Shown in pieces: positions 1 through 64,000 of a stretch of 64,000 nucleotides of DNA. Each line of letters opens with the position of its first letter. The first letter of the stretch is position 1. The notes under the pieces are model-generated. The model worked only from the letters and a program-made list of their open reading frames with translations. It made no database searches and was not told where the DNA came from. The stretch lies in assembly GCA_027487575.1 (NCBI GenBank), contig JAIYDJ010000062.1, positions 62,001 through 126,000 on the forward strand, in the 5' to 3' direction. Source of the DNA: Rhodobacter sp. GTDB lineage: Bacteria; Pseudomonadota; Alphaproteobacteria; Rhodobacterales; Rhodobacteraceae. Made by a program: the position numbers and the translations under genes.

Positions 1-324
1 ATAGAAAAGGCTCACCGCCTTTTCCGCCAACCCGCACCCCAGCGCCGCCACACGCAAGGCCCGGTGCCGCTGCGGTTCGCTGCGCGGATACATCGGGGTG
101 TCCACCAGACTGTCGAGATAATCCAGCATCATGTGGCTGTCGGTCAGTGCGGTTCCGTCCTCCAGCACCAGAACCGGCACGCGCATCAGCGGGTTCAGCG
201 CCCGCACCGCTTCGGCATCGCCGAAAACCGACAGCGGCCGGTGATCGAAGGGCAGACGATACAGCGTCAGCGCGATCCCGACGCGCCGCACGAAAGGACT
301 GTCGTATTGTCCGATCAGGATCAT
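1..324 (-). CDS. Glutathione S-transferase family protein, N-terminal part (truncated by window edge)
   Basis: Minus-strand translation MILIGQYDSPFVRRVGIALTLYRLPFDHRPLSVFGDAEAVRALNPLMRVPVLVLEDGTALTDS has a GST N-terminal thioredoxin-fold pattern. The start overlaps the upstream cytochrome stop (ATGA). Confidence 0.85.
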   Translation of the reverse strand, partial: MILIGQYDSPFVRRVGIALTLYRLPFDHRPLSVFGDAEAVRALNPLMRVPVLVLEDGTALTDSHMMLDYLDSLVDTPMYPRSEPQRHRALRVAALGCGLAEKAVSLFY

Positions 325-1211
325 GGCACTGCCGGAACCGCTTTCAGATAGGCAGCCACCGCCGCCCGGTCGCTGTCGGGAAGCCGCGCCATGTTTTCCA
401 CCACATGCGCCATGTGCCCGCCTGCGGAATCATACTCGGGCGTGAAGCCGGTGGTCAGATACTCCACGATTTCACCTTCCGACCATTGCAGCTTGCCGGG
501 CGTGATGTTCGGCACGGTTCCCTTGCCATCCGGATTGGGTGCGCCAGCAAGCCAGCGCGACCGGTCCAGACCGCCCAGCGCATTGCGCGGGGTGTGGCAC
601 TCGCCGCAATGGGCCAAAGCCTCGGCGATGTAGCGCCCGCGTTCGACCACGGGGGTCGGGGCCTGTTGCAGCACCCAGTCGTCGCGTTCGAACAGCAGTT
701 TCCAGCCGCCCAGACTGCGACGGATGTTGAACGGAAATCCCACGTCATGCGGTTTGCTGGGGGTCGCGTCGGCAGGCAATGTGCCCAGAAAGGCGGTCAG
801 GTCCGCCATGTCCTGCGCGGCCATCTTGTTGTAGGCGTTGTAGGGCAGGGCGGGATAGTAATGCGCCCCGTTCGGTGACACGCCGTCCATGACCGCCCCG
901 GCAAGTTCGGACGGGGTCCAGCCTCCGATACCCTGCACGGCATCGGTCGAGATGTTGGGGGCGTAAAAGGTGCCGAACGCCGAGGCGAATGCCATTCCCC
1001 CGGCCAGAACCATCTGTGCTTCGCCGGTCGCGCCGGGTGCCATGTGGCACGAGGCGCAGCCGGCCGCCCAGAAGACCGCCTCGCCCGTCGCGGCATCGCC
1101 GGTCAATCCGGCGACCGCGTCGGAATGGCGCAGCGACGGCGCCGTCAGGACCCAAGCCGCACCCGCGCCTATGACGGCGCACCCCAGCAACGCCACCAAT
1201 GCCCGCCGCAT
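321..1211 (-). CDS. Diheme c-type cytochrome (alcohol-dehydrogenase cytochrome c subunit-like)
   Basis: Two CxxCH motifs (CASCH, CGECH) and an N-terminal signal/anchor MRRALVALLGCAVIGAGAAWVL. Start chosen at the internal ATG. Confidence 0.85.
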   Translation of the reverse strand: MRRALVALLGCAVIGAGAAWVLTAPSLRHSDAVAGLTGDAATGEAVFWAAGCASCHMAPGATGEAQMVLAGGMAFASAFGTFYAPNISTDAVQGIGGWTPSELAGAVMDGVSPNGAHYYPALPYNAYNKMAAQDMADLTAFLGTLPADATPSKPHDVGFPFNIRRSLGGWKLLFERDDWVLQQAPTPVVERGRYIAEALAHCGECHTPRNALGGLDRSRWLAGAPNPDGKGTVPNITPGKLQWSEGEIVEYLTTGFTPEYDSAGGHMAHVVENMARLPDSDRAAVAAYLKAVPAVP

Positions 1212-1287
1212 CAAACCCTCCGAACAAACCCGCGCCCACCCTAGCACGGCTTGCCGGGTCCGCACGCCCCTGCAGATCAAGTTTCGG

Positions 1288-1461
1288 TCAGAACCCGCGC
1301 GACATCCCGTTCACCGTCAGCCAGTCGGGCCATCCCCAGACATGCTCGATCCCGACCAGCAACAGGCAGGCGGCAATCACCGCCACAACAAGACGGACGG
1401 TTCGCCATGACGGCGGGTTTCGGGCCCACCGCGACATCTGCATCAACCAGTGAAGATTCAT
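1288..1461 (-). CDS. Small (57 aa) single-pass membrane protein, hypothetical
   Basis: [57 protein letters not shown]. Has one TM segment. Start overlaps the hpt stop (ATGA). Missing from the supplied ORF track because it is short. Confidence 0.65.
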
Positions 1462-2006
1462 TCCGCCCTGTCCGTAAACCGTACCTTGCCGATGTAGGGC
1501 AGATTGCGATTGCGCTGCGCGAAATCAATGCCGTAGCCCACGACAAATTCATCCGGAATGTCAAAGCCGGTCCAGGTTGCGCGGATGTCCACCTCGCGGC
1601 GTGACGGTTTGTCCAGCAGGGCGCAAACCTCCAGCCGCGCCGGTTCACGCGACCGCAGCAGCCTGACGACATGGTGCAGCGTAAACCCGGTATCCACGAT
1701 ATCCTCGACCACCAGAACGTCGCGACCGGCGATTTCTCCGCGCAAGTCCTTCAGGATGCGCACTTCGCGAGAGGACTGCATCGCGTCGCCATAGGACGAG
1801 GCTTCAAGGAAATCGACCTCCACCGGCAGATCGATCTCGCGCACAAGGTCCGCGATGAACACGAAGGAACCGCGCAACAGACCGACCACGATCAGCCGGT
1901 CGGACCCGGCATAAAAGGCCTCGATCTCGCGCGCCAGCGCCTCCACCCGCGCGGCAATCGCCTTGGCGCTGATCATCTGGTCGATCACATAGGGTCGTTG
2001 CGGCAT
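1458..2006 (-). CDS. hpt: Hypoxanthine phosphoribosyltransferase
   Basis: PRPP-binding motif [14 protein letters not shown] and family-typical [16 protein letters not shown] / [20 protein letters not shown]. Confidence 0.93.
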
Positions 2007-2074
2007 GAGGGCCTCTTGATTTCCCTGTCCCGTCTAACCAATACGAAGGGCCAAGTCACGCGTCGCAGGTCCGA

Positions 2075-2524
2075 ATGCCCCATCACCACGAAACCCGCAA
2101 GGTGCCCCACACCGCCGACCAGATGTTTGCACTGGTGGCGGATGTGGCGCGCTATCCCGAATTCCTGCCCTGGAATTCTGCCGCCCGCATCCGGTCGCGC
2201 AGCCCGATTGCGGGGGGCGAGGTGATGGAGGCCGATCTTGTCATCAGCTTCAAGCTGTTCCGCGAGAAGTTCGGCAGCCGGGTCGTTCTGTGGCCCGCAG
2301 ACCGCCGGATCGAGACGGAATACCTGGACGGCCCGTTGAAGCACCTGAAATCGGTCTGGCTTTTCCGCGATCTGCCCGAAGGCGGTTGCGAGGTCGACTT
2401 CACCGTGGATTTCGAGTTTCGCAATCCGATCCTCGCCCGCGTCATCGGACTTGTGTTCAACGAGGCGATGACGCGGATCGTGCGGGCGTTCGAAACCCGC
2501 GCGGCGGTCGTCTACGCCGCCTGA
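2075..2524 (+). CDS. RatA/COQ10-like START (SRPBCC) domain protein
   Basis: MPHHHETRKVPHTADQMFALVADVARYPEFLPW...MTRIVRAFETRA matches the coenzyme-Q-binding COQ10/RatA pattern. Confidence 0.88.
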   Translation: MPHHHETRKVPHTADQMFALVADVARYPEFLPWNSAARIRSRSPIAGGEVMEADLVISFKLFREKFGSRVVLWPADRRIETEYLDGPLKHLKSVWLFRDLPEGGCEVDFTVDFEFRNPILARVIGLVFNEAMTRIVRAFETRAAVVYAA

Positions 2525-2985
2525 ACGGCGCGCCAGATCAGACTCAGGGCATGATCCACCGTGGCCTGCCGCACATTCGCCCGGCCGAGCGCGCCAAAGT
2601 CCACCGTTTCGACGAAGGTCGGCTGCCCGCGCACCGCCAACCCGAAGCACACCCGGCCTTCGGGCTTGAAGTCCGACCCGCCCGGCCCGGCGATCCCGGT
2701 GACGGAAACGGCAATCGCCGCGTCGGACCGGGCCAGCGCCCCTTCGGCCATCTGCATCGCCACGGGTTCCGACACGGCCCCCACCGCGTTCAGGGTGGCC
2801 TCGGCAACCCCCAGCATCGCTGTCTTGGCCGCGTTGGAATAGGTCACGAAGCCCCGGTCGAACACATCCGACGACCCCGCCACCTCGGTCAGCGCCGCCG
2901 AAATCATTCCCCCGGTGCAGCTTTCGGCGGTAGCGATGCGCAGACCCTTGGCCCGTGCCGCCGCCAGCAGGTCCGCCACCGTCAC
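2512..2985 (-). CDS. CinA family protein (nicotinamide-nucleotide amidohydrolase)
   Basis: AKGLRIATAESCTGGMISAALTEVAGSSDVFDRGFVTYSNAAK and VSVTGIAGPGG. Confidence 0.92.
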   Translation of the reverse strand: MTVADLLAAARAKGLRIATAESCTGGMISAALTEVAGSSDVFDRGFVTYSNAAKTAMLGVAEATLNAVGAVSEPVAMQMAEGALARSDAAIAVSVTGIAGPGGSDFKPEGRVCFGLAVRGQPTFVETVDFGALGRANVRQATVDHALSLIWRAVQAA

Positions 2986-3458
2986 ATCAGCGCCCCGTGC
3001 GCCACGCCCGCCGCGATGATCACGGCAATCCCCGCCGCCACCCCGGCCAGCAGATCATCCAGCATCACGCCCGCCGGATCGCGCCGCCGGTCGGCCCAGC
3101 CGATCACCCAGGGCTTCCAGATGTCGAACAGCCGGAAGAACACGAAAGCCGCCAGCCACCCCGGATAGGGGAATGTCTCGATCCCCATGTTCCAGAATGC
3201 GAAGGACGGAAAGCACAGCGCCAGCCATTGGCCCGCAACCTCGTCGATCACCACCTCGGCAGGGTCCTCGTCCAGGGCCAGACTGCGGCAGGCCCAGACG
3301 CCCAGCCCCGTCACAATCAGGCAGGCCAGCGCCAAGACCGGAAACCCGCCGATATGGTGCAGCCAGACACCCACCCCCACGGCAAGCGCAGAGGCCCATG
3401 TGCCCGGTGCAGGCCGCAACAGGCCGATCCCGCCGACCGTCAGAACCGCGCGCATCAT
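2982..3458 (-). CDS. pgpA: Phosphatidylglycerophosphatase A
   Basis: [30 protein letters not shown] and [19 protein letters not shown] motifs. Start ATG at 3458 overlaps the ispDF stop. Confidence 0.9.
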
Positions 3459-4579
3459 GTCCGCACCAGCGTTGCCGTCGCCATTGCCGCTATGCCTTCT
3501 TCCCGGCCGGTAAACCCCAGCCGCTCCGACGTCGTTGCTTTCACGCTGATCCGCTCCATCTCGACCCCTATGATCCCGGCAAGCGCCGCCCGCATCGCGA
3601 CGGCGTGCGGCCCGATCTTGGGCCGCTCGCAGATCAGCGTGACATCGCAGTTGGCCAGCGCATAGCCCCGCGCCCGGACGCGCCCCATCGCATGGGCCAG
3701 AAAGATCCGGCTTTCCGCGCCTTTCCACTGCGGGTCGCTGGGCGGAAAATGCTGTCCGATGTCACCCTCGGCCAGCGCGCCATAGATCGCGTCGGTCAGC
3801 GCGTGCATCCCCACATCGGCATCGGAATGGCCCAGCAGTCCGCGACCATGCGGCACCGAGACCCCGCACAGCCACACCTGATCGCCCTCGCAGAACGCAT
3901 GCACGTCAAATCCGTTGCCCAGCCGCACATCCATGTTCCGCCCCCGCAAGATGCCTTCCGCCCGCGCGAAATCCGCCGGGTATGTGAGCTTCAGATTGTC
4001 TTCTTCACCCGCGACGATCGCAACCGGCATCCCCGCCGCCTGCGCCACTGCCACGTCATCGGCCGCACCGCCCGGATGGGCCCGATGCGCCGCAAGAATG
4101 GCGTCGAAGTGAAAACCCTGCGGGGTCTGCGCGCGATACAGCCCGTCGCGCGATTGCGTGCCGCTGACATGGCCATCGGCACCGCGCCAAAGCGCATCGG
4201 TGACCGGCAGGGCAGGCGCAGCCCCTTGGGCATGATCCAGCGCCGCCAGTACCCGCCCGATCACCGCCGCCGAAATCAAGGGCCGCGCCGCATCATGGAT
4301 CAGGACCCGGCGCACCCCGGAGCCGGCCAGTGCCTCGAGTGCGGCCCGCACCGAAGCGTCGCGCGTCGCGCCGCCTGCGACCACTTCGACCGCCTGTTCG
4401 AGGTCCGCCACCCGGTCGCGATCGTCGGGATGGATGACCAGCACCCGGCGAAACCCCTTGAAGGCCGCCAGCGTGTGCGCCAGCACGGGCCTTTGGGCCA
4501 GCATCTGCCATTGCTTTGGCACATCCCCGCCCGCGCGGCTGCCACGGCCGGCGGCAACGATGATCACGGCTGTCGTCAT
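3455..4579 (-). CDS. ispDF: Bifunctional 2-C-methyl-D-erythritol 4-phosphate cytidylyltransferase / 2,4-cyclodiphosphate synthase
   Basis: IspD N-terminus ([19 protein letters not shown]) fused to IspF ([38 protein letters not shown]). Confidence 0.95.
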
Positions 4580-4667
4580 GGCCTCTCCTTGGACTGCGCA
4601 TCCCGTGTGTAGGGCAGCAACCGCCGCCTGACAATCTGGCCGCGCTGCACGATTCTCCGCACAAAAA

Positions 4668-4686
4668 TTAATCGTTGCACGATTAA
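4668..4686. promoter_or_regulatory. Perfect inverted repeat TTAATCG-TTGCA-CGATTAA in the ispDF/dusB divergent promoter region
   Basis: 7-bp arms with a 5-nt spacer. The half TGCACGATT is also repeated directly at 4646-4654, 30 bp upstream. Confidence 0.5.
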
Positions 4687-4746
4687 AGGGCAGCTTTTGG
4701 CAACTACACCGTTGTCATGCGCGGTCTGTAGCGTAACTGAGGAAGC

Positions 4747-5754
4747 ATGAGAGATGGAATTTTGCCCATGGGCGCGCAGATCGGTCCCCTCGCCCTGACC
4801 CCGCCGGTGCTTCTGGCGCCGCTGGCCGGCATCACCGACCTGCCGTTCCGCCGGCTTGTGGCACGGTTCGGGGCGGGGCTTGTCGTGTCGGAAATGGTCG
4901 CCAGTCAGGAAGTGGTGCAGGCCAAGCCGCTGGCGCGTGCGCGGGCAGAGCTTGGGTTCGATCAGGCCCGCACCTCGGTTCAACTGGCTGGCCGCGAGCC
5001 GGAATGGATGGCCGAGGCGGCGCGCTATGTGGCGGGGCAGGGCGCGCAGGTCATCGACATCAACATGGGCTGCCCGGCAAAACGGGTGACGACGGGCTAT
5101 TCCGGATCGGCGCTGATGCGCGATCTGGACCATGCGCTGCGGCTGATCGATGCGGTGGTGGGCGCGGTCGATGTGCCGGTGACGCTGAAGACGCGGCTGG
5201 GCTGGGACGATTCCACGCTGAACGCGGCGACGCTGGCCGAACGCGCACAGAACGCCGGAATCGCGATGATCACCATCCATGGCCGCACCCGGTGCCAGTT
5301 CTACAAGGGGCGCGCCGACTGGGCGGCGATCCGGGCCATCAAATCGGCGGTTTCCATTCCGGTGATCGCGAATGGCGATATCATCGACGCCGCATCCGCA
5401 CGGCAGGCGCTGGAGCAATCCGGCGCGGATGGCGTGATGATCGGGCGCGGTGCGCAGGGTGCGCCGTGGCGGCCGGCCCAGATCGCGCATGCGCTTTACG
5501 GCACACCCGCGCCGATCGTGCCTGCCGGATCGCAATTGGCGGATCTGGTGGTGGAGCATCACGAGGCGATTCTGTCGTTCTACGGCGCCGATCTGGGCCT
5601 GCGGGTCGCGCGCAAGCATCTGGGCTGGTATCTTGACGCCGCGGGATTGACTGCACCGCGCGCGGCCCTGATGACCGCCGACACTGCCGCCACGGTCCGG
5701 CGGCTGATCCGGGAAGCCTTTTCCGACACCGACACCGGACAGGTGGCCGCATGA
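4747..5754 (+). CDS. dusB: tRNA-dihydrouridine synthase (DusB/NifR3)
   Basis: LAPLAGITDLPFRRL, INMGCPAKRVTTGYSGSALMRD, DGVMIGRGAQG; directly upstream of ntrBC as in Rhodobacter. Confidence 0.95.
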   Translation: MRDGILPMGAQIGPLALTPPVLLAPLAGITDLPFRRLVARFGAGLVVSEMVASQEVVQAKPLARARAELGFDQARTSVQLAGREPEWMAEAARYVAGQGAQVIDINMGCPAKRVTTGYSGSALMRDLDHALRLIDAVVGAVDVPVTLKTRLGWDDSTLNAATLAERAQNAGIAMITIHGRTRCQFYKGRADWAAIRAIKSAVSIPVIANGDIIDAASARQALEQSGADGVMIGRGAQGAPWRPAQIAHALYGTPAPIVPAGSQLADLVVEHHEAILSFYGADLGLRVARKHLGWYLDAAGLTAPRAALMTADTAATVRRLIREAFSDTDTGQVAA

Positions 5755-6887
5755 CCTATCGCGCGCCCTATCCGGTTCCCGGCGTGATCTGGGCTTCGCT
5801 GCCGGTGCCGGCGCTGCTGATCGATGTCGACGGGCGCATCCTCGAGGCCAATCCGGCCGCCGAAACCTTTCTGAATGCGTCCAGCCGCACGTTGCAGGGG
5901 CAGCCCGCGCTGGACCGCCTGTCGATCGACGCCCCGATGGACGATGCGCTGGCCCGCGCCCGCGCCAACCATGCCCCGCTGTTCATCAACGACGTGGACG
6001 TGACCACAGGCGAACGCCCCCCCGTGCAGTGCAATGTGCAGGTCGCGCCGATGCACGACAATCCCGACATCGTGATGCTGCTGATCAGCCCGCGCGATGT
6101 GGCGGACCGGATGGGCCGGGCGATGCAGGTCAAATCGGCGGCAAAGTCGGCGATCGGCATGGCCGAAATGCTGGCACACGAAATCAAGAACCCGCTGGCG
6201 GGCATATCGGGCGCGGCGCAACTGATCTCGATGAACGCAGGTCCGGATGACCGCGAGCTGACCGACCTGATCGTCGAGGAAACCCGGCGGATCGTGAAAC
6301 TGCTGGAACAGGTCGAACAGTTCGGCAATCTGCGTCCGCCGGACCGTCGCGCGGTGAACATCCATGATGCGCTGGACCGCGCCCGCAAGTCGGCCCAGAT
6401 CGGCTATGCCTCGCACATGACGATTGTCGAAGATTACGACCCGTCGCTGCCATCGACCTGGGCCGATCCCGACCAGTTGATGCAGGTGTTCTTGAACCTG
6501 ATCAAGAACGCGGCAGAGGCGGCGGACCGGCGCGGTGGCACGATCCGTCTGCACACTTTCTACGACCTGTCGCTGCGGGTGCGCCGCAAGGACGGCACGG
6601 GCGGCACCTTGCCCCTGCAGGTCGAGATCATCGACGACGGCCCCGGCCTGCCCCCCGACATCGCGGGCGACGTGTTCGAACCCTTTGTTTCGGGGCGCGA
6701 GAACGGCACCGGTCTGGGTCTGGCGCTGGTGTCCAAGATCATGTCCGACCATGGCGGCTGGATCGGGGTCGAATCCGTTCCCGGCCGCACGGTATTCCGG
6801 TTGTCGCTGCCTCTGGCCCCGAAAATCCCGAAAGAGCCGAAGACCCCCCGGTCCCCCGTTGCGGACCGCCAAAAGGAGACCCGCTGA
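5751..6887 (+). CDS. ntrB: Nitrogen regulation sensor histidine kinase NtrB
   Basis: H-box [22 protein letters not shown] boxes; PAS-like N-terminus; overlaps dusB and ntrC. Confidence 0.95.
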
Positions 6888-8254
6888 TGGATGGCACTGT
6901 TCTGGTCGCAGACGATGACCGCACGATCCGCACCGTTCTGACGCAGGCGCTGACGCGGGCAGGGTGCAAGGTGCACGCGACGTCGAGCCTGATGACGCTG
7001 ATGCGATGGGTCGAAGAGGGCAAGGGCGATCTGGTGATTTCGGATGTCATCATGCCGGACGGCAACGGGCTGGAAGCCCTGCCGCGAATCAGCCAGATGC
7101 GCCCCGGCCTGCCTGTGATCGTGATTTCGGCGCAGAACACGATCATGACGGCCATTCAGGCCGCCGATGCCGAGGCCTACGACTATCTGCCCAAACCTTT
7201 CGATCTGCCTGATCTGATGAAGCGGTCCGCCCGCGCGCTGGACCTGAAACGCCGCGCGCCCAAGGTGGTGGTCCCCCCGCGTGAGGCGGGCGATGATCTG
7301 CCGCTGGTGGGGCGCACCGCGTCGATGCAGGCGCTTTACCGGCTGGTGGCGCGGGTGATGAACACCGACCTTGCCGTGCTGGTCACCGGCGAGTCGGGCA
7401 CCGGAAAATCGCTTATCGCACGCGCGATCCACGATTTCTCCGACCGCCGCACCCAGCCGTTTCTGGTGGCGCAGGCGGGTGATCTTGCCGGGGTGGAAGG
7501 CATTTCCTCGATCCTGTCGCGGGCCAAGGGCGGCTCGCTGGTGCTGGACGAGGTGGCCGACTTCGACGAAGACGGTCAGGCCCGCATGGTGCGGATGCTC
7601 GACATGCTGTCCGACCACGCCCCGCGGGTGATGGCGACAAGCCAGGCCGATCTGGCGCAGCGGATGGAGGCGGGACGTTTCCGCAAGGACCTGTACTACC
7701 GGCTCAGCGGGGTGACGATCAACGTGCCGGCCCTGCGCGAACGGGTCGAGGATATCCCGCTTCTGGCCGAACACTTCCTTGCGCGGGGCGAGCGGGACAA
7801 CGGCACCCTGCGCCGCCTGTCGACCGACGCGCGCAACATGCTGCGCAGCTATCCCTGGCCTGGCAACGTGCGTCAGCTTGAAAACACCCTCAAACGCCTG
7901 CTTGTGACCTCGTCGGAACCCGAGATCACCGCCGGAGAACTGGAAGCGGCGCTTGGCGGCACGCAGGCCGCGCTGCCCGTGCGCGGCGCCCCGGCAGAGG
8001 GCGAGCGGTTGTCGGCCTCGGTCCGCCGTCACCTGAAGCGCTACTTCGATCTGCACGAGGGGCAGTTGCCCCCGCCCGGTGTCTACGACCGCATCCTGCG
8101 CGAGATGGAACTGCCGCTTATCGAGATTTCGCTGGATGCAACCGGCGGCAATCAGGCCAAATGCGCAGACCTGCTCGGGATCAACCGCAATACTTTGCGC
8201 AAGAAGATCACCGACCTCGATATCAGCGTGACACGCCGCCGCAAACTGATGTAA
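6887..8254 (+). CDS. ntrC: Nitrogen regulation response regulator NtrC
   Basis: Receiver domain ([24 protein letters not shown]), AAA+ (TGESGTGKS), Fis-like HTH C-terminus. GAFTGA loop absent. Confidence 0.93.
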
Positions 8255-8349
8255 AACCGCCACATCTGTTGTTCTCGTTCCGGCGGGTTGGCAACACAAG
8301 ATGTGGCGGGCGGGACGAATGTCTGCCCCAAGGACAGGGCAGGACAAAG

Positions 8350-10611
8350 GTGCTGGGCGCCACACGCGGCAATCCATGGCTGGTGCGACTGTCACGCCTG
8401 CGCCGGCAACGCAGGGTGCAGACCGGCATGACGCTGGGTCTGGTGTTTCTCGGGCCGCTTCTGGCCGTGGGCACGTTCCTTGCGCTGGGGCCGTTCAATC
8501 AGGGGGCCTCCTCGCCCGGCCTGCGGCTGATCCTTCTGGCCGACTTTGTCTATGTGCTGCTGGTGGCAACGCTGGTGCTGGCCCGTGTGCTGCGCATGGT
8601 TGCCGACCGCCGCCGCCAGTCCGCCGGGTCGCGCCTGCACCTGCGCCTGACCGGGGTTTTCGGAATCGTGGCGCTGATCCCGACCGTGCTGGTGGCCGTG
8701 TTCGCCGTTCTGACCGTGAACGTCGGTCTTGAAGGCTGGTTTTCCGAACGGGTGCGGCAGGTTCTGGCCACGTCACTGTCTGCGGCCGAGGCGTACGAGG
8801 CCGAACATCGCCACAACCTGACCGAAGATGCGAAGGCTTTTGCCGGCTACCTGAACGGGGCCAAGCAGCAGACGTTCTTTCTGGGCGACGGCGATGTGCG
8901 CCCACTGTTGACGCGGGGACAGGCGGCCATCCAGCGTGGCCTCAGGGAAGTCTATCTGATCGACGGCGCCGGAGAGTTGAAGACGCGCGGCGTGAAGACC
9001 TACTACTTCGACTACGAAAAACCCTCCGCCGCCGAGATTGCCCGCGCCAAGTCGGGTGAGATTGTGATCATCGAGGATTGGGCCAACAACGAATCCCGCG
9101 CGCTGGTCCATCTGACCGATTTTGCTGACCGCTATCTTTATGTGACGCGCACGGTGGACGGGTCGATCCTGTCGTTGCTGGATGAAACGCAGCAGACCGT
9201 GGCGTTGTACCAACAGCTTGAATCCGAACGCGGTCGCATCCTGTTCAACTTTGGCCTTCTTTACCTCGGGTTCGCGGTGATTCTGGTGCTGGCCGCAGTC
9301 TGGGGTGGACTTTGGTTCGCCGAACGGCTGTCGCGGCCGGTCGGGCGATTGGCCGGGGCGGCGCAGCAGGTCGGGCAGGGCGATCTGGACGTGCAGGTGA
9401 TCGAGGAAGAGGGCGACGATGAAATTGCCGTGCTGGGCCGCGTGTTCAACCAGATGACCCGGCAGTTGAAAGGCCAGCGCGAGGCGCTGATGGACAGCCA
9501 CCGCCACACCGAAACCCGCCGCAGGCAGTTCGATTCGGTGCTGTCGAACGTGACAGCCGGGGTGATCGGCCTTGATGCCGAGGGGCGGATCGACTTCGTG
9601 AACCGCGCGGCAGAGCGGTTGCTGGACATGACCGATGGCGTGACCGACCGTCCGCTGCCTGACGCGGTGCCCGAGTTTTCCGATCTGTTCGATCGGTTGC
9701 GCGACAGCATCGGGCTGGCAGTCCAGGACGAGGTGCGCCTGTCGCGGCGCGGCAAGCTGGAAAGCCTTCTGGTCCGGATGAGCGGCCGGCGCACCGAAAC
9801 CGGGCGGCTGGAAGGCTATGTCGTGGCGTTTGACGACGTGACCGACCTGGTCTCGGCGCAGAGGATGGCGGCCTGGGGCGACGTGGCCCGGCGCATCGCA
9901 CACGAGATCAAGAACCCGCTCACCCCGATTGCCCTGTCTGCCGAACGTATCAAGCGCAAGTTCCGGTCGCAGGTCGCAGACCCCGAGGATCTGGAACAGT
10001 TGACCGACGTGATTGTGCGTCAGACCAACGACCTGCGGCGGATCGTCGACGAATTCTCGAAGTTCGCCCGGATGCCCGAGCCTGACCGCCGCGACACCGA
10101 CCTGACCGCGCTGGTGCGCGCGGCGGTGATGTTGCAGGAAAATGGCCAACCGGGCGTGCACTTCGTGAAAACGCTGCCTGCGACGCCCCTGATGGTGGAA
10201 CTTGATGGCACGATGATCGGCCAAGCCTTGACGAACCTGATCAAGAACGCCGGAGAAGCCATTGAGGCCCAACAGGAAAAATCGCCCTTGGGCTATCGGC
10301 CGGAAATCCGCGTCTCGTTGACGGCCGACGAGGCGGGCACTTTGATCACCATTGCAGACAACGGAACCGGCCTGCCGCCTGACCGGGCGCGCCTGTTCGA
10401 ACCCTATGTGACGACGCGCGAAAAGGGCACCGGACTGGGTCTGCCCATCGTCAAGAAGATCATCGAAGAACATGGCGGCACGCTGGTCCTGACGGACGCC
10501 GAGCCGTTCACGGAAGGCGCCCATGCCGGAGCGATGGCGGAAATCCGTCTGCCCCGCGCCACCCGGAAACGGGCGTCAAAGCATCTGGCCGCCGTTGGCC
10601 AAGGGGGTTGA
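8350..10611 (+). CDS. ntrY: Sensor histidine kinase NtrY
   Basis: N-terminal TM region, HAMP, PAS, H-box [25 protein letters not shown]. Probable GTG start at 8350; the ORF remains open upstream. Confidence 0.92.
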   Translation: MLGATRGNPWLVRLSRLRRQRRVQTGMTLGLVFLGPLLAVGTFLALGPFNQGASSPGLRLILLADFVYVLLVATLVLARVLRMVADRRRQSAGSRLHLRLTGVFGIVALIPTVLVAVFAVLTVNVGLEGWFSERVRQVLATSLSAAEAYEAEHRHNLTEDAKAFAGYLNGAKQQTFFLGDGDVRPLLTRGQAAIQRGLREVYLIDGAGELKTRGVKTYYFDYEKPSAAEIARAKSGEIVIIEDWANNESRALVHLTDFADRYLYVTRTVDGSILSLLDETQQTVALYQQLESERGRILFNFGLLYLGFAVILVLAAVWGGLWFAERLSRPVGRLAGAAQQVGQGDLDVQVIEEEGDDEIAVLGRVFNQMTRQLKGQREALMDSHRHTETRRRQFDSVLSNVTAGVIGLDAEGRIDFVNRAAERLLDMTDGVTDRPLPDAVPEFSDLFDRLRDSIGLAVQDEVRLSRRGKLESLLVRMSGRRTETGRLEGYVVAFDDVTDLVSAQRMAAWGDVARRIAHEIKNPLTPIALSAERIKRKFRSQVADPEDLEQLTDVIVRQTNDLRRIVDEFSKFARMPEPDRRDTDLTALVRAAVMLQENGQPGVHFVKTLPATPLMVELDGTMIGQALTNLIKNAGEAIEAQQEKSPLGYRPEIRVSLTADEAGTLITIADNGTGLPPDRARLFEPYVTTREKGTGLGLPIVKKIIEEHGGTLVLTDAEPFTEGAHAGAMAEIRLPRATRKRASKHLAAVGQGG

Positions 10612-10612
10612 G

Positions 10613-12016
10613 TTGAGCAGCATTCTGATTGTTGACGACGAAAAAGACATTCGTGACCTGATCGGGGACATTCTGAAGGACGAAGGCTATGCCATTCGTC
10701 TGGCAGGCAATTCCGACGACTGCATGGCAGAGATCAACGCCGATCCGCCCAGTCTGATGATCCTGGACATCTGGCTGAAGGACAGTCGGATGGACGGCAT
10801 CGACATCCTGAAAACGGTCAAGCGCGACAATCCGGATGTGCCGGTCGTCATCATCTCGGGCCATGGCAACATCGAGATCGCGGTGGCCGCGATCAAGCAG
10901 GGGGCCTATGACTTCATCGAAAAACCGTTCAACATCGACCAGTTGATGGTCGTTGTGTCGCGTGCGATGGAGACAAGTCGTCTGCGCCGCGAGAACGCCG
11001 ATCTGCGCCGCCGTGACGCGACCTCTGCAGATATGCTTGGATCAAGTCCGGCCTACAAGGCGTTGAAATCGCAACTGGAAAAGGTCACGAAGTCGAACGG
11101 TCGGGTGATGCTGACCGGCCCTGCCGGGTCTGGCAAGGAGTTGGCTGCGCGGTTCATCCACACCAATTCGAACCGGTCGGGCGCCGCCTTTGTCTCGGTG
11201 TCCTCGGCCACCGTGGAACCCGAACGGATGGAAGACGTGCTGTTCGGCCGTGAAACCTCGGATCGTGGGGTCGAAAAAGGGCTTCTGGAACAAGCACATG
11301 GCGGCGTTGTCTATTTCGATGAAGTGGCCGACATGCCCTTGGGCACGCAATCCAAGATCCTGCGCGTGCTGGTCGAGCAGCAGTTTGTTCGTTCCGGCGG
11401 AGCCGACAAGGTGCGCGTTGACCTGCGTGTGATCTCATCGACCACCCGCGATCTGCGCGCAGAGATATCTGCCGGACGGTTCCGGCAAGAGTTGTACGAC
11501 CGCCTGAACGTGGTTCCCATCGCGGTGCCCAGCCTTGAGGAACGCCGCGAGGATATTCCTGACCTGACGCGCCACTTCATCGAGATGTTCCACCGTACCC
11601 AGGGTTTGCCCCTGCGCACCCTGACCCCCGAGGCTGAGGCGATGCTGCAGACGATGCAGTGGCCCGGCAACGTGCGCCAGTTGCGCAACGTGATCGAACG
11701 CGTGCTGATCCTCGGCGAGCCCTCCGGCCCGATCGAGGCCCGCGAACTTCCCGGGCAGGAGGCCCCCGTCGATACCGGCGGGCGGATGGTTCTGGGGGGG
11801 GCGATGGCCACCCTGCCGCTACGCGAGGCGCGCGAGGTTTTCGAGCGTGAATACCTTCTGACCCAGATCAACCGGTTCGGCGGCAACATCAGCCGCACCG
11901 CCGGCTTTGTCGGCATGGAACGCAGCGCACTGCATCGCAAGTTGAAATCCCTTGGTGTCGTGACTACGTCGAAGTCATCCGGTCGCGCGGATGAGGACGA
12001 CGATCTGGGCGATTGA
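10613..12016 (+). CDS. ntrX: Response regulator NtrX
   Basis: TTG start: (M)SSILIVDDEKDIRDLIGDILKDEGY, AAA+ domain, C-terminal HTH; immediately downstream of ntrY. Confidence 0.92.
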   Translation: MSSILIVDDEKDIRDLIGDILKDEGYAIRLAGNSDDCMAEINADPPSLMILDIWLKDSRMDGIDILKTVKRDNPDVPVVIISGHGNIEIAVAAIKQGAYDFIEKPFNIDQLMVVVSRAMETSRLRRENADLRRRDATSADMLGSSPAYKALKSQLEKVTKSNGRVMLTGPAGSGKELAARFIHTNSNRSGAAFVSVSSATVEPERMEDVLFGRETSDRGVEKGLLEQAHGGVVYFDEVADMPLGTQSKILRVLVEQQFVRSGGADKVRVDLRVISSTTRDLRAEISAGRFRQELYDRLNVVPIAVPSLEERREDIPDLTRHFIEMFHRTQGLPLRTLTPEAEAMLQTMQWPGNVRQLRNVIERVLILGEPSGPIEARELPGQEAPVDTGGRMVLGGAMATLPLREAREVFEREYLLTQINRFGGNISRTAGFVGMERSALHRKLKSLGVVTTSKSSGRADEDDDLGD

Positions 12017-12071
12017 TTGACCGCCCAGACGTGATCTGCGACAGAACCATCAGACAGATCGGGAGCGGATC

Positions 12072-13448
12072 GTGAAAGTCATCATCTGCGGCGCGGGGCA
12101 GGTCGGATGGCAGATTGCCCGCCACCTGTCCGGGGAACGCAACGCCGTCACCATCGTTGACATGAACGGCGATCTGGTGCGCCGGGCGACCGAAACGCTG
12201 GATGTGCAGGGGGTCACCGGCTTTTCCTCGCATCCAGACGTTCTGGAACGCGCGGGCGCGCGCGACGCGGACCTGATCATCGCCGCGACCTATTCGGACG
12301 AGGTGAACATGATCACCTGTCAGGTCGCGCATTCGATCTTCGGCGTGCCGCGCAAGATCGCGCGGGTGCGCGACAACAGCTATCTCGATTCAGCCTATGC
12401 CGATCTTTACCGCCGCGACCACCTGCCGATCGACGTGCTGATCAGCCCTGAACGCGAGGTGGCGGACGCCGCCCTGCAACGGCTGGCGGCCCCCGCGACC
12501 TTCGATACCGAAACCTTCATGGACGGCCGCGCGCAATTGCTGGGCATCGTGCTGACCGACGAGTGTCCGGTGCTGAACACGCCCTTGCGGCAGTTGAACG
12601 ACCTGTTCCCCTCGTTGCGCGCCATTGTAGTGGGCGTGCGCCGCGAAGGGCGCCTCTTCGCGCCGGACCCGAACGATCAACTGTTCGCAGGCGACAACGT
12701 CTATGTGTTCTGCAATGCTGAGGATGTGGGCCGCGCGCTGGATATCTTCGGCAAGAAATCCCGCAAGCCTGAACGCGTCGTCATCATCGGGGGCGGCAAC
12801 GTGGGCCTTGCGGTGGCGATTGCCCTCGAAGCACAGGTCGGCCGGGTGCGCTGCAAGATCATCGAGAAGGACCGCGCAAAGGCCGAACGCGCCGCCGATG
12901 CGCTGAGCCGGACCATCGTGCTGAACGGCGACGGGCTGGATGTCGAAATCCTGATGGAGGCGTCGATCGACCGGGCGGATGCCGTTCTGGTGGTGACCGA
13001 CGACGACAAGACCAACCTGTTGGCGGCGGTGCGGGCCAAACAGGCAGGATGCGCCATGGCCATCGTTCTGGTCAACGACCCCACGTTGACCCCGCTGATG
13101 GGCGCGCTGAACATCGACGCCTACATCAACCCGCGCGCGACGACGGTCAGTTCCATCCTGCGCCACATCCGTCACGGCAAGGTGCGCGCGATCTATTCGA
13201 TCGGGGATGCCGAGGCAGAGGTGATCGAGGCGCAGGTGCTGGGCACTTCGCCGCTGGCCGGGAGGCTGATCCGTGACGTCGAGTTTCCCGAAGGGGTGCT
13301 TGTCTGTGCCGTGATGAAAGGTGATCAGGTGTTCAAGCCGACGGGCGATCTGCGGATCGAAACCGGTTCGGTCATTGCCCTGTTCGCAATGTCCGCCGAT
13401 GTTCCGCGGGTCGAGCAACTGCTGCAAGTCACCATCGACTTCTTCTGA
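12072..13448 (+). CDS. trkA: Trk system potassium transporter TrkA
   Basis: Two RCK/TrkA-N repeats (MKVIICGAGQVGWQIARHL; RVVIIGGGNVGLAVAIALE). Confidence 0.94.
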   Translation: MKVIICGAGQVGWQIARHLSGERNAVTIVDMNGDLVRRATETLDVQGVTGFSSHPDVLERAGARDADLIIAATYSDEVNMITCQVAHSIFGVPRKIARVRDNSYLDSAYADLYRRDHLPIDVLISPEREVADAALQRLAAPATFDTETFMDGRAQLLGIVLTDECPVLNTPLRQLNDLFPSLRAIVVGVRREGRLFAPDPNDQLFAGDNVYVFCNAEDVGRALDIFGKKSRKPERVVIIGGGNVGLAVAIALEAQVGRVRCKIIEKDRAKAERAADALSRTIVLNGDGLDVEILMEASIDRADAVLVVTDDDKTNLLAAVRAKQAGCAMAIVLVNDPTLTPLMGALNIDAYINPRATTVSSILRHIRHGKVRAIYSIGDAEAEVIEAQVLGTSPLAGRLIRDVEFPEGVLVCAVMKGDQVFKPTGDLRIETGSVIALFAMSADVPRVEQLLQVTIDFF

Positions 13449-13451
13449 CCG

Positions 13452-14954
13452 ATGCGCGGTGCATCCCACCTCAGCTTTCCGGTGATCATCCTCGGGCTGG
13501 CCGCAGGGGCCATGCTGTTGCCGGCAGGACATGCGGCCGTCGCGGGGCGATACGAGGTCTGGCGGGCATTCTTCTATTCGGCGGTGATCCTTGGCGCGCT
13601 GGCGACGCTGATCGCACTGGCGACCGCCGGGCGTCGCACCCGCCTGTCGCCGCGTGGCCATCTGTCGGTCCTGATCGGCACCTACGCCGTCCTGCCGATG
13701 GCCCTTGCGATGCCCATGGTGCAGGCGGTTCCGGGGCTGTCGATCTGGCACGCCTGGTTCGAAATGCTGTCGGCCTTCACCACCACGGGGGCCACGCTGT
13801 TTTCGCCGCAGGATCTGCCCGACACGCTGCACCTGTGGCGGGCGCTGATCGCGTGGCTTGGCGGATTTCACATGGTGGTCATGGCCCTGGCCGTTCTTGC
13901 GCCGATGAACCTTGTGGGTGTCGAGGTGTCAGGGGGCAGCAGTGCGCGGTCGGGCAGCGCCGGGGCCCCGCAGATCAACCGCATCGCAGACCCAGGTCAG
14001 CGCATCCGCTACTTTGCGCTGATGCTGTTTCCGGCCTATGGCGGGCTGACGCTGGTGCTGTGGGTGGGTCTGCTGATGGCGGGCGACAGCGGACTGGTTG
14101 CGCTGTGCCACGCAATGTCGACCTTGTCGACCTCGGGCATCTCGCCGATCGGCGGAACCGATCAGGCTGCCTCGGGCGTGGCGGGCGAAATGCTGATTGC
14201 GGTGCTTTTGCTGGTAGCGGTCAGCCGCCGGATCCTGCCCACCATCGCCGGACTGGAGCCGCGCGTGTGGCGCTATGACCCGGAAATGCGCACGGCCGCC
14301 GTCATCATTCTGGTTGCGGTGGTTGCGTTCTTTGTCACGCATGGCTTGGGCGCGTTCGAAGCCATGCAACTGGACGTCATCTTCAACATGGTCTGGGGCG
14401 CATTCTTTACCGCGCTTTCGTTCCTGACGACCACCGGTTTCGTCTCGACCGGATGGCGTGTGACCGAAGCCTGGTCGGGACTGCAGACGCCGGGGTTGAT
14501 GATGCTCGCGCTGGCTCTTGTCGGGGGCGGCATCGCCACCTCGGCGGGCGGGGTCAAGCTTTTGCGCGTCTACGCCCTGTACCGGCATGGCCAGCGCGAA
14601 CTGGAACGCCTGATCGAGCCGTCCTCGGTCGGGGGGCGCGGCTCGGCGGCGCGGCAGTTGCGCAACGAGGGCGCTTTTCTTGCCTTCATCTTCTTCGTGT
14701 TGTTCGCCAGTCTGATCGGGGCCGTGACCGCGTGCCTGACGCTTCTGTCGATGGATCTGGAACCCGCGCTTGTGCTGGCCATTGCCGCGCTGACCAACAC
14801 CGGTCAGGTGGCCGAGTCCTTTGGCACCGGCCCTCCGGTTTGGGCGGGCCTGTCAGTGGCGCAGCAGGCCGTGCTGGCGGTCGGCATGGTGCTGGGGAGG
14901 CTGGAAATGCTGGCCGTGCTGGCTTTTCTGGCGCCAGACTCGTGGCGCAGATAG
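13452..14954 (+). CDS. trkH: Trk/Ktr potassium uptake protein TrkH
   Basis: Polytopic membrane protein with TTGATLFSPQ, TLSTSGISPIGG, TTTGFVSTGW and TNTGQVAESFG pore-loop pattern. Confidence 0.92.
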   Translation: MRGASHLSFPVIILGLAAGAMLLPAGHAAVAGRYEVWRAFFYSAVILGALATLIALATAGRRTRLSPRGHLSVLIGTYAVLPMALAMPMVQAVPGLSIWHAWFEMLSAFTTTGATLFSPQDLPDTLHLWRALIAWLGGFHMVVMALAVLAPMNLVGVEVSGGSSARSGSAGAPQINRIADPGQRIRYFALMLFPAYGGLTLVLWVGLLMAGDSGLVALCHAMSTLSTSGISPIGGTDQAASGVAGEMLIAVLLLVAVSRRILPTIAGLEPRVWRYDPEMRTAAVIILVAVVAFFVTHGLGAFEAMQLDVIFNMVWGAFFTALSFLTTTGFVSTGWRVTEAWSGLQTPGLMMLALALVGGGIATSAGGVKLLRVYALYRHGQRELERLIEPSSVGGRGSAARQLRNEGAFLAFIFFVLFASLIGAVTACLTLLSMDLEPALVLAIAALTNTGQVAESFGTGPPVWAGLSVAQQAVLAVGMVLGRLEMLAVLAFLAPDSWRR

Positions 14955-15086
14955 CACGGGCGGCCTTAAGGGGCTGTTTTGGGGCTTTAATCCCGTCGTT
15001 TTGCACTCCATAGTCCGATTTGTGAAACATCGGGCAACCCCCGGTGGAGGGATGCTGATAACGAAAAGAAACAGGGCAAAACGAAA

Positions 15087-15320
15087 ATGGCTGCCGATAA
15101 ACAGAACTTGCAGGATGCTTTCCTGAACCATGTGCGCAAAGCCAAGGTTCCGGTGACGATCTTTCTGATCAACGGGGTGAAGCTTCAGGGGGTGATCACC
15201 TGGTTTGACAATTTCTGCGTGCTTTTGCGCCGGGATGGTCAGTCGCAGTTGGTCTACAAGCATGCGATCTCGACCATCATGCCGGGCGCGCCGATCAACC
15301 TCTATGACGGAGAAGATTGA
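15087..15320 (+). CDS. hfq: RNA chaperone Hfq
   Basis: [66 protein letters not shown] is a full Sm1/Sm2 match. Confidence 0.97.
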
Positions 15321-16651
15321 TTTCCGATCTCCCTGACGAAGACGACGACGAGCTTCTGCCACACCGCGAACCCGAGGGGCACGAAACCGCCGCGGCCCCG
15401 ACACGCGCCTATGTGCTGCACGCCGATCTGAAATCCGCCCGCAGCCGACGCTTGCCCGAACATGGCCTGGCCGAGGCCGTGGCGCTTGCGGCGGCCCTTC
15501 CCGGGATGCAGGTGATCGGGGCCGAGGTGGTGCGTCTGGCGAAAATCAGTCCGGGCCAGTTGTTCGGATCGGGCAAGGTCGAGGATCTGAAGGCGCGGTG
15601 CAAGGCGGACGAGATCGAACTGGTGCTGGTGGACGGCACCGTCAGCCCGGTGCAGCAGCGCAATCTGGAAAAGGCCTGGGGCGTCAAGCTTCTGGACCGG
15701 ACCTCGCTGATCCTTGAAATCTTCGCCGACCGTGCCCGCACCCGCGAGGGTGTGCTGCAGGTCGAACTCGCCGCGTTGAGCTATCAGCGCACCCGGCTGG
15801 TGCGCGCCTGGACCCACCTGGAACGGCAGCGCGGCGGCTTCGGCTTTGTCGGCGGCCCGGGGGAAACCCAGCTCGAATCCGACCGCCGCGCCATCGACGA
15901 TCAGGTGCTGCGTCTGAAACGGCAACTGGAAAAGGTGGTCAGGACGCGCGAGTTGCACCGCGCCTCTCGCCGCAAGGTGCCGTTCCCGCTGGTGGCGCTG
16001 GTCGGTTATACCAACGCCGGAAAGTCGACGCTGTTCAACCGGATGACCGGGGCCGATGTGATGGCGAAGGACATGCTGTTCGCCACGCTGGACCCCACCA
16101 TGCGCGGGGTCGTCCTGCCTTCGGGCCGCAAGGTCATCGCATCCGATACGGTGGGGTTCATCAGCGACCTGCCCACCCAACTGGTCGCCGCGTTCCGCGC
16201 CACGCTGGAAGAAGTGCTGGAAGCCGATCTGATCCTGCATGTCCGCGACATCAGCCACCCGGAAACCGCCGAACAGGCGGCAGATGTCACCGATATCCTG
16301 ACGTCGCTGGGGGTGGCCAATGACACCCCGCTGTTCGAGGTGTGGAACAAGCTTGACCTGGTAGACCCGTCCGCCCGCGAAAGCCTGTCGGTTCAGCGTG
16401 AAAACCGCAGTGGCGTGTTTCCTGTCTCGGCCCTGACGGGCGAGGGCGTGGACAGTCTGCTGGCGGCCGTTTCGGATGCCTTTGCCGAAACCCGGATGAC
16501 CGAAGACCTGACCCTGCCCTTTGCACAGGGCCGTGCCCGCGCGCAGTTGCACGAGATGGGGGTTGTAGAGGCCGAAGAACAGCGCGAGGATGGCTACCTG
16601 ATCACTGTCCGCTGGACAGATCGGCAAAAGGCCCAATGGCAGCCGAACTGA
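15317..16651 (+). CDS. hflX: GTPase HflX
   Basis: GTPase P-loop [28 protein letters not shown] start overlapping the hfq stop (TTGA). Confidence 0.95.
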
Positions 16652-16688
16652 CACGGCCCGCCTGACCCCACCTGCGAAAGGAGCCATC

Positions 16689-16817
16689 ATGGCCAAGGGA
16701 AACAACCAGAAATCCAACAAGGAAAAGAAGAAGCCCAAGAAAGAGGCCGCAAAGCCCGCAAGCGTCGCCGTTTCCACCCGCAGCAACACCGAGATTGCGG
16801 GCAAAAAGGTCGGCTAG
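16689..16817 (+). CDS. Small (42 aa) lysine-rich protein, hypothetical
   Basis: Ribosome-binding-site-like aaaggag upstream; MAKGNNQKSNKEKKKPKKEAAKPASVAVSTRSNTEIAGKKVG*. Missing from the ORF track because of size. Confidence 0.7.
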   Translation: MAKGNNQKSNKEKKKPKKEAAKPASVAVSTRSNTEIAGKKVG

Positions 16818-18010
16818 ACCCCGGCGACGATCCCGGCATCCATCAGCCGCCCGATTTCGCCCGACCCCAGCCCCAACACATCGGCCAGCACCGCCTCGGT
16901 ATGCTGACCCACCAGCGGGGCAGGGGCTGCTGGTACCCGGTCGATCAGCGTGGAATGGACCGGACTACCCGGCATCAGGTAGGGCCCGATGCCCGGCTGA
17001 TCCACCATGGCGAACATCGGATTGTCGGTTGACAGGTCAGGGTCTTCGGCCAGCGCCTCGGCAAAACTGCGGTAGGGCCCCCAGGTCAGGCCGGCCGCGT
17101 CGAACAGCGCGGCCACCTCGGCACGGGTGCGCGCGGCGATCCACGGTTGCAGCGCGGCGGTGATGGCATCGCGCGCGGCCCAGCGCGCGCCTTCTGCCGA
17201 CAGGTCTCCCAAAGGGGCCAGCGCAGGCCCGATCCCGGTGACCTTGACGATCCCGCGCCATTGGCGATCGGTCAACCCGATCAGCATGATCCGCTTGCCA
17301 TCGGCACAGACGAAATCCTGCCCGTATGCCCCATAAAGCGCATTGCCAAAGCGCGGCCGGTCCACGCCGTTGACCCTGACCTCGGCGATGATTCCCAGAT
17401 GGCCCAGCATCGCCGCCGCCACATCCTTCAGCGACAGTTCAGCAAGCTGCCCCAGCCCGGTGCGCAACCGGTGCCGTTCGGCCGCAAGCAGCGTGTTGAC
17501 CAACATCTGACCGGTGATGCAGTCCCATGCCGGCAGGATATGCCCCACCGGCCTGTCATCGCCGACCGGCCCCGTCACGTTCGGAAAGCCAACGGCGGGG
17601 TTTACCGTGTAATCCACCGCAGGTTCGCCCCGCCGCGTTCCGGTCAGCGACACCATGATCAGATCGGCCCGCCGCGCCGACAGCGCCGGATAGTCGAGCG
17701 GCCCGCGCCCGCGCAGATTGGTCAGGAACATCCCCGCATCCGGGCCGGGTGCCGTGACCAGTGCCGCGATCAACTCGACCCCCTCGGGCCGGGCCATGTC
17801 GACGGCCAGCGACCGCTTGCCCTTGTTCATCCCGGCCCAGAACAGGCTCGCACCATTCGCCGCCACCGGCCAGCGGGCCGCGTCCAGCCCGCCCTGAGGC
17901 CGATCAACGCGGATCACATCTGCCCCCATCTGTGCCAGCGTCATCCCGGCAAAGGGTGCGGCGATGAACGCGGCACTTTCGATGACCCGCATCCCGGCAA
18001 GTTGCGTCAT
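16814..18010 (-). CDS. CaiB/BaiF CoA-transferase family protein (class III CoA transferase)
   Basis: GMRVIESAAFIAAPFAGMTLAQMGADVIRVDRPQGGLDAARWPVAANGASLFWAGMNKGKRSLAVDM. Start ATG uncertain (18010 or 18019). Confidence 0.9.
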   Translation of the reverse strand: MTQLAGMRVIESAAFIAAPFAGMTLAQMGADVIRVDRPQGGLDAARWPVAANGASLFWAGMNKGKRSLAVDMARPEGVELIAALVTAPGPDAGMFLTNLRGRGPLDYPALSARRADLIMVSLTGTRRGEPAVDYTVNPAVGFPNVTGPVGDDRPVGHILPAWDCITGQMLVNTLLAAERHRLRTGLGQLAELSLKDVAAAMLGHLGIIAEVRVNGVDRPRFGNALYGAYGQDFVCADGKRIMLIGLTDRQWRGIVKVTGIGPALAPLGDLSAEGARWAARDAITAALQPWIAARTRAEVAALFDAAGLTWGPYRSFAEALAEDPDLSTDNPMFAMVDQPGIGPYLMPGSPVHSTLIDRVPAAPAPLVGQHTEAVLADVLGLGSGEIGRLMDAGIVAGV

Positions 18011-18849
18011 GCCTGCCATCCGATTTCAGCCTGCATGCAGGTCATTCCGCCCTCGATTACCGTTGCCAAAGACTGAGCGCCATCGGCGGCAGGCCAACCC
18101 GTCAGGTGCACGCTGTCAAAATGGAACAGCGGGCGCACACCGCGAAACTTGAAGCGCGCAGGCCACGCGCCCGCCGCATGGTCGCGCGCCGCCTGCACCA
18201 GCATCATCGCCTGCATCGGGCCATGCACCACAAGCCCCGGATACTTTTCGGTATCCGTCGCATAGGGCAGGTCGAAATGAATGCGATGCGCGTTGAACGT
18301 CAGCGCCGAAAAGCGAAAGAGCCGCACAGTGTTGAAGTCGACCGGCTGGCTGAACGCTGGGTCGGCGGGTGCGGCGACCGGTGGCGGCAGCACAAAGGTT
18401 TCGGGCATCGCGACATAGACGATGTCCTGTTCTTCACTGACCGCCAGACCTTCGGGCCCGTGGGTTTCATGCCCCAGCGTCACGAACACCATCCGCCCGG
18501 TCGATCCGGTCTTTTCCGCAACCTTCAGGATGGTCGAATGGCGCAGCATCGGCTGCCCGATCCGCAAGGGCGCGTGAAACGTCAGCCGCCCCCCGGCCCA
18601 CATCCGACGCTCCAGAGGCACCGGAGGCAGGAACCCGCCCTTTGCCGGATGCCCGTCCGGCCCCAGTCCGGCCATCGGGGTTTCGGGCAGCCAGCCCATC
18701 CAGTGCCACAGGGGCGGCAACGCGCAGCCTTCGTCCAGGGCCAGCCCTTCCGCGCCCAGCGTCGCCGCCATCTGCCGCGCCTGACGGGCCGATACCACAT
18801 CCGTCGCAGACTCGGTCCGCCCAACCCAGGCGTCGAACGTCCCCGTCAT
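18007..18849 (-). CDS. HTD2/MaoC-like acyl-CoA hydratase (mesaconyl-C4-CoA/itaconyl-CoA hydratase-like)
   Basis: LPPLWHWMGWLPETPMAGLGPDGHPAKGGFLPPVPLERRMWAGGRLTFH...RIHFDLPYATDTEKYPGLVVHGPM hot-dog hydratase pattern; paired with a class III CoA transferase. Confidence 0.75.
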   Translation of the reverse strand: MTGTFDAWVGRTESATDVVSARQARQMAATLGAEGLALDEGCALPPLWHWMGWLPETPMAGLGPDGHPAKGGFLPPVPLERRMWAGGRLTFHAPLRIGQPMLRHSTILKVAEKTGSTGRMVFVTLGHETHGPEGLAVSEEQDIVYVAMPETFVLPPPVAAPADPAFSQPVDFNTVRLFRFSALTFNAHRIHFDLPYATDTEKYPGLVVHGPMQAMMLVQAARDHAAGAWPARFKFRGVRPLFHFDSVHLTGWPAADGAQSLATVIEGGMTCMQAEIGWQA

Positions 18850-18924
18850 CTTCCATCCCCCCGGCGCGGCAATCTTGTAATTTTGTTGCGCAATGGTGCG
18901 TGCCGCCGGGCAAAGGTCAAGGCT

Positions 18925-19437
18925 TCAGACCAAAGTTTTCGGCTCTGGGTCTGTCGGGCGCGGCAAGGCCATGTAAAGGCTGTCACACCATTCGTCCCGC
19001 CACTGAAGCGTCCGCTCGGCCCGCCGGGTTTCGACAAACCCCAGTTTGGTCAGAAGGGCGAGGGAGGCAAGGTTGCGCGGGTCAAGCTCTGCCGTCAGGG
19101 CAGGCACCTGCGGCAGGCAGAACAGATGGTCGATCACCGCGCGCAGCGCCTCTGTCATCAGGCCCTGACCCCAGTGGTCCGGATGCAGGATATAGCCGAC
19201 CTCCCATTCGCGCCAGGCACCCGCCTTGCCGATGACCACGCCTTGCCGTTCAAGAATGAATTCGGTCGGCGTCGCAATCAGATGCCCCAGTGCGTTCTCG
19301 CTTTGGGCAAGCGCCTCGTGTTCAGGATGCGACCAGTAGCGCATCGCGCGAGGGTCGGCAAAGATGCAATGCATGGCGGCCAGATCATCCGTCCGCGCAG
19401 GTCGCAGCGTCAGGCGCGCGGTTGTCAGCACGGTCAT
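18925..19437 (-). CDS. GNAT family N-acetyltransferase
   Basis: TARLTLRPARTDDLAAMHCIFADPRAMRYW...GYILHPDHWGQGLMTEALRAVIDHLF. Confidence 0.9.
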   Translation of the reverse strand: MTVLTTARLTLRPARTDDLAAMHCIFADPRAMRYWSHPEHEALAQSENALGHLIATPTEFILERQGVVIGKAGAWREWEVGYILHPDHWGQGLMTEALRAVIDHLFCLPQVPALTAELDPRNLASLALLTKLGFVETRRAERTLQWRDEWCDSLYMALPRPTDPEPKTLV

Positions 19438-21905
19438 GGGGCGGCAGGCTCCAGATGGGTGATGCCCACCGCCCCGGCCCGCGCCAGTTCGGGGTCAAGG
19501 CTCATCGGGATGTATTCACCGCGGCGCCAGACCTCGCTCAGGTCGTCATAGTGGCGGCTCATCGGATGGCCCGACTGCCCGGTCGCCACGATGAACACCG
19601 AACTGTCGGGGTCGGCGAAATCATAGACCCCGCGATACCCGCCGCCGTGCACGTTCAGAAACGGATCGGGACCCGTGCCGATCGTGCGGCCCCGCAGCAG
19701 GGTGTTGTCGCCGCCGCTGGTCGATTGCCGGATGTTCACGAAAAACCGCAGCACCGGCACTTCGCCCAGAACCGGGTGGTTATGCGTCGCCTGATGCGCG
19801 TCGCCCCAGCGCCAGCTTTCCACGGCCGGGCCATAGCGTTCGACAAGCCCCAACAGCGCCTCGTCCAGCGCGATGCGGGCGATGTCGGTGCAGCTTTCCA
19901 CCGCCGCCGACTGGATCACGTCACACCAGACCGATGCGCCTTCGGTGTTGCGGTAGACGCGTTCGATGAAGACCGGCTGCGGATGCGAAAACGCATCGGC
20001 GGCGGCCCCGATCTCGTCGCGGGTCAGGCGGTTCTGCAGGCTGCGGAACCACGCCTCGGCGATCAGGGGTTCAGGCAGATGCTCGTTCATCTCGCCGTTC
20101 CATTCCGCCAGCAGCGCCAGCGCGCGTTGCCGCAGCCGTTCGGGCGTCCCCTCGGCCGCCGCCTCGCCGGTGAACCACAGGTCTGCGGCGATCCGCGGCA
20201 GCAGGCTGCGCGCGGTCGGGCTGACGGTGTCCAGCTGCGCCTCGATGAAGCTTTCGCGCGTGTGCACCTCGCGCGCCTTCATCAGCGTCAGCCAGCGTTG
20301 GATGCGCTGCGTGTCGCCCCAGTCATAGGACACATGGCGCGGAAAGGGCCGGTCCACCGTCTTGTTGTTGGTGTTGCCCAGCAGGCCGCTGCTCGGGTCC
20401 TGCACGCGCGGGTTCTCGGAATAGGGAAAGGTTCCGGTCCAGCGGTTTGCCCCCTCCCAGCCCGGCGCGGGCATCCGGCCTTTGGTGCGATGGCTGCCCT
20501 CGCGGACCGGCATCGCCCCGATCAGTTGCAGCGCGATCCCGCTCTGATCGACCAGCATCAGGTTCTGGGCCGGCGCCACGAACAATTGCCCGGCCGCAAT
20601 GCCGTCATCAACCGTCTTTGCCGACATCAGCCGCATCGCCGCCGTCATCGAGGTGTCGGCCCCGCTGAGCGCCGTCCATTGCAGGGCGGCGACATGGCCC
20701 GCAGGCGTCACCGAGGCCAGATCGTAATGCGACCCCGGCAGGATCGGGCCGCTTTCCGACCAGCGCAGGGTGATCGTCACCGGGTCCTGATCGCGCACGG
20801 TGATGATCGTGCGGCGGCTGATGAAATCGCGCGGGCCGTCGGGGGTCAGGTACTGTTCGGGGTTTTCGGGGTTCACCCGCTCCATCACCACGTCCTGATC
20901 GTCAAGGTAGCTGGACGTCAGCCCCCAGCCCAGATCGTCCGACCGTCCAGCCAGAACCACCGGCATTCCCGGAATCGTCGCGCCGATCACCCCGCCGGAC
21001 TGAAGTTCCAGCCGCGCGAGGTACCACAGCGTCGGCGCGGTGAAGCCCAGATGCGGATCATTGGCCAGCAGCGCCCCTCCGGCTGCCGAGCGCGCAGGCA
21101 TCGCGGCCCAGGAGTTCGACGCGCCGGCGAAGGCCATGCTGTGGAACGGTGACAGGGGCGCGTCGATGTAGGCGGCCTGTTCCGCCGCCCGCGGCGGCAT
21201 CGGCCCCGGCATCAGACCGGCGTAATCGGGCAGCGCGACGATCCCGTCAGGCAGGTCATCGGGCAGGATGTCGCGCAACCGCGGATCGGGCAGCAGAAGC
21301 GACATCTGCGCGCGCAGAACTTCGGATTCCAGATGCGAGGACAGTTGCAGCGCCATCAGCTTGATGATGGCGATGCTGTCTGCAGGGGCCCAGGCGCTGA
21401 TCTCGGACGAGAACAGGAAGAATTCCGGCGCGCCACGCCCCATGGCCTGCGCATTGACCTCGCCGATCCACGCGTTCACCCCGTTGGCATAGGCCTGCAG
21501 CGCCACCCTGGTCGGATCGTCCTGAACCTCTTCGGATGACAGCGCCAGCGAGTAAAGGTCCAGCCTGCGCAGCAGTTCGTCGATCTTCAGGGTGCGCGCG
21601 CCGAACACCTCGGACAGGCGGCCCTGCGCGGTGCGGCGCAGCATCGTCATCTGCCAAAGCCGGTCCTGTGCATGGGCAAACCCCAGCGCGAAGTACACAT
21701 CCGCATCGGTCGCGCCAAAGATGTGCGGCACGTTGGCGTTGTTGCGCACGATTTCGACCGGGGCCGAAAGTTCGGCTACCGAGAAGGTGGCGGAATAGTC
21801 CGGCAGCGACCGCGACAGGAAATAGTACCCGATCAGCAGCGCCGCCACGCCAAGCGCCACCAGTCCGGTGAACAGTCGCAAGAGCCAGCGGAAGGCAATC
21901 AGCAT
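19434..21905 (-). CDS. Penicillin acylase family protein (Ntn-hydrolase)
   Basis: ASNSWAAMPARSAAGGALLANDPHLGF (catalytic Ser-Asn), AHAQDRLWQMTMLRRTAQGRLSE, GNTNNK. Confidence 0.93.
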   Translation of the reverse strand: MLIAFRWLLRLFTGLVALGVAALLIGYYFLSRSLPDYSATFSVAELSAPVEIVRNNANVPHIFGATDADVYFALGFAHAQDRLWQMTMLRRTAQGRLSEVFGARTLKIDELLRRLDLYSLALSSEEVQDDPTRVALQAYANGVNAWIGEVNAQAMGRGAPEFFLFSSEISAWAPADSIAIIKLMALQLSSHLESEVLRAQMSLLLPDPRLRDILPDDLPDGIVALPDYAGLMPGPMPPRAAEQAAYIDAPLSPFHSMAFAGASNSWAAMPARSAAGGALLANDPHLGFTAPTLWYLARLELQSGGVIGATIPGMPVVLAGRSDDLGWGLTSSYLDDQDVVMERVNPENPEQYLTPDGPRDFISRRTIITVRDQDPVTITLRWSESGPILPGSHYDLASVTPAGHVAALQWTALSGADTSMTAAMRLMSAKTVDDGIAAGQLFVAPAQNLMLVDQSGIALQLIGAMPVREGSHRTKGRMPAPGWEGANRWTGTFPYSENPRVQDPSSGLLGNTNNKTVDRPFPRHVSYDWGDTQRIQRWLTLMKAREVHTRESFIEAQLDTVSPTARSLLPRIAADLWFTGEAAAEGTPERLRQRALALLAEWNGEMNEHLPEPLIAEAWFRSLQNRLTRDEIGAAADAFSHPQPVFIERVYRNTEGASVWCDVIQSAAVESCTDIARIALDEALLGLVERYGPAVESWRWGDAHQATHNHPVLGEVPVLRFFVNIRQSTSGGDNTLLRGRTIGTGPDPFLNVHGGGYRGVYDFADPDSSVFIVATGQSGHPMSRHYDDLSEVWRRGEYIPMSLDPELARAGAVGITHLEPAAP

Positions 21906-21984
21906 GTCGGGGCCTGTTCTTGACGGCGGGGGCGTGATGGGTTCCTAGTCCATCGGGTTGAACAGGGCAATGACGGGGGCGGGT

Positions 21985-22848
21985 ATGGCAAGGATCGCAT
22001 TTCTGGGCTTGGGCGTCATGGGGGGGCCGATGGCCCGGCATCTGGCGGCCAAGGGGCATACCGTCACGGTCTACAACCGCACGATCGCCAAGGCGGAGGC
22101 CTGGGTTGCGGTGCATGGGGGAAGCCATGCTTTGACTCCGCGCGATGCGGCAAAGGACGCTGATTTCGTGATGGCCTGCGTCGGCAACGACGATGACCTG
22201 CGCGCGGTGTGCCTTGGGCCGGACGGGGCCTTTGCGGGCATGAAGGCGGGGGCGATCTTTGTGGATCACACCACCGTCTCGGCACAGGTCACGCGGGACC
22301 TTTCGGCGGTGGCCGGGCAGGCCGGTCTGGGCTTTGTCGATGCGCCGGTGTCGGGGGGGCAGATGGGCGCGGAAAACGGCCAGTTGTCCATCATGTGCGG
22401 CGGGACGGAAGAAGGTTATGCCGCGGCAGAGCCGGTGATGGCCGCCTATGCCCGCATCTGTCGTCGACTCGGCGGGTCGGGAGCCGGGCAACTGGCCAAG
22501 ATGATGAACCAGATCTGCATTGCGGGTCTGATGCAGGGCCTGTCCGAGGCGCTGGCTTTTGGCGAAAAGGCGGGACTGGACGGCGCGGCGGTGGTCGAGG
22601 TGATCAGTCAGGGGGCGGCGGGTAGCTGGCAGATGGTCAACCGGCACAAGACGATGCTGGAAGACCGGTTTGACTTCGGCTTTGCCGTCGACTGGATGCG
22701 CAAGGACCTGGGCATCTGCCTCGACACGGCCGACCAGATCGGAGCAAGCCTGCCGGTGACCGCGCTGGTGGACCAGTTCTACAAGGACGTGCAGCGCATG
22801 GGTGGCGGGCGCGGCGATACGTCGGGTCTGATCCGGCGGCTTCGCTAG
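21985..22848 (+). CDS. NAD(P)-dependent oxidoreductase, 3-hydroxyisobutyrate dehydrogenase/tartronate semialdehyde reductase family
   Basis: ARIAFLGLGVMGGPMARHLAAKGHTVTVYNRT, FVDAPVSGGQMGAENGQLSIMCGG, GQLAKMMNQI. Confidence 0.9.
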   Translation: MARIAFLGLGVMGGPMARHLAAKGHTVTVYNRTIAKAEAWVAVHGGSHALTPRDAAKDADFVMACVGNDDDLRAVCLGPDGAFAGMKAGAIFVDHTTVSAQVTRDLSAVAGQAGLGFVDAPVSGGQMGAENGQLSIMCGGTEEGYAAAEPVMAAYARICRRLGGSGAGQLAKMMNQICIAGLMQGLSEALAFGEKAGLDGAAVVEVISQGAAGSWQMVNRHKTMLEDRFDFGFAVDWMRKDLGICLDTADQIGASLPVTALVDQFYKDVQRMGGGRGDTSGLIRRLR

Positions 22849-22880
22849 GACAAGACACGCCGCGAAAGGGCAGGTGCGGG

Positions 22881-23198
22881 ATGACGCAGGATGGTGCGAA
22901 GAAAGGCTACTGGGTCGTGTTCGCAGACGTGTCGGACCCCGAAGCCTACAAGGCCTATGTCGCGGAAAACGCCGTGGCGTTCCGCAAGTATGGCGCGCGC
23001 TTTCTGGTGCGCGGCGGCCTGATGGACCCGGCCGAGGGTGCGCCCCGGTCGCGCGTGGTGGTGATCGAATTTCCCAGCTTGCAGGCCGCGCAGGACTGTT
23101 ACCATTCGCCCGAATACGCCCGGGCAATGGCTCTGCGCGAAGGCGCGTCGGTGATGGACCTTGCGATCGTGAGTGGCTATGCCGGGCCGCAACCCTAG
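22881..23198 (+). CDS. DUF1330 domain-containing protein
   Basis: KKGYWVVFADVSDPEAYKAYVAENAVAFRKYGARFLVRGG...VVIEFPSLQAAQDCYHSPEY. Confidence 0.88.
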   Translation: MTQDGAKKGYWVVFADVSDPEAYKAYVAENAVAFRKYGARFLVRGGLMDPAEGAPRSRVVVIEFPSLQAAQDCYHSPEYARAMALREGASVMDLAIVSGYAGPQP

Positions 23199-23265
23199 CG
23201 CTGCCACCGCCGCGCCCGCTGGCCAACTGCTGAGTTGCGCGGATCAGTCTGAAAGAAAATACCGA

Positions 23266-23832
23266 TCAGGGAATGATGCGGCTGTACTTTACGCCGGCCA
23301 GCGTCGCGCCGGCGATCAGACCCTGCTGTCCGAAGACCAGCCCGATGACGGGGTCGAGTTCGGTCGTCTCCTTGCCAAGGCTGCCACCCTGTTCGGGCGT
23401 CGCATAGCGCACATCCGCACCGGCGGCCCAGCCTGACGAGCGCCGGAAATTTTCGAGTGCGTCCTGGGTCATGAAGAACAGGGCATGGGCATACTGCTGC
23501 GCCCCGATCTGGAAGCCGATCGTTGCGCGGGTGGCCGAATAGTAATCGACTGTCACGCCGTTCAGCCGCAGCGCGCCTCGTCCATATCCGCCTCCCACCC
23601 CGAAACCCGCCTCGGTGACCAGCGGCATGTAAAGCACGCCCGCCGCGCGCGTAGCCAGTTCGCGCGTGCCCGGATAGCGGTCGAACAGATAGTCCCGCGT
23701 CGCGTTGACCCGCGCATCGATGCGTGTCGCACCGCCGGACCCGACACCGTTTCCGGTGATTGCGCCGTCACAGGCCGACAGCAGCAGACCGGCCCCTGTC
23801 ATGCCCAGAAAAATCCGTCGGGAAACCTGTGT
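23266..23832 (-). CDS. Lipid-binding SYLF/YSC84-like domain lipoprotein
   Basis: Lipobox-like MTQVSRRIFLGMTGAGLLLSACDG; AAGVLYMPLVTEAGFGVGGGYGRGAL and AGATLAGVKYSRI pattern. Start chosen at internal ATG. Confidence 0.75.
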   Translation of the reverse strand, partial: TQVSRRIFLGMTGAGLLLSACDGAITGNGVGSGGATRIDARVNATRDYLFDRYPGTRELATRAAGVLYMPLVTEAGFGVGGGYGRGALRLNGVTVDYYSATRATIGFQIGAQQYAHALFFMTQDALENFRRSSGWAAGADVRYATPEQGGSLGKETTELDPVIGLVFGQQGLIAGATLAGVKYSRIIP

Positions 23833-23946
23833 CATCGTCCGCCCTCTTGCCCTCATGATGGGGTTCTACCGACCCCGTTGCAAGGAATGTAGCCGGTTTC
23901 CGCACCGGTGTCATGCCCGCTGTCGAAAGCGGCAAGGCGCCGCCGA

Positions 23947-25029
<1,083 letters not shown>

Positions 25030-25105
25030 TCAAGTCGGCAATGTGCCGTGGCACGCCGACACGTGGCCGCCAACCAACGCAAAGACATCAACGGGGCAGA
25101 ACGGC

Positions 25106-25630
25106 ATGGATTGGGTTCAGATCATCTTCGAACTGATCGACCTGAGGTCGTTTTCAAACCTGTGGTACTGGATCGCGCTGGCGGTTCTGTGGTCTTCGGC
25201 CAGCCATTGGGTGCTGGGCGTGCCCTTCGACATGATCGCCAAGGCCCGGCGCGAGGGGGGCGAGACGCTGACCGATCTGGAAATCCTGGTGCGGATCAAC
25301 ACGACCCGGCTTCTGGGCATCGCGCAGACGGCCGGATTGCTGATCGTCGGGGGCGTTTTCTTTGTGATCACGACGCTGATCATCCTTGGTTTCTGGTATG
25401 CGGTCGAATTCGCGCAGGCGGTTCTGTTCCTTCTGGTTCCGATCTCGATTCTGGGCCTTCTGACGCTGCGGACCTCGCGATTGATCGTGGCGGGCGAAAA
25501 CTCGGGGGCGGCGCTGTGCCGACGGCTGGCGCGGCACAGGTTCGCGACGCAGGTTCTGGGCATGTTCGCGATCTTCTTCACCGCGATGTTCGGCATGTAC
25601 CAGAACATCCAGATCGGTATGCCGGGCTGA
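25106..25630 (+). CDS. Membrane protein of the family often annotated 'component of SufBCD complex' in Rhodobacterales; function unknown
   Basis: MDWVQIIFELIDLRSFSNLWYWIALAVLWSSASHWVLGVPFDMIAKARREGG; multiple TM segments. Confidence 0.65.
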   Translation: MDWVQIIFELIDLRSFSNLWYWIALAVLWSSASHWVLGVPFDMIAKARREGGETLTDLEILVRINTTRLLGIAQTAGLLIVGGVFFVITTLIILGFWYAVEFAQAVLFLLVPISILGLLTLRTSRLIVAGENSGAALCRRLARHRFATQVLGMFAIFFTAMFGMYQNIQIGMPG

Positions 25631-25633
25631 CCG

Positions 25634-28600
25634 ATGGCGGATCGCATCCTTCTTGGCGGGGCTCCTGAAGGCTATTACGCGACCCTGCTGGCGCGCGAAC
25701 TGGCGCGCGGACAGGCCGTGGTCCACGTCGCCCGCGACGACAAGCGGATGGAGGCGATGCGTGCGGCGTTGGCGGTGGTGGCACCGGGCACGGTCGTGCT
25801 GGACCTGCCCGCCTGGGACTGCCTGCCCTATGACCGCGTGTCGCCCAATCCGGATGTTCTGGCGCGGCGGATGGCCACGCTGGCCGCGCTGTCGGCCGGG
25901 GTGCCGGGGCCGTTCATCCTGCTGACGACGCTGAACGCCGCCGCACAGCGGCTTCCAGCGCGCGAGGTCATCGCCGGGGCGTCCTTCATCGCACGCGTCG
26001 GTGACCGGGTCGACGAGGCGCATCTGCGCGGCTTTCTGGCGCGGATGGGGTTTTCGCCGGTGTCCACCGTGGCCGAACCGGGCGACTTTGCCATTCGCGG
26101 TGGCATCGTAGACATCTTTCCACCGGGGCGCGGCGGGCCGGTGCGGCTTGATTTCTTCGGGGATGTGCTGGACGGCGCGCGGCGGTTCGACCCCGCCACG
26201 CAGCGCACCACTGCCAAGCTGAAGGCGGTCGATCTGGCACCGATGTCGGAAATCATTCTGGACGAATCCGCCATCGCGCGGTTCCGCCAGAACTACCGGG
26301 TGGAATTCGGCACTGCCGGGTCGGACGATCCGCTGTACGAGGCGGTCAGCGCCGGACGCAAGCATCAGGGGATGGAACACTGGCTGCCGTTCTTTCACGC
26401 GCGGATGGAGACGCTGTTCGATTATCTGCCTCAGGCATCAATCGTGCTTGACGATCAGGTGACCGCCGCCCGCCTGTCGCGCTGGGAAGGCATCGCCGAC
26501 CAGTATGACAGCCGCCGCGAGGCGATGACGGCGAAGGGACGGCTCGATTCCGTCTACAAGCCCGTGCCGCCGGGCCTGCTGTATCTGGACGACGCAGGCT
26601 GGGAACAGGCCGTCGCCGCGCACCGCGTCGTGCAGTTGTCACCCTTGGCGCAAGCCCCCGGTCCGGGGGTGCTGGACGCGCAAGGCCGGATCGGGCGCAG
26701 CTTCGCGCCAGAACGCCAACAAGAATCCATCAGCCTTTTCGGGGCTTTGAAGGACCATGTTCAGGTTTTGCTGAAGCAGGGGAATGTCGTGATCGCGTCC
26801 TGGTCCGAAGGCGCGCGCGAACGGCTGAAGGGACTTCTGTCGGATCAAGGTTTGAAGACCGTTCACGAAATCAAGGACTTCCGCGAAGTTTCTGAGACGC
26901 GGAGCGGCCTTTGCCTGATGATCTGGGCGCTGGAGGCGGGCTATACCGCGCCGGGGTTGACGGTGATATCGGAACAGGATGTCCTTGGCGACCGTCTGGT
27001 CGCGAAACCCCGCAAACGGCGCAAGGCCGAGAACTTCCTGCGCGAGGTCGACGCGCTGACCCCCGGCGATCTGGTGGTGCATGTCGAACATGGCGTCGGG
27101 CGCTATCTGGGACTTGAAACGATCACGGCGCTGGGGGCACCGCATGCCTGTGTCGCGCTGGAATACGCTGAAAACGCAAAGCTTTACCTGCCGGTCGAGA
27201 ACATCGAACTTCTGTCGCGATATGGGCACGAGGACGGTTTGCTGGACCGTCTGGGTGGCGGTGCGTGGCAGGCCAAAAAGGCCAAGCTCAAGGACCGCAT
27301 CCGCGAAATTGCCGACCGCCTGATGCGGATCGCCGCCGAACGCGCGCTGCGCCATGCGCCGGTTCTGGAAGCCCCGCATTCGATCTGGGAGGCGTTCGCG
27401 GCACGTTTTCCCTATCAGGAAACCGACGACCAGTTGTCGGCGATTGCCGATGTGGTGGCGGACCTTGAAAAAGGCTCGCCCATGGATCGTTTGATCGTCG
27501 GCGATGTGGGGTTCGGCAAGACCGAGGTGGCGATGCGCGCGGCCTTTGTCGCGGCGTTGTCCGGGTTGCAGGTTGCGGTGATCTGCCCGACGACGCTGCT
27601 GGCCCGCCAGCACTATCGCAGCTTTGCCGAACGGTTCCGGGGCTTTCCGATCACCGTGCGCCCCTTGTCGCGCTTTGTCAGTGCCAAGGATGCCAACGCA
27701 ACCCGGGCGGCCATGTCGGATGGCACGGTGGATATCGTGGTCGGCACCCATGCCCTGCTGGCGAAAGCTGTGCGGTTCAAGAACCTTGGCCTGATGGTGA
27801 TCGACGAGGAACAGCATTTCGGCGTGTCCCACAAGGAACGGCTGAAAGAGATGCGGGCCGAGGTGCATGTGCTGACCCTGACCGCGACGCCGATTCCGCG
27901 CACTTTGCAGTTGTCGCTTGCAGGGGTGCGCGATCTGTCGATCATCGCGACGCCCCCGGTGGACCGTCTGGCGATCCGCACCTATGTCAGCGAGTTCGAC
28001 ACCATCACGATCCGCGAGGCGCTGCTGCGCGAACATTATCGCGGTGGTCAAAGCTTTTACGTCGTGCCGCGCATTTCCGACTTGCCCGAGATCGAGGACT
28101 TCCTGCGCACCCATGTGCCGGAAGTGACCTTCGTCATCGCCCACGGCCAGCTTGCGGCGGGCGATCTGGATGACCGGATGAACCAGTTCTACGACGGCAA
28201 GTTCGATGTGCTGCTGGCGACGACGATAGTGGAATCGGGGCTGGATATCCCGACCGCCAACACGATGATCGTCCACCGCGCCGACATGTTCGGGCTGTCG
28301 CAACTGTACCAGATCCGGGGCAGGGTGGGGCGGTCCAAGACGCGGGCCTATGCCTATCTCACGACCAAACCCCGCGCGCCGCTGACCCCGCAGGCCACGA
28401 AACGGCTGCGGCTGTTGGGCAGCCTCGACAGTCTGGGGGCGGGGTTCAACCTTGCCAGCCACGATCTGGACCTGCGCGGGGCAGGCAATCTTCTGGGCGA
28501 GGAACAGTCGGGCCACATCAAGGAAGTCGGCTACGAGTTGTACCAGCAGATGCTGGAAGACACGATTGCCAAGATCAAGTCGGGCGAGTTGCAGGGGCTG

Positions 28601-29071
28601 TCGAAGCTCGACGATCAATGGGCACCCACGATAAACCTCGGCGTGCCGGTGCTGATCCCTGATGAGTATGTCCCTGATCTGGATGTCCGATTGGGCTTGT
28701 ACCGCCGCCTGTCCGGCCTGCAGACCAAGGTGGAGCTGGAGGGCTTTGCCGCCGAGTTGATCGACCGCTTCGGCCCGCTGCCGCGCGAGGTCAACACGCT
28801 GATGCTGGTGGTCCGCATCAAGGCGCTTTGCAAGCGCGCCGGAATCAGCCGTCTGGATGCCGGGCCGAAAGGGGCCACCGTGCAGTTCCACAACGACAAG
28901 TTCGCCGATCCGGCCGGGCTGGTGGATTACATCAAGTCGCAGGGTACCACGGCGCGGATCGCGGGCAACAAGCTGGTCTTGGTGCGCGACTGGAAGACCG
29001 AAGGCGACCGGATCAAGGGCGCGGCAGAGATTGCCCGCGCGCTGGCCGAGAAGGTCGTGAAGAAGACCTAG
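25634..29071 (+). CDS. mfd: Transcription-repair coupling factor Mfd
   Basis: 1145 aa with UvrB-like N-terminal region, GDLVVHVEHGVGRYLGLETI, helicase motifs (GDVGFGKTEVAMRAAF, DEEQHFGVSHKERLK, TLTATPIPRTLQLS). Confidence 0.97.
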   Translation: MADRILLGGAPEGYYATLLARELARGQAVVHVARDDKRMEAMRAALAVVAPGTVVLDLPAWDCLPYDRVSPNPDVLARRMATLAALSAGVPGPFILLTTLNAAAQRLPAREVIAGASFIARVGDRVDEAHLRGFLARMGFSPVSTVAEPGDFAIRGGIVDIFPPGRGGPVRLDFFGDVLDGARRFDPATQRTTAKLKAVDLAPMSEIILDESAIARFRQNYRVEFGTAGSDDPLYEAVSAGRKHQGMEHWLPFFHARMETLFDYLPQASIVLDDQVTAARLSRWEGIADQYDSRREAMTAKGRLDSVYKPVPPGLLYLDDAGWEQAVAAHRVVQLSPLAQAPGPGVLDAQGRIGRSFAPERQQESISLFGALKDHVQVLLKQGNVVIASWSEGARERLKGLLSDQGLKTVHEIKDFREVSETRSGLCLMIWALEAGYTAPGLTVISEQDVLGDRLVAKPRKRRKAENFLREVDALTPGDLVVHVEHGVGRYLGLETITALGAPHACVALEYAENAKLYLPVENIELLSRYGHEDGLLDRLGGGAWQAKKAKLKDRIREIADRLMRIAAERALRHAPVLEAPHSIWEAFAARFPYQETDDQLSAIADVVADLEKGSPMDRLIVGDVGFGKTEVAMRAAFVAALSGLQVAVICPTTLLARQHYRSFAERFRGFPITVRPLSRFVSAKDANATRAAMSDGTVDIVVGTHALLAKAVRFKNLGLMVIDEEQHFGVSHKERLKEMRAEVHVLTLTATPIPRTLQLSLAGVRDLSIIATPPVDRLAIRTYVSEFDTITIREALLREHYRGGQSFYVVPRISDLPEIEDFLRTHVPEVTFVIAHGQLAAGDLDDRMNQFYDGKFDVLLATTIVESGLDIPTANTMIVHRADMFGLSQLYQIRGRVGRSKTRAYAYLTTKPRAPLTPQATKRLRLLGSLDSLGAGFNLASHDLDLRGAGNLLGEEQSGHIKEVGYELYQQMLEDTIAKIKSGELQGLSKLDDQWAPTINLGVPVLIPDEYVPDLDVRLGLYRRLSGLQTKVELEGFAAELIDRFGPLPREVNTLMLVVRIKALCKRAGISRLDAGPKGATVQFHNDKFADPAGLVDYIKSQGTTARIAGNKLVLVRDWKTEGDRIKGAAEIARALAEKVVKKT

Positions 29072-30261
29072 CGCGCCAATCCGCGCGTCATCAGCCAACC
29101 GACACCGGCGAACAGCGTGACCCCGACCATCAGGGGCAGAGGTGTGCCGTTGAATGCCAGGCCAAGCGGAGCCGCCAACAGCACGGCACCTACCGTGGCA
29201 ATCGCCCCGGTGACGGATGCGGCCATTCCGGCGATGTGGCCCACAGGCTCCATCGCCAGCGCGTTCAGGTTGCCGATGGTCAACCCGGCCATGGCAAAGA
29301 CACTGATCATCCAGCCAAAGCAGACGTAGAATTGCGCCTCCTCGGGAATCAGGCCGATGGCAAAGACCAGCAGGACAACTACCGAAATGACGGCCTGCAC
29401 GCCGATGGTGGTCCGCACAAGATATCGCATCCCCAGACGCCCAACCAACCGTGCGTTGGCGATCGACGCCAGCCCCGACGCCAGCGCGATCAGGGCGAAC
29501 CACTGCGGAAACCGGTCACCCCGCGCGTACACCTGATCGAAGATCGGCTGAATCTGCGACAGACATCCGAACAGCGCACCGAACACCAGCGTCTGCACCG
29601 CGACGGACATCACGATGACCCGGTGCGACAGAACCTCTTTCAGGGCCAGCCACAACTCGGCGACGGACAGCGGGCGCCGCGCGGCAGGAGGCAGGGTTTC
29701 GGGCTGCCGCAGACCCAGCCAGATCATCGACACCGCCGAAAACACCAGAAACGCAAGGAAAACCCCGCGCCAGCCGAAGCCCGCGATGATGACCTGCCCC
29801 ATCATCGGCGCGATGGCGGGAACAAGGATAAAGAACATCATGGTGAACGACATGATCCGCGCCATGTCGCGCCCACGGTAGAGGTCGCGCACCAGGGCCA
29901 GTGTCACGATCCTTGGCCCCGCCGCACCAAGCCCCTGCACCAGACGCGCCAGCAGGACAGTCTCCATGGTGGGCGCAAAGTAGGCCGCCAGGGCCGCAAG
30001 CGAATAAAGCGCCGCCCCGGCCATGATGGTGTTCTTGCGCCCGAAGGCATCCGACAGCGGCCCGGCGAAAAGCGTACCGATTCCCATGCCCAGAACGAAA
30101 GAGGTCAGGATCAGTTGCGCGGAATTGGGTGCCTCTGGAACCAGTTCCAGCGCGATTTCCGGCAAGGCCGGCAACATCGCATCGATCGAGAACGCAATGG
30201 TTGCAAACAGCATCGCGGTCATGGCGATGAATTCGCCCTGGCTCAAGGGTTTGATCGTCAT
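29068..30261 (-). CDS. Bcr/CflA-type multidrug efflux MFS transporter
   Basis: 12-TM MFS; ATIAFSIDAMLPALPEIALEL, LAGPLSDAFGRKN-like motif (FAGPLSDAFGRKNTIMAGAALYSLAAL). Confidence 0.9.
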   Translation of the reverse strand: MTIKPLSQGEFIAMTAMLFATIAFSIDAMLPALPEIALELVPEAPNSAQLILTSFVLGMGIGTLFAGPLSDAFGRKNTIMAGAALYSLAALAAYFAPTMETVLLARLVQGLGAAGPRIVTLALVRDLYRGRDMARIMSFTMMFFILVPAIAPMMGQVIIAGFGWRGVFLAFLVFSAVSMIWLGLRQPETLPPAARRPLSVAELWLALKEVLSHRVIVMSVAVQTLVFGALFGCLSQIQPIFDQVYARGDRFPQWFALIALASGLASIANARLVGRLGMRYLVRTTIGVQAVISVVVLLVFAIGLIPEEAQFYVCFGWMISVFAMAGLTIGNLNALAMEPVGHIAGMAASVTGAIATVGAVLLAAPLGLAFNGTPLPLMVGVTLFAGVGWLMTRGLAR

Positions 30262-30370
30262 GCCGTGTGTCCGCCTGTCACCGCCCGCTGCGGTTGCGCG
30301 CAAAGGGCATCAAATCGACGGGGAAGGCAAGGTGCGGTGGCGCGCAAAGGAGCCTGCCGATCTGCACCGG

Positions 30371-31009
30371 TCAGCCCGGCGGCAGCGCGGCCAGTTCTTC
30401 GATCACCTGCGTCCAGACCTCGGGTGGTTGTGCGCCCTGCACCACATATTGCCGCGCGATCAGGAAGGTCGGCACGGCGTTGACCCCCTTGCGCCGGGCA
30501 TCCATGTCGCGTGCGGCGATATCGTCCCGGTCGGCATCCGAGGCCAGCAGCCGCGCGATCACCGGCTCGTCCAGGCCGCAGGCTCCGGCAATCGACACCA
30601 GCGTCTCCGCATCCCCGATATCCCGCCCCTCGCGGAAGAACGCCCGCATCAGGGCAGACTTCACCGCCGTCTGCCGCCCCTCCAGCCCGGCCCAGTGGAT
30701 CAGGCGGTGCGCGTCCATCGTGTTCGGCATCCGCTTCATCGCGGCAAAGTCGATCTCGACCCCGGCCTCGCGTGCCGCCTGTTCGACGCGCGCATAGATC
30801 GCCACGGCCTTGTCTTTGCCCCCGAACTTTTCCTCCAGTTACTGCGCCCGGTCACGGCCTTCGCGCGGCATGTCGGGGTTCAACTGGAACGGATGCCATT
30901 CGATGACAAAGGGGTGATCGGGGCGCTGCGCCAAGGCGCGGTCCAGATGCGCCTTGCCGATATAGCACCACGGACAGACCGGGTCCGAAAAGATGTCGAG
31001 ATGGATCAT
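30371..31009 (-). pseudogene. DsbA/FrnE-family oxidoreductase interrupted by an in-frame TAA (stop at 30839-30841)
   Basis: Continuous frame MIHLDIFSDPVCPWCYIGKAHLDRALAQRPDHPFVIEWHPFQLNPDMPREGRDRAQ*LEEKFGGKDKAVAIYARVEQAAREAGVEIDF...LAALPPG. CPWC site intact; the only defect is TAA where the family usually has Tyr. Confidence 0.85.
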
Positions 31010-31018
31010 TGCCGCCCC

Positions 31019-31132
31019 CTAGCGGAACCAGCCGCCCACCGTATCGGCCCCGGCCGAAAGATCGCGCCCGACCCCGGCCACGGTATTGCATCCGGCCAGC
31101 GCCAGAACCAGCCCCAACATCACCACGCGCAT
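31019..31132 (-). CDS. Entericidin A/B-like small lipoprotein (37 aa)
   Basis: MRVVMLGLVLALAGCNTVAGVGRDLSAGADTVGGWFR; lipobox LALAGC followed by NTVxGxGRD typical of entericidins. Confidence 0.75.
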   Translation of the reverse strand: MRVVMLGLVLALAGCNTVAGVGRDLSAGADTVGGWFR

Positions 31133-31136
31133 CGCC

Positions 31137-32948
31137 TTACTCCTGCCACCAGACCTCGGGCTGAAAGCCCAGCCAGTCACCATAAAGTGGCAATCTTTCA
31201 GGGAAACGCAAGCTCTTGTGATGGGCCAGCCGCGACACGTCGGAGAACCAGATCGGCACGACATAGCGCCCCGAGATCAGCACCCGGTCCAGAGCCTGCA
31301 CGGCAGGCACGAAGTCCTCGCGGGTCTTGGCCGCCAGCATGGTTGCGATCATCGCCTCGGCGGCGGGGGAGTTCATGCCCATCCAGTTGCCCGTGCCGGG
31401 CGTTTCTACCCCGGCCGAACCCCAGTACAGCATCTGTTCGTTGCCCGGCGACAGGGACAGACCCCGGATGTAGTAGGTCATGTCGAAATCATAGGCCTTG
31501 GTGCGTTCGTTGTATTGGGCAGCATCGATGTTGGTCACGCGCACCTCTGCCCCCAGCCGCCGCACCGACTCGGCATAGATGTTCGCCGCGGCAATCAGAT
31601 CGGACGCGCCGTTGACCAGCAGGATTTCAAAGGCAAAGGGCGTGCCGTCGACATTGCGCAGCGTTCCGTCCTCGACGGTCAGCCCCGCTTCCTCCAACAA
31701 GGCAATCGCGGCGCGCAGGTTCTTGCGGTTGGTCTGGGTCCCGTCCGAAACCGGAAGGCTGTACCCGTCGATCGCGCCCGGCAGAAGGCTGTCCTTGAAG
31801 GGGGTCAGCAGATCGAGCACGGCGCCGGTTGCCGGTGTGCCGGGGGTTGCAGCCAGATCGGAGTTCGAAAAATAGCTCTGGATGCGGGGCGTGGTCCCGC
31901 CGTTCAGGGTCGCGTTGATCGCCTCGAAGTCGAACACCTGGATCAGGGCCTGCCGCACCCGCCAGTCTGCGAACATCGGGCGGCGGGTGTTGAACACGAA
32001 CCCTTCGATCCCCGACGGGCGGCCATGCGGGATTTCGGATTTCACGATGTCGCCGGACTGCACGGCGGGAAAATCGAAGTTGGTCAGCCATTTCGCCGGG
32101 TTGGTCTCGCGAAAGCTGGTGATGACACCCGCCTTGAACGCCTCGAACATCACGCCGGGGTCGCCGAAGTAGTCATAGCGGACCTCGTCGAAATTGTGCA
32201 TCCCGCGATTGAACGGCAGATCGCGCCCCCACCAGTCGGGGTTGCGCCGGTAGGTGATGATGCGCCCCGGCTCGACCTGATCCACCACATAGGGACCCGA
32301 GCCCAGCACTGGCGTCAGCGAGGTTTCGGCAAAGACCCGGCCTTCCCAGTCCGACTTCGACAGGATGGGGCGCAGACCGAGGATCAGCGGAAGTTCCCGG
32401 TCGGCCACATTGAAGGTGAACCGCACCGACCGCGGCCCGGTCTGTTCGCTGGACGCGATCTTTTTCCACGCCCCGGCATAGCGCGGCGTGCCTTCGGTCC
32501 CGAGTTTCTCGAAGGACCAGATCACATCCTCGACCGTCACGGGCGAGCCATCCGAGAATCGGGCCTGTTCGCGCAGGGTGAATTCCACGTAAGTCCGGGC
32601 GTCGTCCGTGGTCACCGATTCGGCCAGAAGTCCATAAAGCGAGAAGGGTTCGTCATAGGACCGGACCAAAAGCGTCTCGACCGTCAGGGCGGCCATCCCG
32701 GCGGGGGCAACGCCTTTCAGGATGAACGGGTTCAACGAGTCAAACCCGCCGGCCACGCCGAACACGATGCGCCCCCCCTTGGGGGCATCCGGGTTCGCGT
32801 AGGGCAGGGACACAAAATCGGGTGGAAGGGCAGGGTCGCCATACATAGCTATGCCGTGGGTCGACTCGGCAGACGCCGGGGCGCTTGCCGAAAAAAGCAC
32901 CAGGCAGGCAAAGATCATCCGGATCGATGTGAAAAAAACTGTACCCAT
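31137..32948 (-). CDS. Extracellular solute-binding protein, family 5 (YejA-like peptide/oligopeptide binding)
   Basis: Signal peptide MIFACLVLFSASAPASA; HGIAMYGDPALPPDFVSLPYANPDAPKGGRIVFGVAGGFDSLNPFILKG; C-terminal YVVPIWFSDVSRLAHHKSLRFPERLPLYG. N-terminal start uncertain. Confidence 0.9.
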   Translation of the reverse strand: MGTVFFTSIRMIFACLVLFSASAPASAESTHGIAMYGDPALPPDFVSLPYANPDAPKGGRIVFGVAGGFDSLNPFILKGVAPAGMAALTVETLLVRSYDEPFSLYGLLAESVTTDDARTYVEFTLREQARFSDGSPVTVEDVIWSFEKLGTEGTPRYAGAWKKIASSEQTGPRSVRFTFNVADRELPLILGLRPILSKSDWEGRVFAETSLTPVLGSGPYVVDQVEPGRIITYRRNPDWWGRDLPFNRGMHNFDEVRYDYFGDPGVMFEAFKAGVITSFRETNPAKWLTNFDFPAVQSGDIVKSEIPHGRPSGIEGFVFNTRRPMFADWRVRQALIQVFDFEAINATLNGGTTPRIQSYFSNSDLAATPGTPATGAVLDLLTPFKDSLLPGAIDGYSLPVSDGTQTNRKNLRAAIALLEEAGLTVEDGTLRNVDGTPFAFEILLVNGASDLIAAANIYAESVRRLGAEVRVTNIDAAQYNERTKAYDFDMTYYIRGLSLSPGNEQMLYWGSAGVETPGTGNWMGMNSPAAEAMIATMLAAKTREDFVPAVQALDRVLISGRYVVPIWFSDVSRLAHHKSLRFPERLPLYGDWLGFQPEVWWQE

Positions 32949-33026
32949 TTCGACAACAACCTTCTGTGGCCTGCATTTCTTGGCTGCGACCGTAAGACGG
33001 GTTGTGAACCTTTTCAAACTTTTAAC

Positions 33027-33055
33027 TTGGACTGCGCAAGAAGGCGGCGTATAAG
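33027..33055 (+). promoter_or_regulatory. Candidate promoter TTGGAC-N17-TATAAG
   Basis: TTGGAC at 33027-33032, 17-nt spacer, TATAAG at 33050-33055; about 75 bp upstream of an intrinsic terminator. Confidence 0.6.
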
Positions 33056-33061
33056 AGGGGC

Positions 33062-33136
33062 ACTGCTCGATAGGTTTCTTGCCTGTATGAAACCTGCCTC
33101 ATAACTGAACGCCGGGCTTGTCCCGGCGTTTTTTTT
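33062..33136 (+). ncRNA. Candidate small RNA (~75 nt), unannotated
   Basis: Preceded by the TTGGAC-N17-TATAAG promoter. Internal hairpin AGGTTTC(33072-33078)/GAAACCT(33089-33095). Ends in perfect GC hairpin plus T8. No plausible ORF. Confidence 0.62.
33108..33136 (+). terminator. Intrinsic terminator AACGCCGGG-CTTGT-CCCGGCGTT-TTTTTT
   Basis: 9-bp perfect stem, 5-nt loop, run of 8 T. Confidence 0.9.
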
Positions 33137-33237
33137 GGTGCGCCACGCCGCGCATCGCAACCCCGAATTGCGCTGCTGCATCTGTCCTGTCCCCGTCCGG
33201 CATATTATGATCGTGCCGGAACCAACGGAGGGGCGTC

Positions 33238-34011
33238 ATGAGTCTTGCGGGAAAAACTGCGGTTGTTACGGGATCGAATTCCGGGATCGGTCTGGGCATT
33301 GCGCAGGAACTGGCGCGCGCGGGTGCGAATGTCGTGCTCAACAGCTTTTCCGACCGGCCGGAGGACCACGCGCTGGCAGACCGCATCGCGGCCGAGCATT
33401 CCGTCGCGGTGCGCTACATCGCTGCCGACATGTCGCGCGCGGATCAGTGCCGCGACCTGATCGCGCAGGCCGGAACCTGCGATATTTTGGTGAACAACGC
33501 GGGCGTGCAGCATGTCGCCGCGATCGACGCCTTTCCGACCGAAAAGTGGGACCAGATCATCGCGATCAACCTGTCATCGGCCTTTCACACCACGGCGGCC
33601 GCCCTGCCGGGCATGAAGGCGCGGGGCTGGGGGCGGGTGATCAACATCGCGTCGGCCCATGGCCTGACGGCCAGCCCGTTCAAGTCGGCCTATGTGGCTG
33701 CCAAGCACGGCATCGTCGGGCTGTCCAAGGTGACAGCACTCGAGGTGGCGGGGCAGGGCATCACCTGCAACGCCGTCTGTCCGGGCTATGTGCTGACCCC
33801 GCTGGTCGAAGCGCAGATCCCCGACCAGATGAAGACGCACAACATGACCCGCGACGAGGTGATCAAGAACGTGATGCTGGAACGCCAGCCGTCCCGGCAG
33901 TTTGCAACGGTGGAACAACTGGGTGGCACGGTGGTGTTTCTGTGTTCGGCGGCGGCGGACCAGATCACGGGCACGACGATTTCCGTCGACGGAGGATGGA
34001 CCGCACTGTGA
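33238..34011 (+). CDS. bdhA: 3-hydroxybutyrate dehydrogenase (SDR family)
   Basis: GKTAVVTGSNSGIGLGIAQELARAGANV, DILVNNAGVQHVAAIDAFP, YVAAKHGIVGLSKVTALE, CPGYVLTPLVEAQI. Confidence 0.93.
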   Translation: MSLAGKTAVVTGSNSGIGLGIAQELARAGANVVLNSFSDRPEDHALADRIAAEHSVAVRYIAADMSRADQCRDLIAQAGTCDILVNNAGVQHVAAIDAFPTEKWDQIIAINLSSAFHTTAAALPGMKARGWGRVINIASAHGLTASPFKSAYVAAKHGIVGLSKVTALEVAGQGITCNAVCPGYVLTPLVEAQIPDQMKTHNMTRDEVIKNVMLERQPSRQFATVEQLGGTVVFLCSAAADQITGTTISVDGGWTAL

Positions 34012-35048
34012 GCGGACCGCAGCGGATCAGTCTGGCGCTGCAGGGGGGTGGAGCGCATGGTGCCTTCACCTGGGGCGTGCTGGACCGTCTGCTGCAGGAC
34101 GACGGCCCGGAAATCGTGGCGCTGTCGGGGACTTCGGCCGGGGCGTTGAACGCGGCGGCGCTGAAGGCGGGCATGGTGACGGGCGGGCGGGCGGCGGCGC
34201 GGCGCAGTCTGGACCGGCTTTGGGCGGATGTGGCGCGGCTGGGCGACTTCCGCGCCAACTCCTGGATGACGGCGCTGTTTCCCTTTGCCGCCGACTGGGC
34301 CGAGCTTTGGCAGCAGGCCGTCCCGGTATCCGCCCGGGGCATCGCCGAACAGTTCGCGACACCCTATGCCTTTGGTCCGCTGTGGCAGAACCCGCTGGCC
34401 CGCGTGGTGGCGCGGCTGGATTTCAGCAAGGTCTGCGCCGATCCGGGGCCGCTGATCCACATCTCGGCCACCAATGTCAGGACCGGCAAGATCCGGGTGT
34501 TTTCCGGAACAGAGGTCAGTGCCGACGTCTTGCTGGCTTCGGCCTGCCTGCCTTCGGTGTTCAAGGCGGTGGAACTGACCGATCCTTCGACCGGGGTGCG
34601 CGATGCCTATTGGGATGGCGGCTATTCCGGCAATCCGGCGCTGTTCCCGCTTTACCGGCGCGAACTGCCCGACGACATCGTGATCGTGTCGATCAACCCG
34701 CTGCGGCGCGAGGCGGTGCCGCACACCCCCATCGAAATCCAGAACCGGATTGACGAGATCAGCTTCAACGCCTCGCTGTTGGGGGAACTGCGCGCGGTCA
34801 ATTTCGTGAAACGGCTGATCGCCGAGAGCCGGATTGAGCGGGGGGCGATGAAGGATGTTCTGGTCCATCTGATCAGCGATGATGTTTTGATGAACGAACT
34901 CTCGGGCTCGACAAAACTCACCCCGCTGCCCGGTCTTCTTGCGCGCCTGAAGGCGGCAGGTCAGGCGGCGGCCGACACGTTCCTCGCCAATCATCGCGCT
35001 GATCTGGGACAGCGCAGCAGCGTCGATCTAAACGGCCTCTTTGGCTAG
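34008..35048 (+). CDS. Patatin-like phospholipase family protein
   Basis: GTG start overlapping the bdhA stop; LALQGGGAHGAFTWGVLDRLL (oxyanion hole), GTSAGALNAAAL (GxSxG), DGGYSGNPA (DGG). Confidence 0.92.
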   Translation: MSGPQRISLALQGGGAHGAFTWGVLDRLLQDDGPEIVALSGTSAGALNAAALKAGMVTGGRAAARRSLDRLWADVARLGDFRANSWMTALFPFAADWAELWQQAVPVSARGIAEQFATPYAFGPLWQNPLARVVARLDFSKVCADPGPLIHISATNVRTGKIRVFSGTEVSADVLLASACLPSVFKAVELTDPSTGVRDAYWDGGYSGNPALFPLYRRELPDDIVIVSINPLRREAVPHTPIEIQNRIDEISFNASLLGELRAVNFVKRLIAESRIERGAMKDVLVHLISDDVLMNELSGSTKLTPLPGLLARLKAAGQAAADTFLANHRADLGQRSSVDLNGLFG

Positions 35049-35744
35049 AACCGCCTCTTTCACCGCAACCGGCGCGTCTTTGGCTGTCGGGTAGACCAGC
35101 CCGCCCGAAACCACCATCTTCGCGGCATCGTCCATCGACATGTCGAGCAGGATCACCTCGCTGCGCGGCACGAACACGAGAAAGCCTGACGTGAACGGCG
35201 TCAGTCCGATGAAGACCGAAATGATGTCGTCGCCACCGGGCAGTTTCGCGGCAATTTCGCCGCGCGCTTTTGACGATACGAACCCCAGCGCCCAGACACC
35301 GGGCCGGGGAAACTCGACCAGGCAGGTCTTGTCAAAGCTGGCATCACTTTTGTTGAACATGGTTTCGGCGATCTGTTTGATCCCGGTGTAGATCGACCGG
35401 ATGATCGGCATCCGGTCCACCAGCGATTCCCCCCAGCCGATCATCGACCGCCCGATCAGCCCCTTGGCGGCCCAGCCGATCAGGATGGTGAAGATCAGAA
35501 AGACGACAACCCCCAACCCGCGCACCGGATAGTTCGCCTCGGGCCCGAACCAGTATTCGACCAGCGCCTCGGGTTGGTAGGCAGAGGGGATCAGCGGCAG
35601 GATCCATCCATCGATCCAGCCGATGACGGTCCAGATCAGATAGATCGTCAGGCCGATGGGCAGCACGACGACGAGGCCGGTCAGGAAACTGGACCGAAGC
35701 GCGCCAAAGACGCTTTGGCGGCGGGGATGCAGCGGGTCGGTCAT
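35028..35744 (-). CDS. DUF502 domain-containing membrane protein
   Basis: LTGLVVVLPIGLTIYLIWTVIGWIDG...GLGVVVFLIFTILIGWAAKGLIGRSMIGWGESLVDRMPIIRSIYTGIKQIAETMF. Confidence 0.93.
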   Translation of the reverse strand: MTDPLHPRRQSVFGALRSSFLTGLVVVLPIGLTIYLIWTVIGWIDGWILPLIPSAYQPEALVEYWFGPEANYPVRGLGVVVFLIFTILIGWAAKGLIGRSMIGWGESLVDRMPIIRSIYTGIKQIAETMFNKSDASFDKTCLVEFPRPGVWALGFVSSKARGEIAAKLPGGDDIISVFIGLTPFTSGFLVFVPRSEVILLDMSMDDAAKMVVSGGLVYPTAKDAPVAVKEAVLAKEAV

Positions 35745-35802
35745 CTTGGCCTCCGGGTTGGGGGAAGGCTAGTCAGACGGGCAGGGGGGCACAATGGGCA
35801 AA

Positions 35803-36717
35803 TCAGCCTGCGGCGACCGCGACGGCAATCGCGGCGGCCAGTGCCGCGTTGTTCAGCACCAGTGCGATGTTGGCGGTCAAGGATCGGCCACCGGTCGCCT
35901 CGAACAGCCGTTGCAGCAGGAAGGGCGTCACCGCCTTGGCCGTGATGCCCTGCGCCTGCGCCTCGGCCAGCGCGGCCTCGATGAAAGGGGTGATGTCGGC
36001 GCGGGAGATCTCGGCGTCGTGCGGAATCGGATTGGCAACCAATTGCCCGCCCGCCAACCCAAGGCGCCGCCGCATCAGGTGCGATGCCGCGATTCCTTCC
36101 GCCGTATCCAGCCGCAACGGCGCGCGCAGGCCGGACGACCGCGACCAGAAGGCCGGGAAGTCATCCTGCCCGAACGCGATCACCGGCACGCCGTGGGTTT
36201 CCAGCACTTCCAGCGTCTTGGGCAGGTCGAGAATGGCCTTTGCCCCGGCGGCGACCACCGTCACCGGGGTGCGCGCCAGTTCCAGCAGATCGGCCGAGAT
36301 GTCGAAACTCGTCTCCGCCCCCCGATGCACCCCGCCGATGCCGCCGGTCGCAAAGACCGCGATCCCGGCCAGATCGGCGCAAATCATGGTGGCCGCAACC
36401 GTGGTGGCCCCGGTGCGCCCGGTGGCAAGGCACACCGCCAGATCGGCGCGGCTGAGTTTCATCGCGTCCCGCGCCTGGCCCAGCCGGTCCAGATCGGCAT
36501 CGGACAGGCCGATGTGGATCAGCCCCCCCATCACCGCGATGGTGGCGGGCACCGCACCGGCGGCCCGCACGGCCGCCTCGACGCCGCGGGCGGTGTCCAC
36601 GTTCTGCGGCCAGGGCATTCCGTGCGTGATGATCGTCGATTCCAGCGCGACCACCGGCGCACCGGCGGCTTTGGCGGCGGACACTTCGGGGGACAGTTGC
36701 AGGGGCAGGGTCATCAT
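35803..36717 (-). CDS. psuG: Pseudouridine-5'-phosphate glycosidase
   Basis: ALESTIITHGMPWPQNVDTARGVE, ATTVAATMICADLAGIAVFATGGIGGVHRGAETSFDISADL. Confidence 0.95.
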   Translation of the reverse strand: MMTLPLQLSPEVSAAKAAGAPVVALESTIITHGMPWPQNVDTARGVEAAVRAAGAVPATIAVMGGLIHIGLSDADLDRLGQARDAMKLSRADLAVCLATGRTGATTVAATMICADLAGIAVFATGGIGGVHRGAETSFDISADLLELARTPVTVVAAGAKAILDLPKTLEVLETHGVPVIAFGQDDFPAFWSRSSGLRAPLRLDTAEGIAASHLMRRRLGLAGGQLVANPIPHDAEISRADITPFIEAALAEAQAQGITAKAVTPFLLQRLFEATGGRSLTANIALVLNNAALAAAIAVAVAAG

Positions 36718-37607
36718 GATCCGATCTCTCCGGAAACATAGTCGGCGGCGGCGAGCAGCGCCTGCGACAGGGCGGCAAACCGGGTGGCCCCGCGCTGTTC
36801 GGCGACGATATGCGCGGCCATGAACGTGTCGCCCGCGCCGGTGACACGGGTCACCATGACGGCCGGGGGCATGTCGGTGATCACGCCTGCGCCCGCGGTC
36901 CCTTCGGCGCAGGTGCGGCCCCCGTCGGTGACCAGAACCCGGGCTGCTCCGCGGTCCAGCAATGCCTGCGCGGCGGCGGGCGCATCGGCAAAGCGGGCTT
37001 TGGCAAGCAGACCCGCCTCTTCGAGGTTCACGTACAGCGTGGCGCGCGGGTGGGACAACAGGGGCAGCAGTCTTTCGGCCTTGCCGGGGCTGGCGGGCGC
37101 GACACGCAGGTCCGCGCGTGTGAACAACGGCGAGCGGGCGATCTCGGCCAGCAGGGATTCGGTGAGGTTGCCATCCAGCGCGATCAGCCCTGCGTAGGGC
37201 CTGTCCGCCGCACCAAGCCGTCCGTCCGACAGGGGGCGCAAAATCTTGTCGCCCGCCGCTTCCAGCGAATGGGCATCGGCAATGGCGGCGATCAGGCCGT
37301 TGGCGCCTTCGATGGCCATGTAGCGGTCGGTCGGCAGATCGTCGGACCGGTAGAGGTAAGCCGTGATCAGCCCCATCCGGTCGGCTGCGGCGACAAGGTC
37401 GCTGCCTTCGGCATCGCGGCCGATCGCCGTAAGCAGGGCAGGCCGCAGACCAAACCTTGCCAGCGTCATCGCGATGTTCATCGCCACCCCACCCGGCAGC
37501 CGTGCGATCCGGCCCGGCACATCCGACCCCGCCCGCATCGCGGCAGGAGAGCGGCCGATGATGTCCCACAGGACAGAACCGATGCACAGGATGTCAGGCT
37601 GGATCAT
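36714..37607 (-). CDS. psuK: PfkB-family carbohydrate kinase (probable pseudouridine kinase)
   Basis: LCIGSVLWDIIG, RLPGGVAMNIAMTLARFG, VTRVTGAGDTFMAAHI; overlaps psuG start. Confidence 0.85.
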   Translation of the reverse strand: MIQPDILCIGSVLWDIIGRSPAAMRAGSDVPGRIARLPGGVAMNIAMTLARFGLRPALLTAIGRDAEGSDLVAAADRMGLITAYLYRSDDLPTDRYMAIEGANGLIAAIADAHSLEAAGDKILRPLSDGRLGAADRPYAGLIALDGNLTESLLAEIARSPLFTRADLRVAPASPGKAERLLPLLSHPRATLYVNLEEAGLLAKARFADAPAAAQALLDRGAARVLVTDGGRTCAEGTAGAGVITDMPPAVMVTRVTGAGDTFMAAHIVAEQRGATRFAALSQALLAAADYVSGEIGS

Positions 37608-37749
37608 CCCGCGGTGATGGCAAAGGGGGGCGCGGGATGCAAGGGGGTGCGGACCCCGAGTACAGGGACGACGTCACGTGGCGAACGGGCAGGGACAAGG
37701 GGCGCTGGAAGGCGGATCGGGTGCGCGGCACCGGCGCACCCGCGTTGCA

Positions 37750-38148
37750 TCAGGATTTCGACAGGGCGGTGGCCAGATCGTGGACAGAGGCCTTGACCAG
37801 CGTCTTGGGGAGTTCGCGGACCACGCGTTTTTTCAACTCGGCGTGGTAGAGTTGCCGCATCTGGCCCAGCGAGGTCGGGTCTGCGATGATCACCACCTCG
37901 GCGGGAAGCTTGTGCGCAAGGGCCATGCTGTTGAGCTTGTGCACCAGTTGCGAGATGAAGGTCGCTTCGCCCTGGTCCTTCGGGCTTTGTTCCACCGGAG
38001 CGTTCCCGGCCAGACCTTCGTCATGGGTCAGGCTGTGGGGCGTGACGGTTTCCAGAAGTTCCAGCGAGATCGTCTCGTGGCCGGTGTTCCTGTAAAGGTG
38101 GGCGGACGATCCGTCGGCGACGACGACAAAAGCACTGTTGGCAAGCAT
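37750..38148 (-). CDS. Host attachment family protein (PF10116-like)
   Basis: SAFVVVADGSSAHLYRNTG...FISQLVHKLNSMALAHKLPAEVVIIADPTSLGQMRQLYHAELKKRVVRELPKTLVKASVHDLATAL. Confidence 0.82.
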   Translation of the reverse strand: MLANSAFVVVADGSSAHLYRNTGHETISLELLETVTPHSLTHDEGLAGNAPVEQSPKDQGEATFISQLVHKLNSMALAHKLPAEVVIIADPTSLGQMRQLYHAELKKRVVRELPKTLVKASVHDLATALSKS

Positions 38149-38284
38149 GAGCGGGTCCTTTGCGGTTTGGCGGCTGCGAGAGCGCGCAACAGGGAGAATG
38201 ACCGGCAGGGCGGTTCGGTTCCATGATCTGGATCATCCGGTGGGGCCTGGTGCCTTGTGGGTTGTGCCGGGGGCTGCAGGCGGA

Positions 38285-38340
38285 GTGGGGGTTTCACACC
38301 CCCACACCCCCGTGGGATATTTGTGAGCAGAAAATGAAGG
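38285..38340 (+). repeat. Intergenic hairpin + GGGATATTTG element, copy A
   Basis: GTGGGGGT-TTCAC-ACCCCCAC hairpin followed by ACCCCCGTGGGATATTTGTGAGCAGAAAATGAAGG; shares its core with 51547-51600 (minus strand). Confidence 0.6.
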
Positions 38341-38483
38341 GTTGAAGTGGAAGGGAGGCTGCTGTAAGCGCAGCGCACTTCACAGGTGGGGCTTGGGCGT
38401 AGCGGGGAGAAATCCCGCATCGTCCGCCGGTTGGGGCGCAGGCTCTGAAGACGGCTTCACCGAGGATCAAACCGGAAAAGGAT

Positions 38484-39248
38484 ATGGGCATGGCACTTCC
38501 CGAGTTCACCATGCGTCAGCTTTTGGAAGCTGGCGTTCACTACGGCCACCAGACCGCACGCTGGAACCCCAAGATGGGGGAATACATCTATGGCGACCGG
38601 AACGGGATTCACATCCTCGACCTGACGCAGACCGTCCCGATGCTGGATGCGGCCCTGAAAGTGGTGCGCGACACGGTGGCCAAGGGCGGGCGCATCCTGT
38701 TCGTCGGCACCAAGCGTCAGGCGCAGAAGCCGGTGGCCGAGGCCGCCGAGCGCTGTGCGCAGTTCTATATGAACCACCGCTGGCTAGGCGGCACGCTGAC
38801 CAACTGGAAAACCGTTTCGCAGTCGATCCAGCGGCTGAAGCAGTACGACGAACTGCTGGCCAACGGCGCGGACGGCATGACCAAGAAGGAACGCCTGAAC
38901 ATGGAGCGCGAGCAGGGCAAGCTGCAGGCCTCGCTGGGCGGCATCCGCGAAATGGGCGGCACCCCGGACCTGATCTTCATCATCGATGTGGGCAAGGAAG
39001 ACCTCGCCATCCTTGAAGCGCAGAAGCTGGGCATCCCGGTGGTCGGCGTGGTTGACACCAACTGCAGCCCCAAGGGCGTCGACTACGTGATTCCGGGCAA
39101 CGACGACGCGGCCCGCGCGATCGGCCTTTACTGCGAGTTGGTGGCCCGTGCGGCGCTGGACGGCATGTCGGCGCAGATGGGTGCCGCCGGCATCGACCTT
39201 GGTGCGCTGGACGAAGCCCCCGTCGAAGACGCGCTGGCCGAAGCCTGA
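38484..39248 (+). CDS. rpsB: 30S ribosomal protein S2
   Basis: [43 protein letters not shown]. Start ATG at 38484 or 38490. Confidence 0.97.
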
Positions 39249-39330
39249 GCCTTCTGCGGCACGCGCTGTCGCAAGACTGTTACCCGGTGGGGATACGCCC
39301 CGCCGGGACATCTCATTGCAGGAGCAAGAC

Positions 39331-40227
39331 ATGACCGTCACCGCACAGATGGTGAAAGAACTGCGCGAATCGACCGGCGCAGGCATGATGGACGCCAAGA
39401 AGGCCCTGGTCGAAACCGACGGCAACATGGAAGCGGCTGTCGACTGGCTGCGCACCAAGGGGCTGGCCAAGGCGGCCAAGAAGGCCGACCGTGTGGCGGC
39501 AGAGGGTCTGGTCGGCGTGGCTGTAGCTGGCGGGCGCGGCGTTGCGGTAGAGGTCAACTCGGAAACCGACTTTGTCGGGCGCAATGCCGATTTCCAGAAG
39601 CTGGTGCACGAGGTGACCAGGGTCGCCGTGCGCTGCGACGATCTGGAAGCATTGAAAGCCGCAGATCTGGCCGGGCAACCGGTGTCGATCGTGGTTCAGG
39701 AAGCTGTTGCGACGATCGGTGAAAACCTGAACCTGCGCCGGATGGCCTCGGTTTCGGGCGATCATGTGGCGATGTATGTCCACAACTCGGTGGCCGATGG
39801 TCTGGGTCGTATCGGCGTTCTGGTGGCGATTACCGGGGCTGATCACACCTTTGCCAAGCAGGTCGCCATGCACGTCGCCGCCACCAATCCGCTTGCACTT
39901 TCGGAAGCCGACCTTGACCCGGTTGTGGTCGAGCGGGAACTGGCCGTGCAGACCCAGAAGGCGCTGGAAGAAAATGCAGCATCGGCCAAGCCGAAGCCGG
40001 ATGCGGTCATCCAGAACAACGTGATCCCGGGGCGGATGAAGAAGTTCCTCGCCGAGAACACGCTGATGGGCCAGATGTTCGTGATGAACCCGGACGTGAC
40101 GGTTGCACAGGCGGCCAAGGACGCAGGGGTGACGGTCACCGGATTTGTCCGGATGGGCGTCGGCGAAGGCATCGAGAAGGCGACCGAAGATTTTGCGGCA
40201 GAAGTCGCGAAGATGGCACAGGCCTGA
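39331..40227 (+). CDS. tsf: Translation elongation factor Ts
   Basis: [51 protein letters not shown]. Confidence 0.97.
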
Positions 40228-40248
40228 TCGGCCTGGACAGAACGACAG

Positions 40249-40276
40249 GGGGCCGGTGGAGACACCGGCCCCTTTT
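40249..40276 (+). terminator. Intrinsic terminator of rpsB-tsf
   Basis: GGGGCCGGTG-GAGA-CACCGGCCCC-TTTT, perfect 10-bp stem. Confidence 0.85.
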
Positions 40277-40448
40277 GCATTGGTGCATAGGCTGTGCGGG
40301 AACCAAGGCCGGCCGCTGCCAGACATTTCGCTCTTGCTGATCGGGTCTGCCGGTGTGGTGCCGGCCGAACTGACCCGATTGCATGGACATTCCGGCGCAT
40401 CAGGGGCCTTGCCCGTGCCTTGTCCGGTCTTGCCCGGCGGGGACAGGC

Positions 40449-40482
40449 AAAAAAACGGCGCGGTCCGGGAGAGACCGCACCG
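40449..40482 (-). terminator. Intrinsic terminator on minus strand
   Basis: Minus strand CGGTGCGGTC-TCTCCCG-GACCGCGCCG-T7 (one G:U-type pair); about 210 nt beyond the luxR-type gene stop. Confidence 0.8.
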
Positions 40483-40695
40483 TCTTGGCGTTTTGCCCGG
40501 GGGCAGGGCAGACGCCGGACCAACAACGGGACACGGAAACACGACCTTACCAAACGTCCTGACCGACCCGAAAACCGGGCGGCGGTGAAGCTGCCATGAC
40601 AAGGACAATACCAACCGGCAACGCCACCTGTTCCGATCAATCCGGAACGCCTTTACTGTTGCCTCAAAGGAAGCCTTGGCAAAGTCCGGGAAACC

Positions 40696-41484
40696 TTACC
40701 TGCCCGCAATCGCCAAGGGCGGCGGTTCGACGGCGCGGTGGAAGATCTGGTTCATCAGGGCGGCCTTGGCCACGGCCTGCGCGGTGGTGTCGACATCCAG
40801 CGTCTCGCGGGCCAGCCGCAGATGTTTCTCCACCATCGCCGCCGATACGCCCATCAGCAAGGCCACATCCTGGCTTGTCTTGCCGTCCGCGATCCATTCC
40901 AGCGACTCGCGCTGACGGCTGGTCAGGGCGCGGCGGCGGGCGCTGAACGGCAACTGGATCAGCTTGAGATGCATCATGTGGGCCAAAGCCTCGATCTCCG
41001 GGCGGTGGGTGGCGCAGATGCGGTCGACGTCGGCATGATCGAGCCCCGGATCGGCGATCAGGCCCAGGGCGCCCTTGGCACGGGTCGAGTTGGCCGGAAA
41101 GCTGACGGATATGCCGGCGATCACCCCGATGGCGGCATTCTGCCGCACGGTTTCCGCCTCGTCCGGAGTGAGCGTCCCGGCGTCGTAGGCCTGTTTCACC
41201 CAGGTCCAGGTGCACAGGCCGCTGTTGCGTTCGGCCCAGCGGAACATCGGGGTGCGGGCATAAAAATTGTTGCGGAAGTAGCGCTGCACATCGGCCGTGT
41301 TCCAGGTGGTCAGAAACAGGGCATCATCCGGGTCGCCGATCGAACGGTCGGACTTGAACCGGGTGAACCCGTAGTTCGCCCGCGAAAAGCCCCAAGCGCG
41401 AAACTGCGCGCAGGCCAGATCCCAGACGGCACCGGATTTCGGCGCCTCTGCAATGCGCGTCAGCAGCGACAGAATCTCTGCCAC
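40696..41484 (-). CDS. LuxR-family transcriptional regulator (autoinducer-binding-like domain + HTH), solo
   Basis: C-terminal LTSRQRESLEWIADGKTSQDVALLMGVSAAMVEKHLRLARETLDVDTTAQAVAKAALMNQI; N-terminal LuxR ligand-like domain. GTG start proposed at 41484. Confidence 0.85.
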   Translation of the reverse strand: MAEILSLLTRIAEAPKSGAVWDLACAQFRAWGFSRANYGFTRFKSDRSIGDPDDALFLTTWNTADVQRYFRNNFYARTPMFRWAERNSGLCTWTWVKQAYDAGTLTPDEAETVRQNAAIGVIAGISVSFPANSTRAKGALGLIADPGLDHADVDRICATHRPEIEALAHMMHLKLIQLPFSARRRALTSRQRESLEWIADGKTSQDVALLMGVSAAMVEKHLRLARETLDVDTTAQAVAKAALMNQIFHRAVEPPPLAIAGR

Positions 41485-41616
41485 CTGTGTTCCCCCGGTT
41501 TTGCCCGGACCTGAAATTGGTCTGGGGCTTGTCCTTGTCCCTGACTTCGTCATACCCAAGCGGCAGGCGGTCTGTCGAGCCGTTTCAACGGGGCCGGCGA
41601 TCGGGTGGGGCAGGGC

Positions 41617-42789
41617 ATGAAGGCGGATGTGGTGATTGTGGGCGGCGCGGTCATGGGGGCCTCGGCGGCCTATTGGCTGACCCGGATGGACCCGAACCTG
41701 CGGGTGCGGGTCATCGAACGCGACCCGAGCTATGCGCGTGCGGCGACGGCGCTGTCGGTGGCGTCGATCCGCCAGCAGTTCAGTACCGGGGTCAACGTCG
41801 CGATATCGGCCTTCGGTATCGGGTTCATCCGCGACTTTCAGGCCTCGCTGGGCCATGATGTGGGGGTTCCGTCCCTGGGGTTGCAAGAAAACGGCTATCT
41901 GTTCCTGGGCCGATCGGCAGAGGCGCCGCAGATCATGGCCGATCATGCGGCCCTGCAGCGCGGCTTGGGTGCAGCGACCGAGGTCTGGTCACCGGCACAG
42001 GTGGCGGCGCGATTTCCGTGGCTGAAGGTGGACGATCTGACGGCGGCATCCTTTGGCCCGCGTGACGAAGGCTGGTTCGACAACATGGGCCTTCTGGCCG
42101 GATTTCGCAACGCTGCCAAGGCACAAGGGGCCGTCTTTGCCACCGGTGAGGTCACAGGACTGCGATACGCGAACGGGCGGGTGATGGCGGTGGAACTGGC
42201 GTCGGGCGAGGCTTTGGCCTGCGGTGCGGTGATCAACGCCGCAGGGACGCGCGGAGCCGTCATCGCCCGGATGGCCGGGCTTGACCTGCCGGTCGAGCCG
42301 CGCAAGCGCACCGTCTTTGTCATCGACGCGCCCAACGCGCGGCATCCGGATGCGCCCTTGCTGGTGGATGCCGGGTTCTATCTGCGCCCCGAACGCCAGC
42401 ACTGGATCACCGCTACGGTACCGAACGACGATGGTCCGTGCGATGCCAATGACTTCGAGCCCGATCTTCATCTATTCGAGGACGTCATCTGGGAACAGCT
42501 TTACGCCCGCGCGCCCGGCTTCGATGCGGTCAAGGTGGTGCGTCACTGGGTCGGCCACTACGACTATAACACGCTGGACCAGAATGCGCTGCTGGGGCCG
42601 CATCCGAAGATGGCCAACTTCTATTTCATGAACGGATTTTCCGGCCACGGACTGCAACAGTCACCCGCAGTAGGCCGGGGAATTGCCGAGCATGTCCTGC
42701 AAGGCGGATGGCAAACGCTTGACCTGACAGACCTTACGGTGGGCCGGGTCTTGACCGGCCGCGCCTTTGCCGAACAGGCGATCATCTGA
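41617..42789 (+). CDS. FAD-dependent oxidoreductase (DAO/glycine oxidase-like)
   Basis: KADVVIVGGAVMGASAAYWLTRMDP, GAVINAAGTRGAVIARMAGLDLPVEPRKRTVFVID, GFSGHGLQQSPAVGRGIAEHVL. Upstream in-frame ATG at 41605 possible. Confidence 0.92.
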   Translation: MKADVVIVGGAVMGASAAYWLTRMDPNLRVRVIERDPSYARAATALSVASIRQQFSTGVNVAISAFGIGFIRDFQASLGHDVGVPSLGLQENGYLFLGRSAEAPQIMADHAALQRGLGAATEVWSPAQVAARFPWLKVDDLTAASFGPRDEGWFDNMGLLAGFRNAAKAQGAVFATGEVTGLRYANGRVMAVELASGEALACGAVINAAGTRGAVIARMAGLDLPVEPRKRTVFVIDAPNARHPDAPLLVDAGFYLRPERQHWITATVPNDDGPCDANDFEPDLHLFEDVIWEQLYARAPGFDAVKVVRHWVGHYDYNTLDQNALLGPHPKMANFYFMNGFSGHGLQQSPAVGRGIAEHVLQGGWQTLDLTDLTVGRVLTGRAFAEQAII

Positions 42790-43049
42790 CGGTCAGGGTA
42801 TCTCTTTGTATTACATAATACTGATTATGCGATAAATACACACACGGACGAAGCTCTTCTCCCAGCGTTCTATCTTCCACTTTGGAAGTCGCGTTTGATG
42901 GGCAAAGCACCACACCCTGCCCGGACTGATCTCTTTCAGTTGATCCGAGTGCGCTTGAACTGGCGTCGAAAGCAGCGGCACAAGACCCATGCGGCTTACA
43001 CTACGCCGCAAGGCGCGTACCACCGCCAACGACCGTTTTGAAAGTGAAG

Positions 43050-43126
43050 TGGTGCACCCAGCACGATTCGAACGTGCGGCCTTTGCCTTCGGAGGGCAAC
43101 GCTCTATCCAGCTGAGCTATGGGTGC
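43050..43126 (-). tRNA. tRNA-Arg (anticodon CCG), CCA encoded
   Basis: GCACCCATAGCTCAGCTGGATAGAGCGTTGCCCTCCGAAGGCAAAGGCCGCACGTTCGAATCGTGCTGGGTGCACCA; 7-bp acceptor stem, loop CTCCGAA, GTTCGAATC T-loop. Confidence 0.95.
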
Positions 43127-43166
43127 CTGCGGTGTCTGTAGCAACTTCGCGCGCGGGCTGCAACAG

Positions 43167-44384
43167 CTAGCCGAGCAAGTCGTGGCACAACTCCAGTCCC
43201 TCGATCAGAGCATCGACTTCGTCGGTCGTGTTGTACAGCGCAAAGGACGCGCGGGCCGTGGCCCCGACGCCGAGGTGCTGCATCAACGGCATGGCACAAT
43301 GGGTTCCGGCGCGCACGGCAATGCCGCGCTGATCAAGGATGGTCGAGATATCATGCGCATGCGCCGGGCCATCCAGCGTGAAGCTGAAGATCGCGCCTTT
43401 GTTGGACGGATTGCCCTGCACCTGCAACCAGTTAAGCCCCGAAAGCCGTGCCTGCGCATAATCGCGCAAGGCCCGTTCGTGCGCAGAAATCGCCTGCATT
43501 CCAAGTCCGGTCATGTAGTCCAGGGCAACACCCAGCCCGATCTGCTGCACGATGCCGGGGGTGCCGGCCTCGAACTTCATCGGCGGGTCGTTCCAGGTGA
43601 CCGTGTCACGCGTGACCTCGCGGATCATGTCGCCCCCTCCCAGAAACGGGCGCATCTCGGCCATGCGGTCGGATCGGATGAAGATCGCCCCGGAACCGCT
43701 TGGTCCATAAAGCTTGTGGCCCGTCACCGCATAGAAGTCGCAGCCGAGTGCCGCCACATCGACCGGCATGTGCACGGCCGCCTGGCTTCCATCAACCAGA
43801 ACCGGAACGCCGACCGCCCGCGCGCCGGCACAGATCGCCGCCACATCCACCACCGTGCCCAGCACATTGGACATGTGCGTGACCGCAACCAGACGCGTCT
43901 TTGGCCCGATGGCATCGATCACGGCTTGCGGATCAAGATCACCGTTCGCATCGCAATCCACCCATTTCAGGACGACACCCTGCCGGTCGCGCAGGAAATG
44001 CCACGGCACGATGTTTGCGTGGTGTTCAAGGATGCTCAGCACGATCTCGTCACCGGGCTGCAACCGCGGGGCGGCCCAGGCATAGGAGATCAGATTGATC
44101 GCTTCGGTCGTGCCAGTGGTGAAGACGATCTCGTTTTCCTGCGCCCCGAGGAAGCGCGCGATCTTGCCGCGCACCGCCTCGTACTGTTCGGTCGCAAGAT
44201 TGGAAAGATAGTGCAAGCCCCGATGAACATTGGCGTACTCCATCGAATAGGCCTGCGTCATCGCGTCGATCACCACCTGCGGCTTTTGCGCGGACGCGCC
44301 GTTGTCGAGGTAGACCAGCGGTTTGCCATGCACCGTGCGCGACAGGATCGGAAAGTCGGCACGAATGGCCGTTACATCATACAT
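43167..44384 (-). CDS. sufS: SufS-type cysteine desulfurase
   Basis: PVLVDGSQAAVHMPVDVAALGCDFYAVTGHKLYGPSGSGAIF (PLP Lys), RAGTHCAMPLMQHLG (active Cys). Confidence 0.95.
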   Translation of the reverse strand: MYDVTAIRADFPILSRTVHGKPLVYLDNGASAQKPQVVIDAMTQAYSMEYANVHRGLHYLSNLATEQYEAVRGKIARFLGAQENEIVFTTGTTEAINLISYAWAAPRLQPGDEIVLSILEHHANIVPWHFLRDRQGVVLKWVDCDANGDLDPQAVIDAIGPKTRLVAVTHMSNVLGTVVDVAAICAGARAVGVPVLVDGSQAAVHMPVDVAALGCDFYAVTGHKLYGPSGSGAIFIRSDRMAEMRPFLGGGDMIREVTRDTVTWNDPPMKFEAGTPGIVQQIGLGVALDYMTGLGMQAISAHERALRDYAQARLSGLNWLQVQGNPSNKGAIFSFTLDGPAHAHDISTILDQRGIAVRAGTHCAMPLMQHLGVGATARASFALYNTTDEVDALIEGLELCHDLLG

Positions 44385-44387
44385 GGT

Positions 44388-44969
44388 TCAGACTCCCCCG
44401 ATCGAAACAAGCAGCAGCGTCACCACAAAACCGGCGGCGAAGAGCGTGCCCACCAGCCCGGCGAACACCGACCCCAGCGACGTAAAGCCGTGCAGTTCGG
44501 CAATGAAGTTGGTGGCAAGCCACAGCATCAATCCAAGACCGAGAAGCCCCAGCAGATCGGCCAAGGGAGGCAGCGCCAATTCCAGCACGATCTGCACCAC
44601 CTGCACCAGCATCAGGATCACCTGAACCCAAGTCAGCAGCAGCAGCGCGTCGGAAAAACTGCCTTTGCCGCCCGCCAGTTGGCCGACGCGCGCCATCAGT
44701 TGCGCGAAGATCAGCATGACGATGCCCTGGGTCGCCGCCAACCCGATCGGGCGCGACAACACCTGCTGGATCGCCGCATCGGTCCCGGCCGGTGACAGCC
44801 GAAGGGCGATGACGGACAACAGGCTGGAACCGACGATGACGAACCCGAAGGCCAGCCAGCGCACCGAGTTCGGCAAACGCATCGCCATCAGCGCCCGCGC
44901 CCCGCCGCGCGGGTTCTGCACTGTGAAACGGGCCGCCTGCAACAGGCCTGACAGCGTTCCGTCGATCAT
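44388..44969 (-). CDS. Yip1-family membrane protein
   Basis: FTVQNPRGGARALMAM...LLLTWVQVILMLVQVVQIVLELALPPLADLLGLLGLGLMLWLATNFIAELHGFTSLGSVFAG. Confidence 0.75.
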   Translation of the reverse strand: MIDGTLSGLLQAARFTVQNPRGGARALMAMRLPNSVRWLAFGFVIVGSSLLSVIALRLSPAGTDAAIQQVLSRPIGLAATQGIVMLIFAQLMARVGQLAGGKGSFSDALLLLTWVQVILMLVQVVQIVLELALPPLADLLGLLGLGLMLWLATNFIAELHGFTSLGSVFAGLVGTLFAAGFVVTLLLVSIGGV

Positions 44970-45439
44970 GTCCGCACTCCCGCCAGCATCCTTGCCCACA
45001 GATAGAAGAACCCGCCAAGGACCACGGCCCCCACGACCGACACCTGCAGGCCGTGCCCCAGAAACCCGACCGCCAGACCATGCAGCAGCAAAAGTGGCGT
45101 CAGGCACAAAAACGCCCAGAACAGCGCAACCCGCGCCGCGTAGCCGCTGATGCGCATCCCGAAGCCGCGCAGCACGATCTGGCTCAACGCCGCCAGCCCA
45201 TAAAGAACAAGCGGCAGCACAAAGACCAGCCCCAGCAACGCCGCACCCAGCCGCGCCTCCAGCGGAATTTCGGGGGCAAGGTGGGCCTCGCGGGCAAGTC
45301 TGGGCCATTGCGCAACGAACAGCAGGAACGATGCGCCCATGACGGCGGCAACTGCGGCACCTTCGCCCTGCCCCAGCTTGGCCTGCACAAGACCCGCCGG
45401 ATCGCGCCAGCCGCGCAGAATGTCTGGCACCAGTCCCAT
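44966..45439 (-). CDS. Yip1-like membrane protein
   Basis: MGLVPDILRGWRDPAGLVQAKLGQGEGAAVAAVMGASFLLFVAQWPRLAREAHL; 4-5 TM segments; ATGA overlap with the next gene. Confidence 0.7.
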   Translation of the reverse strand: MGLVPDILRGWRDPAGLVQAKLGQGEGAAVAAVMGASFLLFVAQWPRLAREAHLAPEIPLEARLGAALLGLVFVLPLVLYGLAALSQIVLRGFGMRISGYAARVALFWAFLCLTPLLLLHGLAVGFLGHGLQVSVVGAVVLGGFFYLWARMLAGVRT

Positions 45440-46720
45440 TCAGGCGCCATGCCCCGCTAGCCAGCTTTCCAGTCGGCTGCGGATGTCTTCGGCCAGCGCC
45501 TCGTCGGCGATTTCCGAAATCGCTTCGGCCAGAAAGGCCAGGACCAGCAGCGCCTGCGCCGCCTTCAGGGACACGCCGCGCGACCGCAGATAGAACAGCG
45601 CGGTTTCGTCAATGGCACCCGAGGTCGATCCATGGCTGCACTTGACGTCGTCTGCATAGATTTCCAGTTCGGGCTTGGCCAGAAACTGGCTGTCGTCATC
45701 CAGCAGCAAGGCTTGGCTGATCTGGTATCCGTCCGTTTTCTGCGCGCCGGGCTTGACCAGGATCTTGCCCTGAAACACGCCCACCGCGCCGTTCTTCAGG
45801 ACTTTCTTGAAGACCTGACGGCTTTCGCACCGCAGCCCCTGATGCGTCACGAACACCGTGTCGTCATGATGAAAGGCCCCGTCCCCCAACGCCGCACCTG
45901 CCAGATGTGCCACGGCGTCGTCGCCCACCAGTTCAAGCACCGCCTCGTTGCGGGTCAGGATACCATTGGCCGTCATGGTGAAGCTCTTGAACATCGCGCC
46001 CGATGCCAGCCGCGCAAAGATATGGGTCAGGGTCCGGGGGTCATGGTCGCGGCCCTGCGTGCGGATATGGTGAAACCGCGCGCCGGCCGACACCTCCACC
46101 TCCATCACGCTGCAAGACCGGGCGGCAACTGTACCGGATTCCAGAAGAGTCAGTTCCGCCCCGGCGTCAAGGTGGATGCAATGGTGCAGCATCGCGTCGG
46201 AAGTCTCTGAGTTCCGGGTATAAACAATCGAGACGGGTCTTGCGGCCTGTCCGGTCACCCGGATCAGCACGCCGTCAGTTGCAAAGGCCGTGTTGATCGC
46301 CGCCAGCGGTCGCTGCACCGGCGTCTGGCCCCGCGCTTCGAGACTGCCGTAAAGATCCTGCGCCCAGGACATATCAACGGCTTCGGACAGGCGCGCAATC
46401 TCGACCCCGGACAGTGTCAGGTCGTCTGATGCTTCGGCATCGAATACCCCATCCACGAACACGATCTTCAACTGGTCGATCCCGCCAAAGGGCGCGGGTT
46501 CGTTTTCGGCATCTGCTGAACGCGCCGCGTAAGGCGTTGCAACTGCGTTCAGATCGGCGGGATCGGTGTAGCGCCAGTATTCATCGCGACGACCCGGCAG
46601 CCCCATCGCGCGCACCCGGGCCAATGCCGAAGCGCGGGCCGGATCAAAGCCGTCAGGGACCACAAGGCTTGCCAGCCGCGCGTCAAGCGCATCCTGCTTG
46701 GGGCGGGCCACAGACATCAC
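45440..46720 (-). CDS. sufD: Fe-S cluster assembly protein SufD
   Basis: GRRDEYWRYTDPADLNAVA, NGILTRNEAVLELVGDDAVAHLAGAALGDGAFHHDDTVFVTHQGLRCESRQVFKKVLKNGAVGVFQGKI, VKCSHGSTSGAIDETALFYLRSRGVS. Confidence 0.96.
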   Translation of the reverse strand: MMSVARPKQDALDARLASLVVPDGFDPARASALARVRAMGLPGRRDEYWRYTDPADLNAVATPYAARSADAENEPAPFGGIDQLKIVFVDGVFDAEASDDLTLSGVEIARLSEAVDMSWAQDLYGSLEARGQTPVQRPLAAINTAFATDGVLIRVTGQAARPVSIVYTRNSETSDAMLHHCIHLDAGAELTLLESGTVAARSCSVMEVEVSAGARFHHIRTQGRDHDPRTLTHIFARLASGAMFKSFTMTANGILTRNEAVLELVGDDAVAHLAGAALGDGAFHHDDTVFVTHQGLRCESRQVFKKVLKNGAVGVFQGKILVKPGAQKTDGYQISQALLLDDDSQFLAKPELEIYADDVKCSHGSTSGAIDETALFYLRSRGVSLKAAQALLVLAFLAEAISEIADEALAEDIRSRLESWLAGHGA

Positions 46721-47472
46721 GCCGCCCCTGCCAGAAGATCGGCATAGCCGTTGTTTTCAACCTGCAGCGCCAGATCGGGGCCACCCGACCGGATGATCCG
46801 ACCTGCCGCCATGATATGAACGACATCAGGTGCGATATGGTCCAGAAGTCTTTGATAATGCGTTATAACCAGAAAAGACCGCCCTGCCCCGCGCAGCGCG
46901 TTGACCCCGTCGGCTACCAGTTTCATCGCATCCACGTCCAACCCGCTGTCGGTTTCATCCAGAATGCACATCCGGGGTTCCAGCATGGCCATCTGCAGAA
47001 TCTCGTTGCGCTTTTTCTCGCCACCCGAAAAGCCGACATTGACCGGACGTTTCAGCATGTCTGCGTCGATCTTCAGACCCTTGGCCTTTTCCCGCACAAG
47101 CTTCAGGAAATCACCCGCCGAAATCTCTCGCTCTCCACGCAGTTTGCGCTGCGAATTCAGGGCTGTGCGCAGGAAAGTCATGTTGCCCACACCGGGAATT
47201 TCGACCGGATACTGGAACGCCAGAAACAGACCTGCCGCAGCACGCTGTTCCGGTTCCATGCCGAGAAGGTCCACGTCGTCCAGCGTCGCGGTTCCCTCGG
47301 TGACGGTGTACCCACCCCGGCCCGACAGCACATAGGACAGCGTCGATTTGCCCGACCCGTTCGGCCCCATGATGGCATGCACTTCGCCCGGCCCGATGGC
47401 CAGATCGACGCCGCGCAGGATCTGCTTGTCTTCTTCCTCAAGCTTGACGTGCAGGTTACTGATATTCAACAT
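46717..47472 (-). CDS. sufC: Fe-S cluster assembly ATPase SufC
   Basis: Walker A MGPNGSGKSTLSYVLSG, FSGGEKKRNEILQMAMLEPRMCILDETDSGLDVDAM. Confidence 0.97.
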   Translation of the reverse strand: MLNISNLHVKLEEEDKQILRGVDLAIGPGEVHAIMGPNGSGKSTLSYVLSGRGGYTVTEGTATLDDVDLLGMEPEQRAAAGLFLAFQYPVEIPGVGNMTFLRTALNSQRKLRGEREISAGDFLKLVREKAKGLKIDADMLKRPVNVGFSGGEKKRNEILQMAMLEPRMCILDETDSGLDVDAMKLVADGVNALRGAGRSFLVITHYQRLLDHIAPDVVHIMAAGRIIRSGGPDLALQVENNGYADLLAGAA

Positions 47473-47489
47473 TTTATTCTCCTAGGCCC

Positions 47490-48086
47490 TTACAGGGGAC
47501 TCAGATGGCTGGTCACGATCAGCGACAGGCGGTCCATCGGGACCATTCCGGGGATCAGGTCGAAACGGGCCATGCGTCCCGTCATGTATGGTTTGCCGAG
47601 GATGGCTTCGGCCTCGTGGTAGGGTGCGCGGTCGATATAGTCGTCGACGAGAACCGTCACAGGCTTTGTCGTGCGCAGCGCCACGGTCAAGAGACAGGCC
47701 AACCGGAACCGCCCGTCGATCAGCACCGCGTCCGGTGGCAGAAAGTCCGGATGGTCCCAGATCGCCTGAACATAACCCGGCCACAGCCGAAAGGCTGCTT
47801 CGCCGGTTGGATGGCCCCATTTCCGGGTCGGTCCGATGTCGGCATGGTGCAGCAGGGGCATCGAGGCAGGCGGGTGGTCGACGAACCAGGTTTGCAGCCG
47901 GGCGATCCAGTCAGCGTCGCTTTCGACGGTTTGGATGCGCTTGTCGGGCAGTTCGGCGGCCAGAACCGTCGACCCGCCGGAGCCATACTCCAGAATCACG
48001 GCGGACCGCTGATAAAGGTCCGCCAGAACGGCGGCCTCGGCTTCGGGCATGGTCAGCCCGGGCCGGATATCGGAGTGGTGCGTCAC
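47490..48086 (-). CDS. SAM-dependent methyltransferase-like protein, embedded in suf operon
   Basis: VILEYGSGGSTVLAAELPDKRIQTVESDADWIARLQ (motif I-like), DAVLIDGRFRLACLLTVALR, VLVDDYIDRAPYHEAEAIL. Confidence 0.65.
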   Translation of the reverse strand: MTHHSDIRPGLTMPEAEAAVLADLYQRSAVILEYGSGGSTVLAAELPDKRIQTVESDADWIARLQTWFVDHPPASMPLLHHADIGPTRKWGHPTGEAAFRLWPGYVQAIWDHPDFLPPDAVLIDGRFRLACLLTVALRTTKPVTVLVDDYIDRAPYHEAEAILGKPYMTGRMARFDLIPGMVPMDRLSLIVTSHLSPL

Positions 48087-48982
48087 GCGGGTGTTTCCCC
48101 ACCACTGCGCAGTTCGTCGGGCAGTGTATCCACATACTCCGCTGCCATGCGCGCCGGGACAACCTTGCGCCGGGCCAGTTCATCGAGGCAATGCAGCACA
48201 AGGGTGTGGCTGTCGAACACCGAAGACCCCAGAATGCACAGATGCGCCAGTTGCACATCGGTGTAGTCTGCGATCCGGCCCAGATCGCGCAGATAGATCG
48301 CATCGCCGTCGATCAATTGATCGCGGACCTTGCGGTGGTTCAACCGGTCCATCTGCGAATTGCGCAGCGGCTTTCCGTTGTTGAACGACAGCCGGTGCAG
48401 CACAAAACCCTGCCTGCGCAACTCGTTGTCGACGTTTCCCATCATCGGCTCGTCCGCATAAAGCGGGAAGTAGCGCAGTTCGACGATGACGGCCATGGCC
48501 TGCTTCAGGCTTGTCTCGCCGCCACGGAACACATCGTACTCGCCGCCCTGAATGTCGATCTTCAACAGGTCGAACACACCGATCTGCGGCTGTTCATCCA
48601 GCGCCACGGTGTCGAATTCGATCCGTTCATCGATCTGCGCCCAGCGTTTGCCCGCCACAACCCGAAAGCCGGGCTCGTAGGGTTCATAGACGGACGTAAA
48701 CCCATGGGAACGATAGACTTTCAGCTCTTTCCGGCTGCCATCCCCCACTGCGAAGGGAAAGTAGGTCTCGCGATCGGACTTGCGTTCGGCAAGGGCCGCA
48801 AAGGCGATGGGTTGCGGCTCGAACCCCACCACGTCGCAGGCCCCCGACCGCAGCAGATCCTTGTAGGGCGGGTCGCCCGTCATCGGGTTTGCGCCCACAT
48901 CGACGATCCGGGTGCGCCGGGACAGCGGCAACCGCGCCAGCAGGAACTTCAGCGGTTCCGCAACCCGATGCCCCGGTTTCAT
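48083..48982 (-). CDS. FkbM-family methyltransferase, embedded in suf operon
   Basis: [81 protein letters not shown] (FkbM KIDIQGxE). Confidence 0.85.
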
Positions 48983-50487
48983 CCCACCGATCCTTCCAGC
49001 GAGATCGCGACAAGGCTTTGCGCCTCCATCGCGAATTCCATCGGCAGCGCCTGCAGCACCTCGCGGCAGAACCCGTTGACGACCAGCGCCACAGCCTCCT
49101 CTTCCGACATGCCGCGCGACCGGCAGTAGAACAGCTGGTCCTCGTCGACCTTCGAGGTCGTCGCCTCGTGTTCCACGCGGGACGAGGTGTTGCGCACCTC
49201 GATGTAGGGTACGGTATGCGCGCCGCAATTCTCGCCGATCAGCAGGCTGTCGCACTGGGTATAGTTGCGCGATTCCAGAGCCTTGGGATGCATGCTTACC
49301 AGGCCGCGGTAGGTGTTCTGAGCCTTGCCAGCGCTGATCCCCTTGGACACGATCCGGCTTTTCGTCCGCTTGCCCAGATGCACCATCTTTGTGCCGGTGT
49401 CGGCCTGCTGGGCGTTGTTGGCGATGGCGATCGAGTAGAACTCGCCCTGGCTGTCATCGCCGCGCAGGATGCAGGACGGATACTTCCATGTGATCGCAGA
49501 CCCGGTTTCCACTTGGGTCCACATCACCTTGGCCCGCGCGCCCCGGCAATCGGCGCGCTTGGTGACGAAGTTGTAGATCCCGCCCACGCCGTTCTCGTCG
49601 CCCGGATACCAGTTCTGCACGGTCGAATACTTGATCTCGGCATCATCCAGCAGCACCAGTTCCACCACCGCCGCATGCAACTGGTTGGTGTCACGCTTGG
49701 GGGCGGTGCAGCCTTCCAGATAGCTGACGTAGGACCCTTTGTCGGCGATGATCAGAGTGCGTTCAAACTGGCCGGTGTTTTCGGCGTTGATCCGGAAATA
49801 GGTCGACAGCTCCATCGGGCAGCGCACGCCCGGCGGGATGTAGACGAAAGACCCGTCGGTGAAGACCGCGCAGTTCAGCGTGGCAAAGAAGTTGTCCGAC
49901 GGGGGCACGACGGTGCCAAGATACTGCCGCACCAGATCGGGATATTCCCGGATCGCCTCGGAGATCGAACAGAAGATCACGCCGGCCTTGGCAAGTTCCG
50001 CCTTGAAGGTCGTGCCGACGCTGACGCTGTCGAACACCGCATCCACAGCAACGCGCCGCTCGCCTTCCGGGGCCTCGACTCCGGCCAGCAGCATCTGCTC
50101 TTTCAGCGGGATTCCCAGTTTTTCATACGTCGCCAACAGCTTGGGGTCGACTTCTGACAGGTCCTTGGGCTTGACGGCCATGCTTTTGGGTTTGGCGTAG
50201 TAGTACTGGTCCTGATAGTCGATGACCGGATAGTTGACCATCGCCCAGGTCGGCTCGACCATCTTGACCCAGCGGCGGTAGGCCGCCAGACGCCAGTCCA
50301 GCAGCCAGTCCGGCTCGGCGTTCTTGGAAGAGATAAGCCTGACGATGTCTTCGGACAGGCCTTTCGGCGCATAGTCCATCTCGATGTCGGTGTTCCAGCC
50401 GTACTTGTAGCTGCCCGACATGGCATTCACGGTTTCGATCGTCTCCCGATCGACGCCGTCGCGCACTTCCAGATCAACCACGTTCAT
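48979..50487 (-). CDS. sufB: Fe-S cluster assembly protein SufB
   Basis: [127 protein letters not shown]. Confidence 0.97.
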
Positions 50488-50502
50488 GCCGCACCCTTTC
50501 CA

Positions 50503-51549
50503 TCACGCAACCCGCGCAAGGATGCGCCGGTAGTCCCTTGCCCAGGCCTCGGCGAAACGCAGCACGTCCCGCTCGGTCACCCCCGGACCCAAGGACAGCC
50601 GGATCGCCTGCGCCGCCTGTCCTTCGTCATATCCCATCGCGCGCAACACCCGGGACGCGCGCACCTTGCCACTGGAACAGGCCGATCCCGCGGAAATCGC
50701 AAAGCCCGCAAGGTCTGCCGCCATCACCTGGCTTTCGCCCTTCCACCCCCGAGCGATCACCGAAAGCGTGTTCGGCAACCGGTCCATCCCATTCCCGACA
50801 GAAATAGTGTCTAATCCAAAAGACGACAATGCGCTTTCTAGAATATTTCTAACTTGCGCCACGGCATCCCAGACGCCATGGGCCAGATCGCGCGCCGCGG
50901 CTTCCGCCGCCGCCCCGAAGCCGGCAATGCCGATCAGGTTCTCGGTGCCCGCCCGCCGACCCATTTCCTGCCCGCCGCCGCGCATCTGTGCCGCCACATC
51001 GACGCCCCGCCGGGCGACCAGCGCGCCGATGCCCTTCGGCCCACCAAGCTTGTGCGCCGAGATCAGGCCCATCTCGCAACCCAGCCAGTTGAATGCGACC
51101 GGCAGCTTGCCAAAGGCCTGCGTCAGGTCCGACACGGCCAGCCCCGGCGGCAGCGGTTGCACCACGCCGGTTTCCGAATTCGCCATCTGCAGCGCCGTGC
51201 GCCCGGGGTCGGTCACAGCCACCCTGCCCTGCGGGTCCACCGGCAAAACCGCATCGCACCACGCAAGCACCGCCTCGTGTTCCACAGCGGCACACTCCAA
51301 CCCCCGCCCGGCGCAGGCCAGCGCGGCGGCTTCGGTGGCCCCGGAGGTGAAAATGATCTCGGCCCCATCGGCCCCCAACGCCTGCGCGACCTGCGCGCGG
51401 GCCCGTTCGATCAGCGCCTTCGCAGCCCGCCCTTCGGCATGGACCGAAGACGGATTGCCCATCACATCCATCGCCGCCAGCATGGCCGCCCGCGCTTCGG
51501 GGCGCAGCGGGGTGGTGGCGTTCCAGTCCAGATAGACCCGGTCCTTCAT
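50503..51549 (-). CDS. NifS/IscS-like cysteine desulfurase
   Basis: VYLDWNATTPLRPEARAAMLAAM, FTSGATEAAALA, GLISAHKLGGPKGIGALVARRG (PLP Lys), SAGSACSSGKVRASRVLRAMG (active Cys). Confidence 0.93.
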   Translation of the reverse strand: MKDRVYLDWNATTPLRPEARAAMLAAMDVMGNPSSVHAEGRAAKALIERARAQVAQALGADGAEIIFTSGATEAAALACAGRGLECAAVEHEAVLAWCDAVLPVDPQGRVAVTDPGRTALQMANSETGVVQPLPPGLAVSDLTQAFGKLPVAFNWLGCEMGLISAHKLGGPKGIGALVARRGVDVAAQMRGGGQEMGRRAGTENLIGIAGFGAAAEAAARDLAHGVWDAVAQVRNILESALSSFGLDTISVGNGMDRLPNTLSVIARGWKGESQVMAADLAGFAISAGSACSSGKVRASRVLRAMGYDEGQAAQAIRLSLGPGVTERDVLRFAEAWARDYRRILARVA

Positions 51550-51600
51550 TCTTCTCTGTCCAAATATCCCGGGGGGCAAGGGGGCAGCGCCCCCTGAATT
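51547..51600 (-). repeat. Intergenic hairpin + GGGATATTTG element, copy B; includes nifS-like start codon
   Basis: Minus strand: AGGGGGC-GCT-GCCCCCT hairpin then TGCCCCCCGGGATATTTGGACAGAGAAGAATGAAGGAC, where ATG AAG GAC is the CDS start (MKD). Confidence 0.6.
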
Positions 51601-51619
51601 TTCGCAGAAAATTCGCCCT

Positions 51620-52093
51620 TCATTCCTCGTCCACCACGCGGAACAAGTCCGGCACCGCGGGACAGGGATGCATCTCGTTGCGCACCACGTCCGATAGCCG
51701 GGTCTGGTGCAGGAACACATAGACCTGCGCCGACAGCCCTTCCCACAGCCGGTTGGTCAGCAGTTGCGCGCGTGTGCCCGATGCCCCTCCGCTCGCCCCC
51801 GCCCCGGTGTGCAGCGCATCGACGGTTTCCTCGACGGCCTGCATCACTTCGGAAATCCGGATCGCATCCGGGCTGCGCGACAGACGATACCCCCCGCCCG
51901 GGCCCCGCACCGCCTCGACCAGACCGGCGCGGCGCAGCTTGACGAAAAGCTGTTCCAGATAGGGCAGGCTGATGTCCTGGCGTTTTGCCACGGCGGCCAG
52001 CGATTTCAGGTCTTCCCCGCCTGCCCCGGCCTCGGCCAGCGCAAGATCGGCCAGAGCCACCATCGCATAGCGGCCTTTGGTTGACAGTTTCAT
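51620..52093 (-). CDS. iscR: Rrf2-family Fe-S regulator IscR (cluster-cysteine-poor alphaproteobacterial type)
   Basis: MKLSTKGRYAMVALADLALAEAGAGGEDLKSLAAVAKRQDISLPYLEQLFVKLRRAGLVEAVRGPGGGYRLSRSP; first gene of the suf operon. Confidence 0.93.
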   Translation of the reverse strand: MKLSTKGRYAMVALADLALAEAGAGGEDLKSLAAVAKRQDISLPYLEQLFVKLRRAGLVEAVRGPGGGYRLSRSPDAIRISEVMQAVEETVDALHTGAGASGGASGTRAQLLTNRLWEGLSAQVYVFLHQTRLSDVVRNEMHPCPAVPDLFRVVDEE

Positions 52094-52176
52094 CGGATCA
52101 TTCCTGCCATATCCATTGACGCACCGGCCCCTACCGCTTAATTCACAAGCCAGTCTTCTGGAAGGCAACCGCCTCT

Positions 52177-52189
52177 TAGAATGGTTCTA
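52177..52189. promoter_or_regulatory. Candidate IscR/Rrf2 operator TAGAA-TGG-TTCTA
   Basis: Perfect inverted repeat between divergent iscR (start 52093) and the alpha/beta hydrolase gene (start 52248). Confidence 0.5.
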
Positions 52190-52247
52190 GATTAGCCAAG
52201 CGAAGTCGTCAACAATTCGCTGCGGCAGGAAAGACAGGCGCGAACAC

Positions 52248-52907
52248 ATGCCCGAAGTTATTTTCGCCGGTCCGGAAGGCCGTATCGAAGGCCGCTATCA
52301 TCCCCAGAAAGAGCGTGACGCGCCGATTGCCATCATCCTGCACCCGCATCCGCAGTATGGCGGAACGATGAACAACAAGGTGGTGTATAACCTGCATTAC
52401 GCGTTCTACAACCTCGGCTTCACGGTCATGCGCTTCAACTTTCGCGGGGTCGGACGCAGCCAGGGCGAGTATGACCTCGGGATCGGAGAGCTTTCCGATG
52501 CGGCGTCGGCGCTGGACTATCTGCAGTCGATGAACCCCAACGCCAAGCATTGCTGGGTGGCCGGGTTTTCCTTCGGCGCCTGGATCGGGATGCAGTTGCT
52601 GATGCGCCGCCCCGAGATCACCGGTTTCATTTCGGTCGCGCCGCCTGCGAACCTGTACGATTTCAGCTTCCTTGCCCCCTGCCCCTCGTCCGGTCTGATC
52701 ATCAACGGTACGGCCGACAAGGTGGCCCCGCCGAAAGACACGGTCAACCTCGTGAACAAGCTGCACGAACAGAAGGGCATCACGATCACCCACACGACGA
52801 TCGAAGGGGCCGATCACTTCTTCAAGGATGACGAATTGCACATGAAGCCGATGATCGACACGGTTTCGGGCTATGTGAAGCGGCGTTTGTCAGAGGTTTC
52901 GCGATGA
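52248..52907 (+). CDS. Alpha/beta hydrolase (dienelactone hydrolase-like)
   Basis: MPEVIFAGPEGRIEGRYHPQKERDAPIAIILHPHPQYGGTMNNKVVYNL, GFSFGAWIGMQL (GxSxG), EGADHFFK. Confidence 0.93.
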   Translation: MPEVIFAGPEGRIEGRYHPQKERDAPIAIILHPHPQYGGTMNNKVVYNLHYAFYNLGFTVMRFNFRGVGRSQGEYDLGIGELSDAASALDYLQSMNPNAKHCWVAGFSFGAWIGMQLLMRRPEITGFISVAPPANLYDFSFLAPCPSSGLIINGTADKVAPPKDTVNLVNKLHEQKGITITHTTIEGADHFFKDDELHMKPMIDTVSGYVKRRLSEVSR

Positions 52908-53164
52908 GCGTTCTGGAAGACATGGGCGATGCCCTTGCCCGCGATGTGATCGCGGCGATGGAAGAGCTTGGGGATGAACGGTTCTACGACAAGATTTCGA
53001 AGATCCTGCTGGACGCCTCGCCCACCATGCAAGAGGCGTTTCTGACCGCCTACCGGGTCCGCGTCGCCGAAAAGCGGGGTCGCGCGTTCATCGAGGCCGC
53101 CCTAAAGGCTAAGCGCGAGGGCGGTTCGGGGCCGAAAGTCTATATGGAAGGCGGCGGTCATTGA
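52904..53164 (+). CDS. Conserved hypothetical protein (86 aa)
   Basis: MSVLEDMGDALARDVIAAMEELGDERFYDKISKILLDASPTMQEAFLTAYRVRVAEKRGRAFIEAALK; ATGA-coupled to the hydrolase gene. Confidence 0.75.
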   Translation: MSVLEDMGDALARDVIAAMEELGDERFYDKISKILLDASPTMQEAFLTAYRVRVAEKRGRAFIEAALKAKREGGSGPKVYMEGGGH

Positions 53165-53170
53165 CGTCCG

Positions 53171-53761
53171 ATGTCTGACGCGGCCCGGCTTGCGGCGCAG
53201 TTCGCCTTTTTGAACGAGGCGGACCGGCTGAAATCCGTGTTGCGCGCCACCACGCTTGTCGATGGATCGCGACCCGAAAATTCGGGCGAACATTCCTGGC
53301 ATCTGACGCTGTACGCCTTGGTTCTCGCCGATCAGGCCGCACCCGGCGTTGATATCGGTCGCGTCATCCGGATGCTGATCCTGCATGATCTGGTCGAAAT
53401 CGATGTGGGCGACGTGCCGATCCATTCTGCGAACGGTCTGGCCCATGCGTCGACAGACACGATTGCCGCCGAACAGCGCGCCGCAGACCGCATTTTTGGC
53501 CTGCTGCCGCCTGATCTGGCCCAAGATTTTCGCGCCCTGTGGGACGAATTCGAGGCGGCCGAGACGCCGGATGCCGTTTTCGCGAAAAGTCTGGATCGGG
53601 TGCAGCCGGTGATGGCCAACCTGATGTCAGGCGGCGGCACCTGGAAAACCTATGCGGTGACGGCCGAACAACTAGAGGCGCGGGTCGGGGTCAAGATCGC
53701 GCGCGGCGCGCCGCGGCTGTGGGGCTGGCTGCAGGACAGGACGCGCAACTTTTTCAGCTAG
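53171..53761 (+). CDS. HD-domain phosphohydrolase (YfbR/5'-deoxynucleotidase-like)
   Basis: RPENSGEHSWHLTLYALVL, RMLILHDLVEIDVGDVP (HD motif). Confidence 0.9.
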   Translation: MSDAARLAAQFAFLNEADRLKSVLRATTLVDGSRPENSGEHSWHLTLYALVLADQAAPGVDIGRVIRMLILHDLVEIDVGDVPIHSANGLAHASTDTIAAEQRAADRIFGLLPPDLAQDFRALWDEFEAAETPDAVFAKSLDRVQPVMANLMSGGGTWKTYAVTAEQLEARVGVKIARGAPRLWGWLQDRTRNFFS

Positions 53762-53768
53762 AAAATTT

Positions 53769-53776
53769 GGTATACC
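53769..53776. promoter_or_regulatory. Palindrome GGTATACC upstream of icd (GntR-operator-like TTGGTATACC)
   Basis: tttGGTATACCgtcgcatac located about 80 bp upstream of the icd start. Confidence 0.3.
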
Positions 53777-53853
53777 GTCGCATACTATCTTTGCGCTTTC
53801 ATGTTTCCGCGCTATGCACTGGCCGAACCGAATCCATTTGAAAAGGGCCGGAT

Positions 53854-55068
53854 ATGACGAAGATCAAGGTAGCCAACCCCGTCGTCGAACTCGACGGTGA
53901 CGAGATGACCCGGATCATCTGGGACTTCATCAAGCAGAAGTTGATCCTGCCCTATCTGGACATCGACCTGAAATACTACGACCTGTCGATCCAGGTGCGT
54001 GACGAGACCAATGACCAGATCACCATAGATGCCGCCCATGCGATCAAGCAGCACGGCGTCGGGGTGAAATGCGCGACGATCACGGCGGATGAAGGCCGGG
54101 TTGCGGAATTCGGACTAAAGCAGATGTGGAAATCGCCCAACGGCACGATCCGCAACATCCTTGGCGGCGTGATCTTCCGCCAGCCGATCATCTGCCGCAA
54201 CGTCCCCCGCCTCGTCCCCGGCTGGACCAAGCCCATCGTGGTCGGCCGCCATGCCTTTGGCGACCAGTACCGCGCGACCGACTTCCACTTTCCGGGCGCG
54301 GGCAAGCTGACCATGAAGTTCGTCGGCAACGACGGCACGGTGATAGAGCGTGACGTCTACGATGCGCCTTCGGCCGGCGTCTACATGGGGATGTACAACC
54401 TGGACGATTCGATCGCCGACTTCGCCCGCGCTTCTCTGAACTACGGGCTGAACCTTGGCTGGCCGGTCTATCTGTCCACCAAGAACACCATCCTGAAATA
54501 CTATGACGGCCGCTTCAAGGAGCTGTTCCAGACGATCTACGAGGAAGAGTTCGAAGCCGAGTTCAAGAAGAAGGGCATCCACTACGAACACCGCCTGATC
54601 GACGACATGGTGGCCAGCGCCATGAAATGGTCGGGCGGCTATGTCTGGGCGTGCAAGAACTATGACGGCGACGTGCAGTCCGATACTGTGGCGCAGGGGT
54701 TCGGCAGTCTTGGCCTGATGACGTCCGTCTTGATGACACCCGATGGCAAGGTGGTCGAGGCCGAGGCGGCGCATGGCACCGTGACGCGCCATTACCGCGA
54801 GCATCAGAAGGGCAAGGCCACCTCGACCAACTCTGTCGCGTCGATCTATGCCTGGACGGGCGGGCTGAAACATCGCGCCAAGCTGGACGGAAACGAGGCG
54901 TTGCTGCGCTTTGCCAACACGCTGGAACAGGTGACGGTGGCCACGGTCGAGGATGGCTGGATGACCAAGGATCTGGCGCTGCTGGTCGGGCCGGATCAGA
55001 AGTGGCTGACGACGATGGGCTATCTGGAGAAGGTGGACGAGTACTTGAACAAGGCGCTGGCAGGCTGA
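53854..55068 (+). CDS. icd: NADP-dependent isocitrate dehydrogenase
   Basis: [75 protein letters not shown]. Confidence 0.97.
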
Positions 55069-55075
55069 GGAAGAC

Positions 55076-55103
55076 AGCTGGCCCGTTCTGCAACGGGCCA
55101 GCT
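55076..55103. terminator. Perfect 12-bp stem-loop at the icd / repeat-protein convergent junction (no strong U tract)
   Basis: AGCTGGCCCGTT-CTGC-AACGGGCCAGCT. Confidence 0.5.
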
Positions 55104-55127
55104 TGCGCCAAAGTCCTTTTTGCCGCG

Positions 55128-56288
55128 CTATTGATTCAGGAACGTCGCGGGGACGTTGACGGTCATCGTCATCCCCTCGATCCTGAATTCGCCGTTGCTC
55201 AGGCCAAAGCAGCGTTGATCCAGCCCCTGGAACTGCACGCGCCGGATGCCGAGTTTTTCGGTCAGGAAGGTGTCATGCACGATGCCCATGGGTTGGCCCG
55301 ACATGTCGAGGATCGAATAGCCATTGAAGACCTGCGCGTTGCCTCCGGCCGAGCATTTCAGCTCGACTCCCCTCATCGGCAGGTTCAGATCGGCGGTCGT
55401 GCGTGCAAATGCCGGTCCGAGGTTGGGATTGACCGGCATGACGGGAGCCGACGCCAAAGAGATGGTGGCCGCGTCCCCGCACGGATCGCCAAGATTCAGG
55501 CCGGGCACCGTAACCGCACGAACGGGCACCGGTCCGCCGGGGGGTGTCGTCACGACAGGCACCGTCGGGCCACCGGGGATTATGACCACAACGTCACCGT
55601 CATCCCCGCCGTCGCCATTGTCGCCGGGATCTGACGGATCGGCAGGATCGCCCGGGTTGGTCGGGTTGGTCGGATCGGTCGGGTTGGTCGGATCCACGGG
55701 TTCGGGAAGGTCGATGGCCGCCGAGTCACGGCAGGAGCCGAGGCAGACATCAAGCACATAGCCGTCGTATTCCAGAACGTCGGCGATCACATCCAGCCCC
55801 AGAACGGTTGTGTCAACCCCGACCACCGACAACGGCCCGGCGATTGACAGCGGTGTCGCAGGCTTGCTGGCAGGCTTCGTCGCCACCGGTGCCTTGCCAA
55901 CCGTCACATTGCCCTGAACCGGGCTTTTCTTCTTCGCTTTGCCCGGTGCCCCGCTGCCCACGCCGACATCGGCATTGACGCCTTGTTCCCCGCCGATGCC
56001 GACATCGGCGCTGACTCCGCCGCTTTTCCCGAGGGAATCCCGACCCACGCCGACTTCGGCGTTCACGCCATCGCGGCCGCCGACGCTGACATCGGCTCCG
56101 ATGCCGTCCCGGCCAACGGATACCTCGGCCGAAATACCCCGGTCGCCCCCAAGCGAAAACCCCTCTGCCTGCGCAGACCCGAGGGACAGGACAAGGCAGG
56201 CCGTAACGACAGTCGCGCCAAGCGGGCTTGGACGCGAAGCAGGCCGTCCTGTCGTCAAGGATGCGCAGAATGTCATGATTTTAGTCAT
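55128..56288 (-). CDS. Exported repeat-rich protein of unknown function
   Basis: Signal-like GATVVTACLVLSLGSAQA; repeats ISAEVSVGRDG / IGADVSVGGRDG / VNAEVGVGRDS / VSADVGIGGEQG / VNADVGVGSG; DPTNPTDPTNPTNPGDPADPSDPGD linker; C-terminal domain with two Cys. Start uncertain (56288 or 56318). Confidence 0.7.
   Translation of the reverse strand: MTKIMTFCASLTTGRPASRPSPLGATVVTACLVLSLGSAQAEGFSLGGDRGISAEVSVGRDGIGADVSVGGRDGVNAEVGVGRDSLGKSGGVSADVGIGGEQGVNADVGVGSGAPGKAKKKSPVQGNVTVGKAPVATKPASKPATPLSIAGPLSVVGVDTTVLGLDVIADVLEYDGYVLDVCLGSCRDSAAIDLPEPVDPTNPTDPTNPTNPGDPADPSDPGDNGDGGDDGDVVVIIPGGPTVPVVTTPPGGPVPVRAVTVPGLNLGDPCGDAATISLASAPVMPVNPNLGPAFARTTADLNLPMRGVELKCSAGGNAQVFNGYSILDMSGQPMGIVHDTFLTEKLGIRRVQFQGLDQRCFGLSNGEFRIEGMTMTVNVPATFLNQ
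55653..55697. repeat. 9-nt tandem repeat (five units, CGGGTTGGT / CGGATCGGT variants)
   Basis: cgggttggt cgggttggt cggatcggt cgggttggt cggatccac; encodes (D/N)PT repeats in frame. Confidence 0.85.
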
Positions 56289-56535
56289 GTCGGATTTGCA
56301 TTCGTGAATGTGATTCATTGCAAAAAGCACGCTGGCTCCGGGTGTCGCCTGTGTCGCAAGTGCGCTACCAGTGCGTGCAATTCTAGAAATGCAACGAGAC
56401 CCGATCCGCGATGCTGTGCGCAATTCAGGCATTCGGCGACTCACAGTTTGTCAAAGGACGCGAAACAGGCGGATAGTGGCCGGAAATTTAGGTCATATGT
56501 ATTGACTTACTTTGAGCGCCGAACTAACGCGAGGC

Positions 56536-57138
56536 ATGACCCCCACAACACGGCATTCGCTGATCGAAGATGTCCAGGGCCTCGGCCTCGGTGTGTTCCT
56601 GTGCAGCATCGCCATCCATATCCTGACCCATCTGGGCCTGATCACGGGGCAGACGGCGGGCATTGCCGCGATCATCTCGTATCTGTCGGGGTGGAGTTTC
56701 GGGGCCGTCTTCTTTCTGATCAACATCCCGTTCTATCTGTTGGCCTACCGGCGGCTCGGGCCGGTGTTCACCCTGAAATCCCTGATCTCGGTGTCGCTTC
56801 TGTCTGCGGGGACCAGCCTGATCCCGCAGGCGTTCACCATCGCCTACCTGCATCCGGCCCTCGGCGCGGTGATGTTCGGCAGCCTGACCGGGCTCGGCCT
56901 GCTGGCCATGTTCCGGCATGGGGGCAGTCTGGGGGGCCTTGGCATCGTGGCGCTGATCGTGCAGGACAGCACCGGCTTTCGGGCCGGCTATGTGCAGTTG
57001 ATTGCCGATGCGGTGATCTTTGCGGCTGCGTTTTTCCTCTTTCCGGTGGAAATCGTCGGATGGTCGTTGCTGGGGGCGGTCGTGCTGAACCTGATCATCG
57101 CGATCAATCACCGGCGGGACCGTTACATCGCCACCTGA
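56536..57138 (+). CDS. YitT family membrane protein
   Basis: LIEDVQGLGLGVFLCSIAIHILTHLGLITGQTAGIAAIISYLSGWSFGAVFFLINIPFYLLAYRRLG; DUF161-like pattern. Confidence 0.85.
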   Translation: MTPTTRHSLIEDVQGLGLGVFLCSIAIHILTHLGLITGQTAGIAAIISYLSGWSFGAVFFLINIPFYLLAYRRLGPVFTLKSLISVSLLSAGTSLIPQAFTIAYLHPALGAVMFGSLTGLGLLAMFRHGGSLGGLGIVALIVQDSTGFRAGYVQLIADAVIFAAAFFLFPVEIVGWSLLGAVVLNLIIAINHRRDRYIAT

Positions 57139-57247
57139 CCCCGCCTCCGACAGGGATGCTGCGGCTGCACAAAGGTTCCTCTGGCCTTTTGGCGCGACCT
57201 GAGATAACGCCACGCCAACACGAACATATGAAAGTGACCCCCTCCCG

Positions 57248-59065
57248 ATGGAGCTTCGCAACATCGCCATCATCGCGCACGTCGACCATGGCAAGACCAC
57301 ACTCGTTGACGAGCTGCTGAAACAGTCCGGCTCGTTTCGTGACAATCAGGCCGTCGCCGAACGCGCGATGGACAGCAACGACATCGAACGCGAACGCGGC
57401 ATCACGATTCTGGCAAAATGTACCTCGCTGGAATGGGCGGGGGCACGGATCAACATCGTCGACACCCCCGGCCACGCCGACTTTGGCGGCGAGGTGGAAC
57501 GCATTCTCAGCATGGTCGATGGCGTGGTGCTGTTGGTCGATGCCGCCGAAGGGCCGATGCCGCAGACCAAGTTCGTGACGTCGAAGGCGCTTGCGCTGGG
57601 GCTGCGTCCCATCGTGGTGCTGAACAAGGTCGACAAGCACGATGCCGAACCGTCGCGCGCCCTGAACGAGGTGTTCGATCTGTTCGCCAACCTTGGCGCC
57701 GACGACGACCAGCTTGATTTCCCGGTTCTCTATGCCTCGGGCCGCAATGGCTGGGCCGACACCGAACTCGACGGCCCGCGCAAGGACCTGTCGGCGCTCT
57801 ACGATCTGGTGCTGAAGCATGTCCCCGCGCCAAAGCAGATCGCGCGGCGGAGCGAGCCGTTCCAGATGCTGGCGACCACCCTTTCCGCCGACCCGTTCAT
57901 CGGGCGCATCCTGACGGGGCGCGTCGAGTCCGGCACTCTGCGGGCTGGCGAGACGATCAAGGCGCTGTCCCGCGACGGCGAGCGGCTTGAACAGTTCCGC
58001 GTGTCCAAGGTCCTGGCCTATCGCGGCCTCGTGATGACGCCGATCGACGCGGCAGAGGCGGGCGATATCGTGACGCTGGCCGGCATGTCGAAGGCGACGG
58101 TGGCCGATACCCTTTGCGCGCTGGAACTCGACACCGCCCTGCCCGCGCAGCCCATCGACCCGCCGACAATCTCGATCACCTTCGGGATCAACGACTCGCC
58201 GCTGGCAGGCAAGGAAGGCACCAAGGTGCAGTCCCGCGTGATCCGCGAACGCCTGATGAAGGAAGCCGAGATCAACGTGGCGATCAAGGTGACCGACACG
58301 GCGGGCGGCGATGCGTTCGAGGTTGCCGGTCGCGGCGAATTGCAGATGGGCGTTCTGATCGAGAACATGCGCCGCGAGGGGTTCGAGCTGTCGATCAGCC
58401 GCCCGCGCGTGATCTTCCGCGAAATCGACGGTGTGCGCCACGAGCCGATCGAGGAAGTCACAATCGACGTCGATGACGAATACACCGGCCCGGTGATCGA
58501 AAAACTGACAGGCCCGCGCAAGGGCGATCTGGTCGAGATGAAACCCGCTGGCGTCGGCAAGACGCGGATCATCGCGCATGTCCCGTCGCGCGGCCTGATC
58601 GGCTATCACGGTCAGTTCATGACTGACACGCGCGGCACCGGCGTTCTGAACCGGGTGTTCCACGACTGGGCCCCGCACAAGGGCGCGATCGAGGGACGTC
58701 GGCAAGGCGTGCTGATCTCGATGGAATCGGGCATTTCGGTCGCTTATGCGATGTGGAAGCTGGAAGATCGCGGGCATTTCTTCATTGGCGTGCAGGAACC
58801 GGTCTACACCGGCATGATCATCGGCGAGCACAACCGCGACAACGATCTGGAAGTGAACCCGCTGAAGGGCAAGCAACTGACCAACGTCCGCGCAAGCGGC
58901 ACGGACGAGGCCGTGCGGCTGACCACGCCGGTCAAGCTGTCACTGGAACAGTGCATCGCCTACATCGACGATGACGAACTGGTGGAAGTGACGCCGAAGT
59001 CGGTCCGGATGCGCAAGCGGTATCTGGACCCGAACGACCGTAAGCGGATGTCGCGCGCGGGGTGA
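57248..59065 (+). CDS. typA: Ribosome-associated GTPase TypA/BipA
   Basis: [65 protein letters not shown]. Confidence 0.97.
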
Positions 59066-59085
59066 TCAGCGTGACGGTGATGAAC

Positions 59086-59115
59086 AAAAAGGCCGCCCGT
59101 CTGGGCGGCCTTTTT
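59086..59115. terminator. Bidirectional intrinsic terminator between typA and DUF1330 gene
   Basis: AAAAAGGCCGCCC-gtct-GGGCGGCCTTTTT. Confidence 0.9.
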
Positions 59116-59405
59116 CATTCTATCTCTTCCACTACCATCAGATCCCGGACGCTCGCCCCTTTGGCATGCATCAAGGCTGCCTGATAGGCAGGCGAGTTGT
59201 AACACTCCACCGCCGCCTCAAGGCTGGGAAAGCGCGCAACGACATTGCGCGCCCGGTCGCGGCCTTCCAGTTGCACATAACGGCCACCACGGGCCAGAAA
59301 TTTGCCGCCATGCGCCGCGATGGCCGGACCGGCCTCTTTCGCATAGCGGCCATATGCCTCGGCGTCCGTCACTTCGACATGGGCTATCCAGAGCGCGGTC
59401 GGCAT
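59115..59405 (-). CDS. DUF1330 domain-containing protein
   Basis: MPTALWIAHVEVTDAEAYGRYAKEAGPAIAAHGGKFLARGGRYVQLEGRDRARNVVARFPSLEAAVECYNSPAYQAALMHAKGAS. Confidence 0.92.
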   Translation of the reverse strand: MPTALWIAHVEVTDAEAYGRYAKEAGPAIAAHGGKFLARGGRYVQLEGRDRARNVVARFPSLEAAVECYNSPAYQAALMHAKGASVRDLMVVEEIE

Positions 59406-59406
59406 G

Positions 59407-62052
59407 TCAGCCTCCGATGACGGCAAGCGCCGCCGCAATGGCCTCATCCGCCTTGCCGATATCGACCCCACCGGCCTGCGCCATGTCGGGGCGCCCGCCG
59501 CCGCCCTTGCCGCCCATCGCCTCGGCCGCCGCCTTGACCAGCGCCACGGCAGACACACGGGTCGTCAGATCGACCGTAACGCCCACCGCCACAGCAGGCT
59601 TGGCCCCGGTATCGGCGATAAGCACCACGACACCCGACCCGAGCCGCGCCTTCATCTCGTCGATCATCCCGGGAAGATCCTTGCCCGAAACCCCCGACAG
59701 CACCTGCGCGATGACCTTGAGGCCTGCCACCTCTCGCACTTCCGGCCCGGCGCCCGCGCCCATCGCCAGTTCGCGCCGCAATGTCGCCACCTCGTTCTGC
59801 AGGGCGCGGCGTTCGTCGACCAGCACCCGCACCCGGTCCACCGCATCGGCGGGGGCGGCCTTCAACACGGCGGCAACTTCGGCCAGACGCGCATCCTGCT
59901 GGCGCAGATGGTCCAGCGCCGCCTGCCCCGTCAGCGCCTCGAACCGGCGCACCCCGGACGACGACGCATTCTCACCAAGCGCCACGAAGGCCCCGATATC
60001 GCCTGTGCGCGACACATGCGTGCCGCCGCAAAGCTCCAGACTGTAGGTGGCCTTGTCCGCACCCTTGCCCGAACCGGGCTGCACGCCCATCGACACGACG
60101 CGCACCTCTTCGCCATACTTCTCGCCGAACAGCGCTTGAGCGCCAAGCGCGCGGGCGTCATCGGGCGTCATGATCCGGGTTTCGACCGGCCCGTTCTGCC
60201 GGATGAAGGCATTTACCTCGGCTTCGACCTGCGCAAGTTCGGCAGCAGACATCGCGGCACCATGGCTGAAGTCGAATCGCAGCCGATCCACCGCATTCAG
60301 ACTGCCCCGCTGCGCCACATGGTCGCCAAGCGCGCGGCGCAGCGCCTCGTGCAGCAGGTGCGTCGCGGAATGGTTGGCGCGGATGGCCGATCTGCGGCCA
60401 TGGTCCACCTGCAGCCGGGCCGCCTGCCCCGCCTTGATCGTGCCTTCGGTCACTTCGGCCACGTGCAGAAAAACGCCGGCCGATTTGCGGGTGTCGGTGA
60501 TCCGCGCGATCCCCGTATCGGTCTGCAAGGTCCCGGCATCGCCGACCTGCCCGCCGCTTTCGGCGTAAAACGGCGTCTGGTTGACGACGATCAGGACCGA
60601 ACCGGTTGCGTCAGGGGCCAAAGCGCCCTCCTGCACCAGGGCCAGCACCTGCCCCTCGGCGAGTTCGGTGTCATAGCCCAGAAATTCGGTCGCCCCATGC
60701 GCTTCGGCCAGTTCGAACCAGATCGCGGCATCGGCGGTGCCGCCGGCCCCTGTCCAGGCGGCGCGCGCCTTCGTGCGTTGTTCCTCCATCGCGGTTTCGA
60801 ACCCCGCCACATCGACGCCCCGCCCCTTTTCGCGCAAAGCATCCTGCGTCAGGTCCAGAGGGAACCCGTAGGTGTCATAAAGCTTGAACGCCGTCGCCCC
60901 CGGCAGGTCCGCGCCCTCGTCCAGCGCGGCTAGCTGATCGTCCAAGAGCCGCAATCCGCGGTCCAGCGTTTGCTTGAAGCGGGTTTCCTCGCTGCGCAGC
61001 GTTTCGGCGATCAGCGACTGGGCACGGCCAAGCTCGGGGTAGGCAGACCCCATCCCCGCGACCAGCGCCGGAACCAGCCGGTGCATCACCGGGTCCTGCG
61101 CGCCCAGCATGTGGGCGTGGCGCATCGCCCGACGCATGATCCGGCGCAGCACGTAGCCCCGTCCTTCGTTGCCGGGCATCACGCCATCGGCAATCAGGAA
61201 CGAGGTGGACCGCAGGTGATCGGCGATGACGCGGTGGTGGATCTTTCCCGGCCCGTCCGGATCGCTGCTTGTGGCATGCGCCGAAGCCTCGATCAGGCTG
61301 CGCATCAGGTCGGTGTCATAGTTGTCATGCTTGCCCTGCAACAACGCGCCGATCCGCTCCAGCCCCATGCCGGTGTCGATGCTTTGCATCTGCAGCGGGA
61401 TCATCCGTCCATCGGCGAACTGTTCGTTCTGCATGAAGACGTTGTTCCAGATTTCGATGAACCGGTCGCCGTCCTGATCGGCGCTGCCGGGCGGGCCGCC
61501 CCAGATGTGGTCGCCGTGGTCATAAAAGATCTCGGTGCACGGACCGCAGGGGCCGGTCGGCCCCATCCGCCAGAAGTTGTCGTCGTTGTCGATGCGGATG
61601 ATCTTGTGATCGGCGAAACCGGTCACCTTCTTCCAGATCGCCGCAGCCTCTTCATCGGTGTGATAGACGGTGACGCAAAGCTTGCTTGGATCCAGTCCGA
61701 AATCCCGGGTCAGCAATTCCCAGGCAAAGGTGATCGCCTGTTCCTTGAAGTAGTCGCCAAAGCTGAAGTTCCCCAGCATCTCGAAAAAGGTATGGTGCCG
61801 CGCGGTGTATCCCACATTGTCGAGGTCATTGTGCTTGCCGCCAGCGCGAACGCATTTCTGTGCAGTGGTCGCGCGCTTGTAGTCGCGCGTCTCGACCCCG
61901 GTGAAGCAGTTCTTGAACTGGACCATCCCGGAATTGGCGAACATCAGGGTCGGGTCGTTGCGCGGCACCAAGGGCGAACTTTCCACCACCTTGTGCCCGT
62001 TTCGGGCAAAGAAATCGAGGAAGGTGGCGCGGATATCGTTCAGCGACGGCAT
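59407..62052 (-). CDS. alaS: Alanyl-tRNA synthetase
   Basis: [68 protein letters not shown]. Confidence 0.98.
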
Positions 62053-62142
62053 GACGGCGGCCCTATCTGCAAGGAAAACAACCGCTTTCGTTTAGCTCTG
62101 GCGGGCGGGCCTGTCCACAGCCGTTTGGACGGGCCCGACCCG

Positions 62143-63213
<1,071 letters not shown>

Positions 63214-63288
63214 TTGCCCGTTCCTTATTTCACAGCCGCATACCGACGGCAATTGCGCAGGTGTTCCCTGTTTGTCTGATCTACATGG

Positions 63289-63303
63289 GTCCAAAACGGG
63301 AAC
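63289..63303 (-). promoter_or_regulatory. Weak LexA-box-like motif upstream of recA (GTTC-N7-GGAC on minus strand)
   Basis: Minus strand GTTCCCGTTTTGGAC; compare the alphaproteobacterial consensus GTTC-N7-GTTC (two mismatches in second half-site). Confidence 0.25.
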
Positions 63304-63346
63304 ATTTCAACTCAAATCTTCGCCCACCAGCTTTTGTCCAACAAGG

Positions 63347-63361
63347 TTAAGGAAAGGTTAG
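63347..63361 (+). promoter_or_regulatory. CtrA-like motif TTAA-N7-TTAG in recA/cckA intergenic region
   Basis: TTAA-GGAAAGG-TTAG; one mismatch from TTAA-N7-TTAA. Confidence 0.35.
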
Positions 63362-63404
63362 GTCAAACCGGTCAATAGAGGGTTGCCTGCAGATAATCCG
63401 GTCT

Positions 63405-64000
63405 TCAATGCAACTGGCCCTGGACGGTCGCGGTCAGTTCGGTCAGAGAGAATGGTTTTGCAAGGAACACGGAATTCGGAACCCTTGCCTGGGTTTCTGA
63501 CAGATGATCCTCGGCATAGCCCGAAACGAAGATCACCCGGACATTGGGCCGCGCCTCCAGCGCCTGCTTGACCCAGGACGGCCCGTCCATTCCGGGCATC
63601 ACCACATCGGTCACAAACACGTCCACCTCGAGTTCGGGGTCCTGAAGCGTCCGGAGCGCCTCTTCGGCATTCTCGGCTTCCAGCACGGTAAAGCCCCGCA
63701 TGCGCAGGGCGCGGCTGGCAAAGGCGCGCACCGGACCTTCGTCCTCGACCAGAAGGACCACGCCCTCGCTTTGCTTCAACAGGACGCGCGGCAGGGGAGG
63801 CGGCGCGCTTTCTGCGGGGGTGTCGTGGATCGGGAAGTAGACTTCGAACACCGATCCCTCCCCGGGTGTGGACTCGACAAAGATGAAGCCGCCCGACTGT
63901 TTGACGATGCCATAGGCTGTCGAAAGCCCCAGCCCGGTTCCCTCTCCCACCTTCTTGGTGGTGTAGAACGGCTCGAAGATTTTCTGCAGGCGATCTTCGG
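63405..64000 (-). CDS. cckA: Hybrid sensor histidine kinase, C-terminal part (CckA-like; truncated by window edge)
   Basis: GEGTGLGLSTAYGIVKQSGGFIFVESTPGEGSVFEVYFP (G-box) followed by receiver VVLLVEDEGPVRAFASRALRMRGFTVLEAENAEEAL...VTDVVMPGMDGPSWV. Confidence 0.88.
   Translation of the reverse strand, partial: EDRLQKIFEPFYTTKKVGEGTGLGLSTAYGIVKQSGGFIFVESTPGEGSVFEVYFPIHDTPAESAPPPLPRVLLKQSEGVVLLVEDEGPVRAFASRALRMRGFTVLEAENAEEALRTLQDPELEVDVFVTDVVMPGMDGPSWVKQALEARPNVRVIFVSGYAEDHLSETQARVPNSVFLAKPFSLTELTATVQGQLH

Follow-up and report, generated by a model that had tools for sequence, protein, structure and literature searches.

The closest described counterpart of the RNA considered here is StsR (formerly RSs0827), a 72-nt, stress-induced sRNA of Rhodobacter sphaeroides whose transcription depends on RpoHI/RpoHII and which lowers expression of the dcw cell-division genes (PMC8307010). 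StsR binds Hfq, the dcw leader and UpsM, and promotes cleavage by RNase E (PMC8307010; PMC8625941), opening a previously double-stranded region to the enzyme (PMC8307010). UpsM itself derives from the mraZ/dcw leader in R. sphaeroides, where a 206-nt RNA is processed to a 3' fragment of 130 nt (PMC5089854). A second described RNA of similar design is SorX (RF02784), an RpoH-controlled Rhodobacteraceae sRNA that, like the RNA described below, consists of a 5' hairpin and a terminator hairpin; the two differ in sequence, target and locus. Regulation of the StsR type was thus known before from R. sphaeroides, and what is new here is comparative evidence on how StsR works.

Within a stretch of 64,000 nucleotides, hereafter the window, we describe a locus that very probably encodes an orthologue of StsR: a trans-acting, Hfq-type sRNA of the Rhodobacteraceae with a putative stress-sigma promoter and two predicted surfaces for pairing with the dcw leader and UpsM. 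Neither the identity as a StsR orthologue nor the dcw-leader target had been part of an earlier, sequence-only reading of this DNA.

The locus and its likeness to StsR

The element lies on the plus strand between a divergent gene for a family 5 extracellular solute-binding protein (31137-32945, minus strand; Pfam PF00496, E 6e-60; start codon placed by eye) and bdhA, a separate downstream gene for 3-hydroxybutyrate dehydrogenase (33238-34011, plus strand; TIGR01963, 373 bits against a cut-off of 307). Its promoter (33027-33055) joins TTGGAC (33027-33032) to TATAAG (33050-33055) across 17 nt, exactly as the sequence-only reading had it, and the predicted StsR-type RNA of about 71-75 nt starts at a conserved 5' A and runs through the T tract of the terminator (33062-33136), that is, 67 nt plus up to U8. 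The RNA begins with the tail CTGCTCG (33063-33069), followed by a predicted hairpin at the coordinates already given for it (33072-33095), in which AGGTTTC (33072-33078) and GAAACCT (33089-33095) enclose the 10-nt loop TTGCCTGTAT (33079-33088). A second pairing region, TGCCTGTATGAAACCTGC (33080-33097), is made up of this loop and the 3' arm. At the Rho-independent terminator (33108-33136), AACGCCGGG (33108-33116) is followed by a 5-nt loop (33117-33121), a closing arm from 33122 and T8 (33129-33136); the 9-bp stem and the T8 stand as first described, but its description as a GC stem has to be amended to seven G-C and two A-U pairs. The absence of a plausible ORF also holds: the sole ATG-initiated frame within the transcript (33087, MKPAS-stop) has its start buried in the hairpin and reads differently between copies beyond that point, and the short peptide MKPAS was rejected as a gene product because the frame beyond it is not conserved. 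Hfq is indeed encoded in the window (hfq, 15087-15320, plus strand). Directly upstream of the -35 box, TTTTCAAACTTTTA (33010-33026) is strongly conserved in most copies and could be an UP-like element or a promoter part of the divergent solute-binding-protein gene.

The syntenic copy in genome G051, which we take to be R. sphaeroides given a PuhA 100% identical to that of the species, measures 68 nt plus U4, giving 72 nt, equal to the published length of StsR. The window RNA shares with StsR this 72-nt length, a predicted UpsM/dcw target, a promoter that may be of the same stress-sigma type and an Hfq in the genome, and its orthologue in R. sphaeroides stands in the same gene context; it differs in belonging to another genus and in facing, in its own dcw leader, a less perfect second site (11 nt unbroken). 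The TTG of the -35 element is important for both RpoH proteins (PMC3441632), and by analogy the window promoter would be of the RpoHI/RpoHII type, its TTG motif and conserved 17-nt spacing being consistent with the RpoH logos described in that study (PMC3441632). RpoH control, Hfq binding, UpsM pairing and RNase E cleavage are all taken from the R. sphaeroides literature, and by the same analogy would hold in the window's organism. Orthology with StsR, considered alone, has a high probability; it is drawn from length, target, promoter type and published behaviour rather than from the nucleotide sequence of the published StsR.

This basis leaves some room, if little, for the best of the alternatives, namely that the window encodes a second conserved trans-acting sRNA of the same circuit that pairs with the dcw leader and is not StsR. 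Besides that basis, this reading draws on map position: the R. sphaeroides copy lies at 1444 kb, the number RSs0827 does not obviously match that location, and UpsM (RSs0682) and CcsR1 (RSs0680a) are found at 692-695 kb. The number may reflect map position, in which case 1444 kb would be a poor fit; SorX (RSs2461) and SorY (RSs1543), for their part, did not turn up near the positions implied by their RSs numbers in the R. sphaeroides genome. A pattern search of 815-855 kb in that genome returned no competing candidate, the covariance model described below finds a single copy in the window's own genome, and the 72-nt length, the UpsM/dcw complementarity, the TTG-type promoter and the presence in R. 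sphaeroides 2.4.1 all fit StsR. We accordingly consider a second sRNA improbable and StsR the identity to retain.

Conservation, synteny and the weaker alternatives

A blastn search of the element against 148 relatives, 91 of them in the same family, matched 90 of these 91 genomes (E 9e-11 or better), and among the searched relatives outside the family no match was better than E 0.004. Of 89 aligned copies, 85 agree in every one of the first 40 nt, ACTGCTCGATAGGTTTCTTGCCTGTATGAAACCTGCCTCA. An exact 37-nt core pattern occurs in at least 118 contigs; among the matches listed, all names are of Rhodobacterales or unclassified Alphaproteobacteria, and the genera include Paracoccus, Ruegeria, Leisingera, Sulfitobacter, Roseobacter, Neomegalonema and others. 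With 33 distinct copies as its input, a covariance model found all four family genomes in a set of 289 from the class; outside the family it gave two borderline matches only (E 5e-4 and 7.5e-4), about what chance would yield over so many genomes. The covariance search and the conservation and synteny of the region upstream of bdhA in Rhodobacterales had both been put forward with the sequence-only reading as ways to check it, and the second gave a strongly positive result. The promoter is kept along with the core: TTGG is retained in 79 and TATA in 80 of 81 family copies, and in 69 of the 74 copies whose distances can be measured, the spacer between the hexamers is exactly 17 nt long and the conserved 5' A lies 12 nt after TATA.

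Synteny also bears on whether the element acts in cis, as a 5' leader or attenuator of bdhA or as a read-through terminator, instead of as an sRNA. It lies upstream of bdhA on the same strand, with a terminator preceding the gene, as such a reading would have it. Of 76 testable named loci, 71 have the solute-binding-protein gene next to the element on the opposite strand. For bdhA, 73 named loci are testable and 55 have it downstream; in the other 18 of 73 it is missing there and the sRNA is intact. Since bdhA follows in only these 55 loci, the sRNA does not depend on it. An invariant 40-nt core matching a remote operon is, moreover, not expected of an attenuator, and we give a cis role very little credence compared with an sRNA gene.

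Membership of a described RNA family fares no better. In a search of the window with Rfam 15, no family matches the element at its gathering score, and the one hit in the window to reach gathering is a tRNA at another place. The element could be thought a member or paralogue of SorX, an RpoH-dependent sRNA with the same two-hairpin layout, given a match that is full-length, though weak (21.2 bits). This is below the gathering score of 46.6, the core sequence and the target differ, and, because a real SorX scoring 81.4 bits is found elsewhere in the same genome, the weak match is not SorX; the probability of such a relationship is correspondingly slight. The genuine SorX, above the Rfam gathering score, is located at G000:C96:7112-7186, and the same genome has a second, weaker SorX copy-like match (G000:C85:46372-46424, 42.8 bits). 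Weak matches to SorY, to Xanthomonas asX2 and Xoo2 and to Hrs12 in Rfam arise mostly from the terminator hairpin, lie far under the gathering scores and were set aside, as was the Paracoccus RNA DenR/sRNA-29, which is antisense to an ABC transporter gene and comes from another locus.

The transcript from 33062 folds into two stem-loops at -25.9 kcal/mol, compared with -14.7 +/- 2.6 for shuffled sequences (z -4.3). Scans of a 3-kb region are less telling: a terminator scan returned two sites where 2.3 were expected, with no excess over chance, and a promoter scan at a sigma-70 threshold returned no site. As generic promoter and terminator scans are at chance level, the case for an sRNA gene rests on comparative data. 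Across 33 distinct copies, the terminator helix has two-sided changes at seven of its nine pairs with 92.1% of cells paired, and its covariation score was reached by none of 500 shuffles. Hairpin 1 is paired in 99.6% of cells in the same 33 distinct copies; six of its seven pairs never vary, and covariation therefore says nothing for or against it. A chance arrangement of promoter-like and terminator-like sequence, for which it can be said that simple scans alone do not beat chance, is refuted by the family-wide conservation and the terminator covariation and deserves next to no weight. Judged from these alignments, the window element is a real small-RNA gene, far from chance, and conservation, the kept promoter spacing and the covarying terminator together support the independent sRNA with its own promoter and terminator that had been proposed from the DNA.

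Predicted pairing sites in the mraZ/dcw leader

In silico, the core is complementary to the dcw leader at two sites, the tail CTGCTCG to CGAGCAG (site 1) and TGCCTGTATGAAACCTGC to GCAGGTTTCATACAGGCA (site 2). Almost every family leader has such complementary sites, those of R. sphaeroides and of the window's own genome among them. Over 63 family leaders, the longest exact complement to the core averages 14.1 nt, as against 6.6 nt for shuffled cores, the highest shuffle reaching 7.8. Site 1 is present in 49 of the 63 family mraZ leaders, usually 48-61 nt 3' of the point where site 2 begins, and of all 12-mers in the leader alignment the most conserved is TTTCATACAGGC, which falls within site 2. 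The loop had earlier been singled out as the target-pairing sequence; it forms just one part of the predicted pairing surface, which also includes the hairpin's 3' arm and the 5' tail.

With so little variation in the core, only outliers allow a test of covariation with the target. In the most divergent sRNA copy (G029), an altered 5' tail pairs with an altered leader over 10 nt exactly, a result equalled by 1 of 2000 shuffles; the loop region of this copy finds no significant compensation in the leader, and two other outlier copies (G015 and G030) have no compensation with the target.

The own-genome counterpart of the R. sphaeroides UpsM/dcw leader, which is a long mraZ leader with an internal terminator, is on contig C107 and has both pairing sites: site 2 as TCATACAGGCA, 11 nt of unbroken exact complement near 10137, and site 1 intact near 10185. 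UpsM is in this comparison the target of StsR, not the counterpart of the window RNA. Immediately abutting site 2, the own mraZ leader (G000:C107:9300-11300) has an 11-bp stem without mismatch, GATGGAACGGC/GCCGTTCCATC, and its internal terminator is strong. On the strength of these two features an UpsM-type RNA is probably made in this genome as well.

Such a stem is frequent. To form it, a segment of 12-16 nt that adjoins site 2 on its 3' side pairs with more upstream sequence. Of 55 leaders, 42 reach 7 bp or more; the stem occurs in 46 different sequences and involves 9.7 paired nucleotides as against 3.7 in the shuffled control. The leader stem is kept by covariation in most leaders. Its shape is maintained as its sequence changes, even though region R1 was described as hardly conserved in the 2016 UpsM study. 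In R. sphaeroides UpsM, site 2 occupies nt 54-71, site 1 nt 107-113 and the 3' strand of the stem nt 71-83. Since a 206-nt RNA yields a 3' fragment of 130 nt, the cut falls near nt 76, inside this strand, and we infer that RNase E cleaves R. sphaeroides UpsM near that point. Binding at site 2 would break into the stem, in agreement with the published exposure of a double-stranded region to RNase E by StsR.

A proposed two-site switch

In the mechanism that we propose, a stress- or stationary-phase sigma factor of the RpoHI/RpoHII type would transcribe the sRNA from its own promoter to its terminator, and the sRNA would pair with the leader of the dcw operon (mraZ, rsmH and following genes) and with the terminated leader fragment, UpsM. 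The 5' tail would bind site 1 and the hairpin loop and 3' arm site 2, and we infer that the two sites act together. Pairing at site 2 would open the leader stem that begins at its 3' edge and expose a strand to RNase E; the resulting cut would lower dcw expression and so slow division under stress or in stationary phase. In its widest form, which we favour with some reservation, StsR and the dcw leader would constitute a family-wide two-site RNA clamp, in which an invariant 40-nt stretch of the sRNA grips the leader on either side of a covarying stem concealing the RNase E site, and this control of the cell-division operon would be ancestral in Rhodobacteraceae.

The present analysis supplies an unannotated regulatory gene for which Rfam 15 has no entry. 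A regulator known from work on a single species appears from it as near-universal, and as conserved to an extreme degree, in a family common in marine and soil habitats. Two surfaces pairing with one essential leader offer a possible explanation for the extreme conservation of the core. The link between a stress sigma factor and cell division becomes testable in many species. The invariant core, the two sites and the covarying stem go beyond the StsR and UpsM papers cited here, and may overlap with the original StsR paper.

Beyond the dcw leader, further complementarity is seen at two genes. The mRNA of rpoE, targeted by StsR near its GTG start, is here a weakly supported candidate target: in the window's own genome, the duplex with the rpoE start region reaches -37.7 kcal/mol as against -26.9 +/- 3.4 for shuffled sRNA (2 of 1000 as good), and it is weaker in one R. 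sphaeroides congener. A search for rpoE and chrR in the R. sphaeroides genome G051 (contig C4) gave no match, though congeners have rpoE, a deletion strain being one possibility. In one genome only (G032; C17:168550-170570, near 999-1016), a complement of the sRNA, GCAGGTTTCATACAGGTG, immediately precedes the start codon in a motB-like gene, which is a possible extra target there.
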